From a virus: a stretch of 64,000 nucleotides of DNA. The translations under genes and the position numbers were made by a program. Shown here piece after piece: positions 1 through 64,000 of this stretch (the stretch's first letter is position 1; every line of letters begins with the position of its first letter). The stretch is from IMG/VR virus record IMGVR_UViG_3300009184_003751, positions 22,473 to 86,472 of that record; one strand, 5' to 3'. The notes under the pieces are model-generated. The model saw only the letters and a list, made by a program, of their open reading frames with translations. It made no database searches and was not told where the DNA came from.

Positions 1-60
1 GAACGCAATGTTGTCATTACGAACCCCCCAATGTGTATCAGTTATGATAGCAATTTTCAT
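1..60 (-). CDS. 47: gp47-like recombination endonuclease subunit (SbcD/Mre11 type), N-terminal fragment
   Basis: The minus strand opens with ATG at position 60 and runs off the left edge after 20 codons. The peptide begins MKIAIITDTHWGVRND. The D-x-H motif (DTH) is the first metal-binding motif of calcineurin-like phosphoesterases, and this is how gp47 proteins of cyanophage-type T4 relatives begin. In T4, gp47 (339 aa) pairs with gp46 to resect DNA ends for recombination-dependent replication. The start overlaps the stop of the upstream small gene as ATGA, so it belongs to the gp55 transcription unit. Seen: 20 residues and the motif. Inferred: that the rest of the gene lies outside the window. 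Any calcineurin-like phosphoesterase would start similarly, but the order gp55-orf-gp47 supports the call. Confidence 0.75.
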   Translation of the reverse strand, partial: MKIAIITDTHWGVRNDNIAF

Positions 61-248
61 CGAAAATTGTTTTTCTTTCTAGTGGAAGGAAATACGACTG
101 GCTTGGTCTTTAGAGCTTGATCTACGTAATCTCTAATCGTTTCCAAACGAAGCTGATAGCTCATACGCTCATTTTCCCTAAGATTAGGTTGTCGGTATTT
201 TTCAACCAAATCAATTATATTGACTGGTAATAGATGTTCATTCTTCAT
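57..248 (-). CDS. small hypothetical protein between gp55 and gp47
   Basis: This encodes 63 aa from the ATG at 248, chosen because GGAGAG lies six bases upstream; an upstream ATG at 278 has no such site. The protein is charged, with a predicted helix around LVEKYRQPNLRENERMSYQL and a basic tail (RKKNNFR). It overlaps the end of gp55 by 11 bases and the start of gp47 by four, so it is translationally coupled in the gp55-gp47 unit. I do not recognise a family. Its place in a recombination and late-transcription operon is the only clue to its role. Confidence 0.6.
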   Translation of the reverse strand: MKNEHLLPVNIIDLVEKYRQPNLRENERMSYQLRLETIRDYVDQALKTKPVVFPSTRKKNNFR

Positions 249-786
249 TGTTACTCTCCGAGAATTTTTCAACTCCACTTAGTTTACTACTTTTTTTAGG
301 TTTAGTCAACTTATTTTCATAGCTGCGAACAACTTCCGAAGAATACTCGTTAGCCTTAAGATGCATATTTTCCGAATCGCTCCAAAGTTCATTCATAAGA
401 AAGCTGTTTTCGAAATTCTTATGCTTGATATATGTTTGTTTCTTTTCTTTTTGAATACGTCTAATAAAAGCGTTCCAAGCGATCTGAGTAAAGTAAGCAA
501 AAGGATTATTGGTTTTATCAGGATCAAAGTTATCTACGGCTGCAATACAGTCGATAATACCGTCAGATATCATATCCTGCTTATATGTATAGCCAGAGAA
601 ATTAGGCTTCTTTGCCAAATTATTACAAATCAAAAGAATAGATTGCCCGATGTAATTCGAAACTTGTGGCTTCGGTCTATCGTTTTTCAACGCTTCATTT
701 AATTTCGTTTTATACTCGATCATTGAAGTATAAAGCGTTTTATTGTTGATATAATTTTTTGGCTTGCGTGGCTTTGATTCTGACAT
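238..786 (-). CDS. 55: late-transcription sigma factor gp55
   Basis: This 182 aa protein (T4 gp55 is 185 aa) resembles the minimal sigma-like subunit that directs host RNA polymerase to TATAAATA late promoters. Shared features include the NYxNNK start (residues 11-16), NFSGYTYKQDMISDGI and the NPFAYFTQ block followed by a basic helix (RRIQKEKKQ). These correspond to a reduced sigma region 2. The T4 C-terminal sliding-clamp motif (SLDFLYE) is not clearly present: the tail reads SGVEKFSESNNEE. A sigma70-like promoter lies just upstream and AAAGGG precedes the ATG. The many TATAAATA elements in this window are its expected targets. Confidence 0.95.
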   Translation of the reverse strand: MSESKPRKPKNYINNKTLYTSMIEYKTKLNEALKNDRPKPQVSNYIGQSILLICNNLAKKPNFSGYTYKQDMISDGIIDCIAAVDNFDPDKTNNPFAYFTQIAWNAFIRRIQKEKKQTYIKHKNFENSFLMNELWSDSENMHLKANEYSSEVVRSYENKLTKPKKSSKLSGVEKFSESNNEE

Positions 787-814
787 TTTTTCCCTTTACT
801 TTTTTCTAGAGCAC

Positions 815-842
815 ATTATAATCACGTTGTGGTTTTGATCAA
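815..842 (-). promoter_or_regulatory. sigma70-like promoter for gp55
   Basis: On the minus strand TTGATC (837-842) is followed by a 16-base spacer and TATAAT (815-820). The predicted start near 808 gives a leader of about 20 bases that carries AAAGGG before the gp55 ATG. It would let gp55 be made before late transcription begins. Sequence match only. Confidence 0.55.
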
Positions 843-2290
843 ACATTTAAAGAGACTTTATAGAGCTTGTATGGAAACTTCTCTTCATTGTACATCTTAA
901 TACGCTCCATGAAGTGGAGCAATGTAAAGTTCTTCTTTTGTTTCCAACTCATGTCATCTGCAATGTCATATAACGTAGCGCTATCCTTAGTGTCTGATTT
1001 ACGTAGTCCGCGACCAATTGACTGTAAATTTCTAACTTTGGACTTTGAAGGACTTGAAAATATAACGTTATGCAAATTACGAATGTTAACACCTGTGGAG
1101 AAAGTTCCGAAAGAAGCAACGATAATTGCGTTCGATTCTGTTTCAACAATTTTACGAATTGCTTCACGTTCTTCTCCGTCGACTGAACCAGCAACATAAT
1201 AAACATTACGATCTCCAGCTTCTTGTTTCAATTTATCATAAAGCACCTTTCCATGTTTATCGACAAACTGGAAAAGGAGCAAAGTATTACCTTCTAGGGA
1301 TAATGTTAAATTTCTTATGAATTTATTTCTTTCTTCAAGCCGAACGATATAATCCATTTCAGCTTGGTAATCAGCAGCACGTGCAATCATTTTACGAACT
1401 TCGTCGGGATATGAAAGAACGATGCATTTAATTTTAAATGAAGCTAGATGTTTTTGCTCGATTAGCTCGGCAGTTGTAGTTACTTTTCTAACTGGTCCAA
1501 AAAGTCCTTCAAGTACCAGTTTGTGAGTTTGGGTGCCATCCAAGGTTCCAGTAAACCCAAAACGATACTTACAATTATCCAGCTTAGTAAGAATAGAAGT
1601 TAGTGACTTAGCTTTGAAAAGATGCGCTTCATCGCCTATGACCAAGTCAAATTGGTCGAAATACGTTTTATCCAATTTATAAATCGACTGCCATGTGCTG
1701 ATTGTAACTTGCTTATCTGATTGTTTATCTTGACCTGCAAAGATACGGTGTACTCCATTATCAACATTAAAACCGTAATCACCAAAGTCAGAGGCAAGTT
1801 GACTAACCAGAGAAGTAGTTGGCACAATAATAAGAGTACGGGCATTATAGTATCTCGTAATTAGATAGATGATAAACGATTTACCAGAAGCTGTTGGGGA
1901 TAGTAATAATGCTCTACGCTCTCTAACTGCATGAACAAAAGCCTCAAGCTGGTAATCTCGAGGTTGCATAGTTGGCTTTAATTTTAAAACGAATTCTTTT
2001 GCTTCTTTTACTGAAAACTCAGTTGCTGAAAAATCCGTAATATATTCTACTTCATAGTTTCTAGATTTACAAAACTCTTCGACATATCTATTTAACCCGC
2101 TATAGAGAGTGCAGGTCATAGCGTTGAATAGACGAATCTTACCGTCCCAAAACTTGTTACGGTAAGCTGGCATAAACTTAGCGCCTGGAACATCAAACGT
2201 GAAGTAATCGTTTAGTTCGTAAGCAACGCTTGGTTCGCAATGTATTTTGTTATAAACTTCGTCAAGTTTTTCAATTTGAATTTTATCCAT
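839..2290 (-). CDS. uvsW: UvsW-type DNA/RNA helicase
   Basis: This 483 aa superfamily 2 helicase matches T4 UvsW, which unwinds R-loops and branched DNA and helps switch from origin to recombination-dependent replication. Motif I is SPTASGKS (131-138), motif II is DEAH (220-223), motif III is TGT (248-250), and motif VI is QSIGRGLRKS near residue 430. The first 100 residues correspond to the small N-terminal substrate-binding domain. The start codon overlaps the uvsY stop (TAATG), so the two are coupled. UvsY and UvsW are neighbours in T4 as well. No key motif is missing. Confidence 0.95.
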   Translation of the reverse strand: MDKIQIEKLDEVYNKIHCEPSVAYELNDYFTFDVPGAKFMPAYRNKFWDGKIRLFNAMTCTLYSGLNRYVEEFCKSRNYEVEYITDFSATEFSVKEAKEFVLKLKPTMQPRDYQLEAFVHAVRERRALLLSPTASGKSFIIYLITRYYNARTLIIVPTTSLVSQLASDFGDYGFNVDNGVHRIFAGQDKQSDKQVTISTWQSIYKLDKTYFDQFDLVIGDEAHLFKAKSLTSILTKLDNCKYRFGFTGTLDGTQTHKLVLEGLFGPVRKVTTTAELIEQKHLASFKIKCIVLSYPDEVRKMIARAADYQAEMDYIVRLEERNKFIRNLTLSLEGNTLLLFQFVDKHGKVLYDKLKQEAGDRNVYYVAGSVDGEEREAIRKIVETESNAIIVASFGTFSTGVNIRNLHNVIFSSPSKSKVRNLQSIGRGLRKSDTKDSATLYDIADDMSWKQKKNFTLLHFMERIKMYNEEKFPYKLYKVSLNV

Positions 2291-2724
2291 TATGCCCCAT
2301 TAGTAAATCTAAACCAATCGATAGCAGCTTTAATGTTATAACCTCTGTTATTTAAAGACTTAATGATTGATTCTAAAAATTCAACTTTCTCTTGAGCCAA
2401 ACCAATTTTAAGAGAAAGCTTTATGATGTCTTTATCAGCTTCCATATACAATGGCATATCAGCTTTAAGAATAAGACCTTTAGCTGGAAGCTCCCATCCT
2501 CTTTCGCGACTTTCTTCGTTCGGACCTTGTGTATAGAACTCGTGCTTATCGAGCTTTAGTTGCTTCATTTCAGCTTCTAAAGAACGAAGAGCAAGACGCT
2601 CTACTACGAACATCTGATAGTATTTGCTATGAAGTTTTGCTATCTTAATCGCTTCGTCGCCGAGCTCGGTACGATCGATATCACAGTCTTCTTTCCACAA
2701 ATCGAAAATATCTTCAATCTTCAT
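2290..2724 (-). CDS. uvsY: UvsY recombination mediator
   Basis: This 144 aa protein (T4 UvsY is 137 aa) resembles the mediator that loads UvsX recombinase on gp32-coated single-stranded DNA. It shares the N-terminal IEDIFDLWKEDCDID-type helix, a central basic region, and the C-terminal LESIIKSLNNRGYNIK block, which parallels T4 ALDAIKSRGFAIK. The family forms hexamers. It sits directly upstream of uvsW and one base is shared by stop and start. A sigma70-like promoter lies about 20 bases before its start codon. Confidence 0.9.
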   Translation of the reverse strand: MKIEDIFDLWKEDCDIDRTELGDEAIKIAKLHSKYYQMFVVERLALRSLEAEMKQLKLDKHEFYTQGPNEESRERGWELPAKGLILKADMPLYMEADKDIIKLSLKIGLAQEKVEFLESIIKSLNNRGYNIKAAIDWFRFTNGA

Positions 2725-2751
2725 AATAGTTCTCTCACATGTTAATAATAT

Positions 2752-2780
2752 ATAATACTATAGATTTTGAAAGAAGTAAA
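2752..2780 (-). promoter_or_regulatory. putative sigma70-like promoter for uvsY-uvsW
   Basis: On the minus strand TTTACT (2775-2780) is followed by 17 bases and TATTAT (2752-2757), in the 57-base gap between gp3 and uvsY. T4 uvsY is transcribed from a middle promoter; no clear MotA box is seen here. Sequence match only. Confidence 0.45.
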
Positions 2781-2781
2781 G

Positions 2782-3303
2782 TTAAATCTTTGTTATATCA
2801 TAATAAACGTAGCGGAAAGTTGCTGAAGCGGTTACGTAATTAACGTCCGAATCTGTTGTATTGAAACTCAATCCAGATAAACTTACAGGAAAAGCGTCTG
2901 TATACGTAATATCGTAATTAGGAGTTTTTGTGCTTGCTAAAACAAGTAGCGAAATATCAGAAACGATACCGTCGCCTGTCCATGTAGGAATATCTTGAAT
3001 ATTTTTATATTGTTCAAAATCTTGTGGTTTACCGAGAGATTTTAACCAATTATGAATTTCAAGATAGTTTTCTAAATTTTCATCTACCTTAAATTCTATA
3101 TTGAGAATACCGTAATTAATATGTTCACCAGAATATGGAATCGTAACAAACGGGTTTGTCGATTCGGGAGCTCTAATGCTTATCTCTGGTATATTAACTT
3201 TCTGAATAAAAAAGTTAACATGCGGTGCTTTCTTAATCTGAAAACGAAAGTTCAGAGGCGAAAGAAAGTTTTTATTTTCAGGTGTAGAATCTAAAGCAGT
3301 CAT
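2782..3303 (-). CDS. 3: gp3 tail completion and sheath stabiliser protein
   Basis: This gene encodes 173 aa (T4 gp3 is 176 aa). gp3 caps the head-proximal end of the tail tube and fixes tail length. LNIEFKVDENLENYLEIHNW parallels T4 LIVRFIVDEELKSWIGMYEW, and the C-terminal FNTTDSDVNYVTASATFRYV parallels its FSYTEDSDPALVCTATIPY. The position between gp23 and uvsY is the one found in cyanophages. The start at 3303 is preferred to 3315 because GGAGG lies six bases before it. A TATAAATA element about 20 bases upstream would give it its own late transcript directly after the gp23 terminator. Confidence 0.85.
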   Translation of the reverse strand: MTALDSTPENKNFLSPLNFRFQIKKAPHVNFFIQKVNIPEISIRAPESTNPFVTIPYSGEHINYGILNIEFKVDENLENYLEIHNWLKSLGKPQDFEQYKNIQDIPTWTGDGIVSDISLLVLASTKTPNYDITYTDAFPVSLSGLSFNTTDSDVNYVTASATFRYVYYDITKI

Positions 3304-3321
3304 GAAATCCTCCATTGCTAC

Positions 3322-3329
3322 TATTTATA
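3322..3329 (-). promoter_or_regulatory. late promoter TATAAATA before gp3
   Basis: An exact T4 late -10 element on the minus strand, 19 bases before the gp3 start codon. It abuts the U-tract of the gp23 terminator, so termination of one unit and initiation of the next occupy adjacent bases. Confidence 0.75.
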
Positions 3330-3330
3330 T

Positions 3331-3358
3331 AAAAAAAAGAGGGAGTCGAAGCCCCCTC
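3331..3358 (-). terminator. rho-independent terminator after gp23
   Basis: On the minus strand a seven-pair GC-rich stem (GAGGGGG with CTCCCTC, one G-U pair) closes over a loop containing TTCG and is followed by eight T residues. It lies about 55 bases after the gp23 stop and fits a strongly expressed capsid gene. Confidence 0.85.
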
Positions 3359-3387
3359 AATTTGCGGTTTGAACCCGTCTTTTTCTT

Positions 3388-3404
3388 CCCTCCCACGTGG
3401 AGGG
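3388..3404. other. second hairpin directly after the gp23 stop
   Basis: CCCTCC and GGAGGG pair over a five-base loop, eight bases after the gp23 stop codon. There is no T-run after it on the minus strand. It may be a 3' stabilising hairpin or an upstream half of a double terminator. Confidence 0.5.
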
Positions 3405-3412
3405 TTGTAATC

Positions 3413-4816
3413 TTACATGAGGTTGTTAACGATCACGCGACGATAGTACTTGTTGGTGCTGACGATGTTTGCACGTCCAGAACCCTTAGTAGTACCTTCG
3501 GCGAATGGGTTTGCAACCATGCCGTAACGAGTCTTAAAGCCGATCTTTGGCTGGAAGGTAGCCTGATCAACTGCACGAACCATCTGAAGTGGAACGTATG
3601 GGCAATAGAAGAGACCAGCGTCGAATGCTGACGAACCCTTATAGCCTACAGTTAAGTAGTTACCGCCGAGAGCGTATGGATCGATATAAACCTTGAGGCG
3701 ACCATTGAGAACACCAGCGAAAGTGTTACCAGTATCGTCAACCTGAAGGTTGTTTGAGTTAAGAGCAGGAGCGTAGTCAAGAACACCAGCCATCTGAAGT
3801 GCGGAAGCAACGTCCGAAGAACAGATAACGATGTTACCCTTACCACGACGAGTCTGCTTGGCAATCTGGTTAGCTTCGCGTTCTAACTGGAACATAAGAC
3901 CCTTGAACTTTTCAACTGACCAACGACCGTTTGAGTCAGTGTCAAGGTCGAATACACCAGCAGTAGTTGTATTGTCCTGAGCACCAGCTTCAGCAGTGAT
4001 GTTGATAGTACGAACAACTTCACGGTTGATTTCTGCAAGGATTTCAGCTGAAAGAATGTTAGCAAGTTCTGTCTCAGCGTCAAGACCGTGAATAGCCTTA
4101 AGATCCTGAGCGAGTTCCATAGTGTACTCAGCCTTGAGTGCACGAGTGTTAGCAGTTACAGTAACCTTCTCGATTGTGAAAGCCATCTGTGGGAATGCAT
4201 TAGCGGAGTCACCACCAAGACCTTCAGCCGAAGTAGTCGACATAGCCTTACCAGTGTTATAGTAACCGTATGCAGTGTTGCTTGCTGCTAATGGCGAAGT
4301 GTTCGAAGCACCTGGGATAGTACCAGTGAATGCATTAACAGTAGTGTTACCAACACCGAATGCAGCGTTAGCTGTAGTGTTGTTACCAGTTACTGTCGAG
4401 AATGCAGTGTTAACTTCGTTGTAAAATGTTTCGTCACCAGTCTGGTTAGCATAGCGCGAACGCATTGCGAAAATGAGACCAGTTGGGCCAGTCATTGGCT
4501 GAACGCCGCAGATGTCATAAGCAATGAGGTTAGGCATTGCACGACGTACGAGCGAGATCAATACTGGATCGAACGTGTCGATACCACCAGCGCCAGCAGT
4601 TGAACTTGATGAACCCATGAAGTTAACTGGAGTGCTTGATGTAGTTTCTGTAAGAGTCTGATACTGACCGTGAGCAGCAGATTCTGAGAGAGCCTTTTCA
4701 GTGTTCTCAAGCATAACTGCAGTTACGGAACGGCGGTGCTGATCCTTGATAACGCCAAGAGCGTCATGGTCGAGAACAGGTGCCCACTTGTTTTGAATTT
4801 CCTCAGCTAGATACAT
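3413..4816 (-). CDS. 23: major capsid protein gp23
   Basis: This 467 aa HK97-fold capsid protein (T4 gp23 is 521 aa) builds the hexamers of the icosahedral head. Diagnostic blocks are the N-terminal LAEEIQNKWAPVLDHDA, ISLVRRAMPNLIAYDICGVQ (T4: MVRRAIPNLIAFDICGVQ) and MTGPTGLIFAMRSRY. The N-terminal propeptide carries two sites of the gp21 type (hydrophobic-x-Glu): after E45 (ALSE) and after E57 (TLTE). A late promoter lies 37 bases upstream and a strong terminator follows, so it can be made as a monocistronic late mRNA. No separate gp24 vertex gene is seen nearby, as in marine relatives. Confidence 0.97.
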   Translation of the reverse strand: MYLAEEIQNKWAPVLDHDALGVIKDQHRRSVTAVMLENTEKALSESAAHGQYQTLTETTSSTPVNFMGSSSSTAGAGGIDTFDPVLISLVRRAMPNLIAYDICGVQPMTGPTGLIFAMRSRYANQTGDETFYNEVNTAFSTVTGNNTTANAAFGVGNTTVNAFTGTIPGASNTSPLAASNTAYGYYNTGKAMSTTSAEGLGGDSANAFPQMAFTIEKVTVTANTRALKAEYTMELAQDLKAIHGLDAETELANILSAEILAEINREVVRTINITAEAGAQDNTTTAGVFDLDTDSNGRWSVEKFKGLMFQLEREANQIAKQTRRGKGNIVICSSDVASALQMAGVLDYAPALNSNNLQVDDTGNTFAGVLNGRLKVYIDPYALGGNYLTVGYKGSSAFDAGLFYCPYVPLQMVRAVDQATFQPKIGFKTRYGMVANPFAEGTTKGSGRANIVSTNKYYRRVIVNNLM

Positions 4817-4852
4817 TTGTAGTCCTTTCGGTTTTGTATTAAGGTTTCAATT

Positions 4853-4860
4853 TATTTATA
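4853..4860 (-). promoter_or_regulatory. late promoter TATAAATA before gp23
   Basis: Exact TATAAATA on the minus strand in the gap between gp22 and gp23, 37 bases before the gp23 start; AAAGGA precedes the ATG. Confidence 0.8.
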
Positions 4861-4865
4861 AAAAA

Positions 4866-5945
4866 TTACTTTTTAACTGAACGAGCGATTGCCTGAACGT
4901 AACGGCTAACGCTTGGATCTACGTTAACAGTTGTGGTTCCGATGTCGCCCTCGAAGGTTTCTTCTTCAATGTTTGAAGAATATGAAGTAGTTTCACTACG
5001 GAAATAGTTTTCCTTAATGATCATTAACTTCTTTGCATAAGTGTCGAGATCACCGTCAAATTCAATTCCTTCGGCGAGAGCTGCGAACTTTTCCTGCTGT
5101 GTTAGTGCAAGGTCAGAAGAAAGTTCTTCAAAAATGTCTCTTGCGTTATCTTCTACAAGAGCACCCTTGAGCTGTGCGTTTTCAGAAATTGTTTCGTCGA
5201 GTTTTTCTTCTAGGGCAGTTACTTTGTCAGCAAGAGCTTCTAGAATGTCGATCTTTTCTTGTGGAACATTGATGTAATGTTCTGCGAATAGACCCTTAAG
5301 ACCATCGATAAATTCTTCCATAATTTCGTTACGGAGAGTTGATTCGATTGCTACTTCATTTTCTTTCATCCAGTTTTCAACAACATAGTCAAGGTATGTG
5401 TCGAGCTTTGATGTAAGTTCTTCGTTAAATACTTCGAGCTCTTCATTGAGCTTTGTTTCGTATTCTTCTTCGAGGCGAGCAGTTTCAGCGATTAAACGTG
5501 CTGAAATTGCAGCTTCAAATAATGTTGAAGCTTGAACTTTGAAATCTTCTGAAAGGTCTTGACCAGCAAACATAGCTTCAACGTCTTCCTTAACGTTGAT
5601 CTTTGGCATTGCGTCCTTAGTTTTTGGACCAGCGCCACCCTTCATGTCGATAGTGGCTGAATTCTTTGCAGAATTGTCACCAACACCGTAATCCTTACCA
5701 GGACCGAACTGAGCCATAGTTGCAGCGAACCAATGTGTAAGGTCGCCCTTTGACATTCCATTCATCTGACCGAGAACAGCTTGCATCATGCCGATTTTTG
5801 ACTTAGGGTCAGAAATTGCTTTAGCGGCTGGGTGAAGGGACGAAGCAGCAAGAGTTTCTTCCTCAAGACCGTCTTCTTCTTTTTCGATTTGGTCTGCAGA
5901 AAGTTCTGACATATCTTCTAAATCCTTTTTATATTCGTTAGCCAT
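4866..5945 (-). CDS. 22: gp22 prohead core scaffold protein
   Basis: This 359 aa, strongly acidic and helical protein sits between the protease gp21 and the capsid gene gp23, exactly as T4 gp22 does (269 aa). gp22 forms the inner scaffold of the prohead and is cut to small peptides by gp21. Coiled-coil segments lie around residues 145-190 (LEEEYETKLNEELEVF) and 225-265. Many hydrophobic-x-Glu sites suitable for gp21 are present. The N-terminal third contains a glycine-rich linker (GGAGPKTK). Its own TATAAATA lies 29 bases upstream. Identity rests on context and composition as well as the general sequence pattern. Confidence 0.88.
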   Translation of the reverse strand: MANEYKKDLEDMSELSADQIEKEEDGLEEETLAASSLHPAAKAISDPKSKIGMMQAVLGQMNGMSKGDLTHWFAATMAQFGPGKDYGVGDNSAKNSATIDMKGGAGPKTKDAMPKINVKEDVEAMFAGQDLSEDFKVQASTLFEAAISARLIAETARLEEEYETKLNEELEVFNEELTSKLDTYLDYVVENWMKENEVAIESTLRNEIMEEFIDGLKGLFAEHYINVPQEKIDILEALADKVTALEEKLDETISENAQLKGALVEDNARDIFEELSSDLALTQQEKFAALAEGIEFDGDLDTYAKKLMIIKENYFRSETTSYSSNIEEETFEGDIGTTTVNVDPSVSRYVQAIARSVKK

Positions 5946-5973
5946 TAAGAGTCTCCTTAAATAGAATTTAAAT

Positions 5974-5981
5974 TATTTATA
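5974..5981 (-). promoter_or_regulatory. late promoter TATAAATA before gp22
   Basis: Exact late element on the minus strand overlapping the gp21 stop codon, 29 bases before the gp22 ATG, which is preceded by AAGGAGA. Confidence 0.75.
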
Positions 5982-6651
5982 TAATTTTATTTTTTATTGC
6001 TAAAGAAGCAATATAATTTTCAAAGATAGCTAAACGCTGCTCTTCAATTTGGTTTATAGACATTTTATGGATTGTCTTTCTTGTTTCATGAAGCTGTTCT
6101 TCATGCCAAGTTCCCTTAACAGGGTCGTAAATCCACTCAACGCCTTCCATGATACCCTTAACAAAGGCATCTGGTGCAGAAGGGTCTGCAACAATATCTG
6201 CAGCTGTAGATAGCTTTAAGTCACCTTGAACTACCATAACACCATTAGATTCCTTTAAAGAACCCATAGCGCGAGAAGAAACGCCTAAATTAGCGCCAGA
6301 CTCAAGTAAACCACGAGCTATATTTCCCATTGGTGTTTCTGTAATCTTTGCCTTACCAATGAAATTTTTACCATCTTTTTTAAGTTCTGTAATGATATGT
6401 GAAACACGGTCTAAATTGATAGATGGTCCTGATGGATGACCAAGCTCGCCGTATGCACGGTTCTTTTCAACAGTTTCACGCATATAACGCTTAACTTCGT
6501 TTTCTAAAACGTCGATAGGATATACACGACCATTACGGTTTTTAATTTCAGCTTGTAGGAAAATGCCTTCAATGAAGTGCTGCTTTTTTCCGTTTTCTGT
6601 AGCTTCTGTAACGTACTGAACGTCTTCAACTAGTTCTGTAAAAAGTTTCAT
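5977..6651 (-). CDS. 21: gp21 prohead core protease
   Basis: This 224 aa serine protease (T4 gp21 is 212 aa) belongs to the herpesvirus-type prohead protease fold (S77 family). It digests the scaffold and trims gp23 after assembly. The catalytic histidine is in YGELGHPSG (H72) and the nucleophilic serine in NLGVSSRAMGS (S125 or S126). Downstream DIVADPSAPDAFV is the usual conserved block. The N-terminal FIEGIFLQAEIKNRNGRVYP block is also typical. It lies between a small structural gene and gp22 with no gap large enough for a separate unit. All key residues are present. Confidence 0.95.
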   Translation of the reverse strand: MKLFTELVEDVQYVTEATENGKKQHFIEGIFLQAEIKNRNGRVYPIDVLENEVKRYMRETVEKNRAYGELGHPSGPSINLDRVSHIITELKKDGKNFIGKAKITETPMGNIARGLLESGANLGVSSRAMGSLKESNGVMVVQGDLKLSTAADIVADPSAPDAFVKGIMEGVEWIYDPVKGTWHEEQLHETRKTIHKMSINQIEEQRLAIFENYIASLAIKNKII

Positions 6652-6656
6652 TTTCG

Positions 6657-6902
6657 TTAACCTCTGTAAGAAGCAGCTGTTGCTAATACAGCGACGTTAG
6701 CAGTAAGCGTATCGGTTGGATTCTTTTGAACGAAAATGTACTGATTTGCTGGAATAGTAAATGTTCCAGTTACAACTGCTGTATTAGTTGTAACAGTAAT
6801 CAAAGCTGCAGCAGTTGCTGCAATATAAACAACTGGTGAACCATAAATTGTATTCGCAGTTGTTAATGAAATTTGATTTGCGGTTGGCTTAATAAGTTGC
6901 AT
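6657..6902 (-). CDS. small conserved virion-type protein between gp68 position and gp21
   Basis: This encodes 81 aa, beta-rich, with many Thr, Ala and Val residues and the pattern FTIPANQYIFVQKNPTDTL in the C-terminal half. Small proteins of this type occur near the head genes of other T4-like marine phages, as far as I recall, but have no established role. The composition suggests a small beta-sandwich that could decorate or line the head; that is inference. It sits in the prohead operon, overlaps the upstream zinc-ribbon gene by one base, and ends five bases before gp21. Confidence 0.6.
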   Translation of the reverse strand: MQLIKPTANQISLTTANTIYGSPVVYIAATAAALITVTTNTAVVTGTFTIPANQYIFVQKNPTDTLTANVAVLATAASYRG

Positions 6903-7582
6903 TATACTCTCCCTGTATCGCCGACGTTGCCAGAAGGGAATCTCATAGGAGTATCGCCAGGAGCAGATTCTTTTTTCATTTTCTTTTTCTTGCCACTCTC
7001 AAGCATTGGCATAGCAAGATCTTCCTGAACCTTCTTTGACTTTTCAGGATGCATTGAATAATATGCACCTAAAGCCATTTTAATACGTTCTTTTTTTGAT
7101 TTGCCTTCGAATTTTGGATTATCAGAATGAACAAAATCAGAAATAACTTCGCCAGTTGATGTTTTCTTAGTTAAAACTTCTTGAAGTTTTTTCTTATCAG
7201 CAATCATTCCTCTTTTACCATTGCCAGCAGCAGGAACTGATTTACCACAACCACATGACTCGCCTTCATACATAGTACCACAGGATTCACATTTCATGCT
7301 TTTAGCTTCATAAACTTTTTTATCATCGCCAATCTTATAACCATGGCGCTTTTCTTTTTTAGAATTTAAAACGTAATGTTCTGGGTTACCATTATAAACG
7401 TTTTCGCCATTACCTACGCGATCAGCATGCTTTTCGATTTCATGCTTTTTAGCGAAATCCTGATTACCAGGCGCTGCATTAAAATCAGAAATATCCATAG
7501 GTTCTGTTTTGCTTTTTCTTACACCTGAAAATGCTCCTTCTTTAGGAGCCTTTGGTGCAACGTCTCTTAATGGTTTCGCCAT
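6902..7582 (-). CDS. zinc-ribbon protein in the gp68 prohead-core position
   Basis: This encodes 226 aa from the ATG at 7582. That start is chosen because GAGGAA lies just before it and the ORF would otherwise overlap gp67 out of keeping with the neighbours. The protein is very basic (long Lys-rich stretches) and contains C98-x2-C101 and C110-x-C112, a likely zinc ribbon. Its C-terminal half has DFVHSDNPKFEGKSKKERIK followed by MALGAYY, a block I associate with other phage head-region proteins. In T4 the gene here is gp68, a prohead core protein, but I see no clear sequence match to it. The fold could bind DNA or core proteins. Confidence 0.6.
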   Translation of the reverse strand: MAKPLRDVAPKAPKEGAFSGVRKSKTEPMDISDFNAAPGNQDFAKKHEIEKHADRVGNGENVYNGNPEHYVLNSKKEKRHGYKIGDDKKVYEAKSMKCESCGTMYEGESCGCGKSVPAAGNGKRGMIADKKKLQEVLTKKTSTGEVISDFVHSDNPKFEGKSKKERIKMALGAYYSMHPEKSKKVQEDLAMPMLESGKKKKMKKESAPGDTPMRFPSGNVGDTGRV

Positions 7583-7586
7583 ATTT

Positions 7587-7787
7587 TTATTCCTCTGAGT
7601 TATCTTCGTCGCTCGAGTCAGCATTATAACCATACATTTGCTGCGCTATTTGAATTTTCTTATCATTGATAGCAGTTGAAATTCTATCAACAATAAGGTC
7701 ATTAAAAGCGTTTTCAAAATCAAGTGGTTTCTGCTGGGCAGCGGCGACAACTAAATCTGACATATCGTATTTATAGGTATCGTTCAT
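7587..7787 (-). CDS. 67: gp67 prohead core protein
   Basis: This 66 aa protein (T4 gp67 is 80 aa) lies right after the portal gene, the T4 position of gp67. The segment YKYDMSDLVVAAAQQKPLDF followed by ENAFNDLIVDRI is typical of gp67-like core proteins, and the C-terminus is very acidic (SSDEDNSEE). In T4 gp67 is part of the scaffolding core and influences head shape. It starts 12 bases after the gp20 stop, and its end overlaps the ribosome-binding region of the next gene. Confidence 0.8.
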   Translation of the reverse strand: MNDTYKYDMSDLVVAAAQQKPLDFENAFNDLIVDRISTAINDKKIQIAQQMYGYNADSSDEDNSEE

Positions 7788-7798
7788 TTAATATCTCC

Positions 7799-9589
7799 TC
7801 ACTGTACCTGTTGTTGTTGGTCAAATTCCTGATTAATTGCGGAACCTAATTGTTTGGCAATATCTGGATTTTTAGCTACAATTTGAACTGCTTGCTTATA
7901 CTTAGACTGTTCTTGCATAGACCTGTTTTGAACACCCTTAAGCTTCATCTGCTTAACTAACAACATAGCCTGACGAACTTCCTCCATCTTATTATCTTGT
8001 TCTGTCGGAGGTTGTTGTCCCTGCTGTTGCTGTTGATCTGCTTCAGCCTGTTGCTGCATCATTTGAGCATTTTGTTCGATTACAGCATTATACCAACGTG
8101 GGTCGTTTGTATTTTGTTCTTTCGAAATTTCGGCATCCTGTTCAGCGATATCCTGATCGGTTTGCTTAAGGATATTTCTACGAACCCACTGATGAGAATA
8201 ATATTGACCAGCAATAGGTTGGAAAGAAGCTGCCAACTGAATACGACCCTGAGCAATTTCGTTATCCTTAAGCTCAGTGAAATAGTTATCTTTAGCAAAA
8301 TCAAATCTAATATCGTTTTGAATGACTGCCCAATCTTCCGGAGTCATAATAGACTTTAAAATTAATTGCTTTTCTAACATCTTAGTGAAAAGATGTGTAA
8401 ATCGTGAACGCAAACGAACAATGAAACGACTAAACTTTAGTTCGTCTCTTGTAATTTCAGTTGCACGACCAATAGAAAATACAGCGTCTGAATTCAAACG
8501 ACTTACTGGAACGTTAAGTGTCTGGAGAAATTTCTTTTGGAAATATAGAACGTCGTCCATTTGTCCAAGAGTTTGACCACCTGGTAAGGTAGTAACTTCC
8601 GTACCTCTACCGCCTTCACGACGAGGAAGCCAATAGTCTTCCAACATAGTCATGAATTTACGGTCGTCACGAATTTCACCAGACTGCGCATCATAGATCA
8701 AGCGGTTTTTATGCTTAACCATGATATCGCGCACATACTGTTCTGCTTTCATCTTAGGCAAGTTACCAACGTCGATATACCAAATACGACGTTCGGGTGC
8801 ACGAGCAAGACGATAAATTACTAGAGCATCTTCAAGAGTACGAAGCTGGTTTAGAGCTTTAATACCCTTATGAAGATATGAAAGAACCATGGTTCCTTGG
8901 TTATCAGTTAAACCAGAAACAACATGTAAAATAGAATCTTTTGCAATCTTTAAGCCAGAGGTCGAAGGACCAACTGCTTTGCTGCCGTAATTGAAACCTT
9001 TATCATTGAAAATAAAGTATTCGTTAGCAACCTTCGACATAATAGCGTCGCCCTGATTGCCGTTTTGAATACGCTTTTTAGCGATTTCTCTAACCTTACG
9101 GATCTTACGTGGATCTACGTAACGTAATTCTTTAATTCCTTCTTTTGGGTTCTTTTCATCAACTACGACATGATAATAAAGACGCCCATCAACATACCAA
9201 CGACGATATATATCATAAGCATGAGTTTTGAACTGAAGAATTTTTAAGCAATTATCGAACTCTTCTCTAATTACTTTTTTAATATTTTCGGAAATTTTAA
9301 GATCGTCTAAGTTAATAGTTACAATATTTTTTTCATCGATTGAAATAGATTCATTAACAATTTCATCAACCGCCGAATCAGTTTCTGGGTGAAGAGACAT
9401 TTCACGATATTTTGTAACAAGCTCTGCTTCTGTTCTTACCGTACCATCAAGATCAACGTATGTACCAAACGCACCACCAGCGGCAACGACAACTGCACCA
9501 TCATCTGTCTCTTTAGGAGCAAACGATGGTGCCGAGTCGACGACCTTTTGATCTTTTCTTTTAAATTCGAAACCGAATAATTCTGCCAT
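7799..9589 (-). CDS. 20: gp20 portal vertex protein
   Basis: This 596 aa protein (T4 gp20 is 524 aa) forms the dodecameric portal through which DNA enters and leaves the head. Recognisable blocks include the early YREMSLHPETDSAVDEIVNE, RRWYVDGRLYYHVVVDEKNP, LRYVDPRKIRKVREI, and APERRIWYIDVGNLPKMKAE followed by QYVRDIM. The last 120 residues are Gln-rich (QQQAEADQQQQQGQQ), a long acidic-polar tail not needed for the portal core. It follows gp19 after a 60-base gap with a hairpin and precedes gp67, as in T4. Confidence 0.97.
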   Translation of the reverse strand: MAELFGFEFKRKDQKVVDSAPSFAPKETDDGAVVVAAGGAFGTYVDLDGTVRTEAELVTKYREMSLHPETDSAVDEIVNESISIDEKNIVTINLDDLKISENIKKVIREEFDNCLKILQFKTHAYDIYRRWYVDGRLYYHVVVDEKNPKEGIKELRYVDPRKIRKVREIAKKRIQNGNQGDAIMSKVANEYFIFNDKGFNYGSKAVGPSTSGLKIAKDSILHVVSGLTDNQGTMVLSYLHKGIKALNQLRTLEDALVIYRLARAPERRIWYIDVGNLPKMKAEQYVRDIMVKHKNRLIYDAQSGEIRDDRKFMTMLEDYWLPRREGGRGTEVTTLPGGQTLGQMDDVLYFQKKFLQTLNVPVSRLNSDAVFSIGRATEITRDELKFSRFIVRLRSRFTHLFTKMLEKQLILKSIMTPEDWAVIQNDIRFDFAKDNYFTELKDNEIAQGRIQLAASFQPIAGQYYSHQWVRRNILKQTDQDIAEQDAEISKEQNTNDPRWYNAVIEQNAQMMQQQAEADQQQQQGQQPPTEQDNKMEEVRQAMLLVKQMKLKGVQNRSMQEQSKYKQAVQIVAKNPDIAKQLGSAINQEFDQQQQVQ

Positions 9590-9604
9590 TTATTTCTCCA
9601 AATT

Positions 9605-9626
9605 GAAGGGGCTTTTTTGCCCCTTC
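9605..9626. terminator. hairpin between gp19 and gp20, weak terminator
   Basis: GAAGGGGC and GCCCCTTC form a perfect eight-pair stem over a six-base loop (T6 on plus, A6 on minus). On the minus strand, the coding direction, the stem is followed only by AATTT, so termination would be partial. It may reduce gp20 expression relative to the abundant tube protein gp19. Confidence 0.5.
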
Positions 9627-9649
9627 TTTAATCATAAAGTATATATTAA

Positions 9650-10264
9650 TTAAGCTGGACCCGAAATACCGTCTTGTTCAGCTTGAGCGGCGTAAGTGTT
9701 GATACCGCCAGCCTTCTTATCAGACGATTCAACAACTGGTACCCAGTAATCGTATGAGAAGTTAACAGAAAATTCTTCAACTGCATTAGCTGCATCCCAG
9801 CCAAGGCTGATAGCACCAATTTGAGTTGGGAAAGCACCAACAAGCTGGTATGAACGAAGAATGCTGCCATCCTTACCGTACTGAATTACTTCAAGGTCAG
9901 CCTTGTAGTTTTCAGCAGAAACGTTAGGATCACGAACGTTAGAAACGAGGCGATTCATTGCGTTTGACCAAGTTTCGAACATTGCACGTACTGAGAAGTC
10001 TTCGTCGTTTAGAACAGTTACGCCCCAATCAGCGAATGTACGCTCACCAGCAACCTTAATTTTACGACCGAAGTAAGGAACTTCGATTGGTGAAATTGTT
10101 GACTCTGGAAGTTCCGCAGTCTTACATAGAAAACGGAACTTATCTACTGAAACGTTATCGATACCAAGACCACCAGGAACTGACATGAAAACGTTGAAGA
10201 GAGATGGTCTGGCGCCACCGTACACCAGACCGTTTGTTTTGAATGCGCTAATATTAAATGGCAT
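9650..10264 (-). CDS. 19: gp19 tail tube protein
   Basis: This 204 aa protein (T4 gp19 is 163 aa) stacks as hexamers to make the inner tail tube. The start MPFNISAFKTNGLVYGGARP and segment FLCKTAELPESTISPIEVPY are characteristic, as is the C-terminal FSVNFSYDYWVP. It directly follows the sheath gene gp18. The plus-strand gene at 57784 begins in the same way (MPFNINALKAN) and is probably a baseplate paralogue. An AATAAATA element lies 28 bases upstream. Confidence 0.93.
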   Translation of the reverse strand: MPFNISAFKTNGLVYGGARPSLFNVFMSVPGGLGIDNVSVDKFRFLCKTAELPESTISPIEVPYFGRKIKVAGERTFADWGVTVLNDEDFSVRAMFETWSNAMNRLVSNVRDPNVSAENYKADLEVIQYGKDGSILRSYQLVGAFPTQIGAISLGWDAANAVEEFSVNFSYDYWVPVVESSDKKAGGINTYAAQAEQDGISGPA

Positions 10265-10291
10265 TTATTGTACTCCTTTTGAGCTTTTATC

Positions 10292-10299
10292 TATTTATT
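10292..10299 (-). promoter_or_regulatory. late-promoter-like AATAAATA before gp19
   Basis: One mismatch to TATAAATA on the minus strand, 28 bases before the gp19 start and overlapping the gp18 stop, the same arrangement as the exact late promoters elsewhere here. Confidence 0.45.
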
Positions 10300-12589
10300 A
10301 GAACTTGCCAACCACTTCGGAGAATTGAACGCCAGTTGGTACAGCTACGAAGTTCAACTGGATGAAGTTGATCGAACGAGCTGGCTTAATATAGATATCG
10401 CCAACAAACTGGTTAGAATCAATTACCTGAGCGGTGTTATTTGTGTCGTCACAAATAACAAGGAAGTCAGTAATACCACGACGACCCTTGATAGTTCTAA
10501 GGTAAGGAGTTACAAGGTTTTTAAACTGTGCTCTAGTGAACGCATCGTTAAACTCGAATAGCGAGTACTTAGCAGCAGTCGAAATAGCCTTTTCAAGAAC
10601 AATAAACAATCTGCGAACGTTAATATGATCGAATGCAGATGGTTTTGTTTGCATTGTTTTATCACCATAAAGAACAGTTCCCTGACCAGGGAAAGTAACA
10701 ACTGGGTTGATATTATTGCTGAAAAGAATATCGCGTTCTGACTTGCGTGGATTAAATGCAAGCTTAACAAGGTTCTTAATTTGACCACGGTTGAAACCAG
10801 CTGGTGACCACCAAGCATCGTTTGTCTGGTCTGTACGAGCACATAGACCGCCGATATCGCCGTTTAGAGGGATCCAACGATATACGTCGTTATAACGATC
10901 GTACTGATACTTGTAACCAGAGTCAAGAACTGCATAAGAAGTCGAACGAGTTGCGCTTCTCCAATTCTTAAGACTTACGGCTTCGTTACCAACGTTATTT
11001 AATACCATGCTCTTATCAGGTGAAATTAATGCAACGCAATCCTTACGAATTTCGCAAATATTGTCGATGATGTAATTTGCAAGCTGGAAGTTAGTTACAG
11101 TTTGACCGCCTTGTGTACTAGTGCCGCCAAGTGGACGACCCTGAAGAACAAGAGAAATATCTACGTCTTCTGCAGAAGCAAACATGTCATAAGCAGCGCC
11201 GAGGATACCTAATGTTGCATTAGTTTCGTCGAGACCATCAGCACCAAGAGACATAGTTAAATTCAAAGGAGCTGTAGCAGTTGAACTTGTAAGACGAACT
11301 GCTGTATTCGAAACTGCAGTTGTGCGATCGTTTGCCCACCAGATATATTCTGATGCATCATTGATCACAGTCTTATAATAATTTACAGTATTATCATCGT
11401 TCTTAGCATTAGTAGCTCTTGAAAGACCCTTATAAACTTCAAGAACAGTTCCTGGAGTACCAGTAAATGCGCCACCATTATCAACAACTACAACGTGCAT
11501 TTCGTCCTGAGCCGAAGTATTACCGTTGTTTAACTGATAATTTGACTGACCAGGAGCAGAGTCAACAACGTTGAAGAATTCCCAATAACGGGAAATCGTG
11601 TTAGATGAATATGCAGTATGAAGTCTGTATGGGTCTTCGAAACCGAAGCTTACAATAGTAGATGTTGCATTCGAAACAGTATTAACAGATTTAATTTGCA
11701 TATACTGTAAGCCGATAGTAGAATTACCAGCTAGAATTTGGTCACCAATAGAGAAATTAGCTTCTAATGCAACACCAGCAACGTTAGCAGCACCAGAATA
11801 TACTGCAGTTGCATTCGCAGAGCCGATAGTAAAATCTAAATTTGCAGTAGCATTTACATTTGATGTATACGAATTAGCATTATCGCAAACGCTGATTCTT
11901 AAAGAGTTACCGAGCTGTCCTGGGAACTTAGCAACATAATAAACGTCAGAGTCGAAACTACCATCTAATGAAGAATACTGGTTTTCGTTTTTAACGATTT
12001 GATTTATAAGGTTAGCAACGAAAGAAGTAGAATCTTTAGCAACAGCAGTATAAGAAGTTTCTGGACGACCGAAATATAGGGTTACTGTGTTACCAGAACC
12101 AGTATTCGCAGCTGTTGAAGTTGAAAGAGTAACAATGCTATGAGTTGCATTTGTAGTTATAGTAGAAACAGTTACGTTATTACCAGTGCCAACGATAGTA
12201 GCATTAGAAGTTTGTGTTACATACATACCAGCTATAATACCAGTAGCTACGTTTGCAATTACGTATTGGTTATTTGCTACTGTTGAATTTGAAGAAGAAA
12301 CAGCAGCAAAAGTTGGGGTAGCGCCGCTAGTGTTAGCTGCACGAGAAACCCAAAGACGGTTTGTATATGAAAGGAAGTTAGCAGCAGTAAAAAATGTTTC
12401 GGCGTTAAAGCTTGTTGGCTTTCCGTATCTTGCAACAAGATTTGTTTCGCTATCGATTAAAAGTCTCTGTCCAATTGGACCCCAACGAAATACACCGCCA
12501 ATAGCGCCGTCCGAAGTAGCAACTGCAGGTACAACTGTTGTAAGATCAATTTCCGAAACGTTTACGCCTGGACTTAGTTGAAATGCCAT
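10298..12589 (-). CDS. 18: gp18 contractile tail sheath protein
   Basis: This 763 aa protein (T4 gp18 is 659 aa) forms the contractile sheath. The start MAFQLSPGVNVSEIDLTTVV and VFRWGPIGQRLLIDSE are hallmarks, as is the C-terminal domain, from NDVYRWIPLNGDIGGLCART through PSAFDHINVRRLFIVLEKAI to the ending TGVQFSEVVGKF. Residues roughly 100-330 are Thr/Ser/Asn-rich and look like the variable surface-exposed insertion domain. It has an exact late promoter upstream and is followed directly by gp19. Confidence 0.97.
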   Translation of the reverse strand: MAFQLSPGVNVSEIDLTTVVPAVATSDGAIGGVFRWGPIGQRLLIDSETNLVARYGKPTSFNAETFFTAANFLSYTNRLWVSRAANTSGATPTFAAVSSSNSTVANNQYVIANVATGIIAGMYVTQTSNATIVGTGNNVTVSTITTNATHSIVTLSTSTAANTGSGNTVTLYFGRPETSYTAVAKDSTSFVANLINQIVKNENQYSSLDGSFDSDVYYVAKFPGQLGNSLRISVCDNANSYTSNVNATANLDFTIGSANATAVYSGAANVAGVALEANFSIGDQILAGNSTIGLQYMQIKSVNTVSNATSTIVSFGFEDPYRLHTAYSSNTISRYWEFFNVVDSAPGQSNYQLNNGNTSAQDEMHVVVVDNGGAFTGTPGTVLEVYKGLSRATNAKNDDNTVNYYKTVINDASEYIWWANDRTTAVSNTAVRLTSSTATAPLNLTMSLGADGLDETNATLGILGAAYDMFASAEDVDISLVLQGRPLGGTSTQGGQTVTNFQLANYIIDNICEIRKDCVALISPDKSMVLNNVGNEAVSLKNWRSATRSTSYAVLDSGYKYQYDRYNDVYRWIPLNGDIGGLCARTDQTNDAWWSPAGFNRGQIKNLVKLAFNPRKSERDILFSNNINPVVTFPGQGTVLYGDKTMQTKPSAFDHINVRRLFIVLEKAISTAAKYSLFEFNDAFTRAQFKNLVTPYLRTIKGRRGITDFLVICDDTNNTAQVIDSNQFVGDIYIKPARSINFIQLNFVAVPTGVQFSEVVGKF

Positions 12590-12633
12590 TTTAATCTCTC
12601 CTTATTTGCGAGAATAGTTTAAATATTTTTTAT

Positions 12634-12641
12634 TATTTATA
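12634..12641 (-). promoter_or_regulatory. late promoter TATAAATA before gp18
   Basis: Exact TATAAATA on the minus strand, in the 64-base gap between gp17 and gp18, 45 bases before the gp18 ATG. Confidence 0.75.
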
Positions 12642-12653
12642 GAATGCTGGTGC

Positions 12654-14309
12654 TTAGAAATTTTGAGGAGAGTTCCACATCCAGCTGTCTGGCACGTATT
12701 TTTCTATGTTTTCGTCATAGTCTTCGTCGCGACGCCCATCGTCCATAAACCCAAACGGAGACATATCTTGCTCCATATCTTCTTCGGTTTTTTCTCGAAG
12801 GGACATAAGGGTATTTATGTTCGTATAGTCCTTGAAATATTGCTGCTCGGACAACCAAGCAAAAAGCACAAGACACATAACCAAGTCATCATGTTTACCT
12901 GACTCTGCCTCGTATGAAGTTCCCTTTTTAGAAAAAGTAGAAAGCTCATTGATTGTATGAAAATCGTTAATGATTAACTGGTTTTGTTCAATAAGAAGCT
13001 TCATAATCGAACAACCAACAGACTTAACAATTTTAGTTGTTCTAATACCTTTATCTACGCTACCCCCACCGAAACCACCTGTAATCCTTTTACCAGAACG
13101 ACCAGCATTTTCTGTAAACAGAACGTTTTCATAACCAAAATCATAATGAAGGGAATGTGAAACCTGCTCGCCGATATCGTTTACTTCAACCAAAACGGAA
13201 GCGTTATTATACGCCTTTGCTAATCTATGAATAGTGTCGGCATAATCTATAGGAGCAATCGCATTATTCCTATAGACACAAACCTGATTGTAAGGCATCT
13301 GAGTTACGTCTAATAACTGGAACGCTGAATAGTCTAATCCCTTACCTCTAGAAACGTCGCAAATCATAATGTAAACATGGTTTTGAAGAGGAGGAGCATA
13401 TTGAACTAACCCCTCGCGCTCGACCATCGGAGCTTGGTGAACGAGCTCTTTAAGTTTCCAACCAGCGATAAGCGTACCAGAGCTACCAAGGAATTCACAG
13501 TTATATTCCTGATCGAACTTCTCGATATCGAAGTTCATAGCAGCTAGAGTGTCTTGTTTCCACTTTTCATTTCGACCAGGAACATTTTGCCATAAAACTT
13601 TGATAGCTTTATATTGGTTCCTTTGTTCTACAGCATTTACCCAAATACTATAGAAATGGTTCAACCCATTAGGAGTTGAAACTAGAATAATTTTAGATTC
13701 TTGACCTGACGAAATCGTAGGATAAACCGAAGTGAAAAACTCGTCCCAGTTTTCGATAAAGGCAGATTCGTCGATGAAAAGAAGGTTGATAGAATAACCA
13801 CGGATAGAATCAGTACTTGTAGCAGCAGCGATAACACGACTGTTGTTTTCAAGTTCGAATGAACCCTTATTCCATTCTTTGACGCCTTGCTGGAGCCATT
13901 TAGGAAGATGCTGGTAAGCCAACTGGACACGACCAAGAATTTCTCTTGCCGTGTCGCCTTTGTTAGCGAGTAAGGCTACGGTTTTATCTGGATTAAAAAT
14001 AATATACCAAAGAATAAAAGCGCACGTAGTAGTTGACTTACCAGCCTGACGAGCAGTCGTCACAATATTAAAACGATTATTAGCAAAAGATTGTAACATC
14101 TCTTTTTGATAATCGTAAAGTTTGAAGTTAATCAAACCTTTATCAATACTAATAATTTTCATATATTTTTCTGTAAAATACACAACGTCCTGTGAGCATC
14201 TTACATATTCATTAACTAGATCGGGCGTCCACTCAATCGATTGGTTTTCTCGTTTGAGGTTTGCGTTTCCGTTGTACCCTTTAAGGTTATTAAACTGCTG
14301 ATCCACCAT
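12654..14309 (-). CDS. 17: gp17 terminase large subunit
   Basis: This 551 aa packaging motor (T4 gp17 is 610 aa) has an ATPase and a nuclease domain. Walker A is ARQAGKST (86-93), Walker B is LLFIDES (176-182), and the coupling motif STP lies at 211-213. The RNase H-like nuclease follows with acidic motifs in MICDVSRGKGLDYSAF, VLVEVNDIG and GKHDDLVMCL. Its start overlaps gp16 by 20 bases, so translation is probably coupled. It packages DNA through gp20. No motif is missing. Confidence 0.97.
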   Translation of the reverse strand: MVDQQFNNLKGYNGNANLKRENQSIEWTPDLVNEYVRCSQDVVYFTEKYMKIISIDKGLINFKLYDYQKEMLQSFANNRFNIVTTARQAGKSTTTCAFILWYIIFNPDKTVALLANKGDTAREILGRVQLAYQHLPKWLQQGVKEWNKGSFELENNSRVIAAATSTDSIRGYSINLLFIDESAFIENWDEFFTSVYPTISSGQESKIILVSTPNGLNHFYSIWVNAVEQRNQYKAIKVLWQNVPGRNEKWKQDTLAAMNFDIEKFDQEYNCEFLGSSGTLIAGWKLKELVHQAPMVEREGLVQYAPPLQNHVYIMICDVSRGKGLDYSAFQLLDVTQMPYNQVCVYRNNAIAPIDYADTIHRLAKAYNNASVLVEVNDIGEQVSHSLHYDFGYENVLFTENAGRSGKRITGGFGGGSVDKGIRTTKIVKSVGCSIMKLLIEQNQLIINDFHTINELSTFSKKGTSYEAESGKHDDLVMCLVLFAWLSEQQYFKDYTNINTLMSLREKTEEDMEQDMSPFGFMDDGRRDEDYDENIEKYVPDSWMWNSPQNF

Positions 14310-14718
14310 TTTTCATATTCTCAATTACTTTTTGAAGTTCTGCAGTCGAGCCAACAAACAAATTATTATTAATTGTTTTGGCATGCTCGTTCGTAGGAGC
14401 ATCTACAGCACTAATTTCACGAATTTTAGTTTGAAGTTCGAGCAGGTCTTTATTAGCCTGGAGCATAGTGTCCATAAGTTTAGCTAAAACTTCGAATGCT
14501 CTTGGGTTTTGAGACTGATCGGCAATTTGAGCCAAATTATATAAAGCTTCTTGACCGTTTTGTATAACTTCATAAACGTTTGATCTAGCAGCTTCGAAAT
14601 CGTTTCTCGCGCTATCGTTATGAGCTTCAGCCATTATAGTTGCAACTGCTGTAGAATTAGTTTGTGTTTCTAAACCTAAAGCTTTGCCAATCGGATCATT
14701 ATCTGAATTGTCTGTCAT
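14290..14718 (-). CDS. 16: gp16 terminase small subunit
   Basis: This 142 aa helical protein (T4 gp16 is 164 aa) lies directly upstream of gp17. In T4 gp16 forms rings, recognises DNA for packaging and stimulates the gp17 ATPase. A central coiled-coil region (residues about 50-105, ALYNLAQIADQSQNPRAFEV then LLELQTKIREI) resembles the T4 oligomerisation helices. The acidic start (MTDNSDNDPIGKALGLE) fits the N-terminal segment. It overlaps gp15 by four bases and gp17 by 20. Confidence 0.9.
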   Translation of the reverse strand: MTDNSDNDPIGKALGLETQTNSTAVATIMAEAHNDSARNDFEAARSNVYEVIQNGQEALYNLAQIADQSQNPRAFEVLAKLMDTMLQANKDLLELQTKIREISAVDAPTNEHAKTINNNLFVGSTAELQKVIENMKNGGSAV

Positions 14719-15578
14719 TCTATCTCATCTTCGTTGTAAACTTGAGTTATAAACCCATAGTCATCACTTATTTCGATTTCAGCATATGGGACAGAACCTG
14801 TATTCGAATTAGGACCGCCAAAATAATTTACAGGTAACCCATTAGCAGTTAATCCTGGTTGAACCGTTACACGTTCAGAAACAGGAAGTTCTCCCTTGAC
14901 GCTCGATATTTTACCATCTTCAACATTAGATAGATAAAAGTTCGTTTCGACAAATTTAATAATTCCAGCTTTTTTAACTGGACCGTATATATAGCCTTTA
15001 AGAGTAAAGTCTAATGTCCAAATGATAGCTCGTCTCTTTTGAAACTGGCCGTCATAATTATCGCTGTATGATATATTATTTAATATGATTGGAATATCCA
15101 TAACAACTTCAACTTCTGGAATTAAGTTTACTGTTGTTGTCCAATCAGGAGTAAAATAAGGAAGTATTTGTTCAATAATTTTAGTTCCATCTTCTGCATT
15201 TTTAGCATAGATGTAAACCTTAAATTCGATATTATAAGGAACAGGGTTATACTGATATTTGAATTTATTAACATCATCAGCATTTTTTACTGAAATTTTA
15301 TTGATGGTTGGAAGTTTTCTTGAACCATCATATGTCATTTTTCCCATTTCAAAAGAAATAAGAGGCAACGGCGCTGTTGCTGTTGGGCGGTCGATAGCAG
15401 GATCCTGCGTAACTCGAGCAAGCATCTTATCTTTTGGGGCGTAAGTTACAGGAACTTTAAGGAGAGCTGTTACATTACCGTCTTTATCGGTTCTTGTAAT
15501 ACGAATATTATTGACGAGTGTTCCCATCAAAATAACATATTTGCGGATAAGGCTAAAATAAAACGGTTGACCAAACAT
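14715..15578 (-). CDS. 15: gp15 tail sheath stabiliser and completion protein
   Basis: This 287 aa protein (T4 gp15 is 272 aa) forms the ring that ends the tail and joins it to the head neck. The N-terminus MFGQPFYFSLIRKYVILMGT parallels T4 MFGYFYNSSFRRYATLMGD, followed by VPVTYAPKDKMLAR (T4: VPITYASKEHFM). This match fixes the start. It begins at the gp14 stop and ends four bases into gp16, in the conserved gp13-14-15-16-17 order. Confidence 0.95.
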   Translation of the reverse strand: MFGQPFYFSLIRKYVILMGTLVNNIRITRTDKDGNVTALLKVPVTYAPKDKMLARVTQDPAIDRPTATAPLPLISFEMGKMTYDGSRKLPTINKISVKNADDVNKFKYQYNPVPYNIEFKVYIYAKNAEDGTKIIEQILPYFTPDWTTTVNLIPEVEVVMDIPIILNNISYSDNYDGQFQKRRAIIWTLDFTLKGYIYGPVKKAGIIKFVETNFYLSNVEDGKISSVKGELPVSERVTVQPGLTANGLPVNYFGGPNSNTGSVPYAEIEISDDYGFITQVYNEDEIE

Positions 15579-16300
15579 TAAATTGTTCTTTCGCTAAATG
15601 GGTCAAATGCCGTGAAATCGACAAATAGATCTGACTCTGTTTGTATTTCGTCGTTATCTGCAGCCGCAATAAGATCGTTCAATGACGAACCTTCGAGAGT
15701 AAGGTAATCGCTATCTTCTGTTAGGATGTTATCGCCTTCTTCTGAAATAACAGTCCAATCGAGAATATTAGTGCTGAACTTTTTTTGAAGGACGTCTATT
15801 TCTGGTATACCAGTATTCATAGTTTCGCCAGAATACTCAAACAACTCACAAGTCATTTCCCAAGTTTGTAATGCACCTAATTGATAGAACATCTCAAACT
15901 TGTTAACATACTTAATTTGAAAACATTTATTATTAAGCGGAAAGAAAATAAGGTCACCTTCGTTTGGTCTAACCTTAGTCGTGTAGTTTCCAACGTCTTC
16001 ATTAAAACGTCTTTGAGCAACAGAAAAGATAACTTGGTCACGAATTTCAAGACCAAACTTAGACATAAAATTGCCGTCGCCAGCAAACCCATCAACAGAT
16101 TTAATGTAAATTTCAATAGGGTAAGCGTTTTCATAACTTGACTGATCGTCAGCGCCATAAACGTCATCGTAATTGTTTAACTTACGAGGAATGTAAAACA
16201 TATCTTCACCATAGATGCGAATAGCCTCTATGATTAAATTTTCAAGTAAAAGTTGTTCTTGAGAAGCTTGAAAATTATTGAAGAAAAAATTAGTTGCCAT
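15578..16300 (-). CDS. 14: gp14 neck protein
   Basis: This 240 aa protein (T4 gp14 is 256 aa) is one of the two neck proteins that close the filled head and attach the tail. The start MATNFFFNNFQASQEQLLLE and the block EAIRIYGEDMFYIPRKLNNY are characteristic, as is GDLIFFPLNNKCFQIKYVNK. Stop and start bases overlap with gp13 and gp15 on either side, so the neck genes are tightly coupled. Confidence 0.94.
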   Translation of the reverse strand: MATNFFFNNFQASQEQLLLENLIIEAIRIYGEDMFYIPRKLNNYDDVYGADDQSSYENAYPIEIYIKSVDGFAGDGNFMSKFGLEIRDQVIFSVAQRRFNEDVGNYTTKVRPNEGDLIFFPLNNKCFQIKYVNKFEMFYQLGALQTWEMTCELFEYSGETMNTGIPEIDVLQKKFSTNILDWTVISEEGDNILTEDSDYLTLEGSSLNDLIAAADNDEIQTESDLFVDFTAFDPFSERTI

Positions 16301-17040
16301 TAGCCTATCATGTCCGTAACTGGAAGTGAATAGCTATAAACCATTTCTTTTTCTAATTCTTCTCTTTCTTTTGTAGCTTCGTTATAAATTTGCTGACCAT
16401 TGAAAGTTAAGCCTCCAGGCATTTTCATACCTTCGAACTTTTTTAAGTTTGTTCCCCACTGCTGTTTAATTAAGCAAGCGGTATAACGTAGCAACCAACG
16501 ATCCGACCAAGCATCTGTATATGTTGTAGGATCAAGAACTTCATAAGCTTCTACAATTAAATAATTACCTGTTTCTAATCTTTCCCAATCCATATCTAGA
16601 TATAATTTGTTAACGTGACGATTATATCTCAATGGTTGCTGACCAACAAGCATCTGTTCAAGAAATTGAATATGGTTCATGGCCATATAGTATGGTACCA
16701 TCGAAACAGATGTAAGGGTATAAAGATCGTTCAATGCGATCTGATAGCGGATATTAAAAAGGTTATTTGTATTGAGAGCATTTCCGATAGGGAAAATATT
16801 AACAGCGCCAATAATGTTTTCTGGTAAAGTTATATATTTGTTAGTTTTATCTGTATCAGTTACTAAATGTTTATAATATATTTTCGACGAGCCGTCAAAG
16901 TGATAATCCCAAAAATAACGTAGAGCTTCGTCAATACGATCTTCTACTTGATCGTCATCAACGTTAATTTCGATAACTGGTTTACCTAAACGACGTAAGC
17001 AATTTTCTTTAAAGTCGGCTCTAGTTGTTGGCGTTGCCAT
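16300..17040 (-). CDS. 13: gp13 neck protein
   Basis: This 246 aa protein (T4 gp13 is 309 aa) works with gp14 in the neck. The N-terminal FKENCLRRLGKPVIEINVDD with QVEDRIDEALRYFWDYHFDG is highly typical, as is LLRYTACLIKQQWGTNLKKF near residue 180. It is the first gene of the neck-terminase-sheath block. AATAAATA lies 26 bases upstream. Confidence 0.94.
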   Translation of the reverse strand: MATPTTRADFKENCLRRLGKPVIEINVDDDQVEDRIDEALRYFWDYHFDGSSKIYYKHLVTDTDKTNKYITLPENIIGAVNIFPIGNALNTNNLFNIRYQIALNDLYTLTSVSMVPYYMAMNHIQFLEQMLVGQQPLRYNRHVNKLYLDMDWERLETGNYLIVEAYEVLDPTTYTDAWSDRWLLRYTACLIKQQWGTNLKKFEGMKMPGGLTFNGQQIYNEATKEREELEKEMVYSYSLPVTDMIG

Positions 17041-17065
17041 TTTATAATCCTTAAAACGTTTTTAT

Positions 17066-17073
17066 TATTTATT
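17066..17073 (-). promoter_or_regulatory. late-promoter-like AATAAATA before gp13
   Basis: One mismatch to the late element, minus strand, 26 bases before gp13 and overlapping the stop of the preceding 49 aa gene. Confidence 0.45.
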
Positions 17074-17218
17074 CAGGTATCTCGACCCAATTTTTAATGG
17101 ATTCGTCCCAATGATAAGTTTTACCGTCAGTAGGATATGGAACTGGGGGGTCCCATGCACCGTTTACGAAAATCCAGCTATCATATGGTTTTGGAACACT
17201 AGCCTGGGAAACTGCCAT
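17069..17218 (-). CDS. 49 aa conserved tryptophan-rich small protein
   Basis: An ATG at 17218, preceded by AAGGACC, opens 49 codons ending in TAA. The product contains WIFVNGAWDPPVPYPTDGKT followed by YHWDESIKNWVEI. This W-x4-5-W-x-P-P-V-P-Y-P pattern followed by a Y-x-W-x-(D/E) block recurs in small proteins and C-terminal domains of T4-like marine phages, often near fibre genes. A related end is seen in the 112 aa protein at 28255-28593 (PPYPGRGWYLDTTTYRWVKV). Function is unknown; a small beta structure in the virion is a guess. It has its own exact late promoter and lies immediately upstream of gp13. Confidence 0.75.
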   Translation of the reverse strand: MAVSQASVPKPYDSWIFVNGAWDPPVPYPTDGKTYHWDESIKNWVEIPE

Positions 17219-17229
17219 TTTATGGTCCT

Positions 17230-17237
17230 TATAAATA
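17230..17237 (+). promoter_or_regulatory. late promoter TATAAATA for the plus-strand oxygenases
   Basis: Exact late element on the plus strand, 38 bases before the ATG at 17276. Its predicted start site (near 17244) almost coincides with that of the opposing minus-strand promoter. Confidence 0.7.
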
Positions 17238-17252
17238 TATATGATTTTTTAG

Positions 17253-17260
17253 TATTTATA
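17253..17260 (-). promoter_or_regulatory. late promoter TATAAATA for the 49 aa gene and gp13 block
   Basis: Exact late element on the minus strand, 34 bases before the ATG at 17218. It faces the plus-strand element at 17230-17237. Confidence 0.7.
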
Positions 17261-17275
17261 AAACTAGGAAGCTGT

Positions 17276-17767
17276 ATGAATTTTGATTTTCTTTACAATA
17301 AACGTTTTTTACAAGCTCGAAACGCCAAAAAATCCTATTTTTTCGATTCTATTGATATACCTGTTTTATCTTGGGAAACAGTTTTAGAAGAACTCGAAAC
17401 CCATATAACTGGTGGGCTAGATTACGAGAGCAAAAACAACTTAAGGTTTATTTTGTTCGAAATGCGTAATAAAACCGTTTCGCAGTTCGTAAAACAATAC
17501 TCAAAACTAGACCCGAAATTACACTGTGGTGCTCATTGTTATGTAAACCTGATGTCTAAGTCGGGGGAAAACGGAAGGCATAAAGACCCAGCCGATGTTT
17601 TATTTTGGCAAGTTGTTGGTTCTACACAATGGTCTATAGAAGACGATAATATAAAAACATATATACTAGAGCCAGGTAAAGCTGTATATGTTCCAGCTGG
17701 AATGTATCATAGCGTTACTTCATTATCCCCTCGTGCTGGCATTTCTTTTGGATTAGATTATGAGTAA
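17276..17767 (+). CDS. JmjC/cupin-like iron oxygenase
   Basis: This encodes 163 aa from the ATG at 17276, chosen for AGGAAG just upstream; the open frame extends further 5' but lacks a plausible start site. H102-x-D104 (RHKDPAD), the strand LFWQVVGSTQWSI and the distal YVPAGMYHSV (H145) make the facial triad and scaffold of JmjC-type (cupin_8) 2-oxoglutarate/Fe(II) hydroxylases. The F-x-Q-x2-G-x3-W pattern resembles protein hydroxylases of that fold. It is first of three plus-strand oxygenase genes and overlaps the next by eight bases. Enzyme class is inferred from motifs; the substrate is unknown. Confidence 0.7.
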   Translation: MNFDFLYNKRFLQARNAKKSYFFDSIDIPVLSWETVLEELETHITGGLDYESKNNLRFILFEMRNKTVSQFVKQYSKLDPKLHCGAHCYVNLMSKSGENGRHKDPADVLFWQVVGSTQWSIEDDNIKTYILEPGKAVYVPAGMYHSVTSLSPRAGISFGLDYE

Positions 17768-18275
17768 TATGTTTCATAAAATATTTACGCTCGAAAACCA
17801 CAACGAGCTAAAACCTAAAATCATAAAATCAATTAAAGAGTTTTCAGCGAAATCTTTAACCAACTCGACAGATTCTATAACTAGAACTGATTGGAATATA
17901 CCTGAAAACGTTCCAAGACCGTATTTCGATTATATCAAACCTTTTATCGAAAACGAGTATATGGATTATGTAAGATACCTTGGTGGAAAAAGCGCAGAGA
18001 TTCATAACTTATGGTTTCAGCAATATTATAAAACAGACACCCATACAACGCACTGCCATCCAGGTTCTCATTTCAGTAACATCTATTATGTAGAACTTCC
18101 TCATAAGTTTCAACGAACGGAGTTTTATAATCCGTTTGAAAAAACATTTTTTCAATTTAATGCCGAAGAGGGAGATATATTAACTTTCCCTGCTTACTAC
18201 GCTCACAGGTCGCCAGTAAATAATAGCGACGATAGGAAAACTGTTGTTGTTTTCAATAGTTCGATAGAGGTTTAA
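17760..18275 (+). CDS. putative 2OG-Fe(II) oxygenase
   Basis: This 171 aa protein has THCHPGSHFSNIYYVELP (H98-x-H100), then GDILTFPAYYAHRSPVN (H149) and a basic residue before the last strand (R159 in RKTVVVFN). This is the layout of the putative 2OG-Fe(II) oxygenases common in T4-like cyanophages, in which H-x-H replaces the classical H-x-D. It starts inside the end of the first oxygenase gene and ends one base before the third, so the three are one translationally coupled late unit. Whether it binds iron needs testing, since an acidic ligand is not evident. Confidence 0.7.
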   Translation: MSNMFHKIFTLENHNELKPKIIKSIKEFSAKSLTNSTDSITRTDWNIPENVPRPYFDYIKPFIENEYMDYVRYLGGKSAEIHNLWFQQYYKTDTHTTHCHPGSHFSNIYYVELPHKFQRTEFYNPFEKTFFQFNAEEGDILTFPAYYAHRSPVNNSDDRKTVVVFNSSIEV

Positions 18276-18276
18276 T

Positions 18277-18909
18277 ATGAACGTTGTTGGTCTATTTCCT
18301 ACGCCATTTTATGTTGAAAATATAGAACAAAAATTAGACATGAAAGAGATCGATCTATTAGTCGAGCTTTCAACTCAAAAAGAAAACCTTATAGAAAATA
18401 TAGGAAACGGTAATTCTTTTTATAAAGATACTAAAATATTGAAATCGTTACCAAACCTTAACTTAGAACTAACAAAAAAAGTTAATGAGTTTCTCTCAAA
18501 CATTTTTGGCGAACATAATTCTAAATTAACAATAACTCAATCTTGGTTGAATATAAACCCTACAGATACGTATCATCATATGCATTCCCATAAGAATAGC
18601 ATAGTAAGTGGAGTTTTATATATCGAATGCGATGAAAATAGCGGAGCTTTCAAATTATATAAACCAGAAGCTTTGTGTCGAAACGTAGGAGGGATTATAA
18701 ACGAACATAATCCATTTACATATGATTTTGTAAAGTTCGTCCCTAATAAATTTGATCTTTATTTATTTCCAAGTAACTTGAAGCATTCGGTTGATACTAA
18801 CAAATCAACTACAAGTAGACTTTCGCTAGCGTTTAATACGTTTTATATCGGAGAAGTTGATTCAGTATACGATTCTTTATCGCAGCTTACTATTACTGAA
18901 TGTTCATAA
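18277..18909 (+). CDS. putative 2OG-Fe(II) oxygenase of the TIGR02466 type
   Basis: This encodes 210 aa starting MNVVGLFPTPFYVENI, the typical opening of the TIGR02466 family seen in many cyanophages. The metal-binding segment is YHHMHSHKNSIVSGVLYI (H101, H103, H105), with distal H170 in FPSNLKHSV and R181 in SRLSLAFN, which would bind 2-oxoglutarate. Proteins of this family are predicted oxygenases; no substrate is known. Its last 17 bases overlap tail-to-tail with the minus-strand oxygenase gene, so the two transcription units collide here without an intervening terminator. Confidence 0.75.
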   Translation: MNVVGLFPTPFYVENIEQKLDMKEIDLLVELSTQKENLIENIGNGNSFYKDTKILKSLPNLNLELTKKVNEFLSNIFGEHNSKLTITQSWLNINPTDTYHHMHSHKNSIVSGVLYIECDENSGAFKLYKPEALCRNVGGIINEHNPFTYDFVKFVPNKFDLYLFPSNLKHSVDTNKSTTSRLSLAFNTFYIGEVDSVYDSLSQLTITECS

Positions 18910-19492
18910 ACTGACTTAAACAGTAACGACCGTTTCCTTTGTAACCGCAGTATTCGGGATCCATTTTAACTTCCGTAACTTCGTGTTTTACATGAGAAGG
19001 AAACATAATCATCATATTGTTTTCTATTTCAACAGTTTCGTTATATTTCGTAAAAATAAGGTTACCACCAGTGAACTTTTTAGGCTCTTTAAACACCCAT
19101 TGAAGCGCCGTTATAGAAGCTACATCTCTGTGTGATTTGTAATAACCACTATTTTCATAATAACTTAATAACGTAGAATCATTATTAATCATAAAAATGT
19201 TTTCATACATTTCATGTAAGTTGCTATAGAGTTTAAAAATATCTGCAGAAAATGTTTTTCTATTTATTTTTAAAATATTAGAAAAAGATCTATCGCAATA
19301 AACTTCGTCAATAAAAACACCATGATTGTGTTTCATATCAATTTTCTGTTGACCAGTTTTTTGAGGAGGTTGTAGCTTATTTTGGTAAGTTAAGAAATCT
19401 AACTCTTGCCATATTAATTTAAGCTCTTCTTCTGTATAATAATTTTTAATTTTCAAATATGGAAATGATTTTTTATCGTTACATACGTCCAT
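18893..19492 (-). CDS. 2OG-Fe(II) oxygenase, prolyl-4-hydroxylase-like
   Basis: This 199 aa protein has a full double-stranded beta-helix signature: H121-x-D123 (YYKSHRDVASITAL), the GG turn before strand V (FTGGNLIF, 142-143), distal H170 (MFPSHVKHEV) and R189 (NGRYCLSQF). This is the P4H-type pattern. Possible targets are proline, lysine or asparagine side chains of virion proteins or a host protein; nothing in the sequence decides. The start overlaps the stop of the next gene upstream by one base (TAATG). It is the terminal gene of the fibre-oxygenase minus-strand run. Confidence 0.75.
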   Translation of the reverse strand: MDVCNDKKSFPYLKIKNYYTEEELKLIWQELDFLTYQNKLQPPQKTGQQKIDMKHNHGVFIDEVYCDRSFSNILKINRKTFSADIFKLYSNLHEMYENIFMINNDSTLLSYYENSGYYKSHRDVASITALQWVFKEPKKFTGGNLIFTKYNETVEIENNMMIMFPSHVKHEVTEVKMDPEYCGYKGNGRYCLSQFMNIQ

Positions 19493-20013
19493 TAAATAAT
19501 TTCCTTCAACTTAAACGCAATCGTAACTCTAAGTTCAGGGCAGTATCTAGTAGGTTCTAAACCAACATGATTCAATGTACTATTAAACAATATACCTGTA
19601 TTTTTAATAGGAATGATTGTATCTATTTGGCCATTTGTTTGTACAATTTGAGTTCCACCTCCCCAATTTAAATTCCAAATCGGGTTAGCATAATAAACAA
19701 ACGTATAATATAGTTCTGGAGCATAATCTGTATGTACGTCTGTATGTAGATTTCCAGGCTGGCCATATGTTTGGCCATTTGCATAAACTCTTTTTATTTC
19801 AAATTTTTTATCAGATATTGTTTCGATAATTTTTAAAAAGTCGTTTTTAAAAAAAAGATCGTTTTCTAAATCCATATACCAAAATTTATAATCGGATGGG
19901 TTTTTGCTATAACCGATATATTTCCACTGACCGTTTAAAATTGTTTTTTCTAAAACGTAATTATATTGTTCGTCATTTAATACATTATAAAAGTATTTCA
20001 CATTAAACTCCAT
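19492..20013 (-). CDS. 2OG-Fe(II) oxygenase, prolyl-4-hydroxylase-like
   Basis: This 173 aa protein has GNLHTDVHTDYAPELYYTFV, giving two possible H-x-D pairs (H90/D92 or H94/D96), the glycine turn LNWGGGTQIV (118-120), distal H149 (NSTLNHVG) and R162 (ELRVTIAF). This is a complete P4H-like iron and 2-oxoglutarate site. It starts three bases after the stop of the glycine-rich adhesin gene, so it is likely co-transcribed with fibre genes. That placement makes a fibre protein a plausible substrate, by inference only. Confidence 0.78.
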   Translation of the reverse strand: MEFNVKYFYNVLNDEQYNYVLEKTILNGQWKYIGYSKNPSDYKFWYMDLENDLFFKNDFLKIIETISDKKFEIKRVYANGQTYGQPGNLHTDVHTDYAPELYYTFVYYANPIWNLNWGGGTQIVQTNGQIDTIIPIKNTGILFNSTLNHVGLEPTRYCPELRVTIAFKLKEII

Positions 20014-20016
20014 AAA

Positions 20017-20889
20017 TTAAATATTATTTTGAGACCCGTAAATTGTTCCTACTTGAGCAAACTGAACATAATTCGAACCTAATATAGAAGCACCACCTTC
20101 TCCTGGAGTTGTTGAAGAACCCTGTTGCCCCGCTCCGCCCGCTTGACCTAAACCGCCACCAGAACCACCTTGGCCACCACTATTAAACGCTTGACCGTTT
20201 GTGCCACCTGGTAAACCACCAGCAGTTAACGAACCCACTTGACCTTCACCACCACCAGCGTGCTGACCACCAGAACCAACTACATAACCTGCACCACCGC
20301 CACCGCCAGCACCACCGTGACCTCTTCTTGGTCGTTGGTTGTCTTCATAACCACGACCTCCGTTACCACCGCCTCCGCCTCCGCCAATAACGCCAACGTT
20401 ATAAAGGATAGTTGGTGCACCATTTATTAAAAGCGCAGTACCACCTGCTTGACCTTGACCGCCTTGTGATGGTCCTGGGTTTGAATAAGTTCCTGTACCA
20501 CCATTACCGCCTTTGCCGACGATATAACCAGCATTTTGTATAGTTATAAGATCGCCTGTAGCACCTTGTATGTTTAAACCATAATTAGAAGTAGTAGTTG
20601 CTCCTAATACAACTTCAGAACCAATACTAACAACTCCATATGTTTTCCCTGGGGATGGAGATGTAAATACGTAATCTGTTTGATTAGTATTAAGCGTTGT
20701 TATTAAAGCTGCATGACTTAGCAAATTATTTGATGATATAATAGTTCCGGAATTTGTTTGAACACCAGTTCCGCCAACTGATGCAAGGTTTCTTACATCA
20801 GCATCATTGAAAGACAAGGTTGCTGTAGCTTGTCTCCCTAATTCCGTATTAATAGCCGAAAAACTTAGTGAACTTGCGGGTAAAGTCAT
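20017..20889 (-). CDS. glycine-rich distal tail fibre adhesin
   Basis: This encodes 290 aa. Residues 1-120 are beta-rich, with the start MTLPASSLSFSAINTELGRQ that is common at the head of small phage fibre proteins. Residues about 122-275 hold glycine-rich runs (GKGGNGGTG, GGGGGGNGGRG, GGAGGGGGAG, GGQGGSGGGLG) separated by short variable loops. This is the layout of gp38-type adhesins (T2, S16) with polyglycine-II helix bundles whose loops bind the receptor. A receptor-binding tip is thus likely. It overlaps the S74 fibre gene upstream by four bases and is followed by the oxygenase genes. Confidence 0.7.
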   Translation of the reverse strand: MTLPASSLSFSAINTELGRQATATLSFNDADVRNLASVGGTGVQTNSGTIISSNNLLSHAALITTLNTNQTDYVFTSPSPGKTYGVVSIGSEVVLGATTTSNYGLNIQGATGDLITIQNAGYIVGKGGNGGTGTYSNPGPSQGGQGQAGGTALLINGAPTILYNVGVIGGGGGGGNGGRGYEDNQRPRRGHGGAGGGGGAGYVVGSGGQHAGGGEGQVGSLTAGGLPGGTNGQAFNSGGQGGSGGGLGQAGGAGQQGSSTTPGEGGASILGSNYVQFAQVGTIYGSQNNI

Positions 20890-22220
20890 TTAGACTCTAA
20901 CTCCTTAACTCTGTTTTCTAGTTCTTTAATTGCTTCGATAAGAAGAGGTACAAGCTTTTCGTAACGAACAGTAAGATACTTATCGTCAATAGGAGCTGGT
21001 ACGACAATCTCTGGCATAACAGCTTGAACTTCTTGAGCCGATACACCAACTTCTGGAGTTGCTTCATACCCTAATGACTGAGCTAATTCGTTTGCTTCGT
21101 AATAAAAGCCAGAGAGTGCCTTGACCTTTTCAAGAGCATTTTCGATATTGCCCTTACGAATCTTAAGACGTTCGTCTGAATAGTAAGCAGTAATGTTACC
21201 AGTTGCGTAAATAGCGCCAGCGCCTGGATCGGCAGTCGTTCCAACAGAAAAACCACCACCAGCAGGAAGACGTGCACGTTCAGAACCACCAGTAAATAAT
21301 GCCATAGCGCCAGATGCAGGTCCAACACGACAAACTGCAGAGCTTACGCCAGGAGCAACAATAAAATCTGAAGTAGATGAATCAGTTACAACTAAACCGT
21401 TATTTCCTGCGCTAGCAACTACTTTTAATTTTGAATCTGTTGCTGTTGAGCCGATACCAACGTTACCAGTTGCAGTAATACGCATACGTTCTTGAAAGCT
21501 ATCAGAACCGTTGCCTGTATTGAATCGGATAGAACCTAAATCGGTTCCTTCCATAACACCATCGATACTAGCAACCTTTTCAGCAGTATTTGCACCAGTC
21601 CATTTAATGTAACTACCATCGCCAGATGCGCCAGCCGCTGTTTGTAAATTGATACCAGATGTAACACCAGAACCAGCCGAACGGTTGATTATTAACACAT
21701 CTGACAAAGTGTTACTTGCAGTAATAGAAACTTGACCATTAGCAACAACAGTCATACGAGCAGCATTATTACTAAACAAAACTAAACTATCAGCTGTTTG
21801 TGTACCAACAGCAAACCCACCTAAATCAGATGGACCAATAAAGCCATTGAGCGTACCGCCGCTTTGATTGATTTTCAAACCACCATTAAGCGCTGGGGTT
21901 ATTTTTACGTTTCCGTTTACTTCTAATTTTTCACTTGGACTATTGTTAGCAATACCTAAATTACCATTAGCAACGAAATAAGAAGCAGTGCCTACAGTAA
22001 ATGTATTACTTACTGTAGCAGTAACTGCTGAAGTTCCGGAAAATGCTGTTGAGTTGATTGTAGCGTTTACAGAAGAATTACCGATGGTAATTAATGACGG
22101 GGTAAACACAATACCATTTGAAGTAGAATTGATAGTCCCTAAACCAACTACAGTTGAGTTAGCTACGAAACTTGTGTTTACTATCAGACCGTTTTTTACT
22201 ACGAAATCTTTACCTGCCAT
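20886..22220 (-). CDS. tail fibre protein with C-terminal S74 intramolecular chaperone
   Basis: This 444 aa protein starts AGKDFVVKNGLIVNTSF, a fibre N-terminal module. The middle is beta-structured with FPSE-like repeats (NGNVGIGS, GNLGIANN). The last 97 residues are a peptidase S74 chaperone: YYSDERLKIRKGNIENALEK with the expected Ser348/Lys353 pair, GVSAQEVQAVMPE and a C-terminal helix. In this family the chaperone trimerises the fibre and cuts itself off before the serine, here predicted between Y347 and S348. The mature fibre would end at about residue 347. Confidence 0.85.
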   Translation of the reverse strand: MAGKDFVVKNGLIVNTSFVANSTVVGLGTINSTSNGIVFTPSLITIGNSSVNATINSTAFSGTSAVTATVSNTFTVGTASYFVANGNLGIANNSPSEKLEVNGNVKITPALNGGLKINQSGGTLNGFIGPSDLGGFAVGTQTADSLVLFSNNAARMTVVANGQVSITASNTLSDVLIINRSAGSGVTSGINLQTAAGASGDGSYIKWTGANTAEKVASIDGVMEGTDLGSIRFNTGNGSDSFQERMRITATGNVGIGSTATDSKLKVVASAGNNGLVVTDSSTSDFIVAPGVSSAVCRVGPASGAMALFTGGSERARLPAGGGFSVGTTADPGAGAIYATGNITAYYSDERLKIRKGNIENALEKVKALSGFYYEANELAQSLGYEATPEVGVSAQEVQAVMPEIVVPAPIDDKYLTVRYEKLVPLLIEAIKELENRVKELESK

Positions 22221-22254
22221 TGTGGTTCCCTTTCCCCTGGCTTTTTATTTTTAT

Positions 22255-22497
22255 TTAGGTGTTTAAAACTTCTGGCCACACAGCTTTAAGTTCTTCTACT
22301 GTTTGAGCAGCTTCAATAGCTGGATCAGATGTTACATCCCTAAGAGCTTGTTTTTGAGCCACAATTGTAGCAGTATTTGCATTTTGTTCTAGTGCTCGTT
22401 GAAAAGCTACATCTAATGCAGCAAGTAATGGTGCACGAGCAGCACGCATTTTTTCACGATGAATATTACGAGCTTTTTCCATATTAACAGTAATCAT
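22255..22497 (-). CDS. small fibre-associated protein
   Basis: This encodes 80 aa. The segment REKMRAARAPLLAALDVAFQ followed by ATIVAQKQALRDVTSDPAIE and TVEELKAVWPE recurs in small helical proteins encoded beside phage tail fibres and is thought, from memory of such neighbourhoods, to be a fibre assembly or chaperone accessory. No enzymatic motif. It overlaps the upstream gene (ATGA). Its base composition is more GC-rich than the surrounding fibre genes, suggesting transfer as a cassette. Confidence 0.55.
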   Translation of the reverse strand: MITVNMEKARNIHREKMRAARAPLLAALDVAFQRALEQNANTATIVAQKQALRDVTSDPAIEAAQTVEELKAVWPEVLNT

Positions 22498-22742
22498 TGA
22501 CTATTTCCCTGTTTTGCAAACCAAGCTTCGTGACCGACACCATATCCATCAGGCGTGGTAAAGTCGGCTTCCCATGCATTAAAAAAACTATCGTCAGGAA
22601 GTTCTACGGTGTCTTCTACAAACAAATAAGGTATACCAGCTGGAACATCTTTGCGAGCAACTTCTTCAATTGCAAGTTCGCCAGTTGGTATAATCATTGC
22701 AATACCACCAGTATCATTTGGAAAAATAATATATTTTCTCAT
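22494..22742 (-). CDS. small hypothetical protein in the fibre region
   Basis: This encodes 82 aa from the ATG at 22742, chosen for GATGAGG upstream and because it then follows the preceding stop by seven bases. The protein starts MRKYIIFPNDTGGIAMIIPT and contains ELAIEEVARKDVPAGIPYLF, a short alpha-beta pattern found in small proteins next to tail fibres in other phages. It may be paired with the 80 aa gene that overlaps its stop. Function unknown. Confidence 0.5.
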   Translation of the reverse strand: MRKYIIFPNDTGGIAMIIPTGELAIEEVARKDVPAGIPYLFVEDTVELPDDSFFNAWEADFTTPDGYGVGHEAWFAKQGNSQ

Positions 22743-22749
22743 ATTTGCC

Positions 22750-23169
22750 TCATCTAATAACAGCAGCGTTAAAGGTGTAAATATCGTTTGTAGCGTAAAC
22801 AACCAAACGAACTTGTGTAGTTGACATTAAAGTCGGAGCTGCTGTGATAGCTGATGCTAAAATACGAGCATTAACAGTACCACCAGCAACATCTCCAATT
22901 ATAGCGCTTACGCAATAACTTGTATCGGGCATAGCAGTAGTAAAATTAAGCGTGTAATCACCTATACCGTTTCTAGTAACAGATGAAATATTTCCACTAG
23001 CGTTAACAGCTACTGTAGCAGTACCTTTATAACTTACCCATGCACGGCAACCATAAGCAACAGCAGCTGAACCAAAACCAGAGTTAAAAGAACAGTTAGC
23101 ACCAACACTAAGATTGGTGTCGACAGTAGCCGTTCCATATACTCTTGTTCCACTTAAAAGTTTTGCCAT
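22750..23169 (-). CDS. small tail fibre domain protein
   Basis: This 139 aa protein begins MAKLLSGTRVYGTATVDTNL, with a C-terminal module GNISSVTRNGIGDYTLNFTT followed by MPDTSYCVSAIIGD. That pattern is the common distal domain of phage tail fibres that forms a beta-sandwich trimer. It is short, so it is likely a tip or an attached decoration. AATAAATA lies 21 bases upstream. Confidence 0.65.
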   Translation of the reverse strand: MAKLLSGTRVYGTATVDTNLSVGANCSFNSGFGSAAVAYGCRAWVSYKGTATVAVNASGNISSVTRNGIGDYTLNFTTAMPDTSYCVSAIIGDVAGGTVNARILASAITAAPTLMSTTQVRLVVYATNDIYTFNAAVIR

Positions 23170-23188
23170 TATAGTCCTCTTTAAATTA

Positions 23189-23356
23189 TTATTTATTACT
23201 TAATTCTTTTATTTGATTATCAAGATCTGTTATTATAGATTTTAATGCTTCATTTGCAGCCATATAAATGACTAGCTCATCAACACACTGCGAAAGCAAT
23301 ACCTTTGGATCCCAGTTATCAACATCAGTACCACCAAGTTTATACTGTAACTTCAT
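23189..23356 (-). CDS. 55 aa small protein overlapping the LamG fibre gene
   Basis: An ATG at 23356, inside the last codons of the upstream fibre gene in another frame, opens 55 codons. The product reads MKLQYKLGGTDVDNWDPKVL and ends NEALKSIITDLDNQIKELSN plus Lys, an amphipathic helix with coiled-coil spacing. No clear ribosome-binding site precedes it, so translation may be coupled to the end of the fibre gene. It fills what would otherwise be a 170-base gap. Function unknown; a small fibre accessory is possible. Confidence 0.5.
   Translation of the reverse strand: MKLQYKLGGTDVDNWDPKVLLSQCVDELVIYMAANEALKSIITDLDNQIKELSNK
23190..23197 (-). promoter_or_regulatory. late-promoter-like AATAAATA
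   Basis: One mismatch to TATAAATA on the minus strand, 21 bases before the fibre-domain gene that starts at 23169; it overlaps the stop of the 55 aa gene. Confidence 0.35.
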
Positions 23357-25724
23357 CAAAAGAACCATTTACAGATAATGTACCATCTGAAAACAATTTT
23401 TGAACTACACCATCTGTTGATGCAACTGGTGCAAAATGCTTATAAAGAGCAGTGTTATTATTTGTTATTGTAAGCGAATTAGTACTAGAATCTGTGACAA
23501 TTGCAGAACTATTAGCAACTTTAAGAAGTAGTGCTGTATTAGTTATTGCTTGCAACACATCTGTCGGTGGTGTAAAACTTGTAGTATAAACTGCTGTGCC
23601 TTTTACCCAACGAATATTAGTAAGATAGCCAGTAAAATATGGTGTGCCTGAAGTATCCCATCTTCTTCCAATATTCCAACCATCGCCATTGCTGTTTAAT
23701 GTACCATCCCAAGTACTAGCAGCCCCCGCTGCAGTTGAATCAACCCCATTTATATAAATTTTAAACGTGCTACCAGTAAAAACAAAAGCAATATGATACC
23801 AAGTATTAAGTGCAAGTGCTGAAGTAGACACTGCAGATCTTACCCATGCAGATCCATTATAATATCCAATATATGGAAATAATCCAAGTACTTGTGGATC
23901 AGTTCCACCATCATTTAACCCTATATAAAGATTTACTGGATTACTAGTACCTGTAAAAGTTTCAGAAAGTATAGAGGCTTGTGTTGCTGAAGAACCAACA
24001 TTTATCCAACATTCAAAAGTAAACGGTGTTGTATTTGTTGGAATAGAAAATGCGGAAGTAGCGGCAAAAGACAGATATTGAGATAATCCGTTAAACAATA
24101 TACTGCCGCATGTAGTAGTAGTAAATGGGCTTATTTTATTAAAACCTGTATTACCAGGATTTGTTACTAAAACTCTAGTGTTTGCACCACCAGAAGCTGT
24201 AATACTATTTGCTTCAGCAGTTTCTAATAATAAAATTGTATTTGCTGTTGCGCCTAAATTATATTTTGATGGAGTAAAATTTGTTGTATATAGAGCAGTA
24301 TTTGTTAATCTAAGATTACTTATACTACCATTCCAAAAAGTACTTGTTTGGTTTCTTCCAATATAAGCAGTTGAAACAGTTGTATTACCAGAAATAGTAG
24401 CAGAACCATTAGCAGTACCATTAAGATACTGAGTTAATGTTGTACCATTTCTTACAAGAGCAACGTGATACCAAGTATTATTAGCTAATGCTGTACCAGT
24501 TATTGTTGCAGAACCGCTATTATAATATGCAGAGAGGACGTTATTAACTAATCTAATTTCATAGTTGTTAGTACCAGAGTTGTATGCTTTAAAAACTGGC
24601 CCTTCAGCTACCGATGTAGCAGGATTAATCCACGCTTCGAGTGTAAAATTGCTACCAGTTAAAGATGGTAAAGTTGTTGTTGTAAAATAATTATTAACAC
24701 CATTGAAATAAGCACTACCACCATTTAATGTTACTTCATCAAAACCTTTAACTACTTGCACCGAATTATTTGAATATATTCTTTGTGTTGGTGTATAACT
24801 ATTAGTAACAAATGTACCATTAGATGTAAATGTATGGACTTGATATGTACCAGAAGAATTTGAAAATGATGTTATTGTTCCACCAGTTGCAGCAGGTCCA
24901 AAAGCTTTGTATGCAATAATAACAGCGCCGTTTGAACCAGCTTTACCTGGACCATCGGCACCACCTGCGCCAGCACCGCCACCACCACCAGAACCAATGC
25001 CTGTACCAACTGTTGCTGCTTTATTATTTTGCGATGTAGCGCCTTCACCACCACCGCCTGTTCCACCAGTACCAATTGTTGTGGAGCTACTACTGAAGTT
25101 ACCACCACCACCACCAGCGCCGTAATAAACAGTAGCACCAGTTATGGTAAGTGGAATACCAGCACCACCATTTAACGTACCTACAGCACCACCACCACCA
25201 CCGCCACCGCCTCTGCTGCCGTTACCAGCGCCACCTCTGTTGCCATAACCGCCAGTTGCAGAAGAAGCTTGTTGATCGTTACTAGGTGCACCTGTCGCAT
25301 TATCACCGTTACCACCACCGGAACCACCAGATCGACCAACAGCACTAGATAATCTATTGATACCGCCACCACCACCGCCAATAGCAGTATAAGTTGTTGC
25401 ACCAATAGTTACTGTAGTATTTGAACCATCACCGCCCTGTGTATAGGTAGTACTTGAAGTAGATACACCACCACTACCAGATGTTCCGACAACAATCGGT
25501 ATTGAACAAGCAATTGGAATTGTTACGTCTGTTAAGTAAAATACACCACCGCCGCCACCACCACCGCCAGCGTTACCATAACCTGCACCACCACCACCGC
25601 CACCGCCAGCACCTAATATATCAAAAATTGTTGCATTATATACACCATTTATAGTATACTCATCAAAATCGCCACTACCACCAGTAGTTAAAATACCTAC
25701 ATTACTAATACTAACGTTAGCCAT
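23340..25724 (-). CDS. glycine-rich fibre protein with two LamG-like domains
   Basis: This 794 aa protein has three parts. Residues about 35-275 are glycine-rich (GGGGGGGAGYGNAGGGGGGGG and similar), resembling polyglycine-II adhesin bundles. Residues about 335-495 and 538-718 are two concanavalin/LamG-like domains, each with FTLEAWINP or FTFECWINV, TWYHVALVRN or TWYHIAFVFT, YIGRN or NIGRR, and ISNLRLTNTALYTTNFTP or LTNIRWVKGTAVYTTSFTPP. LamG folds often bind sugars, so this is likely a host-surface adhesin. FDEVTLNGG (near 330) and the C-terminus SFDEVTV share a short motif. It overlaps the preceding gene as TAATG. Confidence 0.72.
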   Translation of the reverse strand: MANVSISNVGILTTGGSGDFDEYTINGVYNATIFDILGAGGGGGGGAGYGNAGGGGGGGGVFYLTDVTIPIACSIPIVVGTSGSGGVSTSSTTYTQGGDGSNTTVTIGATTYTAIGGGGGGINRLSSAVGRSGGSGGGNGDNATGAPSNDQQASSATGGYGNRGGAGNGSRGGGGGGGGAVGTLNGGAGIPLTITGATVYYGAGGGGGNFSSSSTTIGTGGTGGGGEGATSQNNKAATVGTGIGSGGGGGAGAGGADGPGKAGSNGAVIIAYKAFGPAATGGTITSFSNSSGTYQVHTFTSNGTFVTNSYTPTQRIYSNNSVQVVKGFDEVTLNGGSAYFNGVNNYFTTTTLPSLTGSNFTLEAWINPATSVAEGPVFKAYNSGTNNYEIRLVNNVLSAYYNSGSATITGTALANNTWYHVALVRNGTTLTQYLNGTANGSATISGNTTVSTAYIGRNQTSTFWNGSISNLRLTNTALYTTNFTPSKYNLGATANTILLLETAEANSITASGGANTRVLVTNPGNTGFNKISPFTTTTCGSILFNGLSQYLSFAATSAFSIPTNTTPFTFECWINVGSSATQASILSETFTGTSNPVNLYIGLNDGGTDPQVLGLFPYIGYYNGSAWVRSAVSTSALALNTWYHIAFVFTGSTFKIYINGVDSTAAGAASTWDGTLNSNGDGWNIGRRWDTSGTPYFTGYLTNIRWVKGTAVYTTSFTPPTDVLQAITNTALLLKVANSSAIVTDSSTNSLTITNNNTALYKHFAPVASTDGVVQKLFSDGTLSVNGSFDEVTV

Positions 25725-26647
25725 TATCCAAAAACCGTATCAAGAGAACCTGTTGTTGCGTTATATATTTGATAAACAACACTACTAGTTGTGTTAGCAA
25801 AACCAACACGACCGCCAACATATAAATTATTTGCTACACCAAGACCACCAGCAGTTGTAATTGCACCAGAAGTAGCATTAGCGGAAGCTGTTACATTGGT
25901 AAATGCATATGACGAAGCAAGGTTAACACCACCACCGGAAACAGTTGACCAATACACATTACCAGAAGCACCAGAGGTTAATACTTGACCTGCAGTACCA
26001 ACACTAGCATTAGCTGTGATGGTAGTAGATATTACTACGTTACCAGAGAACGTAATAGTATTTGTAAACGATTGAGTATTAGACCACGTATACTGTGCAG
26101 CAGTATTAACACCTGCAGCAGCTGCAGCCCAATATGGCGAACCTGTTGTGCCATTCGAGGTTAACACTTGTCCAGAAGTTCCCGAACCGCCATTAGAAAT
26201 AAGCGGCGTAGTTAATACAATATTAGCATTATGAGTATAAACACCAGATATAGTAAATGAACCAGTGCTATTAACAACGTTAACGCCTAATTGAGCATAA
26301 GGCAAAGTGCCAGTAGTAATATTAGTAGCGTTCGTATAATATGCTGGTAATTGTCCACCAAGGTTGTTAGCATTATTAGCTGTACCATTAATTACTTGAG
26401 AAAATGTAATAGTATTAGAAAATGTTTGGGTATTTGACCAAGTATATTGCGCAGCTGTGTTAGTACCAACAATAGTAGACCAGTAAACAGCAGATCCATT
26501 AGTTGTTAATGCTTGCCCAGATGTACCAAGAGTACCGTTAGCCGAAACTGTTGTAACTGCAAGCGTATTTGCAATCGACACAGTACCTGATGCTGTGTTA
26601 ACGGTTACATACTGTCCAAATAAACTTAACTGTTGATTCTGTGCCAT
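25724..26647 (-). CDS. modular tail fibre protein
   Basis: This 307 aa protein is built of repeated beta modules. The unit AAQYTWSNTQTFSNTITFS occurs twice, near residues 65 and 183, and again in the 595 aa fibre protein at 33933-35720. GTSGQALTTNGSAVYWST-type units recur as well. Such repeats are typical of trimeric fibre shafts. It carries no enzyme motif. The C-terminus ends SLDTVFG. An AATAAATA element lies 17 bases upstream. Confidence 0.7.
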   Translation of the reverse strand: MAQNQQLSLFGQYVTVNTASGTVSIANTLAVTTVSANGTLGTSGQALTTNGSAVYWSTIVGTNTAAQYTWSNTQTFSNTITFSQVINGTANNANNLGGQLPAYYTNATNITTGTLPYAQLGVNVVNSTGSFTISGVYTHNANIVLTTPLISNGGSGTSGQVLTSNGTTGSPYWAAAAAGVNTAAQYTWSNTQSFTNTITFSGNVVISTTITANASVGTAGQVLTSGASGNVYWSTVSGGGVNLASSYAFTNVTASANATSGAITTAGGLGVANNLYVGGRVGFANTTSSVVYQIYNATTGSLDTVFG

Positions 26648-26663
26648 TGGTTGCCTTTTTAAC

Positions 26664-26671
26664 TATTTATT
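26664..26671 (-). promoter_or_regulatory. late-promoter-like AATAAATA
   Basis: One mismatch to TATAAATA, minus strand, 17 bases before the fibre gene starting at 26647. Confidence 0.35.
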
Positions 26672-26840
26672 CGTTTGGCGTATCGGCAGGTAACGGTTCG
26701 TTGCCTTCAGCAAGCCAGCGCACATACTCTTCAGCAGTCACAAGGCACGACTCTTGATGACCATCAGGCCACTCGCGCCAAACGACTTGAATAGATTGCA
26801 TAGGTCGAATAGGTAAAAGTTTCCAAATTGGTTCGCTCAT
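26667..26840 (-). CDS. 57 aa small protein in the fibre cassette
   Basis: An ATG at 26840 overlaps the stop of the upstream fibre gene as ATGA and opens 57 codons. The product begins MSEPIWKLLPIRPMQSIQVV and contains WREWPDGHQ, VTAEEYVRWLAEGN and LPADTPNE. It looks like a small globular alpha-beta protein. The ATGA coupling and uninterrupted frame make it a likely real gene. Function unknown. Its base composition is clearly GC-richer than that of the head and baseplate genes, like the rest of this cassette. Confidence 0.65.
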   Translation of the reverse strand: MSEPIWKLLPIRPMQSIQVVWREWPDGHQESCLVTAEEYVRWLAEGNEPLPADTPNE

Positions 26841-27943
26841 AATTCACACCCTGTAAAATACATTAATGCGCCGGAATTGCTCATATAAATCATAGTTGCA
26901 TTACCAGCAACTAGTCCGCTCATACCACTAAGTAAAATAAACGCAGCTGAATCATTCGAACCACCAAAAGTAACACCTGTTGAATTGCTAGTTGCTGTAG
27001 AAGCTAAAAAACCAGCAAAATGAGAAGCACTACTTACAAAAATGCCAGTAGCTGGAATACGCGGGCGAACCATATATGGTATAACATAATAAGCGGAAGT
27101 GGTTGAACCAGCCATTCCGGAACCAATATATGGGTTTGCTCCACCAGCGTAGGAAAATGATGGAAGATATCTCTGACACTTTGCCAGCGTATTGGAATAA
27201 ATCTCCCGCTCAAACGGCGTTGCCACAGAGCCAACTTCAAGCTGGACGCCTGTAAGATACCAAGTAGCACCATTGTTAGCAACAATATTTTGCGAACCCG
27301 ATACACTTAATGCGCCGCCAGCACCCCATACGTTTGCCGTAGAATTAAAATTTGAACCAGATCCAAGACTAAACCAAAAACCAAAACCACGACCATTTGT
27401 TGTTCCAAATGTTCCAGTTGTTGGTCCTGGAATCGTAATTGTTTTCTTTTCCCAAGTATTTGCCGCGTTGATTGTATAGGTGGCTGGATATGCCGCATCA
27501 TCACTACCAGAACGAACTGCAACAACAAATGTTCCTGTCAAACTGGAACGTATCCAAAACGATAATGTTGCACTTAATGCACTAGATGTTCCCCACATTA
27601 AATCGGCAGCATTAAATCCTTCCACATATTGAACCATATAGAAGTAATCACTCGCACCAATAGTATAAGCAGACAAAGAAGTCACAAGAAGACTATTGGA
27701 AAAACCCTGACCAGATGGAACAGTGCTAGATTGTTGCACTGAATACTTAGATGACTGAGCATTGGTTGCAACCCAACGATCAAGAGTATATGTTGAACCA
27801 ATAGTGGTTGGCGTAACACTTGCCCCCGCATTACGCTGGTCAATGACCATCGCGCCGTTGATGATGCGATTGCGCATGAATCCGCCAGTGTTAACACCAC
27901 CAGCACCACCAGCAAGGACAGCAAGATCGTTAGTAATTGTCAT
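26837..27943 (-). CDS. tail fibre protein with C-terminal carbohydrate-binding-like domain
   Basis: This 368 aa protein contains FMRNRIINGAMVIDQRNAGA, TYTLDRWVATNAQSSKYSVQ, then ATWYLTGVQLEVGSVATPFE and LAKCQRYLPSF. This is a widespread phage and prophage module, beta-sandwich in nature, found at the ends of tail fibres and proposed to bind surface glycans. The first 20 residues are a short attachment segment. It precedes the 57 aa gene and follows a cupin gene, forming a host-range cassette of different composition from its surroundings. Confidence 0.72.
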   Translation of the reverse strand: MTITNDLAVLAGGAGGVNTGGFMRNRIINGAMVIDQRNAGASVTPTTIGSTYTLDRWVATNAQSSKYSVQQSSTVPSGQGFSNSLLVTSLSAYTIGASDYFYMVQYVEGFNAADLMWGTSSALSATLSFWIRSSLTGTFVVAVRSGSDDAAYPATYTINAANTWEKKTITIPGPTTGTFGTTNGRGFGFWFSLGSGSNFNSTANVWGAGGALSVSGSQNIVANNGATWYLTGVQLEVGSVATPFEREIYSNTLAKCQRYLPSFSYAGGANPYIGSGMAGSTTSAYYVIPYMVRPRIPATGIFVSSASHFAGFLASTATSNSTGVTFGGSNDSAAFILLSGMSGLVAGNATMIYMSNSGALMYFTGCEL

Positions 27944-27973
27944 TTATTGTTTCCCCTCTGTCTACCAGTTATT

Positions 27974-28255
27974 TTAATCAAGAATGCTTATATTTTTTAC
28001 AATATTGAGAAACCTAGAGTTTGGCTCTAAGGCTACAAACTCATGAGCTTGACCAGGCTTCCAATCAAGGAAATTCCCAGCCTTTGCTATAATCTCCCAT
28101 CCAGCACCATGAACGCGAATACAACCTTCAAGAACGAAGGAAACATGAGCGGATGCTTCATCGTGGTTGTGCATGGGAAGCTTATCCCCGACATCCTCAA
28201 GCGTGTACAAAGCACCTTTTAGACCACCAAATGTTTTTGGTTCTGCTTGTAGCAT
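27974..28255 (-). CDS. small cupin-fold protein in the fibre cassette
   Basis: This 93 aa single-domain cupin has motif 1 as LPMHNHDEASAH (H29-x-H31, H37) and motif 2 as FLDWKPGQAHEF (H71). These are the usual metal-binding histidines. Small cupins of this type occur beside phage tail fibres; the role is unknown. It could be a metal-dependent sugar isomerase-like enzyme, or a structural domain. It overlaps the upstream gene as ATGA, so it is made together with it. It is the sixth probable non-heme metal beta-barrel protein near the fibres. Confidence 0.7.
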   Translation of the reverse strand: MLQAEPKTFGGLKGALYTLEDVGDKLPMHNHDEASAHVSFVLEGCIRVHGAGWEIIAKAGNFLDWKPGQAHEFVALEPNSRFLNIVKNISILD

Positions 28256-28593
28256 CAGATCACCACCGGAGGTTCGCCAACGACAGGCTCAACTTTTACC
28301 CAGCGATAGGTCGTTGTATCCAAATACCAGCCGCGACCAGGATACGGTGGAATAAAAGCACCACTTGGTGCTGCTGACGCATCAAACGTATAATCAATTC
28401 CGGCATAGTTATACCGGAAGTTGGCGTTATAGCTTGTCTGCGCCCAGATCGTGTCAATGCCAAAAATGCTTTGCAGATATGCAATTCCGACAGGTTCGCT
28501 ATCTGGAAACGGCAAATTTCCAATAGAACTATTGTCCACGACAAGCACTTGTTTCACGACGTTGTTCTGATCAAGTTCAGCAAAATTTGCCAT
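28255..28593 (-). CDS. conserved fibre-associated protein, 112 aa
   Basis: This protein starts MANFAELDQNNVVKQVLVVD and contains YAGIDYTFDASAAPSGAFIP, then PPYPGRGWYLDTTTYRWVKV. Proteins of this type are common in marine T4-like phages near fibre genes; function is not established. The C-terminal W-x-D-x6-W block resembles the 49 aa protein at 17069-17218. AAGGTG precedes the ATG. The stop overlaps the cupin start. Confidence 0.6.
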   Translation of the reverse strand: MANFAELDQNNVVKQVLVVDNSSIGNLPFPDSEPVGIAYLQSIFGIDTIWAQTSYNANFRYNYAGIDYTFDASAAPSGAFIPPYPGRGWYLDTTTYRWVKVEPVVGEPPVVI

Positions 28594-28601
28594 GTTTCAC
28601 C

Positions 28602-29465
28602 TTATTGATACAGATAGCGGATGATGACAACACCGGAACCGCCGTTACCACCGACAGAGCCACAGCAGCCAAAGTCTTGCCCACCGCCGCCGCCGCCAGA
28701 GCCTGTATTGGGAGACCCAGAACCACCGCTAGGTGATCCTGCGTTTCCACCCGCACCAGCTCCGCCCCCGCCGCCTGACCCACCAAAGTTTGCTCCACCG
28801 CCGCCTCCGCCGCCAGCATATGCAACGGATGACCCGCTAATAGAGTTTGATGTAGAGGAGCCGCCATTGGCTCCACCCTTTATCGTTACACCAGATGCCG
28901 TAATAGATGCGCCTACAGAACCGCTACCGCCGCCGCCAGCAGCGCCGTTGACATTGTCTGTTCTTCCGTTGCCGCCATTATTGCCTTGCCCTGATGTTCC
29001 AGCGCCCCCAGTAGTAGTTCCGGCTCGTGGATTACCGCCACCACCTGACCCGCCAGATTGAGCAGCAACAGCGTTCCAATTGTCGCAACCAGCACCGCCG
29101 CCTGTTGATGTAGTAGAAATAGCTGAAGAGTTAGAACCATTACTGTTTTGTGATCCACCACTACCAACTGTGACAGTATAGCCCTGAACAGAAACTGATT
29201 GTCCTGTCGTGTACTGATAACCACCAGCGCCACCCCCGCCAGCGGGCAGGGCGGCACCGCCGCCGCCTTGCCCACCACCACCGCCGCCAGCGATGACAAG
29301 ATAATCAACAGCCTGACCAACAGGAGCATTGGTTACTGTAAACGTGCCTGTGCCAGTAAACGTATGGATTTTGTAATTACCGCTAGTCGTGATTGTGCCA
29401 CCCGTTGCTTGGATAAACGGACTAGCAGCCGCAGCCGCGCCAAGCAGCATTGAATAAGCAGTCAT
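28602..29465 (-). CDS. glycine-rich tail fibre adhesin
   Basis: This encodes 287 aa from the ATG at 29465, which shares one base with the upstream stop (TAATG); a longer frame to 29513 is unlikely. After MTAYSMLLGAAAAASPFIQA it has TGTGTFTVTNAPVGQAVDYL, the lead-in to a glycine-rich domain (VIAGGGGGGQGGGG and many GGGGG runs to the end), closing with GGSGVVIIRYLYQ. This is the layout of glycine-rich adhesin domains with polyglycine-II helices. Its DNA is markedly GC-rich, and the antisense reads as proline-rich, which is an artefact. Likely receptor-binding. Confidence 0.7.
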   Translation of the reverse strand: MTAYSMLLGAAAAASPFIQATGGTITTSGNYKIHTFTGTGTFTVTNAPVGQAVDYLVIAGGGGGGQGGGGAALPAGGGGAGGYQYTTGQSVSVQGYTVTVGSGGSQNSNGSNSSAISTTSTGGGAGCDNWNAVAAQSGGSGGGGNPRAGTTTGGAGTSGQGNNGGNGRTDNVNGAAGGGGSGSVGASITASGVTIKGGANGGSSTSNSISGSSVAYAGGGGGGGANFGGSGGGGGAGAGGNAGSPSGGSGSPNTGSGGGGGGQDFGCCGSVGGNGGSGVVIIRYLYQ

Positions 29466-31993
29466 TAGGTTAGTCCCCCGCCTGTGATGACGTAAGTATT
29501 GGAACCAACGCAAAGAATTGTGCAGAGGCCATACTGAGCTAATGTACGGTTGCCAGTATTAGCTGTGCCAACCTGACGAAGCGTGACAGAGCTGCCTTGC
29601 GTGATCGTCTGATTGGAGCCGCTATCGTTGTAGATTGAAACAGACTGGCCAGCCGTCAAAGCAGTTGATGTCGCAACTGTAACTCCACCCGTTGTAATGC
29701 TGATGTATTTACCAGCATCGCCTGAGGTCAACGTGTAAGCGCCTCCTTGGCTGTTTAGCGGAACAGTGCGAACATTGCCAAGTGCATCACTTACACTGCC
29801 ATAAGTAGTACTAATATCAAAATTAGCAGTTAACGTCCCAGAAACTGTTAAAGTATTTGACGTTAAAGTCACGGCGGTTTGATAACCGTAAACGTCAATA
29901 ATATAGTTATTAGCTGGAGTTACAGTAAAGTTAACATTGCTACCAGAAGTAATAATTACGTCAGTTCCAGGTATCTGCTTAACACCGTTTAAGAATACTT
30001 GAACAGCATTAGCAATATAACCACCAGTAATAGCGAAACTATTAGCAGTACCGTTTGCAGTAATTTGCTGAGATACAAGCGTATTAACACCATTGGCCAT
30101 TAACCCAGAAAGCGCATACGTATCAATAACAGCATTAGTTGGTGGCGTTGTGACGAACTGGAATGTAGAACCGTTCAATCCTGTAATTTCAGTATTGGTA
30201 GCAAGCACACCATTCATAAACACAAGCAATGCATTTGACTGATAACCAGCGGTAAACGTAAAGGTGTTTTGTGTTCCATCAGCAGTAAATGTCTGACGCG
30301 ACATTAAACCACTAGTTGTTCCACCACCAGCAGCAGTAGACCAATAAACAGACGAGCCATTAGAAGTTAATACCTGACCCGATGTACCGTTTGAACTATT
30401 GGCAGTCATTGCGCCAGTAATTACAAAATTATTTACTGATATTGACTGACCATTAGTAAACCCACCGCTAGCGCCAGTAGTCCAATATACCGAAGTACCA
30501 TTAGAAGCCAAATATTGGCCAGCAGTACCAAAACCGCCATTAGCAGAAACGCCAGCTGTTGTGCCGATTACTAAATTACCGCTATGGGTGTGAACCCCAG
30601 ATATTGTATATGAGCCAGAAGTATTAACATAAGAAGCAGCTGCAACACCACCTAGATATGATGTATTGTTAGCGGTTAATGCGTTATTTACATTAAGATT
30701 AGATTCTGTTTTACCATTGAGGTAAGTTGCAGCATTAGCAGTTAATGTAGCAACGTTTGACGAGAGCCCAGCAGTCGTTTGATAGTTTGCTAAATTGTTC
30801 GTTAGGTTTGTAGCCGTTACGTAGTTAGAAAGATTACCTGATAGCTGTGCATTAGATACAACGTTAGCAGCGGATACTGTTCCTACAAAAGAAGTATTGT
30901 TAGCTGTCAATGTAGCTACGTTTGCAGACAATCCAGCAGTAGTTTGATAGTTGGCTAGATTGTTTGTTAAATTAGTTGCTGTAACATAATTTGCTAGGTT
31001 ACCAGATAGTTGAGCATTAGAAACAACATTAGCAGCTGATACAGAACCAACAAAACTAGTGTTATTTGAAGTCAGTGCATTGTTAACGTTGAGATTAGAT
31101 TCTGTTTTACCATTGAGATAAGTTGCAGCGTTTGCAGTGAGGGTAGCAACGTTTGCTGATAAGCCAGCGCTAGTTTGGTAATTAGCTAAATTGTTCGTTA
31201 GGTTTGTAGCCGTTACGTAGTTAGAAAGATTACCTGATAGCTGTGCATTAGATACAACGTTAGCAGCGGATACTGTTCCTACAAAATTAGTATTGTTTGA
31301 TGTAAGAGCTTGACCAGAAAAATATGTTGAATTTGCTACTAAAGAACCGTTAATTGAAATAGCGCTACTATTAGCAACAACATTTTGAGATGTGTTACCA
31401 ATTGTTACAAAAGTGTTTACTGTAATTTTACCAGTAAATGCTGGGTCAGATATTGTAGCATAATTAGCTAAGTTATTAGAAAGATTAAACGATGTTACGT
31501 AATTAACGAGATTACCAGATAGTTGCGCATTAGATACAACGTTAGCAGCTGATACTGAACCAACGAATGATGTATTATTAGCAGTATCTGACCAATACGG
31601 AGTTGAACCATTTGAAACTAATACTTGACCAGTATTACCTGGTAGCCCATTTGCATTTAATTCACCATTTAATATAAGACCATTATTAGCAGTAACAATT
31701 CCGGAAAAAGTTGCTTCATACGCATCGATATATGTGTTTGATCCGCCATAAGAAGTAACACTGAATGCTGTAGAATTTATATTAACATTTGTATTTAAAT
31801 TACCAACGCTAATTGCTGGTGTTATAATAACATCTGGTGCTATTGTAGTTAAAACTTGTGTATTTCCAACAGTAATGCTACTAGTATTAGCAAACAATGC
31901 GTTTGCGTTTGAATCCACTGCACCATCAAGCTCTTGAAGAGTTTGTATAGTCAAATATTCGGATGTTAAAAATGATACTTGATTTGTAGTCAT
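29465..31993 (-). CDS. long modular tail fibre with tandem 132 aa repeats
   Basis: This encodes 842 aa. Residues about 120-450 are built from a repeating module (NNTSFVGTVSAANVVSNAQL, then SGNLSNYVTATNLTNNLANY and TTAGLSSNVATLTANAATYL). Two copies are identical for 102 bp at 30789-30890 and 31185-31286. The C-terminal third (about 560-842) has FNGVLATNTEITGLNG-type beta modules seen in phage fibre tips. The module is shared with the 488 aa protein at 44677-46143. This is probably a fibre shaft whose length can vary by recombination. Confidence 0.72.
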   Translation of the reverse strand: MTTNQVSFLTSEYLTIQTLQELDGAVDSNANALFANTSSITVGNTQVLTTIAPDVIITPAISVGNLNTNVNINSTAFSVTSYGGSNTYIDAYEATFSGIVTANNGLILNGELNANGLPGNTGQVLVSNGSTPYWSDTANNTSFVGSVSAANVVSNAQLSGNLVNYVTSFNLSNNLANYATISDPAFTGKITVNTFVTIGNTSQNVVANSSAISINGSLVANSTYFSGQALTSNNTNFVGTVSAANVVSNAQLSGNLSNYVTATNLTNNLANYQTSAGLSANVATLTANAATYLNGKTESNLNVNNALTSNNTSFVGSVSAANVVSNAQLSGNLANYVTATNLTNNLANYQTTAGLSANVATLTANNTSFVGTVSAANVVSNAQLSGNLSNYVTATNLTNNLANYQTTAGLSSNVATLTANAATYLNGKTESNLNVNNALTANNTSYLGGVAAASYVNTSGSYTISGVHTHSGNLVIGTTAGVSANGGFGTAGQYLASNGTSVYWTTGASGGFTNGQSISVNNFVITGAMTANSSNGTSGQVLTSNGSSVYWSTAAGGGTTSGLMSRQTFTADGTQNTFTFTAGYQSNALLVFMNGVLATNTEITGLNGSTFQFVTTPPTNAVIDTYALSGLMANGVNTLVSQQITANGTANSFAITGGYIANAVQVFLNGVKQIPGTDVIITSGSNVNFTVTPANNYIIDVYGYQTAVTLTSNTLTVSGTLTANFDISTTYGSVSDALGNVRTVPLNSQGGAYTLTSGDAGKYISITTGGVTVATSTALTAGQSVSIYNDSGSNQTITQGSSVTLRQVGTANTGNRTLAQYGLCTILCVGSNTYVITGGGLT
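30789..30890. repeat. 102 bp direct repeat, copy 1
   Basis: Identical to 31185-31286, offset 396 bp (132 codons), inside the 842 aa fibre gene. The exact identity over 102 bases in otherwise diverged modules suggests recent duplication or gene conversion. Confidence 0.9.
31185..31286. repeat. 102 bp direct repeat, copy 2
   Basis: Second copy of the repeat at 30789-30890, in the same reading frame. Confidence 0.9.
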
Positions 31994-33402
31994 TATACTT
32001 TAACCGTTCTTGGGCCAGTTTGATCGAATATTGTACCAATGCTTGTATTACCAACATAAATTAAAGTATCCGTAACTCTAATTAAAGTATTACCATTATT
32101 AATAGATATACCAACTGGGTTATTAATTGTAAACCCACCAGTTATTGAAGTATTTGTTGGCAATAATTGTCCAATATGAGAATCAAATATTCCTCCATTA
32201 AAGGGTCCTTCATTAGAAGATCGTTTAATAGTTCCTGCACTAAATGTGCCTGATCTAGCGTTTACAGCACTGGTGTTTAATTTTTTAAATCCAAGGATAG
32301 TTGTAAACGATGTACTTGGTACTACAGAAGCTATTAAAAATTTCCCATTTATTGTAAATGTTTGCGTACCACAAATAAACGAGTTTGGAGTTAACCCAGT
32401 TATATCAACAGTATCACCAACTGATAATGTATGACCAGGATAAGTAAACGTCATTGAAATACTACCTTGGAAATAAAATTCGATACCAGGTATCGAATAA
32501 CTTTTGTTAAACATATTTAAAGTTAAATCCGATGGTCCATTAGTGTAAGAAAACGCTGTTGAATTAATCACATTTGCGGTTGAACCAGTAGTAGAAAAAG
32601 GAATTATTGTAGTGCCTTTAGTAGGAGTAAATTTAGGAATAAAAATTTGCGTTCCGTTTGCAAATTCATGTGATCCAGTAGTAACAACTGTTGCAACACC
32701 ATTTGCTCTTTGAATTGTCTTAATATTACGATCTCCTGTAGATGCTTTATAATTACCAATCGGGATAGTAAAAGATACAGTATTTGCAGTTGGTATATCT
32801 AAAATATTAAACCCACTCTTATAACTAACACTATAATTTTCTGTATTAAGAGTGTTAAGCGAACTATTAATAATAATTTTAGAATTTAAAATTTTCGTAA
32901 GCCCATGCGCAGTCGTTGTTTGTATTGTAGCTTTACCAGTTGAATCTATATTTGCACTATAAATTGTAAATGTCGAAGTTCCACCTGTTGTATCAATAAG
33001 GGTATTAACAGTAGAATTACCAACAAATATGATTCTTGGCGAAAGGCTAGAATTACTAATTGTATTTGAAACAGAGATATATGTCGTATTAACAACAGTA
33101 TTTACTGCACTGTTACCAGCAAACAAAGATGTTGAATTAATAGAAGCATTTACTGTAGAGTTACCAACGGAAATACCATTGGCAATAGTAACGCTATTTG
33201 CTGCAAGCGTTTCTGCTGAAAGGTTTTTTTGAGACGCACCAACAATAATTGAGCTCGTACCATTTGACGTGTAAAGAAGTCCATCTGCCATATTAAGGGC
33301 AAACTCACCTGGGGCGATATACGAGGTGTTTGATGGATTCGAAACGTTAGGTGTACGTCCAGAAACGGAAGAACGCTTCACCTGAATTCTAGTATTGGCC
33401 AT
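31993..33402 (-). CDS. fibre protein with RIQVKRS N-terminal attachment domain
   Basis: This 469 aa protein opens ANTRIQVKRSSVSGRTPNVS and continues YIAPGEFALNMADGLLYTSN. That block is the common N-terminal domain of cyanophage-type fibres and presumably attaches the fibre to the baseplate or to another fibre. The rest is Thr/Asn/Ser-rich beta structure without an enzyme motif. Its stop overlaps the start of the 842 aa fibre by one base, suggesting the two are made together. A perfect 16-base palindrome lies just upstream. Confidence 0.7.
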   Translation of the reverse strand: MANTRIQVKRSSVSGRTPNVSNPSNTSYIAPGEFALNMADGLLYTSNGTSSIIVGASQKNLSAETLAANSVTIANGISVGNSTVNASINSTSLFAGNSAVNTVVNTTYISVSNTISNSSLSPRIIFVGNSTVNTLIDTTGGTSTFTIYSANIDSTGKATIQTTTAHGLTKILNSKIIINSSLNTLNTENYSVSYKSGFNILDIPTANTVSFTIPIGNYKASTGDRNIKTIQRANGVATVVTTGSHEFANGTQIFIPKFTPTKGTTIIPFSTTGSTANVINSTAFSYTNGPSDLTLNMFNKSYSIPGIEFYFQGSISMTFTYPGHTLSVGDTVDITGLTPNSFICGTQTFTINGKFLIASVVPSTSFTTILGFKKLNTSAVNARSGTFSAGTIKRSSNEGPFNGGIFDSHIGQLLPTNTSITGGFTINNPVGISINNGNTLIRVTDTLIYVGNTSIGTIFDQTGPRTVKV

Positions 33403-33417
33403 ATGGCTCCTTTACAG

Positions 33418-33433
33418 CTCAGTATATACTGAG
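33418..33433. repeat. perfect 16 bp palindrome between fibre genes
   Basis: CTCAGTATATACTGAG reads the same on both strands and occupies the 32-base gap between the coiled-coil gene and the 469 aa fibre gene. It could form a small RNA hairpin or be a protein-binding site. No T-run follows, so it is not a standard terminator. Confidence 0.6.
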
Positions 33434-33434
33434 A

Positions 33435-33914
33435 TTAAAAAATATCTTCTTCGGTCATTTTAGCCTCATTTGGGCGTTTAACAACCTTTTTCTTATTTAT
33501 AGTTTTTAAAGATTCGTTTTCATCGTTTATTATTTTCATTTCAGCGTTTTGGCGCTCAATTTCTCGTTCTAAATCTTTAATACGAGAATTAGCATTATTT
33601 AATTCGTTTTGAACTTTTGTTTTTTCATTAAAAACATTATGGTGTTCAGAAGTTTTTCTATTCGAATCTTCTATAGCTCTATCGAGTTGACTACTCAACG
33701 ATTTATTTTCAATACTAAGTTTTTCTAAACTACTCAAAACTTCGTTCTTTAAGTTTTCAGAAGCTTCTAATTGACTTGTAATCAATTCAAGTCGATCGGA
33801 AGTTATTTTATTTCTAACTTCCAGATCGATCGTTTTCCTAACATACTCGATGAATAAAAACTCTTGACGTTGTGCAAATAATAGGTTATAATTAGACTGT
33901 TCGTTTGAATCCAT
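33435..33914 (-). CDS. coiled-coil protein in the fibre region
   Basis: This 159 aa protein is almost entirely predicted coiled coil from residue 20 to 140 (for example LEASENLKNEVLSSLEKLSI and NELNNANSRIKDLEREIERQ). The C-terminus is basic then acidic (KKKVVKRPNEAKMTEEDIF). Such a rod could be a fibre-assembly chaperone, a fibre stalk, or a whisker-like element; nothing specific decides. It lies between two fibre genes in the same orientation. Confidence 0.6.
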   Translation of the reverse strand: MDSNEQSNYNLLFAQRQEFLFIEYVRKTIDLEVRNKITSDRLELITSQLEASENLKNEVLSSLEKLSIENKSLSSQLDRAIEDSNRKTSEHHNVFNEKTKVQNELNNANSRIKDLEREIERQNAEMKIINDENESLKTINKKKVVKRPNEAKMTEEDIF

Positions 33915-33932
33915 AATATAGTAACCTTATCG

Positions 33933-35720
33933 TTAGAACGTACCGCCATCCAATGCATCATACACCAATGCAGTGCCGTTAGATTGTAGGACGTAACCAG
34001 TGGTTCCTAGAGTTAATTCATTATAACCATTTGTCGAATTCCCAACAAGAATAGCATTATTAGTTACAGTAGCTTTACCAGTACCGCCAGAAGTTCCTGG
34101 TAGTGCAGTCGACAGCGATAATGTGTTAGCTACGAAATTAACACCAACTGAGCTATTTGCAGTAATTTGAACATTAGAGCTATTAGCAACGAACCCTTTA
34201 CCGCTATTAAGATATGCTTTTAATGTGCCTTGATTAGTAAAATCAACAGTTGTTGTTGGTTCAGTCGTGGTTGTGAAGAGCTTGAATAAGCCATCAGCAT
34301 GGTCACGAGCAAGACCAGCAAAGTTTGTTGTGCCGTATGTTGCATAGAAACCAGAGTCAAGAGTATCTGCAGAGTTATTAGCGGCAACAGCAATCATGTT
34401 GTCCTTAACAACTAGATTGTTTGTATTAACAGTGCTTAGTGTACCATTAATTGTCAAATTACCAGAAATAACAGCATCAGCAACTTTAAGCGTTGCAGAT
34501 GTTGCATCGATATTAGCACCAGTAAATGTTATTTTGGTTGTATTAGCAATAAAGTTCGTGCTAATATTATAAGAATTCGATGCGTAGCTAGTTGTTGTAT
34601 TTGTAGCTACAGAATTTATTGTATTGGCGAGGATAGAGCCATTAAACGTGATTGTATTAGAAAACGTTTGCGTATTGGTCCAAGAATATTGAGCGCCTTG
34701 GTCAACACCAGCAACGCTAGTCCAATATAGAGCCGAACCATTAGAAGCAAGAAGCTGGCCAGCAGTACCTATGCTACCATTTGCAGTAATACCAACTGTA
34801 TTAGCGATAGTGATAGAAGAGTCGGTAATACGTAAACGTTCGTTAGCTGCAAGCCCGCCACCAGTGAAAAAATTAATGTATTTTGAAGCAGTATTAGTGC
34901 CGATAGAAAGGTTTCCACCGCCAGTATAAAGATACCCGTCATTCGCGCCATTAATTGTCCATTGAGCATTTGACCAACCAGAACTATTGATACCCATATC
35001 AACGAAAACAGCATAAGCAGCGACATCATTATAAAGCGCAAGGTCCATCGAAGCAGATGCGCCAGTATTAGAATTTTGACCTGCTATTTGAAGGTAACTA
35101 TTGATATTACCTTGGTTTTCTTGCGTAGCTTGAAGGTCAGAAATATATCCAAGATGAACGTGTGAAGTAGTATTACCAACAAAAATATCACCTGTATCTT
35201 TATTGTAAGTAAAGTTCGTAGTACCAGCTAATACACCAGAGTCGTTATATTGGAACTGTCCGTTTGAACCCTGTGGATTTGAAGCAGCGGCTGTTTTACC
35301 ATCTACGTAAGTTTTAATAGCCCAAGATGTAACAAGTTCGTTATTAGAAGCACCTGTACCATTTACACCAAGAACAGTAGAATTTGCAAATTTTGAAATA
35401 GCATTAACGAAAGCGTTGTTGCCCGTAGCACCGCTTCCATTAGAAGGAACAATTGTTAAACCCTGCGTAAAGGTATTTGTAGTGAAAGAGTTGGCGTCTG
35501 TAATAACAACAGCATTAGAAGTTGTTACGCCTGGATTACCAGCTTGGTGTAAGTAAGGGTACTTACCACCAGCGATACGATAACTAGTTCCAGATCCATC
35601 TGGAGCTCCAACGAATAACGAATTAGAAGTACTTTCTGATGAAAACGCTAATTCGCCGTTTGACAAACCAGTTGGCGTAGCAGTTGCAGTACTTCTTTTA
35701 ATTTGAATTTTATTAGACAT
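33933..35720 (-). CDS. modular tail fibre with KIQIKRS N-terminus and LDGGTF C-terminus
   Basis: This 595 aa protein starts SNKIQIKRSTATATPTGLSN and GELAFSSESTSNSLFVGAPD, the same attachment-type N-terminus as the 469 aa fibre. The middle has AQYSWTNTQTFSNTITFNGS, a module shared with the 307 aa fibre at 25724. Residues about 420-490 contain DNMIAVAANNSADTLDSGFY and GLARDHADGLFKLFTTTTEP, a conserved cyanophage fibre block. The last residues are YDALDGGTF, matched by the next gene's GNVGLDGGDF. It has an exact late promoter 23 bases upstream. Confidence 0.75.
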   Translation of the reverse strand: MSNKIQIKRSTATATPTGLSNGELAFSSESTSNSLFVGAPDGSGTSYRIAGGKYPYLHQAGNPGVTTSNAVVITDANSFTTNTFTQGLTIVPSNGSGATGNNAFVNAISKFANSTVLGVNGTGASNNELVTSWAIKTYVDGKTAAASNPQGSNGQFQYNDSGVLAGTTNFTYNKDTGDIFVGNTTSHVHLGYISDLQATQENQGNINSYLQIAGQNSNTGASASMDLALYNDVAAYAVFVDMGINSSGWSNAQWTINGANDGYLYTGGGNLSIGTNTASKYINFFTGGGLAANERLRITDSSITIANTVGITANGSIGTAGQLLASNGSALYWTSVAGVDQGAQYSWTNTQTFSNTITFNGSILANTINSVATNTTTSYASNSYNISTNFIANTTKITFTGANIDATSATLKVADAVISGNLTINGTLSTVNTNNLVVKDNMIAVAANNSADTLDSGFYATYGTTNFAGLARDHADGLFKLFTTTTEPTTTVDFTNQGTLKAYLNSGKGFVANSSNVQITANSSVGVNFVANTLSLSTALPGTSGGTGKATVTNNAILVGNSTNGYNELTLGTTGYVLQSNGTALVYDALDGGTF

Positions 35721-35742
35721 TTGGGCTCGGTCCTTTTTTATC

Positions 35743-35750
35743 TATTTATA
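35743..35750 (-). promoter_or_regulatory. late promoter TATAAATA for the fibre run
   Basis: Exact element on the minus strand in the gap between the 88 aa gene and the 595 aa fibre gene, 23 bases before its ATG. Confidence 0.75.
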
Positions 35751-35752
35751 TT

Positions 35753-36019
35753 TTAAAAGTCCCCACCATCTAAACCTACATTTCCAAAATCAATTTTACG
35801 AACCACATATTTGTCAGTATTTGCATTGTATATAAGAGTTGAGCCATCTAGTTCTGTAGTAGCATCAACGTCCTTTAAATGGTCCAATCTATCTACCCCA
35901 CCGCTGGTTAAAGTTGGGTTGTTTTTTAATGTTACAGGAGTCGTAGAGTCGATAATGCCAGCTGTAGCATTAGTCGAAACCTGTATTGTTCTTTTTCTGG
36001 CTACTACTACGTTTACCAT
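35753..36019 (-). CDS. small virion structural protein, 88 aa
   Basis: The protein has RTIQVSTNATAGIIDSTTPV, RLDHLKDVDATTELDGSTLI and YNANTDKYVVRKIDF, ending VGLDGGDF. The LDHLKDVDATTELDGSTLIY-type block recurs in structural proteins of cyanophage-like myoviruses. The shared LDGGxF terminus with the downstream fibre suggests a common docking or trimer-capping element. It lies in a run of short structural genes between the DUF4815 protein and the fibres. Confidence 0.65.
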   Translation of the reverse strand: MVNVVVARKRTIQVSTNATAGIIDSTTPVTLKNNPTLTSGGVDRLDHLKDVDATTELDGSTLIYNANTDKYVVRKIDFGNVGLDGGDF

Positions 36020-36021
36020 TT

Positions 36022-36351
36022 TTATCTCGTAACTTGAGGCGTAACCGTAACAATACCTTCAACAATACGCGAAGTTGTACTGCCATCATTTATTTCTACA
36101 TCATAAACATATCTACCAGAAGTCATAGCACTGGTTTGGTTCGCAGTCAATGAAAGTGTAATCACAGCACTACCTACGTTAATAGAAGTTGTAAAAGTTG
36201 CAGTTGCGTTAGTTGATGTATACCACTTTCTAACTTGAGAATTAGCAGTATAACCAGACAGTATTAAAGTATCACCGTTCTCGTCAGTTAAGTTGAGATC
36301 AGCTGAAAAAGTAGCACCTTGGTCTATTACTAAATTAGCTTTCGTTGCCAT
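36022..36351 (-). CDS. beta-sandwich structural protein, 109 aa
   Basis: The start ATKANLVIDQGATFSADLNL with the strand pattern TLILSGYTANSQVRKWY and the end YVYDVEINDGSTTSRIVEGI identify a small Ig-like or BppU-like N-terminal domain, common as a stand-alone protein in cyanophage-type phages. It probably connects fibres to the baseplate; that is inferred from neighbours. Stop and start overlap with adjacent genes within a few bases. Confidence 0.65.
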   Translation of the reverse strand: MATKANLVIDQGATFSADLNLTDENGDTLILSGYTANSQVRKWYTSTNATATFTTSINVGSAVITLSLTANQTSAMTSGRYVYDVEINDGSTTSRIVEGIVTVTPQVTR

Positions 36352-36938
36352 TAGATATTGAACCTTAAAAACTTAACTGATGTGTTAGTAGAAGTTGGTG
36401 TAAAATTAAGTTTTACGTGAGTTGAATTTGCATTAGCGACAAATACACCTAAAGTACCATTTGAAAGTAAGGTAGCATATTCTGTTGAAAACGCATCGCC
36501 ACTATTGTGAGTTGTCATAATTTTTGTAGAAACATAAGCGTTTGCATTGTTATCGATAACATGGACAATATATTCTACAGCTCTATAAGAAGCAAAATCA
36601 TAGTAATCTATGATAGTGGCTGACGTTCCTGTAGTAGTTGTATTAGAAGAAGCTGCTATCGATGAGATCGCTGACCAGCTGCCATTAGCATTTAAATAAT
36701 ACTGACCGTTTGACTGTTGCACAGAATTTGCTGTTGAAATTGCAACGTTAACTGAAGAATTGCCAATAGAAATAGAATTAGCATTAAAGTTACCACTTAT
36801 AGCAGCATTGCCAACAGCCGTGTTAGTTCCGCCAGCAGTAACAGCATAGGTAGACATAGCATATGCTAGTTCGTTAGTTCGATTACGCCAATAATCAAAC
36901 GTATTAGTATTAGCTGTATTTGCTACTGTTACTGTCAT
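36351..36938 (-). CDS. fibre-like virion structural protein, 195 aa
   Basis: The protein starts TVTVANTANTNTFDYWRNRT and NELAYAMSTYAVTAGGTNTA, then ISGNFNANSISIGNSSVNVA, modules that recur in the fibres of this window. The C-terminal 110 residues form a predicted beta-sandwich (VEYIVHVIDNNANAYVSTKI, then ANSTHVKLNFTPTSTNTSV). No catalytic motif. It overlaps the 68 aa gene upstream as ATGA. Likely a short fibre or fibre connector. Confidence 0.65.
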   Translation of the reverse strand: MTVTVANTANTNTFDYWRNRTNELAYAMSTYAVTAGGTNTAVGNAAISGNFNANSISIGNSSVNVAISTANSVQQSNGQYYLNANGSWSAISSIAASSNTTTTGTSATIIDYYDFASYRAVEYIVHVIDNNANAYVSTKIMTTHNSGDAFSTEYATLLSNGTLGVFVANANSTHVKLNFTPTSTNTSVKFLRFNI

Positions 36939-37141
36939 TTATTAGATCCGTTTTCTAAGAGCTTTGTAAGCAAACCTTTAATATCATCCAATGATGATTC
37001 TATACTTTTAATTCTTTCTTCGTGTGTCCCAACATTTCTCATAATTTCTCTTTGCCTTTTATAAGCAGCTAATCCAGGATTGTCAACATTTAGCAACGCT
37101 CCTGGATTGCTTTCTTGTCTTTCATATTCTTTTGTTTTCAT
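36935..37141 (-). CDS. small helical protein next to the DUF4815 gene
   Basis: This encodes 68 aa. NPGALLNVDNPGLAAYKRQR is followed by a predicted coiled coil (HEERIKSIESSLDDIKGLLT). Similar small proteins accompany fibre genes in cyanophage-type relatives, to my knowledge without assigned function. It starts one base after the DUF4815 gene stop region and overlaps the 195 aa gene as ATGA, so it is part of the structural run. Confidence 0.6.
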   Translation of the reverse strand: MKTKEYERQESNPGALLNVDNPGLAAYKRQREIMRNVGTHEERIKSIESSLDDIKGLLTKLLENGSNK

Positions 37142-37142
37142 A

Positions 37143-40100
37143 TTATACCTGTAGGGCTATAGCTCTAAGATCACTTACCTTTGGAACATAAACTCTGTTA
37201 GAACTCAATAGAACAATTTTAATCATAAATGATTTATATGATCTATAGATAGCTCCAGTCGAATCAGTATATTCTAGGATATAAGAATTGCTTGCATTCT
37301 TGTAACCAGCATACGGATTTGTTGATGGTACAGAAGTTGGAATATTAAATTCATATTCTCTAAAATCATAGATATCGATAGGACTACTTCTTGTAGCTGG
37401 ATTAGCATTTTCAAGTTTTGTCCAAACTTTACTATTGATATTAGAACCATCGTCAGCGTTTAAAAACTTTACATATACTTCAACATCTGTATTTATTGGT
37501 CTGTATGCACCAACAATTACCTTGATATCTTCTGCATCTTGTCCATCAGCTAGAACAACTGGCTTGCTAACATATTTCGATATAGCAGAACCATAACGAG
37601 TGTTAGCTTCGTTTGTGCTATCGTTATTAATTAAGTTTTCAACAACCAATGCTGATTTTCTAGAAAGGTCGATTACTGGCGAAATATACTTATTCGTAGT
37701 AGTCATAGTAGATCTAATAGTAAGGGATTTTGTTGCACCCTCATTAGATTTACTATAAACAACTCTTTCATAATCGAGCATTTCTCTTTCTTCGTCCATT
37801 GAAAGAGTGTTCCAATTTATATCAACAACGTTTGTATTAGAAATTCCTTTATAATCTAAGTTTAAAGTCGTATTCATAGGCAACATAGTTGCGAAACGAG
37901 GAACTATTGAATGTAGTAAAGGATTACTAATAGTATTAATAGTCGCAGTTGCAATTAACGTTGTTGTATTTGCCTGTGTTGTATTACTTTGCTGAGGTAA
38001 ACGGAATATACCAATAGTTTTTCCTGTGCTAAATCCTCCGTTAGAAGAATCTAAAGTAAGAATTGATTGTGTAGTATCATAACTTTGTAGATAACCGCTT
38101 ACAGAAGTGTTAGTAATAGAAATATTAGAAGTTGAGTTGATCATGTATACTTGATCGCCAACGCTAAGAGATCTTAAACTTGTATTCGCATTAGGATAAG
38201 TTAATCCACTATACTTAAAATATTCATCGTTTTCGTTAGTGAATAATGCCGTTCCTGTTCCAACTGTAAAGTTAGCAACATAAAGGTTGAACTTAACATC
38301 TTCTTTTGGTAAAGAAGTCCAAGTACGAGCGTTTGAAGAACGGAATGCTTCGCCAGTGTATGGATTACCGAATACCTGAGCGCCAGTAATAATATCAGTT
38401 CCACCAGTTTCTGCCATCCACAATTTATATTCTGGTGAACCGCCTTCTGGCTCAACATAGAAAGCATATTCCTTATTTGCTGCAAGGAAAATTGGCTGTT
38501 CTAACACGAATGTTGTCGCAGTAGCAGCAGTATTGCTGACATTAACAGCACTCGAAGCTAATCTAGAAACACCATAGGTCATAGTAGCATCAGGAACGCC
38601 GTTATTCATACCAACAATAGCAAGTTTAACACCAAGAGTTGGATCTTTAGATTTAAAGAAAAGATCTAACTTTGTAATGTATACGCCTGACTGTTCGTTT
38701 GGTGGTTCAACATAAAAAGACTGACCGAGTGGATCTTCTCTCGGAACAGGGCTCTCTGATGTTACAGTTCTGTTGTCTGTCATAGCACTTTGAGTGAATA
38801 CAGGTTCAACAGCTGTGATCGTTGCATTACGAGTTGAAAGAGAAATACTAGAAGCTGTAAACACAGCGCTAGCTCTTGTAAGAGCAGCATCAGCACCAGT
38901 AATTAAGCTATCAGAATCGATAAGCTGTAATTGACGATCACCAACGCGGAACTGACCTTCTGGGATTACGAATACCCCGTAAAGAGCACCGCTTGAATCT
39001 GTAACTAACTGAGTGCCTAAAGTCGCTGTTCTTGTTAATATAGAATCAAGACGACCTGTTTTATTAGCTGCTTCGACAATATCTTTTAAAGTTGCACCAA
39101 GAGCTGTATTAAGCGTAGCAGGTGCACAATATTGGCTTACCGCTGTGTCATCAAAATAAGCATAGATCTTAGTATTTGGCTTTAAGTTACGAGCAATGAA
39201 CGCGACAGTTCTTGACTTCATATAAGGTTGGATTGTAATATCAGTTACATACTTGCCGAGGTCAAAAGTTTTTTTAGTCGAAGTTACAAAGGTATTTGTA
39301 CCATTTCTTACTTGTTCAGTAGTCGTAGTTATAGTTTCGCCATCTGAAGATGAACTTGATTTTGTAGTTCTCCAATCGCCCCAACGAGTTCCAAAAATTG
39401 TAGTATTCGTTGATTTAGATAACACATTAGCAAAATTTAAAAATGGAGTAGTTAAATCAATAGAAGCATCAACGTTTGGAAGATTTTTCTCGTCGCGGTT
39501 CATATCGTATGACGGATATAAATCTACGCTACCTTTCCAAGACCAAATTTCTTGAGTAGTATTACGATATTTTGTAGCAAACGGTTGATTAATATACTTT
39601 TCATGAGTATATGGAAGTGTAATAATTTTACCAGTTAACGTAATACCAGAGCTATTAGTAGAATCGTATATTAAATCGATATTTTCAGAATCGAAAAGTG
39701 GACGACCATAACCACGATCAAAATCTATGCTATAACGATATTCAATATCATCAGATTGAGCAAGAGCATGGCTATTCATAGGATCGGCAAAAATACCGTT
39801 TTTAAATCTATTCAAACCGTTAGAATCTGGCGTTTGAAGAGAATTAGCTTTTTGTTCAAGAAGATTTAATGTTGTATAGTATTCTAAACGATTGATACGG
39901 GCTTCGATAGTACCAATATCTTTCATAGTATAGCCACGATTTGTGACCAATTGAGTACGTACAGCATAATCTTTTCTATTGTATGCTTCGGCTTCTCTTA
40001 CGCTTAACGATGGGTAAGGTGGAACGAAACCATAAGAAAGAATCATAGTATCAGTGTCGTTAATAGGACGAACTGGTTTTTCAGAAGGGGTGCCCTTGAT

Positions 40101-42869
40101 AACACCAAGACCACCAGTGCTATTCATTGTCACAAGATCGATACGACCAAGATAATATTCAATATCAGCTTGGAAATTTGTATCAGGCTCAGCAATATAT
40201 GTTGTGCTATAACTAATGAAGTTATTAGTTGTTGCTGGGTTTAAAGTAGCATTAGCAACAGATGTAGAGCTATTCGCAGTGTTAGCTTTAAACGGGCGGA
40301 AATCGGCTGAATCTCTCAAGTCGATAAATGTATTATCCGATGAGATATAGTAAGGAATTTGAGCTGTTTGAATTGCATTTGTGTTGGCAGTGTTAGCATC
40401 ATCTCTTGGATAAGAATCGACGGAGAAAAAGCCAACACCATTATTCAAATTAGCTGTGAAGTGATCTAACTTAACAGTTAGATATTCGTTACCGAGAAAC
40501 CCAACGTATTTTGGGTTTAAAACAAGTTTACCATGGTCATACATCTCATCTCTTTGACCATTGTCAAGATAAAAATAATTTGTAACATCGGTGCCCGTTG
40601 TTGAAAACGAAGCAGTGTTTGAAGTTACTGATACAATTCTGAATACGTCTGGTAAACCAAGGTTCCAAGAATTACCAACGGCAGCGTTAGCATAGATCTT
40701 AACGTAGCGATCTCTATTGATATCTTTCTTAGCCTGAACTGCTTGAGTTCTAAGCATTCTAAACTGAACCCAAACATTAGCTGATGATGTTAAAGCAGCT
40801 GCCGATGCAGTACCAGAATTAATTTCAAAAGAAGAACTATCAATTACATTAATGCTTCTTGATCCAGGATAAGTGTTATCCAATGGAATATAATAACCAG
40901 CTGGATAATGTTTACCAAAAGAAGCAGCAGTGTTTGAAGTTCCAGGAGCCGAACTAAGAACAATTTTAGTTGTATTTGAAGTTACGACTCTATAATAGTC
41001 TGTTGTAGTTGTATTAGCATGAATTCTTATAAATTCACCATTTGCAAAAAACGTATTAAGGTTTGTGCCTGTTATATGAGTACAACCAGAAGTAATAGCA
41101 ACGGTATTTGCCGAAACGTTTGCGCTTGAAACGTTTGATTGTAAAGATACAATAAATTCTTTTTCAAGCGTATCACCAACAGTACCATTGCTATAGCCAA
41201 TACTATCGGTACCACCAGCATATCCAGCAGCTGCAGCAACGGAAATATACCCATTTGTTTGAAGAGTAGCTTGAACTGTTTCGCGGAAATAAAATTGAGT
41301 TCTGTTATTTGCACCATTATTACTACGAAGAGTTTTAAGAGCTTTTTTACCGAATGGGAAAATAAGAGTTGATTTTCCGCTTTCTTCTAAAATTGCTTTT
41401 GAAGAGGTAAGAACAATATCACCAAAGAATTTACCATAAGTTGCATCTGAATTGTAAATTGCCTTAGCATCAGTTGTAAAACTTTTACCGCTATTCATTA
41501 TGATATCGGTTAAGTAAATACGATAAGTCGTAGCTGGTAAACCAGGATCGCCCTCATCATGAACAAAAGCTTTTAGTTTAGCAGTACCGATTTTAGTACC
41601 CGTTACAGAACCACCAGCAAGAGTTTTATTAGTAATTGACTGTTGAACTGTATCGTAAATATCAACTTGATCAAAAGTGCTAAAATCAAGAACACCAGAA
41701 ACTTCGCTCAAATAAAGATAATTACCATAATTTGCTGTGATAATTTGTTGAGGCGCTTCTAGGGTTGTAACAGCTTTATCTGTATCAATTTTACGAGCAG
41801 CAAGATATTCAACTTGACTACCGTGAATATATCCTTTACCAGAAGAAACTTGATAAGCAAAAGCTGCTGTATTAGCACCGACAATACTTTCGACTTGGAA
41901 TGGTTTTGTTACATAGTCGCCAGATTCATCAAAAGTTCTCTGATTCATCATGTCAGACAAATCGTCATATGGCGTTTTTTTACGGTTAATTACAAGTTCA
42001 TTCGAAATGTTAGAAAATTCGAATAAAGTAAAGAAAGTGTCGTTGTTTGCAATAGTTGTTCTATCTTTAGCAACAATCGTTGGAGTTAGTTTAAGACGAT
42101 GTGCACCAGGAGCGTTTTCGTTCGGATAGCCTAATGCATTGTCGTTAAGAGAACTATCATTGTTTTCTGTTACAATTGATTCTACTGTTTCAAACCCAAC
42201 AACATAACTCGCAACGTTTTGATCATAATCTCTAACGATTGTATATTGGTCATCAACGAGTTGGAAAAAACCTTTTTGATAAACGATGCCGTCTTCTACA
42301 CGGAAACCATATCCTGTGCCAATAGCATTAATAGTTGCATTTGTAGAAATAACGTTAATTGTATTAACAAGATTATTTGCATCAAGAACATCAAGCTTGC
42401 TCTGATTAGCGCTGTAAACAGAAATAACTTCGCCGTTCGAAAATGTAGTTTTATTATTAGCGCCAGTTGTCAAGTACTTAACATAAAAACGATTTGTATC
42501 TGGGTAGTCTAATAAAGAACCAGCTTTCGTAACAACCGAAACGGCTCTAACGTTAGAAGTTGCACCAACTAGAAGATATTCGTTTGTAATATCTGTTATG
42601 AAAGCATTTGCATTAGCAGTAAAATTATCAGAAACACGAACATAAGGTAAATTAGCTAGAGTTGTAGGATTACAACCTTCTATAACCGAACCGTCTTTGA
42701 ACATATGATTGCCAAAACGTTCGATTTGAGCTTGTTGAATAGTTTGAAGCTGAGTAAGCTCTCTAGCCTGAACTGCTGTCGAAGGTCTAAACAAAATACG
42801 ATAGTAATTTTTAGCTGGATCGTAATCATCGAAATAAGGAGATACGTTAAAATCAGTAGTTAAAGGCAT
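37143..42869 (-). CDS. giant DUF4815-type virion structural protein
   Basis: This encodes 1908 aa, the largest gene here. The N-terminus PLTTDFNVSPYFDDYDPAKN, YYRILFRPSTAVQARELTQL, QTIQQAQIERFGNHMFKDGS is the DUF4815 signature found in very long structural proteins of cyanophage-type myoviruses. The C-terminal 600 residues contain GQSFYVEPPNEQSGVYITKL, DLFFKSKDPTLGVKLAIVGM and YAFYVEPEGGSPEYKLWMAE. It lies just downstream of gp8, where T4 has gp9-gp12, and those genes are absent, so it probably replaces the outer baseplate or fibre-attachment proteins. That is an inference from context. No transmembrane or enzymatic motif seen. Confidence 0.82.
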   Translation of the reverse strand: MPLTTDFNVSPYFDDYDPAKNYYRILFRPSTAVQARELTQLQTIQQAQIERFGNHMFKDGSVIEGCNPTTLANLPYVRVSDNFTANANAFITDITNEYLLVGATSNVRAVSVVTKAGSLLDYPDTNRFYVKYLTTGANNKTTFSNGEVISVYSANQSKLDVLDANNLVNTINVISTNATINAIGTGYGFRVEDGIVYQKGFFQLVDDQYTIVRDYDQNVASYVVGFETVESIVTENNDSSLNDNALGYPNENAPGAHRLKLTPTIVAKDRTTIANNDTFFTLFEFSNISNELVINRKKTPYDDLSDMMNQRTFDESGDYVTKPFQVESIVGANTAAFAYQVSSGKGYIHGSQVEYLAARKIDTDKAVTTLEAPQQIITANYGNYLYLSEVSGVLDFSTFDQVDIYDTVQQSITNKTLAGGSVTGTKIGTAKLKAFVHDEGDPGLPATTYRIYLTDIIMNSGKSFTTDAKAIYNSDATYGKFFGDIVLTSSKAILEESGKSTLIFPFGKKALKTLRSNNGANNRTQFYFRETVQATLQTNGYISVAAAAGYAGGTDSIGYSNGTVGDTLEKEFIVSLQSNVSSANVSANTVAITSGCTHITGTNLNTFFANGEFIRIHANTTTTDYYRVVTSNTTKIVLSSAPGTSNTAASFGKHYPAGYYIPLDNTYPGSRSINVIDSSSFEINSGTASAAALTSSANVWVQFRMLRTQAVQAKKDINRDRYVKIYANAAVGNSWNLGLPDVFRIVSVTSNTASFSTTGTDVTNYFYLDNGQRDEMYDHGKLVLNPKYVGFLGNEYLTVKLDHFTANLNNGVGFFSVDSYPRDDANTANTNAIQTAQIPYYISSDNTFIDLRDSADFRPFKANTANSSTSVANATLNPATTNNFISYSTTYIAEPDTNFQADIEYYLGRIDLVTMNSTGGLGVIKGTPSEKPVRPINDTDTMILSYGFVPPYPSLSVREAEAYNRKDYAVRTQLVTNRGYTMKDIGTIEARINRLEYYTTLNLLEQKANSLQTPDSNGLNRFKNGIFADPMNSHALAQSDDIEYRYSIDFDRGYGRPLFDSENIDLIYDSTNSSGITLTGKIITLPYTHEKYINQPFATKYRNTTQEIWSWKGSVDLYPSYDMNRDEKNLPNVDASIDLTTPFLNFANVLSKSTNTTIFGTRWGDWRTTKSSSSSDGETITTTTEQVRNGTNTFVTSTKKTFDLGKYVTDITIQPYMKSRTVAFIARNLKPNTKIYAYFDDTAVSQYCAPATLNTALGATLKDIVEAANKTGRLDSILTRTATLGTQLVTDSSGALYGVFVIPEGQFRVGDRQLQLIDSDSLITGADAALTRASAVFTASSISLSTRNATITAVEPVFTQSAMTDNRTVTSESPVPREDPLGQSFYVEPPNEQSGVYITKLDLFFKSKDPTLGVKLAIVGMNNGVPDATMTYGVSRLASSAVNVSNTAATATTFVLEQPIFLAANKEYAFYVEPEGGSPEYKLWMAETGGTDIITGAQVFGNPYTGEAFRSSNARTWTSLPKEDVKFNLYVANFTVGTGTALFTNENDEYFKYSGLTYPNANTSLRSLSVGDQVYMINSTSNISITNTSVSGYLQSYDTTQSILTLDSSNGGFSTGKTIGIFRLPQQSNTTQANTTTLIATATINTISNPLLHSIVPRFATMLPMNTTLNLDYKGISNTNVVDINWNTLSMDEEREMLDYERVVYSKSNEGATKSLTIRSTMTTTNKYISPVIDLSRKSALVVENLINNDSTNEANTRYGSAISKYVSKPVVLADGQDAEDIKVIVGAYRPINTDVEVYVKFLNADDGSNINSKVWTKLENANPATRSSPIDIYDFREYEFNIPTSVPSTNPYAGYKNASNSYILEYTDSTGAIYRSYKSFMIKIVLLSSNRVYVPKVSDLRAIALQV

Positions 42870-42884
42870 ATTCTGTCCCTATTA

Positions 42885-44435
42885 TTAAACCTGAACAACT
42901 AGCTTGAACAATTCGGTTTGAGTGTTCGAACGATTAATATTATTTATGTTTTGCACGTAAAGTGGTTTTAGATCTTTTGTATAAATCGCACCCATAGTGT
43001 TTATAGAAATTGTAGTTGTAGTTCCACCAGAGCTATTTGATAGATATTCGCCATCTGTAAAAAACTTATCACCTGTTAAATGTACGGTAGTTGAATTTGA
43101 TAATGCAACAGTTCCTTTTGCGCCACTTGTTTTACCTGTAACTCGTTCACCAACTGCGAATGTATACGAAGGAGAAACGTTTGCGTAAAGAGTAGCGCTA
43201 AAAGTATTAGATTTATAAACAGACATCTTAGCGCCAGTTGATACATTCGCTGCATAAGGATTTCTAATTAAACCAATTTTATTATAAACAACATTTGATG
43301 TTAAAATAGTATTACCTTCGTTATTCGCAAAAGTAAAGTTTATACCTAATGCTTTCATATTTAATTCAGATGCAGGATCGGAACCATGACCGCCTGGAGG
43401 GGGAACGATAGCATATAAATTAGCGCCACTGCCATAACTTGTGTTACTTTGAATTACTACGTTTGCTCTAGAAACATTAGCACCGATATCTAAAATTACA
43501 ACAGAATTAATGGAATTAGAAGAAGTATTAACAGTAGCATATGCAACTGGGGTAGTTCCATCTGTATCAAAAACAACAGCTGGTGTAATTAAATATTTCG
43601 TAACCGAAGGAGTTATATTCGTTGTATTAGCTTCGCCGTCAAGATAAACCCACTTACCGCTAGAATTAGAAACGTAAGAAGAAACAGTAAATAATTGCGA
43701 AGTAGTATAACCAACATTATAGATATAGATAGCACTTTTCGTATAAAAATCGTTATCAATTGAAGATGTAGATTCAATTTCAATTAATGTTGTATTTGGA
43801 TTACTTTTAATAGTTCCATTAGAATAAGCTGAATACCCAGAACCAGAATTCGAAATCATAACAACTTCAACGCCAGAATTATTTAAAGCAGAAGAAACGA
43901 TAGAGGAGTTTGGGTAAACAGGAACATATTCGCCTGTCGCAAAAGAATCGTAGTTACCACCAGAAATAGATGTTATGTATCTCCACTTATAACCATCGCC
44001 TGTAGTAAACGTAGTCGTTTGTGTTGGCGTTCCGATCGAAGACGGTTTAACAGTAGATTTAGAATTATTTGCATTATCAATACACTTATAAACTAGATAA
44101 CTACCGCCTGTTGTAGCAGGTTCTGTTATAGCATAAAAAATATTATTTGTATAAAGTGTATTTGATGTGTTATCATAACGCTCATATAGAGTGTTTGAAG
44201 TCCATAAATTTCTCGAAATCATTGGTAAAATGTTACTACTAGTTAATTTTTTACCAAACAACATTTGCCAGTCGTTAGTAAAACTAGTAGAATAATCGTC
44301 ATTTGTTAAAGATGGAACTGCGTTTTGAGAAACAGGATTTGCGCCAAAAGCATAATAATTAGATGTATTCGCTGCAATATTGTCAACGATTTCATCATAG
44401 ATAGCTTTTTTATACGAAGGAAGTATCTTACCCAT
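42885..44435 (-). CDS. 8: gp8-like baseplate wedge protein
   Basis: This 516 aa protein (T4 gp8 is 334 aa) follows the gp7 position. YYAFGANPVSQNAVPSLTND, DDYSTSFTNDWQMLFGKKLT and NNIFYAITEPATTGGSYLVY with KCIDNANN and TFTTGDGYKWRYITSI parallel T4 gp8 (FITFGRSEPW, TDMWTHMMGTVKV, WLVYRCLD, IEPGDGYVWEYLFEI). The extra length is mainly C-terminal beta structure. gp8 sits in each wedge next to gp7 and gp10 in T4. Confidence is good for the family, less for details of the extension. Confidence 0.82.
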   Translation of the reverse strand: MGKILPSYKKAIYDEIVDNIAANTSNYYAFGANPVSQNAVPSLTNDDYSTSFTNDWQMLFGKKLTSSNILPMISRNLWTSNTLYERYDNTSNTLYTNNIFYAITEPATTGGSYLVYKCIDNANNSKSTVKPSSIGTPTQTTTFTTGDGYKWRYITSISGGNYDSFATGEYVPVYPNSSIVSSALNNSGVEVVMISNSGSGYSAYSNGTIKSNPNTTLIEIESTSSIDNDFYTKSAIYIYNVGYTTSQLFTVSSYVSNSSGKWVYLDGEANTTNITPSVTKYLITPAVVFDTDGTTPVAYATVNTSSNSINSVVILDIGANVSRANVVIQSNTSYGSGANLYAIVPPPGGHGSDPASELNMKALGINFTFANNEGNTILTSNVVYNKIGLIRNPYAANVSTGAKMSVYKSNTFSATLYANVSPSYTFAVGERVTGKTSGAKGTVALSNSTTVHLTGDKFFTDGEYLSNSSGGTTTTISINTMGAIYTKDLKPLYVQNINNINRSNTQTELFKLVVQV

Positions 44436-44462
44436 TTTATTCCTAATATCCTCTAATCAGTT

Positions 44463-44675
44463 TTAAGTGTTTGATTCTAAAGTTGGTGGCGTAGGAATAA
44501 TTTGAATTTGACCATTAGAATAATAATATTTATCCGCAACTATACTGTTATTACAAGTAACCCAAAATAATGGTTCTGCAATGTCAAAACCGTCTTCATC
44601 AACCTGTGCTATTCTAACGCCAGTCGAATTATCACAGTTATATACGATTTCTTGAGGTGAAATTAATGCTTTCAT
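44463..44675 (-). CDS. small hypothetical protein between fibre and gp8
   Basis: This encodes 70 aa from the ATG at 44675, preferred to 44690 because GGAGT lies upstream and it then follows the fibre stop by one base. The product reads MKALISPQEIVYNCDNSTGV with RIAQVDEDGFDIAEPLFWVT, two short beta-hairpin units. It resembles small proteins that follow fibre genes in related phages. Function unknown. Confidence 0.55.
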   Translation of the reverse strand: MKALISPQEIVYNCDNSTGVRIAQVDEDGFDIAEPLFWVTCNNSIVADKYYYSNGQIQIIPTPPTLESNT

Positions 44676-44676
44676 T

Positions 44677-46143
44677 TTAGTACTCCACAATCACAACACC
44701 AGTTGCGCCAGCGCCACCATTTGAGTTGTTCCCGCCGCCGCCGCCGCCGCCATAGGCTTGACCCGCAACGCCGGTAAACGCCACCGCCCCCGTAGTAGCA
44801 GAGCCAGCAGCACCCCCTCCCAAAATGCTGCTACCGCCTGCACCGCCCAAATTTCTTACATAGCTGATGGAGCTACCGCCACCACCACCGCCAATGTTTA
44901 GATCGCCACCTGACCCAATGCCACCTGCGCCACCATTGGCAAAATAGCTGGTAGACTGGCCCCCACCACCACCACCCGTTGCAGAGCAATACGCACCAAA
45001 TGATGATGTTCCACCTGTCCCACCAGCACCAGATGTGCCAGCAGCACCGCCAGCGCCAACCGTAACGGAAACTGTTGCTCCTGGAGTAAGGCCAGTAATT
45101 ATTTTAATGGCCGCCCCGCCACCACCGCCGCCTGCCGATGCCTGCTCATTAGCGCCACTGTAGCCGCCGCCACCACCACCACCAACAACTGTGACTTTAA
45201 CTTTTGTTATGCCAGCTGGTATTGTAAACGTTCCGTTAGCAGTAAATACTTGCCAGTTAGAAAACCCACTAAGTGCAGCAACTGTTTGTGTCGAACCATC
45301 AGGAAACTTAACACCACCAGTAGTCGATTCGATAGTACCAGCAACAACTAACTTTTGACCTGGAGCAGTGTTACCGATACCAAAATTACCGTTAGCGACA
45401 TGATATGCCGCAGTACCAACAGTAAACGTGTTTGTAGCTGAACTATTGGCATATGTTGAACTGTTAGCAGTAAGAGCTTGACCAGAAAAATATGTTGAAT
45501 TGGCTACTAAAGAACCGTTAACAGCAAGGGAAGTAGAATTGATAACAAGATTTTGACTTGTATTACCTACTGTAATAAAAGTATTTACTGTAATTTTACC
45601 AGTAAATGCTGGATCAGATATTGTAGAATAGTTTGCAAGATTATTCGATAGGTTAAACGATGTTACATAGCTAGCAAGATTACCAGATAGTTGTGCATTT
45701 GAAACGACATTAGCAGCCGAAACGGTCCCAACGAACGATGTATTATTAGCAGTAAGAGCAGCAACGTTACCAGATAAACCAGCAGTAGTTTGATAACTGG
45801 AAAGATTGCTTGTTAATTGTGCGTTTGAAACATAATTTACAAGATTACTTGTTAGCTGTGCGTTTGAAACATAATTTACAAGATTAGCTGATAGTTGTGC
45901 ATTTGAAACCACGTTAGCGGCAGCTACCGAACCAACGTATAGTGTATTATTTGCTCTACCAGAAAAAGAAGTCGAGTTTACCGTAGCGTTAACAGAACTG
46001 TTACCAACAGTAACGGTATTACTGATAAATGCATTAGCATAAAGCTCAGTAAAATTGCTATTAATTTTATCAAACGCAGTACGTAGCGGGTCGCCAGTGC
46101 CATCGTTTGGTAATGTTCCTATGTTAACAGTTTGCTTTGACAA
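44677..46143 (-). CDS. tail fibre with glycine-rich C-terminal adhesin domain
   Basis: This 488 aa protein starts SKQTVNIGTLPNDGTGDPLR and TAFDKINSNFTELYANAF, a widespread phage fibre N-terminal module. Residues about 75-230 carry the SAANVVSNAQLSGNLASYV repeats shared with the 842 aa fibre. Residues about 325-488 are glycine-rich (VVGGGGGGGYSG, AGGGGGGAAIKI, GGGGGGNNSNGGAG), again the polyglycine-II type, ending GATGVVIVEY. It sits inside the baseplate cluster between gp7-like and gp8, an unusual place for an adhesin. GATAAATA lies 25 bases upstream. Confidence 0.75.
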   Translation of the reverse strand: MSKQTVNIGTLPNDGTGDPLRTAFDKINSNFTELYANAFISNTVTVGNSSVNATVNSTSFSGRANNTLYVGSVAAANVVSNAQLSANLVNYVSNAQLTSNLVNYVSNAQLTSNLSSYQTTAGLSGNVAALTANNTSFVGTVSAANVVSNAQLSGNLASYVTSFNLSNNLANYSTISDPAFTGKITVNTFITVGNTSQNLVINSTSLAVNGSLVANSTYFSGQALTANSSTYANSSATNTFTVGTAAYHVANGNFGIGNTAPGQKLVVAGTIESTTGGVKFPDGSTQTVAALSGFSNWQVFTANGTFTIPAGITKVKVTVVGGGGGGGYSGANEQASAGGGGGGAAIKIITGLTPGATVSVTVGAGGAAGTSGAGGTGGTSSFGAYCSATGGGGGGQSTSYFANGGAGGIGSGGDLNIGGGGGGSSISYVRNLGGAGGSSILGGGAAGSATTGAVAFTGVAGQAYGGGGGGGNNSNGGAGATGVVIVEY

Positions 46144-46167
46144 CTTTTTTTCTCCTAATGGAAATGA

Positions 46168-46175
46168 TATTTATC
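46168..46175 (-). promoter_or_regulatory. late-promoter-like GATAAATA
   Basis: One mismatch to TATAAATA, minus strand, 25 bases before the fibre gene at 46143; TAGGAGAAA precedes the ATG. Confidence 0.4.
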
Positions 46176-46183
46176 AACTTAAA

Positions 46184-48445
46184 TTAGACAAAATAACTAT
46201 CATCCAAATCAGCTGTAAATTCAGCATTATCTGCCGTTAGATTATCAAAATCTGATGAAAAATTATAAATGGTTTGTTCAGCTAAAACTTCCATCAATGA
46301 AGCTTGAGTGTTAATTAAACTGAACTTTCCAAATAATTCTGAACCAGAAGTGTGGAATGTATTATAAAGGATTTCCTTATATTTAGCCAATACTTCGGCA
46401 ACTCTAATTTCATAAGAAAAATCTTGATAGTAATAACTATCTTGAATATACTTGTCTGAATTTAAAAAACCTCGAGTTGTTGACCAGTAACCACGTCCTA
46501 ATCCAACACCAGTTTTTTTAACTCTTCCGATAATTTCACTTGTTGTATTAAATTCTGTTATCGAAACAGAAAGCACTGCTCCGGATCCGTTAGCACTTCT
46601 AATTCTAGTTACAGGAACGTCTGTATAACCAGAACCAACATAAGTTAACGTTACGTTTGTAATTGCACCAGAACTATTCGTAGAAACGAAACCGTCAGCA
46701 ACCGTAGCAGCGCCACCGCCAGCGAAAATTACAGCATCGCCATTTGAATAGTTTGTTCCTGGATTTATAACAGATATATTATTTGAAATACCACCATACA
46801 AGTAAGCTTTTACAAGCTCGCCTTCTATATAACCCTTACCAGAGTCGACTGCAATAGCTTTACTAGCAATATTATTACCAGAATTTACAGGTGCGTCAAT
46901 CTCTTCATTAATACCATTAATAGTACCATCTGCTCTATACATTAATGGTTCGTATAAAGCGAAATTAGAAGGTAAAATTACAGGAGCTGCTCTATATTGA
47001 GCTGATGATGTTGAATTTTTAGACGGCGGTCCATAAAGAATTATGCTAGTATTACTAACGACTTGTTTAATTACTGCTAATTCTATTGAAGAACTAAGGC
47101 TCGAATTAGCTTTAAGTTGAATTACGTCGCCATTTGAATAAATCCAATTAAATATAGTATTAGTACCAGTAATTGTATTAGAAGTAGAATTATAAGATAC
47201 GTTACCAGGAAGAGCTTTCGAATATTGACAAGATCTAACGAAAACGTTTGCTGGTTGAGTATAACCGTTACCAGTTCTAATATTAGTTAAATTTAAAATT
47301 GTTCCGAAAACATTATTCGTATACGAAAAAGCTATTCCGATGTTAGAAGACTGATTAGCTGATGTATTACCAGGAAACCCATAAGAAGCCGCATTGATTG
47401 CTAAATTAGAATAGTCGCAAATAATATCTGTATTATATTCTACCGTTTGTGTATTAGAAACGGGAGCTAATTGAAAAGAAGCTCCTTGACCGTTAGCGCT
47501 ATTTTTATAAACGAACGTTGCAGCGTTCGACATATAACCGAAACCACCTTTTACAACGTCAAAGTTAAACGAACCAAACCCTCTTGAAAGTTCAGTAATT
47601 TTTAACAGACCATTAACGCCAAATGATATATTTTGACCGTTTGAAACATCGTTATGGGCAATTTTAACAACGTCACCAACAGCATAATTTTGACCACCGC
47701 TAACAATTGTTAATTCTTGTAAAGAACCAACTACAGTTGGCGCAGAAGTTACTGCAGCTGTATTTCCGATATTACCAACTACTACAATCTTTTCACCTGG
47801 ATTGAAATCACCACCACGTGGTGAAATGTTAGAAAGATAAATTATGTTTAATATGTCTCTATTGAAGGCTTCTTGAATATAATTTTCAACAACAGCTGTT
47901 GTTTTACTCGAAACGCCAACGATTTGTTTTCCAACCAACGAAGATAAATTGCTATTTTTAGTAACTTCTAAATATCTTGGTTCTATCCAAGTACCATCCG
48001 AAACACGAAGCATATCTTTACCAGGAAGATAAACGTCAATATCTTCGTTATAAATTAATTTAAATAAAAGTTTATAACATTGAATAGTACCCTTAGAACG
48101 ATAAACGTCAAGGATGTGTTTTAAGAGAAATCTCTTATTAGCAATAATATTAAAAGGAATGCCATACAAATATTTCTTTTGAAAAAACTCTAGGAAATTT
48201 TCTAGGGTATTATCGATATCTCTATATTCTAATATAGATCTAGCTTGATATAATGGAGGCAATAGTGGAGAATTAACACTATTAACAATAACGTTGTTAG
48301 CTGAATCTCTTAATTGAGTTTGGCTTTCTGCCCATTCGTAATATGCTTTAGTGAACAATATGAAGTTCTCGCCCTCTTCTTGGTAGAATTGAGGGAACTG
48401 ATTTTCAATAAAATTCGATATTGTTTTTTCTATTCTAAAGTCCAT
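46184..48445 (-). CDS. 7: gp7-like baseplate wedge protein
   Basis: This 753 aa protein is directly downstream of gp6, where T4 has gp7 (1032 aa). The start DFRIEKTISNFIENQFPQFY with QEEGENFILFTKAYYEWAES, and RDIDNTLENFLEFFQKKYLY with FLLKHILDVYRSKGTIQCYK, is a conserved N-terminal domain in T4-like phages. The remainder is a set of beta modules (GGQNYAVGDVVKIAHND, GSGYTDVPVTRI). gp7 initiates the wedge with gp10 in T4. I rely on gene order and the N-terminal pattern; the C-terminal half is not recognisably T4-like. Confidence 0.75.
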   Translation of the reverse strand: MDFRIEKTISNFIENQFPQFYQEEGENFILFTKAYYEWAESQTQLRDSANNVIVNSVNSPLLPPLYQARSILEYRDIDNTLENFLEFFQKKYLYGIPFNIIANKRFLLKHILDVYRSKGTIQCYKLLFKLIYNEDIDVYLPGKDMLRVSDGTWIEPRYLEVTKNSNLSSLVGKQIVGVSSKTTAVVENYIQEAFNRDILNIIYLSNISPRGGDFNPGEKIVVVGNIGNTAAVTSAPTVVGSLQELTIVSGGQNYAVGDVVKIAHNDVSNGQNISFGVNGLLKITELSRGFGSFNFDVVKGGFGYMSNAATFVYKNSANGQGASFQLAPVSNTQTVEYNTDIICDYSNLAINAASYGFPGNTSANQSSNIGIAFSYTNNVFGTILNLTNIRTGNGYTQPANVFVRSCQYSKALPGNVSYNSTSNTITGTNTIFNWIYSNGDVIQLKANSSLSSSIELAVIKQVVSNTSIILYGPPSKNSTSSAQYRAAPVILPSNFALYEPLMYRADGTINGINEEIDAPVNSGNNIASKAIAVDSGKGYIEGELVKAYLYGGISNNISVINPGTNYSNGDAVIFAGGGAATVADGFVSTNSSGAITNVTLTYVGSGYTDVPVTRIRSANGSGAVLSVSITEFNTTSEIIGRVKKTGVGLGRGYWSTTRGFLNSDKYIQDSYYYQDFSYEIRVAEVLAKYKEILYNTFHTSGSELFGKFSLINTQASLMEVLAEQTIYNFSSDFDNLTADNAEFTADLDDSYFV

Positions 48446-48446
48446 T

Positions 48447-50261
48447 TTACTTTACAGTTTCTATTGCTGTTACTGTTACATCGCTCAATTCTAATAGAAG
48501 AATTTTGTCTTTAGACATGATAATATCTTTATTATTTGGCAAATAATATAATGAAATATAGTTAGTGTAATCTGTAACCTTAAGATTATTGATTTTAACT
48601 AAACCTGTAACATAGTCAATCGTACCGATATTACTACTCAATATCGTATATCTGTTATTAATGTATGTATAAAGAATTAAATTGCCGAAACCATCGTCCT
48701 GTATATTACAGATACTGTAAGCCGTGCCATCAGTAGAAGTATAAGAAAAACTTGAAGAACGTAAAATTGGGTTTAATGGCGGTGCCCCAGCATAAACCTG
48801 ATCGTATTCGCTACCGTTGTTAAAATCAACAACATAAGATTCGGCAGTGTTAATTTTAGGTGTAAGTCTTTTAATGATTTGAAGATGAGTATCGTTACTT
48901 GTTATACTCGCATCAGAATTATCGATGTAAGCTACAATTTTACTGTATCTAAAATCGGAACCAAATTTACCTATATTAGCTGTAGCGAACTTATTAATTG
49001 CAGTTCTTACAACGCTTACGATATCTTGCTGTAACTTTGTAGTAGCGTTTTTATCATATTGAACCGTTGTTTCTAAACCAACATAAAAATAATCCGGATC
49101 AACTACAGAAACTCTATTCGGAAGGGCGATGTAATTTGTTAAATAATTTGTAATTTCTGTTTTTAAATAATCAGGAACTATAGTGCCGCCTGTTTGCTTA
49201 ACAGCAATAACAACTTTACCATATTGTTTTGGTTCTAAAAGTTCGCCACCGTAAACATTAACGTCGTCAATTTGATTACCGAACTGAGATAAGACGAGCG
49301 AAGAATAATCATCAGAAGCAACTGCTCTTTGCTGAGTTGCAAAATAACGAGGGGCAGAAAATCTAATTGAGTCGATGCTTTCCTGATTAGCGCCACTTGT
49401 TGCTATAGCATCAACTGTAATTACGGATTCTGTAGCAATACCGCCATTTAATGTACCAACATCTGTAACTAGTGTAAAGTTGTCAACACCAAGAGCATCA
49501 GAACCGTTTGTAACTCGATAGTTAACCAAAATAGTTGCAGCATTTAGTGGTTTTCTTCCGAAAAGACCATCGCCGAAAACTACTTCATATTGGTTATTTT
49601 CTGCACCTTGAAGGAAGTATACTTCTGATAAAGCTGATAGGCCAAATAAGTTTTCTGCTTTTTGGAAAACAGTATTAGTCGAACCATTGTTTTCAATGAC
49701 GTTGATAACCAAGCTATTAATATCTACGTTTTTATTCGATATTAGGAACCTTTGATTTTCGATAGTATAATCTACAAGAAACGAATCTTGAAAGGCACTA
49801 CCTTCGTAAATTTTCAAACCATTTATTGAAAAAGTGCTATTAGCAGAAGTGTAGCTTGTTTCTAAATCAGTTATGAATGTATATGTTCCGTTAGAATTGT
49901 ACCCAGAAAATTGTGTACCTTTTTCTAATGTAAGTTCGCCAGAAATACCAGTTGTGTCAAACGTAAAGGAAATTTGAGCTTCTGAAGAACGAGCAGATTG
50001 TGGAAGATAATTGAGCTCTTTAGCGTGTGAAATGACCGACTCGTACTTCTGAGCCGAATCAAGAAACATTTCAGAAGCAACCATGTTAAGATAGAAAGAA
50101 TTCAAATAAGAGTTATAACTAAGAACGTCTAATAGAACGTTGATGTTAGAACCATCAAAATTGTAATCTCTAAAAACAAACTGGGTCGAAAGGAATGTTT
50201 TTAAATTTCCTTTTAGCGAATCGAAATCTAGTGAACTTAAATCTAAAGAGCTATTAGCCAT
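48447..50261 (-). CDS. 6: gp6 baseplate wedge protein
   Basis: This 604 aa protein (T4 gp6 is 660 aa) forms the inner baseplate ring. Typical blocks are LSTQFVFRDYNFDGSNINVL, LLDVLSYNSYLNSFYLNMVA and SEMFLDSAQKYESVISHAKE with LNYLPQSARSSEAQISF. The later PRYFATQQRAVASDDYSSLV and YGKVVIAVKQTGG are the conserved J-like core found in contractile injection systems. It starts directly after the gp25 gene, as in T4-like order. Confidence 0.95.
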   Translation of the reverse strand: MANSSLDLSSLDFDSLKGNLKTFLSTQFVFRDYNFDGSNINVLLDVLSYNSYLNSFYLNMVASEMFLDSAQKYESVISHAKELNYLPQSARSSEAQISFTFDTTGISGELTLEKGTQFSGYNSNGTYTFITDLETSYTSANSTFSINGLKIYEGSAFQDSFLVDYTIENQRFLISNKNVDINSLVINVIENNGSTNTVFQKAENLFGLSALSEVYFLQGAENNQYEVVFGDGLFGRKPLNAATILVNYRVTNGSDALGVDNFTLVTDVGTLNGGIATESVITVDAIATSGANQESIDSIRFSAPRYFATQQRAVASDDYSSLVLSQFGNQIDDVNVYGGELLEPKQYGKVVIAVKQTGGTIVPDYLKTEITNYLTNYIALPNRVSVVDPDYFYVGLETTVQYDKNATTKLQQDIVSVVRTAINKFATANIGKFGSDFRYSKIVAYIDNSDASITSNDTHLQIIKRLTPKINTAESYVVDFNNGSEYDQVYAGAPPLNPILRSSSFSYTSTDGTAYSICNIQDDGFGNLILYTYINNRYTILSSNIGTIDYVTGLVKINNLKVTDYTNYISLYYLPNNKDIIMSKDKILLLELSDVTVTAIETVK

Positions 50262-50759
50262 TTATCGTACTCTTTTTAAAAGAATTGTAAGAGTTATAGG
50301 TGCTGGATTATTTATTAAATTGTAGACGATTGTAATTCGAATAGAATTTTCTTCGCTACCGAAACTTTTTGAAGTAGCGAATTCATTACCAACTACTTGA
50401 GCCGAAGATAAAAAGTTAGCTCCGCTATCAACAGAAACGCTTTGTAAATTTACTCTTGGTTCGTTATTTTCTATAACAGTTTGTATGTAATATTCAGCTT
50501 TAGTTAACGAAGTGTCGTCGTTCATTTCAAATAACATATCTCTTATATTAGAACCAATATAAGGTTGAAACGGACGCTCCCCTAAATTTGTTAAAATAAG
50601 ATTTCTAAGCGACTGGTTAACAGCTTGTTCGTTTGTAATACGACCAAGTTGATTGCCAAAAGGAGTTTTAGCAAAACTGTTCAAGAAGTCAGAAAAGTAT
50701 TCTGTTCTTTTGCTAGTAGCTGTTCCTAATGCATCTGCTCTTGTTAATTCTGTTGCCAT
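50262..50759 (-). CDS. 25: gp25 baseplate wedge protein
   Basis: This 165 aa protein (T4 gp25 is 132 aa) is the lysozyme-like-fold wedge component that binds the sheath initiator ring. SDFLNSFAKTPFGNQLGRIT, EQAVNQSLRNLILTNLGERP and FQPYIGSNIRDMLFE are the diagnostic gp25/TssE blocks, including the E-R-P-F pattern. It lies directly before gp6, with only one base between stop and start. Confidence 0.95.
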   Translation of the reverse strand: MATELTRADALGTATSKRTEYFSDFLNSFAKTPFGNQLGRITNEQAVNQSLRNLILTNLGERPFQPYIGSNIRDMLFEMNDDTSLTKAEYYIQTVIENNEPRVNLQSVSVDSGANFLSSAQVVGNEFATSKSFGSEENSIRITIVYNLINNPAPITLTILLKRVR

Positions 50760-50768
50760 TTATTTGCC

Positions 50769-51866
50769 TTATTTGAAAGTAGTTGGAGGTGCGTTTATAC
50801 CACCGTTCTGAACCTTTGTACCGTTTCCTGCAATGGTAATAACAGAACCATTTTCGGCAAACGCTGCCACATCTCCATTATAAGATTTGATAATTGTATC
50901 TTTTTTCGAACCAATGAGTACTTCGTCTGTTTCTGAATATAGTACGATTGGACCAGTTTTTGTTGTTATAGAAATACCAGCTGGGCTAATTACTATCTTA
51001 TTATTTCCAACAGCTAGAGTTATTTTTGTTGTACTTTTAACAGTTAATTCGTTGGCGCTAGATAACTGAAGTTTACCAGAATCAACTTTAAGATCGAAAT
51101 TACCACCACCTTGTACGTTTATTCCAAACTCGCCCTTAACAATATTCATCTTATTACCAACGATAGCATCAACTTTATCGCCAGTTATCGATGTATGTTG
51201 GTCGCCTTTTAAACTTGTTACACTATCGCCTTCTTTAGATGCAAAAGTTTTACCGCCAGGAACAACTTCAACTTTACCTTCTGACGCCCCGCCAACTACT
51301 TTCGTAGATCCTTCATATTTTGTTCCGCCAGAAGCCGATCCTTTATCGCCTTTTGTATTTTCATTTTTTGTAGACTGGTTACTTTCGTCGACGTTGCCGT
51401 CTGTATTTTTGCTAGAGCTTCCAGCATTTTTTCTTTCATTATGAGTATGAGAAGTTTCCATACCCTGATAACCATCGGAAACTTCTTTAGTTTTAAAACT
51501 TCCGTCGTGGTTAACTTCTGATTCAAACGAGTCACTTGGCTTATTTGGATTTCTGTGAACAGACTTTATTTTACCATTCGTATCAGCTTCCATATAAAGA
51601 TAAACTGGGTGTTCTGGCTCTTTTGTTTGAGCAGCAGAAGGAGGCATTTTTTTATTTGGAGGCTGACTTGCGCCTGCAGCAGCGGCTGCAGCTCCTCCAA
51701 CAGAACCAAATCCAGTTAAACCTAAAGCAGCAGCAGCTCCAGCTGCTAAATCAGAAACTGCTGAAGCAGCTTGAACGACGAAAGGCTGACCATCACCAAT
51801 CGTGACAGTATCTCCAGGTTTTGCACCTGCTGCTAAAGCGGCTGAATTTGGATCAGCAAAAGCCAT
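50769..51866 (-). CDS. gp5 C-terminal needle/beta-helix protein
   Basis: This 365 aa protein has three parts. Residues 1-70 are Ala/Gly-rich. Residues 80-215 are polar and low-complexity with a histidine cluster (SHTHNERK, 139-146). Residues about 215-350 form short valine/glycine-ended repeats (ITGDKVDAIVGNKMNIVKGE, KLQLSSANELTVKSTTKITL) typical of the triple beta-helix of gp5/VgrG needles. The OB-fold that begins gp5 in T4 is instead a separate 98 aa gene at 53422-53718, and no lysozyme domain is seen. It is probably the puncturing spike. A PAAR tip gene is not visible in the window. Confidence 0.65.
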   Translation of the reverse strand: MAFADPNSAALAAGAKPGDTVTIGDGQPFVVQAASAVSDLAAGAAAALGLTGFGSVGGAAAAAAGASQPPNKKMPPSAAQTKEPEHPVYLYMEADTNGKIKSVHRNPNKPSDSFESEVNHDGSFKTKEVSDGYQGMETSHTHNERKNAGSSSKNTDGNVDESNQSTKNENTKGDKGSASGGTKYEGSTKVVGGASEGKVEVVPGGKTFASKEGDSVTSLKGDQHTSITGDKVDAIVGNKMNIVKGEFGINVQGGGNFDLKVDSGKLQLSSANELTVKSTTKITLAVGNNKIVISPAGISITTKTGPIVLYSETDEVLIGSKKDTIIKSYNGDVAAFAENGSVITIAGNGTKVQNGGINAPPTTFK

Positions 51867-53419
51867 TAAACACCTATATTCTCAAGTAAGGAAGTAGTAG
51901 CACCAAGAGCTAAGGTAGAAGCTCCACCGATAGCCATTGCATTTGTTATATTACTTTTAGCAACTGATGTACCTTGTGCCGCTAAAGCCATAGCAGATAA
52001 AGAAACACCAGCTGATAATAGTTTATCAGAAATATCAGCGTTGGATGCAAGAGCGCCTGTTATAGCAGAAACTGCACCAAAGCTATTAATACTATTTAAC
52101 AAATTCGAAGAACCTCCTAATGTAGAAATTGCACCTGGAATAGAAATTCCCATCCCACCAAGAGCTCCTGCTAAAGAACCAAGACCACCTAAACCAGCAA
52201 GCGCCGAAGGTAATTTTAATGCACTTCCTGCGTAACCGCCCATCAAACTTACCATTGCAGCATTTTTTGTAAAATTAGTTATCGAAGCACTTACACTACC
52301 ACCTAAAACAGAATCTGGAATATAAAGCGAAGACGCTAAACTTACTGCACTTCCAACCGCTCCTAGGATAGAAGGAGCTAAAGCCATTAAGTTTATGCTA
52401 CTACCTTTACCAACGACTCTTTCCATACCGTTGTTTTCATGTTTAACTTTATTATCTTCTAAAATTAAATTTAAAATAGAAGCAGTTAATGTCGGTAAAC
52501 CTGTTAAAGGACTGTTTATAATATAAGGATATAAATCATCAGCTATACCTTTTTCGGCTATCGCTAGACATTCTGCTTCTGCATTAGAATATGGGTAGTC
52601 ATAAGATGTTCTTCTTACTAATGCTATCTGACTTTCTGGAGTCGTATAATGCATATAACCAATATAAGGATCTTCTCCTAAATTGTAATAATTTTTAGTT
52701 GATAGATCTGGCAAATCTGTTATAAGATCATAAAGAACAACATCCGTATATGTTTTTTCAACATAAAAAACTAAAGGAGTTGGTTTAACAGGAATGTTAT
52801 TTTCGCCAAATATCAAAGCTTTTTCGACAAGTTTTGCTATTCCGTTCTTAACAATTTCTTGATAATCCGAAGATATAGAATTAATAGCATTACCTGCGAG
52901 TGCTATATTCAAAGCTGTTAAAACCTGAACGTAGCTCGTTCTGTTACAAAGGATACAAAGAGCTTCTGAAAAAGCGTCTGTAACTGTGTTCTTTTGAGTT
53001 TGGCCCATAGTTGCGCCACCTTTAGAACCACCAGCCAAAGCCATCAACATTTTAATTATAGCAAAGTTTTTAACCATTCCAGCAAAAACTTGTGCTTTAC
53101 CAGAAGGATCTACTTGAGCTATTATAGAAGCTAAATCGACTCCAGGAGGAGCAGATGCAGTTGTAGGAAAATCCGCTTTTGGTACAAATTTTTGAACGGC
53201 AGTTTCTAAAGCTTTCGGACCAGTTCCGTTTTCAACAGTTACTGATTTACTATCAGCGTATTTTGCTTTTTCTGTATTGAGAGGTTTTCCGCCAACTTTT
53301 GTATTATGGGGCGATCTTTTAGAATCGCCAGTTTTACCACCAGCTGGTGAATCAACTCCTTCTGAACCTGCTTTTTTTTCTGAAATTGAATCTGGTTGAT
53401 TGCTATTATCTACAGCCAT
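51866..53419 (-). CDS. helical hub-region protein between the two gp5 parts
   Basis: This 517 aa protein begins with a polar disordered stretch (1-80). Residues 90-350 are mixed helical (VLTALNIALAGNAINSISSD, YIGYMHYTTPESQIALVRRT). Residues about 355-517 are rich in Ala, Ser, Gly and Leu (PSALAGLGGLGSLAGALGGM, SLSAMALAAQGTSVAKSNIT). No enzyme or coiled-coil tape-measure signature is obvious. Its location between the OB-fold and needle genes, each contiguous, argues for a baseplate hub part or cargo. I do not recognise a named family. Confidence 0.5.
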   Translation of the reverse strand: MAVDNSNQPDSISEKKAGSEGVDSPAGGKTGDSKRSPHNTKVGGKPLNTEKAKYADSKSVTVENGTGPKALETAVQKFVPKADFPTTASAPPGVDLASIIAQVDPSGKAQVFAGMVKNFAIIKMLMALAGGSKGGATMGQTQKNTVTDAFSEALCILCNRTSYVQVLTALNIALAGNAINSISSDYQEIVKNGIAKLVEKALIFGENNIPVKPTPLVFYVEKTYTDVVLYDLITDLPDLSTKNYYNLGEDPYIGYMHYTTPESQIALVRRTSYDYPYSNAEAECLAIAEKGIADDLYPYIINSPLTGLPTLTASILNLILEDNKVKHENNGMERVVGKGSSINLMALAPSILGAVGSAVSLASSLYIPDSVLGGSVSASITNFTKNAAMVSLMGGYAGSALKLPSALAGLGGLGSLAGALGGMGISIPGAISTLGGSSNLLNSINSFGAVSAITGALASNADISDKLLSAGVSLSAMALAAQGTSVAKSNITNAMAIGGASTLALGATTSLLENIGV

Positions 53420-53421
53420 AA

Positions 53422-53718
53422 TTATCCCTTAGGTAATGCGCCACGTGAAAACGAACCCATGATAATTGGATATTGTTCAGCAATATCATCGTCCATATAA
53501 GCTATAACAACTCTAGAGCCTACTAATAGACCATGAGGTGTTATTCCTACTTTACCTGTAGCAGCCGAAGTAACTGGCTGAAGTGGCAAAGCCCATGGCA
53601 AATGATCATCTTTAATATTTTGTTCATCGTTTTCATAATTATATTTTCTAATTTTAACTCTACCTGACTTTAGAGGATCTTTAATATCTCTAACTTCAGC
53701 AAAATAAAATTTAGCCAT
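53422..53718 (-). CDS. 5: gp5 N-terminal OB-fold hub protein
   Basis: This encodes 98 aa from the ATG at 53718; an apparent GTG start at 53730 is less likely because AAGGTGG precedes the ATG. FYFAEVRDIKDPLKSGRVKI, HLPWALPLQPVTSAATG and LLVGSRVVIAYMDDD are the OB-fold of gp5/gpV-type spike proteins, which sits on the gp27 trimer. In T4 this fold is followed by lysozyme and needle in one 575 aa chain; here it stops after the OB domain (SFSRGALPKG). It overlaps gp27 by eight bases and precedes the 517 aa protein. Confidence 0.85.
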   Translation of the reverse strand: MAKFYFAEVRDIKDPLKSGRVKIRKYNYENDEQNIKDDHLPWALPLQPVTSAATGKVGITPHGLLVGSRVVIAYMDDDIAEQYPIIMGSFSRGALPKG

Positions 53719-54961
53719 TCTCACCACCACCTTCTTTATAAGAGCCTTTTATAACTCCAAGAATCATTGTATATCTTGGAGTTTGTCCAAGAGGTTTTAT
53801 TTTATGCCTAATTGAAACAACAAGAGCTTTTCCATTAAATTGTTTTTCGCCACCATTACTACCGCTAGAGGGGTCCGATTTATTAGGAACGTTTAATTCA
53901 ATCATAGAACCTAATTTAATAGAAGGGTTTCCAGGAACTTCTAATAATGCATGATTTTGAGCGATATGAGACAAATAATCAATTCTATTTTTTCTAGCTT
54001 CAGCTACATTTGTTGTAGTTTTATCATTAGCAGCATCCTTCATTGTTACTACAGGAACTGCCTTTGCCGAGCTCGGAGGACTAGAAAAAGTTTGAGTTTT
54101 ATCTGCTGTCGTAAATTGTGTTTTTTTCTGATTTACTTGATCTGTTTTTCCAAAAGTTGGGTTATAAGAAAGCTGTTGAGCCTTCGTTGTAGATCTAGCA
54201 GGAGTAAAAAACGAATCCGAAACTTTTATCCAAATTATAGAGTTTTGTTTTTCCGAATCAGAAATATCACCATAGTTTAAACTAGGGGATTGTTTCAAGG
54301 TCACAACTGGCGATTGTTTGAATAGTTTTTCGAAAGTAGAAAAAACATATTTCGTATCAGTACCCGTCGATTGTTGAAAACAAACAAACGCTGATGATTT
54401 ATTTTCATTAGAAACGTGTTCCGAGCTTAATTTTCTAAGAGCTTTAATAGGGTGTTCGTTACTGAAAACGATTCTTCTTTTACCACTGGTTGCTTCTAGA
54501 TCAATTGTTTTATTAGTTTTGAAATTGTTTTTCAAAATATCTTTAATCATATTACTAGTTAAATCATCATAACTTTTTTGAACGAAATTTCCTTGGGAAT
54601 TCAAAAGTTCTGCCGAACAACATCTAATATCATATTGCTTAAAGTGACCAGAACTACCACCACCAGGTCTTTCAGACTGATCGTCGACGTTTTTATTTTG
54701 CATCATTTTTAATTTAAACGAAGCTTTAGAACCGCTATCAACTAACCCAAAAGATATATCAACGTCTTGGTCATAGGAACCGTTTAATTTATTTTTACCT
54801 AAAGCATCTTGCGCATCGATAACTCGAATATCAGCCAAAACACCAAGTGGGTTTAAAATGTCTTCATAAACATTAAACCCAGCATACTGTGCTTGTCTAG
54901 GATCAAGTAAATCTATTTTACCGATTTTTAACGATGAGATTTTGATATCACCAACTGACAT
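53711..54961 (-). CDS. 27: gp27 baseplate hub protein
   Basis: This 416 aa protein (T4 gp27 is 391 aa) forms the trimeric hub that carries the gp5 spike and adapts the tube. The order wedge gp53, then gp27, then gp5 OB-fold is consistent. It has YAGFNVYEDILNPLGVLADI, RCCSAELLNSQGNFVQKSYD, KRRIVFSNEHPIKALRKLSS and a C-terminal VVSIRHKIKPLGQTPRYTMI, the tube-like domain features of hub proteins. A polar linker lies around residues 260-315. It overlaps the OB-fold gene by eight bases. Confidence 0.85.
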   Translation of the reverse strand: MSVGDIKISSLKIGKIDLLDPRQAQYAGFNVYEDILNPLGVLADIRVIDAQDALGKNKLNGSYDQDVDISFGLVDSGSKASFKLKMMQNKNVDDQSERPGGGSSGHFKQYDIRCCSAELLNSQGNFVQKSYDDLTSNMIKDILKNNFKTNKTIDLEATSGKRRIVFSNEHPIKALRKLSSEHVSNENKSSAFVCFQQSTGTDTKYVFSTFEKLFKQSPVVTLKQSPSLNYGDISDSEKQNSIIWIKVSDSFFTPARSTTKAQQLSYNPTFGKTDQVNQKKTQFTTADKTQTFSSPPSSAKAVPVVTMKDAANDKTTTNVAEARKNRIDYLSHIAQNHALLEVPGNPSIKLGSMIELNVPNKSDPSSGSNGGEKQFNGKALVVSIRHKIKPLGQTPRYTMILGVIKGSYKEGGGENG

Positions 54962-54962
54962 T

Positions 54963-55838
54963 TTAAACTTTCATATAATCTCTGAGATTATCAGAAATCG
55001 TTTGAGCGTAATCTTTATCTAAAGTTCTTAAAGTTTTGTTATATTCATTCTTTTCGCTTTCATACTCATAATATGTTACAGGAGACCAATATATGTATTC
55101 GCCGTCTTGAATGTTACTAGCTACAGAAGAAACAGAAGTGAATATCGTATTCGTTCCGCTTTCGGTGCCGTAAACATAACTCCCTGCTTTAATTGAAACC
55201 GTATTACTAGTATAGTAAGTTCCGTAAACATGCTGTATATAAACAGCACTATTTGAAACGGAAACTACTTGACCCTTTCCAGTATTAGAACTATCAAAAA
55301 CGATATCGCAAATTTCGTCTTTTATAAAATCTGTATCGGACACTTCATAAGATATAATCTTATTTGTATTAGCTATCCAATCTTTTTGAGATCTTTTATA
55401 AGAAACGATAGAATTAGTCGCCCCTAAGTTAGGCTCCCAATATTTTTTATTTTCTGCAGGCAATGCGTTAAAAGCACTTACGCTGATGTCTTCTCTATTA
55501 ACCCAATCGTTTCTATAATATTTAATTTTATTAATAGCAGATTCGTAAGAGCCATATTTCTTAGTTACAAAATTTACGAATTCTGTTTCGCTAAGATACC
55601 ATTCGTAATACGGATCTGTTATTCTATTCGCGAAATAAATTATCCAACTTTGAAACGGATCTTCATAATATCTAGAGCTTAATTGATCTGCTCTTTCATA
55701 ACTAGAAATTTCATAAGGATAAAATACAAACGGATTGTTATAGACTTTATCTAAAAGAGTTGTTCTCTTAGTAATATCTACAACAGTAGAATTGTTATAA
55801 CTTATGGTTGGGAATTTTTCGAAATATCTTTCGGTCAT
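54963..55838 (-). CDS. 53: gp53 baseplate wedge protein
   Basis: This 291 aa protein (T4 gp53 is 196 aa) joins adjacent wedges around the hub. The start TERYFEKFPTISYNNSTVVD, VFYPYEISSYERADQLSSRY and the DPFQSWIIYFANRITDPYYE block are highly typical (in T4: W-x-x-Y-F-x-N). The middle carries an inserted beta domain of about 90 residues (SNTGKGQVVSVSNSAVYIQH), explaining the greater length. It lies directly between gp48 and gp27. Confidence 0.93.
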   Translation of the reverse strand: MTERYFEKFPTISYNNSTVVDITKRTTLLDKVYNNPFVFYPYEISSYERADQLSSRYYEDPFQSWIIYFANRITDPYYEWYLSETEFVNFVTKKYGSYESAINKIKYYRNDWVNREDISVSAFNALPAENKKYWEPNLGATNSIVSYKRSQKDWIANTNKIISYEVSDTDFIKDEICDIVFDSSNTGKGQVVSVSNSAVYIQHVYGTYYTSNTVSIKAGSYVYGTESGTNTIFTSVSSVASNIQDGEYIYWSPVTYYEYESEKNEYNKTLRTLDKDYAQTISDNLRDYMKV

Positions 55839-55847
55839 ATTAGTCCC

Positions 55848-56708
55848 TTATCCTAAACCACCAGTAGAGTTTCTTATGGCATTTCCGATAATTGGTCCAG
55901 CCGCCACAAATGCAGCTGCTATATTTCTACCAGCTTGACCTGTGGTGATAATTTCTCCAGTATAGTCAGTTTGATCCCAAAGCTGAATTTCTTTAAGTTG
56001 TAATGTTAAATTTATAACTGTTGGACGATTTGTTCCTCTAAAAAACGAAGGATTACCAGCCCCTGTAAAATCAACTTGAACTGAAATGATAGCACAATTT
56101 TTAAATTGCATTCCCATTTCATCTGGCAACATTCGTATCCTTACAATATCAGGATACTTTAAATATAAACCGCCCATATTTGTAGGTAAAGAAGATTTTC
56201 TACATGCGTTGATTATATTATTAAGAGTTTCTGATTCTTGAGGCGTATGTGGTGCTAATGTCCAAGAAAACGTAAACTCTTTAAAGTTTGGCTGTTTGAA
56301 CTGCATAAATTGGAATGGGTTTAATGCTGCGCCAATTATAGGACCACCGATAGAAATAGCGGTCGATATTTCGGCTGCTCTTGGTACGTTCCCAACTAAA
56401 GAAGCTGCTTGTTGCGTCGCACTAATTTCATTCCAAGATAAGGTTGTTGCATCGTTTATCTTTTTCGGTAATGGTAATCTTATACCATTTCCAGAAGGAA
56501 GTAGAGCATTTCCTCTTGGGCCACGATTTCCGCCTAAACCCCCAGCTCCTTGAATGCCAGTTGTATAATTGGCAAATTCAATTTCCGTAAAAAACCCTCT
56601 ATCTCTTGCTACTAAGTCATTAGGAAAACTTAGAGTGTCAAAAGTTTTTCTCGGAGGAGTTGGGAATTTAGCATTATTTCTATATGCTGTTATTGGTATT
56701 AAAGGCAT
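55848..56708 (-). CDS. 48: gp48 baseplate tail tube cap protein
   Basis: This 286 aa protein (T4 gp48 is 364 aa) forms the tube-initiating ring on the hub. Characteristic pieces are NNAKFPTPPRKTFDTLSFPN, NPFQFMQFKQPNFKEFTFSW with TLAPHTPQESETLNNIINAC, and VQVDFTGAGNPSFFRGTNRP with TVINLTLQLKEIQLWDQTDY. The N-terminal part has a Gly/Pro-rich loop (GGLGGNRGPRGN). It is the first gene of the baseplate operon on the minus strand and has an exact late promoter. Confidence 0.92.
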   Translation of the reverse strand: MPLIPITAYRNNAKFPTPPRKTFDTLSFPNDLVARDRGFFTEIEFANYTTGIQGAGGLGGNRGPRGNALLPSGNGIRLPLPKKINDATTLSWNEISATQQAASLVGNVPRAAEISTAISIGGPIIGAALNPFQFMQFKQPNFKEFTFSWTLAPHTPQESETLNNIINACRKSSLPTNMGGLYLKYPDIVRIRMLPDEMGMQFKNCAIISVQVDFTGAGNPSFFRGTNRPTVINLTLQLKEIQLWDQTDYTGEIITTGQAGRNIAAAFVAAGPIIGNAIRNSTGGLG

Positions 56709-56747
56709 TGAAGTCCCATAATTCGTGGCTAAATATCTTATAATTTC

Positions 56748-56755
56748 TATTTATA
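56748..56755 (-). promoter_or_regulatory. late promoter TATAAATA for the baseplate operon (gp48 onward)
   Basis: Exact element on the minus strand, 40 bases before gp48. It lies only eight bases before the plus-strand gp4 start, so the divergent units share a 54-base gap. A good promoter for the plus strand was not found in this gap. Confidence 0.7.
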
Positions 56756-56762
56756 TGAAAAA

Positions 56763-57209
56763 ATGGCAAAATATAATAAAGGCAAGTTCAAACCCAAAAA
56801 CCCTGAAAAATACAAGGGCAACCCGACAGAGATCTATTATAGATCTGGTTGGGAATTCAAACTCATGATGTATTTAGATCATACGAAAGAAATCGTAAGT
56901 TGGGGGTCGGAAGAAATCATAATACTATATCGTTCGCCTATAGACGGTAAGATACATCGTTATTTCCCCGATTTTATTGTTACAAAAATAAATAAAGAAG
57001 GCAAAAAAGAAACTGCCTTAATTGAAGTAAAACCAGCTTCTCAAACCAAGCCACCTGCTAGGCAAGAAAAGCCGACTAAACGATATATTACGGAAGTAAC
57101 GACTTGGGGCATTAACGAAGCCAAATGGAAAGCAGCTTCTGAATATTGTAAAGACAGAGGCTGGGCGTTTCATATTTTTACCGAAAAAGAACTTGGGATC
57201 AAATACTAA
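56763..57209 (+). CDS. 4: gp4 head completion protein
   Basis: This 148 aa protein (T4 gp4 is 150 aa) completes the filled head before tail joining and has an endonuclease-like fold. The start AKYNKGKFKPKNPEKYKGNP with YYRSGWEFKLMMYLD, then YFPDFIVTKINKEGKKETAL and IEVKPASQT, gives a D-x(n)-E-x-K nuclease signature (PDF...LIEVKP). The first ribosome-binding site is poor. Its stop shares a base with the next start (TAATG). It begins the short plus-strand block. Confidence 0.92.
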   Translation: MAKYNKGKFKPKNPEKYKGNPTEIYYRSGWEFKLMMYLDHTKEIVSWGSEEIIILYRSPIDGKIHRYFPDFIVTKINKEGKKETALIEVKPASQTKPPARQEKPTKRYITEVTTWGINEAKWKAASEYCKDRGWAFHIFTEKELGIKY

Positions 57210-57775
57210 TGGCATTATCTGATTTTTTAACGAACTTACAGAACGCCGGAAAAGATCTAATTTCGTCGTCTAAACAATCTGAAGAATGGTATAAAAATAA
57301 GATCACCGATGTTGTTAAGAAAGACCCATCGAAACTTTTTAAAAAATACGCATCGCCTCAAGTTGGAAAAATGTATATTTACGTTTACGACCCAAAGCAT
57401 AAAGATACGTTACCGTTTTATGATATGTTTCCTTTGGTAATCCCAGTACAACCTTACCCCGACGGTTTCCTTGGTATAAACTTACACTACTTGCCCCCAG
57501 GAGCAAGAGTTCAACTGTTAAATGCATTGATAAATATTGCTGGTAATGATAGAGTAGAAGACACCGTTAAGTTTAATTTATCTTATGACCTATTGAGAAA
57601 ATATGCTAATCAATTCCCAGGAGCGAAAGCTTGTGTAAAGAGATATCTATTTGAACACGTTAGAAGCTCTTTTCATTACGTTGAACCTACTGATTGGGAA
57701 AAAGTCGTTTCAATGCCGCTTCAAAAATGGAAAGTAAACCCAGATAAAAAATACGCTGGTTCGCCACCTTATTAG
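57209..57775 (+). CDS. conserved T4-like protein of unknown function
   Basis: This 188 aa protein contains QVGKMYIYVYDPKHKDTLPF, YDMFPLVIPVQPYPDGFLGI and NLHYLPPGARVQLLNALINI, ending with CVKRYLFEHVRSSFHYVEPT. This Y-D...LPxYDxFPL...GxNLHYLP pattern is widespread in T4-like and some other large phages, and the gene usually sits among head or tail completion genes, but I cannot give a proven function. It might be a packaged or hub-associated protein. It is coupled to gp4 by a TAATG overlap and precedes the gp54-like gene by eight bases. Confidence 0.7.
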   Translation: MALSDFLTNLQNAGKDLISSSKQSEEWYKNKITDVVKKDPSKLFKKYASPQVGKMYIYVYDPKHKDTLPFYDMFPLVIPVQPYPDGFLGINLHYLPPGARVQLLNALINIAGNDRVEDTVKFNLSYDLLRKYANQFPGAKACVKRYLFEHVRSSFHYVEPTDWEKVVSMPLQKWKVNPDKKYAGSPPY

Positions 57776-57783
57776 GAATAAAA

Positions 57784-58428
57784 ATGCCTTTTAACATAAA
57801 CGCTCTAAAAGCAAATATAGAAGATTTTGGTTATTTAAAAAATAATCAATATCAAGTTTTCATTAGCCCTCCGAAAGTGCTATTCAGTACTTCTTTGGCT
57901 AATTCCACAGGGTTTAGAACATTAAACCAACTTTCTAGAATACAAACTTTTAGAATAGATCAAGTTAAGGCTCCTGGAATTTCTTTACTTTCGGCTGACA
58001 TCAATCGTTATGGCGTTGGTACATCAAATAAGCATCCTTTCAATGCGCAGTTTAATGAAATTACATTTTCTGTATTAAATGATGAACAAGCTGAAATTTG
58101 GCAATATTGGTATCAGTGGATAAAATCTATTTACGATTTTACAGGCTCCGAAGATAATGGGTTCGGAGAAATAAATGCTATGCCAACATTTACATCAGGT
58201 TACAAAGATCACTATCAAACTACGATTCAAATAGTTGTTTATAATTCGTATGGCGAAGTAGCACAAAGAATCAATTTGTATGAAGCTTTTCCTGTTGCTT
58301 TAAGAGAAGTACCTTTAGCTTGGGCTGATAATAACACCTTGATGAAGATTAACGTTTCTATCACTTATTCTCATTTCACAATGGTTAGTTCCGAATTAAC
58401 TTTACCAGCTTCGATTTTCGTCGTTTAA
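57784..58428 (+). CDS. 54: gp54-like baseplate tail tube initiator
   Basis: This 214 aa protein begins PFNINALKANIEDFGYLKNN, close to the tail tube protein gp19 (MPFNISAFKTN), and keeps its strand pattern: IQTFRIDQVKAPGISLLSAD, FNEITFSVLNDEQAEIWQYW and VALREVPLAWADNNTLMKIN. In T4 gp54 (320 aa) has a tube-like fold and starts tube polymerisation on gp48. This one is shorter and could also be another tube-fold ring protein, so the name rests on fold and context. AGGAA precedes the ATG. Confidence 0.75.
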   Translation: MPFNINALKANIEDFGYLKNNQYQVFISPPKVLFSTSLANSTGFRTLNQLSRIQTFRIDQVKAPGISLLSADINRYGVGTSNKHPFNAQFNEITFSVLNDEQAEIWQYWYQWIKSIYDFTGSEDNGFGEINAMPTFTSGYKDHYQTTIQIVVYNSYGEVAQRINLYEAFPVALREVPLAWADNNTLMKINVSITYSHFTMVSSELTLPASIFVV

Positions 58429-58453
58429 CGTATTTTTATAATGGAGATATTTT

Positions 58454-59167
58454 ATGTCAAATTTGCCAAAAATTGACTATCCGATTTACAACTTTAAAGT
58501 ACCATCTTTAGGAAACAACTATAAGTTTAGACCTTTCCTTGTTAAAGAAGAAAAACTACTTCTTATGGCAAAAGAAAGCGATAACCCTTCTGATATTTTG
58601 TCTGCTATTAAGCAAATTATCAATAACTGTATCATGGATACGAAACTTGATATTGATAGGCTTGCTATTTTTGATTTAGAATATCTTTTTTTGAAGTTAA
58701 GAGCGGTTTCTATCGATAATATTGCTAAAGTCGCTTATAAAGATTTTGAAGACGAAAAAATTTATGAGTTCGACGTTGATTTAAATTCTATAGAAGTTGT
58801 TTTTCCGAAAAATATTGAAAATAACATAAAAATTACTGAAAAATCAGGTATCGTTATGAAGTATCCTTCGTCAACTTTATATGATGACAAAGAGTTTTTA
58901 AATTCTGAAAAAGAATACATGTTCGAACTCATAATTCGTTGCATTGATAAGATATATTATGAGGATGAAATTTACGAATCAAGCAATTACTCTAAAAACG
59001 AACTTAGCGAATTTTTAGAAAACTTAAGCATGAAAGTTTTTGAAGATGTTCAAAAGTTTTTAGTAAATGTACCTAAAATTGAACATAAAATTCAGTATAA
59101 AAACTCTTTAGAAAACGATAGAGAAATAGTGTTGAGCTCGTTAAACGATTTTTTTACATGGCGCTGA
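58454..59167 (+). CDS. 26: gp26 baseplate hub assembly protein / tail assembly chaperone
   Basis: This 237 aa protein (T4 gp26 is 208 aa) has the start SNLPKIDYPIYNFKVPSLGN with NYKFRPFLVKEEKLLLMAKE and AIKQIINNCIMDTKLDIDRL, which is characteristic of gp26. NEKEYMFELIIRCIDKIYYE-type sequence follows later. Its last sense codons are AAC GAT TTT TTT ACA TGG CGC, and the T-run is a slippery site for a -1 shift into the following 59-codon frame. In many tailed phages the gene at this place gives two chaperone forms by frameshifting. GGAGAT precedes the start. Confidence 0.88.
   Translation: MSNLPKIDYPIYNFKVPSLGNNYKFRPFLVKEEKLLLMAKESDNPSDILSAIKQIINNCIMDTKLDIDRLAIFDLEYLFLKLRAVSIDNIAKVAYKDFEDEKIYEFDVDLNSIEVVFPKNIENNIKITEKSGIVMKYPSSTLYDDKEFLNSEKEYMFELIIRCIDKIYYEDEIYESSNYSKNELSEFLENLSMKVFEDVQKFLVNVPKIEHKIQYKNSLENDREIVLSSLNDFFTWR
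59149..59155 (+). promoter_or_regulatory. predicted -1 ribosomal frameshift site U UUU UUU in gp26
   Basis: The heptamer T TTT TTT is in the correct phase (X XXY YYZ) of the gp26 frame, four codons before its stop. A -1 slip reads on through TAC ATG GCG into the small downstream frame to 59337. P2 uses T TTT TTG for its tail chaperone E/E'. No independent ribosome-binding site precedes the inner ATG. Confidence 0.6.
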
Positions 59168-59337
59168 ACCATAATTCGTTGGAAAACTACTATACAACGA
59201 TATTTTCTTTGGTTCAGCATCATAAATATTCAATTAGTGAATTGGAAAATTTGATCCCTTTCGAAAGAGATCTTTATACAGAAATGTTAATGAATTACCT
59301 TAAAAAATTAGAAGAAAAACAAAACAAAAGTGGTTAA
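59158..59337 (+). CDS. frameshift extension of gp26 (gp51 position), 59 aa
   Basis: The frame from ATG at 59158 encodes MALNHNSLENYYTTIFSLVQ, then HHKYSISELENLIPFERDLY, TEMLMNYLKKLEEKQNKSG. The IPFERDLYTEMLMNYLKK helix is typical of C-terminal extensions of tail assembly chaperones. It overlaps gp26 by ten bases in the -1 frame and has no SD sequence, so it is probably made mainly as a gp26 fusion of about 293 aa. In T4, gp51 follows gp26 here, but no similarity to that 249 aa protein is claimed. Confidence 0.65.
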   Translation: MALNHNSLENYYTTIFSLVQHHKYSISELENLIPFERDLYTEMLMNYLKKLEEKQNKSG

Positions 59338-59341
59338 TTAA

Positions 59342-61303
59342 ATGGCTGAAGTCCAAAACTCACTATTAAGTAGATTTTTAACATCTATGAATAGATCGCA
59401 TGGTGATTTTCGAAAAAGCGCCAACGATAATAATAGAGATATATCTAAAATAGTGAAAGATATATCTGGTGTTTTTTCTAGCCATAAATCTAGCTTTAAC
59501 GAATTATCTTCCGCATTAAGCGAAGTTCAAAGTCATTCTGCTCAATCAGCTGCGAAAATAGATTCGACTAATGGATTATTACAACAATCTATTAGCATAC
59601 AAAATAGTATGCTTGCTGAATTAAGAAGCTTAACATCTTATTTGAAATCATCTAAAAGTGCTGGTGGTGCAAGCGGTCAAGACAATACTGGTCTTTTGGA
59701 TAAATTATTACCAGGAGCTGGATTAGGAAAATGGGCTAAAGGTTTAGCAGGGTTAACTCTTGGCGCTGGAGCGCTCGGTCTCGGTTATTTAAACAGCGAC
59801 AAAAGCGGTGGCGCTGGCTATAATGTAGTTGGTGGAACTGAAGACCAAAAAGTAGATGCTGCTTTACAAACTATTAGAGGAAAGGAATCTGGCGGTAATT
59901 ATGCAACAACCAGTTTCGCCGAAGGAAAAGGTTCTACTGCTTCTGGTGGTTATCAGTTTACAGATTCAACTTGGCAAGCTCAAGCTAAAAAAGCTGGTGT
60001 AGATATAGAACAATATAAAAGAGCAAAAGATGCTCCACCAGAAGTTCAAGATCAAGTAGCTAGGTTTTATGTTAAAGATATTTTATCAAGAAATAACGGC
60101 GATGTATCTGCTATACCTAGAGAATGGTATACTGGCAATTCTGCAGGAAAGATGTCAGATAAAGCCATAGAGATAAATCGTGGTCTTACTCCAGAAAAAT
60201 ATACTCAAGATTGGATGCAAAAGTTTAGTCAAAATGCATCTGGTATGGGAATGACAGTTACAGGAGGTCAAACTTCAGGAAACCAAGGTTCTGACCCGCA
60301 TTCTCAAGGTGGAATTAAAGTTGGCGGAGAAGGTGCTGGTTCTCAAAATGGCATGACAACATTGAGATCGCCAAGTGGAGTCTCTTATACTGTTAATGAA
60401 AAATATGCTCAAAATTTTAAAGGATTCGTTGACGAACTAGAAGCTTCTGGGTATAAAATTAAATCAGTAAGTAGCTATAGACCTGGATCGACGATAGCTG
60501 GTACAGGTCGACCAAGTTTCCATTCTCAGGGTATGGCTATTGATATCAACCCTAGCGAAAACCCACATACATTCCCTGGCCAACCAAATTATGGTAAAAC
60601 TGATATGCCAGCTAATGTTGGCGCTATAGCAGCAAAATATGGATTAGGTTGGGGTGGTAATTGGCAAAGTAGCAAAGATACGATGCATTTTTCCGCAGGG
60701 GCATCTGAAGGAGCCGAAGCTGGTGGTAAAATGGATCATTCTCATACAGCTAGTAGAGGCGGGATGGGAGAAGGTATGATGCCTGGTGTTATGGGCGTCG
60801 GTCCGATGGGAATGGGTATGGGTCCTATGGGTATGATGCCTGGTATGGGAATGCCTCAAATGGGTATGATGCCAATGGGTCGACCAATGGATAATCTTAC
60901 TGGCGCAGGGATGATGCTTGGTGGCGCTTTTGGAGGCGGTCAAGGAGCTATGATCGGTGGGTTAGCAGGAATGGCTTTAGGAGCTATAGGAAGTATCTTT
61001 TCCCCTGACGAACGTTCTGGGGGAGAATATGCTAGAAGAGATCAAGAAGTTAATAGAAGAACAAATCAAATCAATGCTATAAATGAATCTGCCGAAGAAA
61101 GAGAAGCATTATCTCAAAGACAATTAAGAAATGCTTCTGAAAAAAGAAACGCTCGAGAACAGTCGGATGTTGTTAATAATCAATTTAACGTCGCTGGTCA
61201 ACGTTCTGATTATAATTCTGATACAAATGCCAAGGCTTCGTGGTGGGCAGATTTATCTAGAGCTTTTCCTGAATTACAAAGCGCTGTCAAATTTAGTGCA
61301 TAA
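59342..61303 (+). CDS. virion peptidoglycan hydrolase with transglycosylase and M15 peptidase domains
   Basis: This encodes 653 aa. Residues 1-105 are helical. Residues 165-295 form a lysozyme/transglycosylase-like domain with catalytic E182 in RGKESGGNY and the SGGYQFTDSTWQ block (201-212). Residues 345-452 are an M15/VanY-type peptidase: SFHSQGMAIDI (H394, D401) and DTMHF (D446, H449). Residues 473-516 are extremely Met/Gly-rich, 527-550 form a glycine zipper, and the tail is polar helical. It follows the tail-chaperone pair, where many tailed phages encode the tape measure or hub lysin. It likely opens the peptidoglycan during DNA entry. The ribosome-binding site is weak (AGTGG). Confidence 0.85.
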   Translation: MAEVQNSLLSRFLTSMNRSHGDFRKSANDNNRDISKIVKDISGVFSSHKSSFNELSSALSEVQSHSAQSAAKIDSTNGLLQQSISIQNSMLAELRSLTSYLKSSKSAGGASGQDNTGLLDKLLPGAGLGKWAKGLAGLTLGAGALGLGYLNSDKSGGAGYNVVGGTEDQKVDAALQTIRGKESGGNYATTSFAEGKGSTASGGYQFTDSTWQAQAKKAGVDIEQYKRAKDAPPEVQDQVARFYVKDILSRNNGDVSAIPREWYTGNSAGKMSDKAIEINRGLTPEKYTQDWMQKFSQNASGMGMTVTGGQTSGNQGSDPHSQGGIKVGGEGAGSQNGMTTLRSPSGVSYTVNEKYAQNFKGFVDELEASGYKIKSVSSYRPGSTIAGTGRPSFHSQGMAIDINPSENPHTFPGQPNYGKTDMPANVGAIAAKYGLGWGGNWQSSKDTMHFSAGASEGAEAGGKMDHSHTASRGGMGEGMMPGVMGVGPMGMGMGPMGMMPGMGMPQMGMMPMGRPMDNLTGAGMMLGGAFGGGQGAMIGGLAGMALGAIGSIFSPDERSGGEYARRDQEVNRRTNQINAINESAEEREALSQRQLRNASEKRNAREQSDVVNNQFNVAGQRSDYNSDTNAKASWWADLSRAFPELQSAVKFSA

Positions 61304-61327
61304 AAAAAGGGAGCCGAAGCTCCCTTT
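61302..61327 (-). terminator. strong terminator after gp32 (bidirectional)
   Basis: On the minus strand GGGAGC and GCTCCC pair over a TTCG loop and are followed by seven T residues, one of the best terminators possible, right after gp32. On the plus strand the same hairpin ends in CTTTCTC and may help stop the lysin transcript. It separates the convergent genes. Confidence 0.92.
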
Positions 61328-61333
61328 CTCATA

Positions 61334-62242
61334 TTAGCTAGCAGCGAGCTTTTTGAAAAACTCCAAAGACTCTTCATCTTCGTCTTCATCAGCAGCCGCA
61401 TACTTAGGAGCAGCTGCAGCCTTTTGCTGCGGAGCTTCTTCAGTACGAGCCCAAGGAAGATCCTGTTCTTCAGCACGCTGAATCTTTTCAGCGTTAGGAT
61501 TTTCACCAAGAGCCTTATTGAGACGAGCCTTAAGTTCGTCGTAGCTCTTGAAGTTCTTAGGGTCAAGAAACTCCTGAAGAGAGTGTTCTGACTGCCAAAC
61601 CTTTTCGAGCTGCTCGTCGTCAGCAAGAAGAGGCTTAGAAGCTTCGAACTCAGACTTATCATAATTACGATAGCCTTCAACGTTACGAATCTTCAACTTG
61701 AAGTTAGCACCAGCCCAAAGATCAAAAGGATTGACTGCTTCTTCATCAGCGAACTGAGGATTCATTGCCTCGTTCAACTTATCGAAAATCTTCTTTCCGT
61801 ACTTGTAAAGGAAAACCTTACCTTCGTTAGCAGGGTTACCAGAATCGGAAACAACATAGATATTGCTGACGAAATGAAGGCGACGCTTCTGCTTACGAGC
61901 AATTTCCTTGTTAGCTTCAATGCCAGAGTTCCAAAGCTTTGAATTATATTCAGAAACTGGATCTTGCTTACCGATAGTGGTCAAAGAATTTTCGATATAC
62001 CAACCACCTGTTCCTTGAAAACCATGGTCAAATATACGAACGAAAGGAACATCTTCATTTGGGGGAGCAGGAAGAAAACGGATGACGGCGTAACCATTGC
62101 CAGCCTTATCAACCGTAGCAGTCCAGAAACGATCATCTGAACCCTTTGACTCTGTATTACCATTTACCTTGGTAAGTTCGGCAGTAAGAGCTTCGAGAGA
62201 CTTCTTACCAGACATTGCCTTAAGCTTAGAAAAATCTACCAT
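61334..62242 (-). CDS. 32: gp32 single-stranded DNA-binding protein
   Basis: This 302 aa protein (T4 gp32 is 301 aa) coats single-stranded DNA and coordinates replication and recombination proteins. FWTATVDKAGNGYAVIRFLP, FQGTGGWYIENSLTTIGKQD, VFLYKYGKKIFDKLNEAMNP and FKLKIRNVEGYRNYDKSEFE are diagnostic of the OB-fold core. The N-terminal basic patch (KLKAMSGKKSLEAL) is for cooperativity and the acidic C-terminus (DEDEDEESLEFF) for protein contacts. The Zn-binding His/Cys cluster of T4 gp32 is absent: the region has no cysteine. The ordered leader upstream suggests autoregulation. Confidence 0.97.
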   Translation of the reverse strand: MVDFSKLKAMSGKKSLEALTAELTKVNGNTESKGSDDRFWTATVDKAGNGYAVIRFLPAPPNEDVPFVRIFDHGFQGTGGWYIENSLTTIGKQDPVSEYNSKLWNSGIEANKEIARKQKRRLHFVSNIYVVSDSGNPANEGKVFLYKYGKKIFDKLNEAMNPQFADEEAVNPFDLWAGANFKLKIRNVEGYRNYDKSEFEASKPLLADDEQLEKVWQSEHSLQEFLDPKNFKSYDELKARLNKALGENPNAEKIQRAEEQDLPWARTEEAPQQKAAAAPKYAAADEDEDEESLEFFKKLAAS

Positions 62243-62250
62243 TTATATTC

Positions 62251-62290
62251 TCCGTATGTTTTGTATGACAGTGTATGACGTTGTATGATG
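62251..62290 (-). repeat. four 10-base repeats in the gp32 leader
   Basis: Read on plus, four successive decamers share GTATG(A): tccGTATGtt, ttGTATGAca, gtGTATGAcg, ttGTATGAtg, starting at 62251, 62261, 62271 and 62281. They fill the leader between the 5' hairpin and the gp32 ribosome-binding site (GGAGAA). Confidence 0.8.
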
Positions 62291-62303
62291 AGCTCAATGC
62301 TCA
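62289..62303 (-). promoter_or_regulatory. 5' hairpin of the gp32 mRNA
   Basis: TGAGC and GCTCA pair over a five-base loop, within about 17 bases of the predicted transcription start. In T4 a folded element at the 5' end of gene 32 mRNA nucleates gp32 binding for translational repression. The analogy is inferred. Confidence 0.5.
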
Positions 62304-62312
62304 ACATTATTT

Positions 62313-62340
62313 AGTATACCCTATTCTTCAAAATAGTCAA
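62313..62340 (-). promoter_or_regulatory. sigma70-like promoter for gp32
   Basis: On the minus strand TTGACT (62335-62340), a 16-base spacer and TATACT (62313-62318), inside the 3' end of gp59. Predicted start is near 62306, giving a leader of about 65 bases. Confidence 0.7.
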
Positions 62341-62905
62341 GGACAATCTTTTTCAATTTATCCTTATCACATTTGATGAAGGGAGAGTACTTCTCAACCT
62401 TGGTTTTAAGGTTATCCCAAACCAAGTCGTATTGCATCTTAGAATCCCAGTAACTTTTCGCACCAGAAAATTCGAGAAGCAAACAGAAAGTTTCTAAGCT
62501 GATTTGCTTACCTAGAAACAATTTCAAAAGAATCGGGTGTTCGTTATTCTTACAGATAAAGTTTTCATTGAAATTAGAATCTAATTGATTCAATTCGCTT
62601 TTGAAAACATAACTCAAACTCTGTTGGCGCTTGAGCCAATCCTTGTAAGTTTTTTCTGCAGTTTCGCTATACGCAAGTTCGCGGATCCAAGACTTTTCAT
62701 TATCCGAAAGATTCGCGATAAGAAAGTTATGGACGTCTGGATGCTTGGCTAGTTTTTGAAAGAATAACTTATCTTTACGAACTTCAAAGGAGGAAGGCTT
62801 TAACCTTGACTGTCCATTATATTTGAAGTAATCATAAGACGGTTTTGTAAAGTGGTTTTTAAGAGCCACGTACTCTTTGTAACATTCAAAAGCTGACATA
62901 CTCAT
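62321..62905 (-). CDS. 59: gp59 loader of the gp41 helicase
   Basis: This 194 aa protein (T4 gp59 is 217 aa) loads the replicative helicase onto gp32-coated DNA. The start SMSAFECYKEYVALKNHFTK, then SYDYFKYNGQSRLKPSSFEV and RKDKLFFQKLAKHPDVHNFL, is the typical gp59 N-terminal domain. It is directly upstream of gp32, as in T4. The start overlaps the metalloprotease stop as ATGA. Confidence 0.92.
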   Translation of the reverse strand: MSMSAFECYKEYVALKNHFTKPSYDYFKYNGQSRLKPSSFEVRKDKLFFQKLAKHPDVHNFLIANLSDNEKSWIRELAYSETAEKTYKDWLKRQQSLSYVFKSELNQLDSNFNENFICKNNEHPILLKLFLGKQISLETFCLLLEFSGAKSYWDSKMQYDLVWDNLKTKVEKYSPFIKCDKDKLKKIVLDYFEE

Positions 62906-63351
62906 TTCTTCATTTGTTCTACAAACCTAATATATAAACCTTTTTCGCGCCCATGCGCTTCTATTTCCCATGGATGATCCCAGTAATCAACTTCGTTAGG
63001 ATCGATAATCTCACCCTTCCATTTACTCTTATGAACCTTTAAGTAATCTTTAAGTTCACCTTTAGCATATTGCTTGACATGAACCATCTCGTGGGCGAGG
63101 GCTAATAACATAGCCGACTTAGAAAGTTTCTTATCTATCGTTATTATAAAATCTCTAGAACGATGGTTTTCGAACTCCCATTCGCAAAAAGCATATTCAT
63201 TGCTATTCGCTTTAAACGTTTCGAAGTTAATCGTTATTTCTAGCTTGTGATAGAGGGTTTCGCCGAGCAGTTGACGACCATAAAACTTAACTGCTTCTTT
63301 ACACAGTTTTATTGGAACCTTTGATGGTTTACCTGACGCTCTGACGTACAT
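62902..63351 (-). CDS. zinc metalloprotease of SprT-like type
   Basis: This encodes 149 aa from the ATG at 63351, chosen because GGAGG lies seven bases upstream; a longer frame overlapping gp33 is unlikely. LAHEMVHVKQYAKGEL carries the HExxH zinc motif, and YWDHPWEIEAHGRE supplies a downstream acidic ligand (E in HPWEIEA). This is the zincin layout of small SprT-like peptidases found in many phages. SprT family enzymes can remove DNA-protein crosslinks, which would fit a replication operon, but the target is unknown. It lies between gp33 and gp59 with overlapping or near-overlapping ends. Confidence 0.75.
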   Translation of the reverse strand: MYVRASGKPSKVPIKLCKEAVKFYGRQLLGETLYHKLEITINFETFKANSNEYAFCEWEFENHRSRDFIITIDKKLSKSAMLLALAHEMVHVKQYAKGELKDYLKVHKSKWKGEIIDPNEVDYWDHPWEIEAHGREKGLYIRFVEQMKK

Positions 63352-63382
63352 CGCAGCCCCTCCGCCCAATCTCCAATATTTA

Positions 63383-63598
63383 TTATAGAGGCAACCTTGC
63401 TCCACGCTTTAGGACATTTAAATTTTCAGCTTCAGCTTGAATTTTAGCCTTCATCGCTGGGTCCTTTTTAATCCAGTAAGCAGCGGATTCTACCTCTAAA
63501 TTATTCTTTTCACACCAAATAACAACAGCGTCGATATAGTCAATATTTTTCGTTCTACAAAGCTTTTCTATTTCTTCAACGAAATTGTTGATGATCAT
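63383..63598 (-). CDS. 33: gp33 late-transcription co-activator
   Basis: This 71 aa protein matches the short gp33 of cyanophage-type phages: FVEEIEKLCRTKNIDYIDAV, VIWCEKNNLEVESAAYWIKK and KIQAEAENLNVLKRGARLPL. T4 gp33 is 112 aa and its C-terminal LDFLL binds the sliding clamp; the short form lacks that ending. gp33 links RNA polymerase with the clamp during late transcription together with gp55, also encoded here. It overlaps the membrane protein gene as ATGA. Confidence 0.85.
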   Translation of the reverse strand: MIINNFVEEIEKLCRTKNIDYIDAVVIWCEKNNLEVESAAYWIKKDPAMKAKIQAEAENLNVLKRGARLPL

Positions 63599-63810
63599 TT
63601 TTCATCCTCTATTTCTACTTCAACGCCTAAGAAGGCAACCCGAAAACCAAGATTGAAAAGCCGCCAATAAAAAACCGAACATATTACAATACCGATAATA
63701 GTATACCAGTAAGTTGTACTTAACAATTGATATACGCCTATAAGGAAAAATTGAGAAATAACCATAAGAAGAATACCCATGGGGAGATCTGTAACAAATT
63801 CAGTTTTCAT
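63595..63810 (-). CDS. small two-helix membrane protein
   Basis: This 71 aa protein has two hydrophobic segments (about 10-30, GILLMVISQFFLIGVYQLL; and 34-52, YWYTIIGIVICSVFYWRLF) joined by a short loop, with a polar acidic end (EVEIEDEK). AAGGAG lies six bases before the ATG. It could be a holin-like or membrane-remodelling protein, but the operon (late transcription, DNA) gives no clear clue. No family recognised. Confidence 0.6.
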   Translation of the reverse strand: MKTEFVTDLPMGILLMVISQFFLIGVYQLLSTTYWYTIIGIVICSVFYWRLFNLGFRVAFLGVEVEIEDEK

Positions 63811-63825
63811 ATATGCTCCTTGAAA

Positions 63826-63917
63826 TGGTAGGGGATGCAGGATTCGAACCTGCTCGAGAACGCTAATCTGGCGCTAGAAGGTTTATAAATCCTCCCTGTG
63901 TACCAACACCATCCCCC
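63826..63917 (-). tRNA. type II tRNA, anticodon uncertain
   Basis: The minus strand folds as a tRNA: acceptor GGGGGAT with ATCCCCT, discriminator A and encoded CCA, a perfect T-arm (GCAGG and CCTGC around TTCGAAT), and a long variable arm (AGCGC paired with GCGTT), the type II form of Leu, Ser or Tyr tRNAs. The D-arm is short. The anticodon stem GGAGG/CCTTC encloses nine bases (ATTTATAAA) instead of seven, so the anticodon is ambiguous (ATA, TAT or TTA reading). It may be degenerate or a specialised tRNA. Confidence 0.75.
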
Positions 63918-63922
63918 ATAAA

Positions 63923-63999
63923 TGGCGATCACTGATGGATTCGAACCATCGACCTACAGATTAGAAGTCTGTTGCTCTATCCAGCTGAGCTAAGTGACC
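63923..63999 (-). tRNA. tRNA-Arg (anticodon TCT)
   Basis: A complete 77-base cloverleaf on the minus strand: acceptor GGTCACT/AGTGATC, D-arm AGCTCAGCTGGATAGAGC, anticodon stem ACAGA/TCTGT with loop CTTCTAA giving anticodon TCT, T-arm GATGG/CCATC around TTCGAAT, discriminator G and encoded CCA. It decodes AGA, a codon favoured by AT-rich phage genes, and thus could supplement a host that uses AGA rarely. It is followed five bases later by the type II tRNA. Confidence 0.97.
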
Positions 64000-64000
64000 A

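Follow-up and report, generated by a model that had tools for sequence, protein, structure and literature searches.

Two late promoter boxes face each other at compact divergent junctions of T4-like phages

The window analysed here, a stretch of 64,000 nt of viral DNA, carries at 17.2 kb two late promoter boxes that point towards each other between divergent genes. Upstream of gp4 the same geometry is found again in T4-like phages, T4 itself among them, far more often than chance would give. We consider it quite probable that such a pair represents two gp55 promoters which fit into a single short divergent junction and take turns on any one DNA copy. Judged by sequence comparison, the facing arrangement looks like a shared compact design of T4-like phages and not a curiosity of a single genome. 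The individual elements are ordinary T4-type late promoters.

The facing pair at 17.2 kb

The features that concern us at and around the junction are the following.
17230-17237, plus strand: late promoter box, exact match to TATAAATA; predicted start 17243
17238-17252: A+T-rich 15-bp segment between the boxes, holding both predicted starts; putative melting region for either promoter
17253-17260, minus strand: late promoter box, exact match to TATAAATA; predicted start 17247
17276-17767, plus strand: JmjC/cupin-like gene, 163 aa (PF08007, E 8e-8); first gene of the predicted plus transcript
17760-18275, plus strand: 2OG-Fe(II) oxygenase (PF13759, E 2e-12)
18277-18909, plus strand: 2OG-Fe(II) oxygenase (PF13759, E 4e-20)
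17069-17218, minus strand: 49-aa ORF with an AAGGA ribosome-binding-type site upstream; first gene of the predicted minus transcript
17066-17073, minus strand: second late-type box, AATAAATA, 25 nt ahead of the gp13 ATG at 17040
16300-17040, minus strand: gp13-like neck protein (head-tail adaptor; phrog_211, E 7e-43)
238-786, minus strand: gp55-like late sigma factor (phrog_234, E 1.4e-55), the expected reader of the late boxes

The first-pass annotation had described exact copies of TATAAATA at 17230-17237 (plus) and 17253-17260 (minus), facing each other across 15 bp, and both the coordinates and the orientation were confirmed. It had put the transcription starts at 17244 and 17246; the placement of the T4 late box at -13 to -6 (available text of PMC1524935) gives 17243 on the plus strand and 17247 on the minus strand, so that the two predictions agree to within 1 nt. 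The predicted starts are thus 4 bp apart (a difference of -4 bp) and the two RNAs would overlap by 5 nt. The leader measures 38 nt from the plus box to the ATG at 17276 and 34 nt from the minus box to the ATG at 17218, and the divergent gap between the start codons is 57 bp. A search for RNA structure in the two leaders gave nothing (z of -0.65 and +0.29).

Over the whole window the octamer shows no enrichment (ten copies found versus 8.9 expected from shuffles, both strands together), and the argument therefore rests on placement. One of the ten copies is on the plus strand and nine are on the minus strand; the complete 86,472-base record has one and 12, respectively, leaving 17230-17237 as its sole plus copy. 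Six of the nine minus copies in the window lie 22-44 nt from the nearest called start, the others being at 6, 91 and 134 nt. The start codon called at 3315 has the copy at 3322-3329 just 6 nt ahead of it; as a later ATG in the same frame has a GGAGG before it, the call at 3315 is probably wrong. When the 57-bp junction was shuffled 20,000 times with dinucleotides preserved, the plus octamer arose in 4.0%, the minus octamer in 6.3% and a facing pair in ten (0.05%), figures which are a guide and not a test since the junction was chosen post hoc.

On the plus side, the start of the JmjC/cupin-like gene at 17276 was picked from its ribosome-binding-type site; the longest ORF starts at 17111. The earlier description of this side as oxygenase genes was right in substance, the set being the JmjC/cupin-like gene and two 2OG-Fe(II) oxygenases. 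Five consecutive genes of cupin or 2OG-Fe(II) oxygenase type lie beside the neck genes in 17276-20013, three on the plus and two on the minus strand, the last of which is an endonuclease V according to PHROGs and an oxygenase according to Pfam. On the minus side the order is the 49-aa ORF, which matches the C-terminal part of phrog_7759 (unknown function; E 1.7e-7), the gp13-like neck protein and then an Hc2-type head closure protein.

Besides the gp55-like gene, the left part of the record holds genes for a gp45-like clamp and a gp44/gp62-like loader; no gp33 was identified among the proteins scanned. The exact boxes, the short leaders and the gp55-like and gp45-like genes are all those of a T4-type late promoter. 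The proposal that both elements are late promoters is supported by their placement, by these genes and by the recurrence of the architecture in relatives.

On the minus strand at 17224-17237, the reversed late box continues directly into a ribosome-binding site (TATTTATAAGGA), so that one gene's promoter is fused to the other's ribosome-binding site. A reversed box also abuts a ribosome-binding site at the T4 and KPV15 gp4 junctions (L450 and L462).

The 17.2-kb junction in relatives

Conservation in relatives had been put forward as a check on the pair. The facing architecture was indeed found there, upstream of gp4; the 17.2-kb instance was not. A search of viral contigs gave no relative of the cupin-like gene on the plus strand, and none of 80 gp13 loci has a facing pair within 600 nt upstream of gp13. 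As it was unseen in the relatives searched, the 17.2-kb pair looks private to the window's lineage, within the searches made.

Once near-duplicates and one short locus had been removed, 71 of the 80 gp13 loci remained; a divergent start within 120 nt was called in seven of these and in none of the other 64. All seven carry the forward box, and four of the seven also carry the reversed box. In a wider pool, 240 loci from relatives and the window, 69 divergent junctions were called. The pool still contains duplicate contigs, and the gene caller missed the window's own junction (the 49-aa ORF fell under the cut-off and the plus start was wrong). Exact boxes were found on both sides of ten junctions, on one side of 18 and on neither side of 41; for a reversed-motif control the counts were one, ten and 58. 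Nine of the ten two-sided junctions are back to back or palindromic (TATTTATAAATA), and in the remaining one (L012) a repeat permits both readings. The facing match in L012 was rejected as a conserved pair, as it belongs to a TATTTATATAAATA repeat some 2.5 kb away from the gp13 gene of that locus.

The palindrome TATTTATAAATA lies between gp13 and a divergent gene at L011:2964-2975, L316:6114-6125 and L317:7219-7230. It amounts to two late boxes with a common TATA core, the predicted starts being 23 bp apart. L256 also carries the 12-mer, which was not seen there at any divergent junction that was called. Upstream of gp13 in L063, L066, L067, L072, L074, L075 and L078, late boxes stand back to back with 5 bp between them; the divergent gene opposite gp13 in these loci encodes 182-183 aa, and the divergent side in L066 is CATAAATA. 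Since the TATA core is self-complementary, overlapping palindromes, and with them chance back-to-back pairs, arise easily: a control octamer with a self-complementary core gave 32 back-to-back pairs, and the other eight controls gave 0-5.

Facing pairs upstream of gp4

The window has a second divergent junction with facing boxes.
55848-56708, minus strand: gp48-like baseplate tail tube cap (phrog_230, E 3e-26)
56728-56735, plus strand: variant late box GCTAAATA for gp4; predicted start 56741
56748-56755, minus strand: late box TATAAATA for gp48, facing the box at 56728; predicted start 56742
56763-57209, plus strand: gp4-like head completion protein (phrog_218, E 1e-56)

A scan of viral contigs gave at least 83 exact facing pairs in at least 80 loci; among the facing pairs listed, five lie between divergent genes at promoter distance, and four of these five are gp4/gp48 junctions. 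Profile matches identify the minus neighbour as gp48 in the window and in L094, L098, L104 and L144 only. Exact facing pairs are found twice in 50 T4-like records, both at a divergent junction whose plus gene has a gp4-like beginning as judged by eye; exact non-overlapping back-to-back pairs occur once in the same records. In several relatives NCTAAATA occupies the place of GCTAAATA upstream of gp4. The available text of PMC1524935 gives CTAAATA as the late consensus of phage Aeh1.

With gp4 as the query, 77 of 80 loci were usable (three were too short upstream); together with the window these gave 78 junctions, or 57 non-redundant junctions at 90% identity (IMG/VR), in which L364 represents the window's own. 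Facing NATAAATA boxes are present upstream of gp4 in 39 of the 57 (shuffle mean 0.07, maximum 2). With the motif N[AC]TAAATA the count is 50 of 57 (shuffle mean 0.165, maximum 2); this motif was adopted after the junctions had been inspected, although CTAAATA had already been published for Aeh1. In 48 of the 50 pairs no ATG completes the minus box, and the difference between the predicted starts has a median of 0 and a range of -11 to +10 bp. The facing pair is missing at seven of the 57 junctions. In L422 an A+T-rich repeat upstream of gp4 holds a single plus box next to three minus boxes that overlap one another.

Isolate phages

Regions around gp4 were taken from 24 isolates, chosen from hit lists and not independent, and the 18 with a gene diverging from gp4 were scored. 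RHph_I1_9, AhFM11, F336, Cassandra and K397 have no gene diverging from gp4 itself, and AG-345-D19 is unannotated. The diverging gene is annotated as gp48, gp53, a tail-tube protein or is unnamed. A facing pair is present at 13 of the 18 junctions (shuffle mean 0.01 of 18): T4 (53/4; record MZ375356, a mutant clone of 151,790 bases), KPV15, UPWr_E1, Lazarus, Syn9, S-CAM9, P-SSM4, S-RIM8, S-SSM6b, Syn1, Melnitz, phiM12 and RHph_I1_18. The five without one are K566, where the boxes are back to back, SeSz-1 and PMBT1, which have the minus box only, and ACP17 and Vibrio YC, which have neither.

Nine of the 13 pairs are clear of the gp4 start codon. In the other four (Syn9, P-SSM4, S-RIM8 and S-SSM6b) the minus box borrows its last letters from that codon, which weakens these cases. 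For S-SSM6b and Syn1 the gp4 start was moved upstream of the annotation, and the minus start of Syn1 is a guess; in P-SSM4 the annotated minus start is 129 bp distant.

Facing ATAAATA pairs across 15 isolate records and the window's own number 11, in seven of the 16 records, and back-to-back pairs number two, in two of the 16. The 11 comprise six gp4 junctions, the 17.2-kb pair and four others. Away from gp4, facing late-box pairs stand at the following places.
T4, inh/segE (L483): divergent junction
KPV15, inh/helicase (L486): divergent junction
UPWr_E1 (L485): between two unnamed divergent genes
T4, beside the I-TevI gene: no divergent partner in the stretch shown

A pattern search also showed back-to-back late-type boxes at 98413-98433 of the T4 record MZ375356 and at 114715-114736 of the Lazarus record MN782535.

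Leader controls and spacing

Leaders with no divergent neighbour, defined as those with no minus start with a ribosome-binding-type site called within 120 nt, provide a control. Upstream of gp13 the forward box is present in 42 of 64 such leaders and the reversed box in none; upstream of gp23 the counts are 43 and one of 76. These counts make it unlikely that the reversed box is an artefact of leaders in general.

They also bear on a different reading of the 17.2-kb junction, in which the minus box alone acts as a promoter, the plus octamer, part of the A+T-rich leader ahead of the ribosome-binding site of the 49-aa ORF, matches TATAAATA by chance and the plus genes are read from elsewhere. 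The plus octamer adjoins AAGGACC on the minus strand, it arises in 4% of the shuffles, the pair was not found in relatives, and a weak sigma-70-type match (9/12) lies on the plus strand at 17041-17068, about 200 nt upstream of the ATG at 17276; an equally weak match (9/12) on the minus strand, at 17262-17234, overlaps the junction itself. However, leaders that lack a divergent neighbour hardly ever carry a reversed box, and the plus octamer, the sole plus-strand copy in 86 kb, is as far from a divergent gene as a promoter would be. Upstream of gp4 facing pairs are recurrent, and the sigma-70-type scan gave zero plus-strand matches from 17069 to 17275. We consider a lone minus promoter unlikely and continue with two promoters.

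Leaders were measured in 46 of the 50 gp4 pairs, four being dropped for ambiguous start codons. The means are 30 and 34 nt, partly shaped by the leader-limiting rules by which start codons were chosen, and the gap between the start codons averages 52 bp (35-64 bp). In five pairs that are back to back or palindromic, the leaders measure 24-35 nt and the gaps 64-86 bp; K566, a sixth back-to-back case, has a gap of 68 bp and a plus leader of 17 nt. With like leaders but shorter gaps in the facing pairs, the topology tends to follow intergenic length. Among the facing pairs, the two leaders are longer where the gap is wider (rho of 0.65 and 0.68, for lengths that are arithmetically linked), and leader length is thus not rigid.

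A special constraint on the spacing of the boxes was considered and rejected. A permutation test for it seemed highly significant, but its null is unsound because the segment lengths are arithmetically linked; the standard deviation of the box-to-box distance (4.4) is like those of the flanking segments (4.8 and 4.9) and there is no clear compensation.

The symmetric 8-bp arms could alternatively be an imperfect inverted repeat that serves as the operator of a dimeric DNA-binding protein, with no promoters involved. The gap between the arms ranges from 1 to 26 bp among relatives, unlike a dimer site, and each arm is at late-promoter distance from a start codon, so that we regard an operator as highly improbable.

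Proposed use of the facing promoters

We infer use of the boxes as late promoters in vivo, their exact start bases, the melting and the mutual exclusion from the arrangement described above. Each octamer would be a T4-type late promoter that is read by phage gp55 with the host RNA polymerase and activated by the gp45 clamp, which in T4 acts on a late promoter from its upstream end; an A+T-rich segment downstream of the box is also described for T4 (both in the available text of PMC2988020). Face-to-face packing would arise because the late genes diverge from only 57 bp and each box needs a leader of about 20-45 nt. The A+T-rich 15 bp between the boxes would be the melting region common to both promoters. 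With predicted starts 4 bp apart the open complexes would claim the same melted segment, and for this reason transcription would proceed in one direction at a time per DNA copy; judging from this overlap, two polymerases could presumably not open both 17.2-kb promoters on one copy. Each departing polymerase would pass over the opposite box within about 20 nt. Summed over many genome copies, the yields of the two transcripts would be proportional to the respective promoter strengths.

The first-pass annotation had gone further and suggested that mutual exclusion sets a fixed ratio of head-gene to oxygenase transcription. This went unsupported: the first minus gene is the 49-aa ORF, and there is a separate late-type box for gp13 (AATAAATA, 17066-17073). 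The two footprints should overlap, and competition between opposed polymerases is reported at activated Escherichia coli bidirectional promoters, both points in favour of a tie between the output of the head genes and that of the oxygenases. However, the partners vary by junction (oxygenases here, gp4 with gp48 or gp53, and inh with segE in T4) and the spacing is without special constraint. Of five E. coli bidirectional promoters, only those with one direction strongly activated showed competition and those of low activity did not compete, in the available text of PMC12825309, from which we also take the report of competition; exclusion would then matter only with one strong direction, and no fixed ratio follows. 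We give a ratio device little credence.

A further idea is that the orientation of gp45 decides whether the plus or the minus promoter is activated, with the direction of replication or the nicked strand making the choice. According to the available text of PMC2988020, the interrupted strand determines which of two orientations gp45 takes on DNA, and the activating primer-template junction must lie downstream of its promoter; genes for clamp and loader are present in the record. The same would nevertheless apply to any two opposed late promoters, facing or not, and such a switch seems to us improbable. In its broadest form, in which facing pairs are an ancient T4-like device and the clamp orientation picks the divergent late operon that fires on each DNA copy, we treat it as a long shot; if it were true, the shared segment of 30-40 bp would be a replication-direction switch.

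For two alternately used gp55 promoters, the recurrent geometry would mean that, in one of the best-studied groups of phages, two late promoters have a common melting region. Polymerase competition and the clamp-orientation rule become directly testable at natural junctions, and the prediction of late promoters at divergent junctions should treat both strands together.

Comparison with known systems

The class described here consists of opposed, facing N[AC]TAAATA boxes in a short divergent gap with starts within about 15 bp of each other. The 17.2-kb pair fits this description; in the relatives searched, a facing pair at the corresponding junction was seen upstream of gp4 and not at 17.2 kb. 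No discussion of facing late-promoter pairs was found in the open-licence literature, a scope outside which most subscription papers fall, nor was any 5' end mapping for these junctions. Promoter tables for T4 may list both promoters at 53/4.

The closest system is that of the T4 late promoters (TATAAATA, read by gp55 with gp33 and gp45), with the same octamer, an A+T-rich downstream segment, similar leader lengths and gp55-like and gp45-like genes. These promoters are discussed singly in the texts available to us, whereas the facing pairs at 53/4 and inh/segE are read here from MZ375356. The late consensus sequences of cyanophages (NATAAATA; PMC2984593) and of Aeh1 (CTAAATA; PMC1524935) match the variant boxes upstream of gp4, and the available portions of both papers describe them as single motifs with pairing unmentioned. 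In the sections at hand, the Melnitz paper counts 15 late promoters with no remark on pairing, and the rV5 paper reports gene-level divergent promoters and a weak late-like motif, which are not facing pairs.

The bacterial bidirectional promoters of Warman, Grainger and colleagues likewise use one short sequence to make two divergent RNAs with exclusive orientations of the polymerase. Their starts are 7-25 bp apart, most commonly 18 (available text of PMC10268837), and flank or lie within a common -10 element (available text of PMC12825309). The late boxes, in contrast, are separate and face each other, and the predicted starts differ by -15 to +10 bp; the values of -4 bp at 17.2 kb and a median of 0 upstream of gp4 fall outside the bacterial spacing. 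The palindromic TATTTATAAATA pairs (L011, L316 and L317; difference 23) are nearer to the bacterial class. By analogy, the facing pair would resemble the bacterial bidirectional promoters in function and differ from them in geometry.
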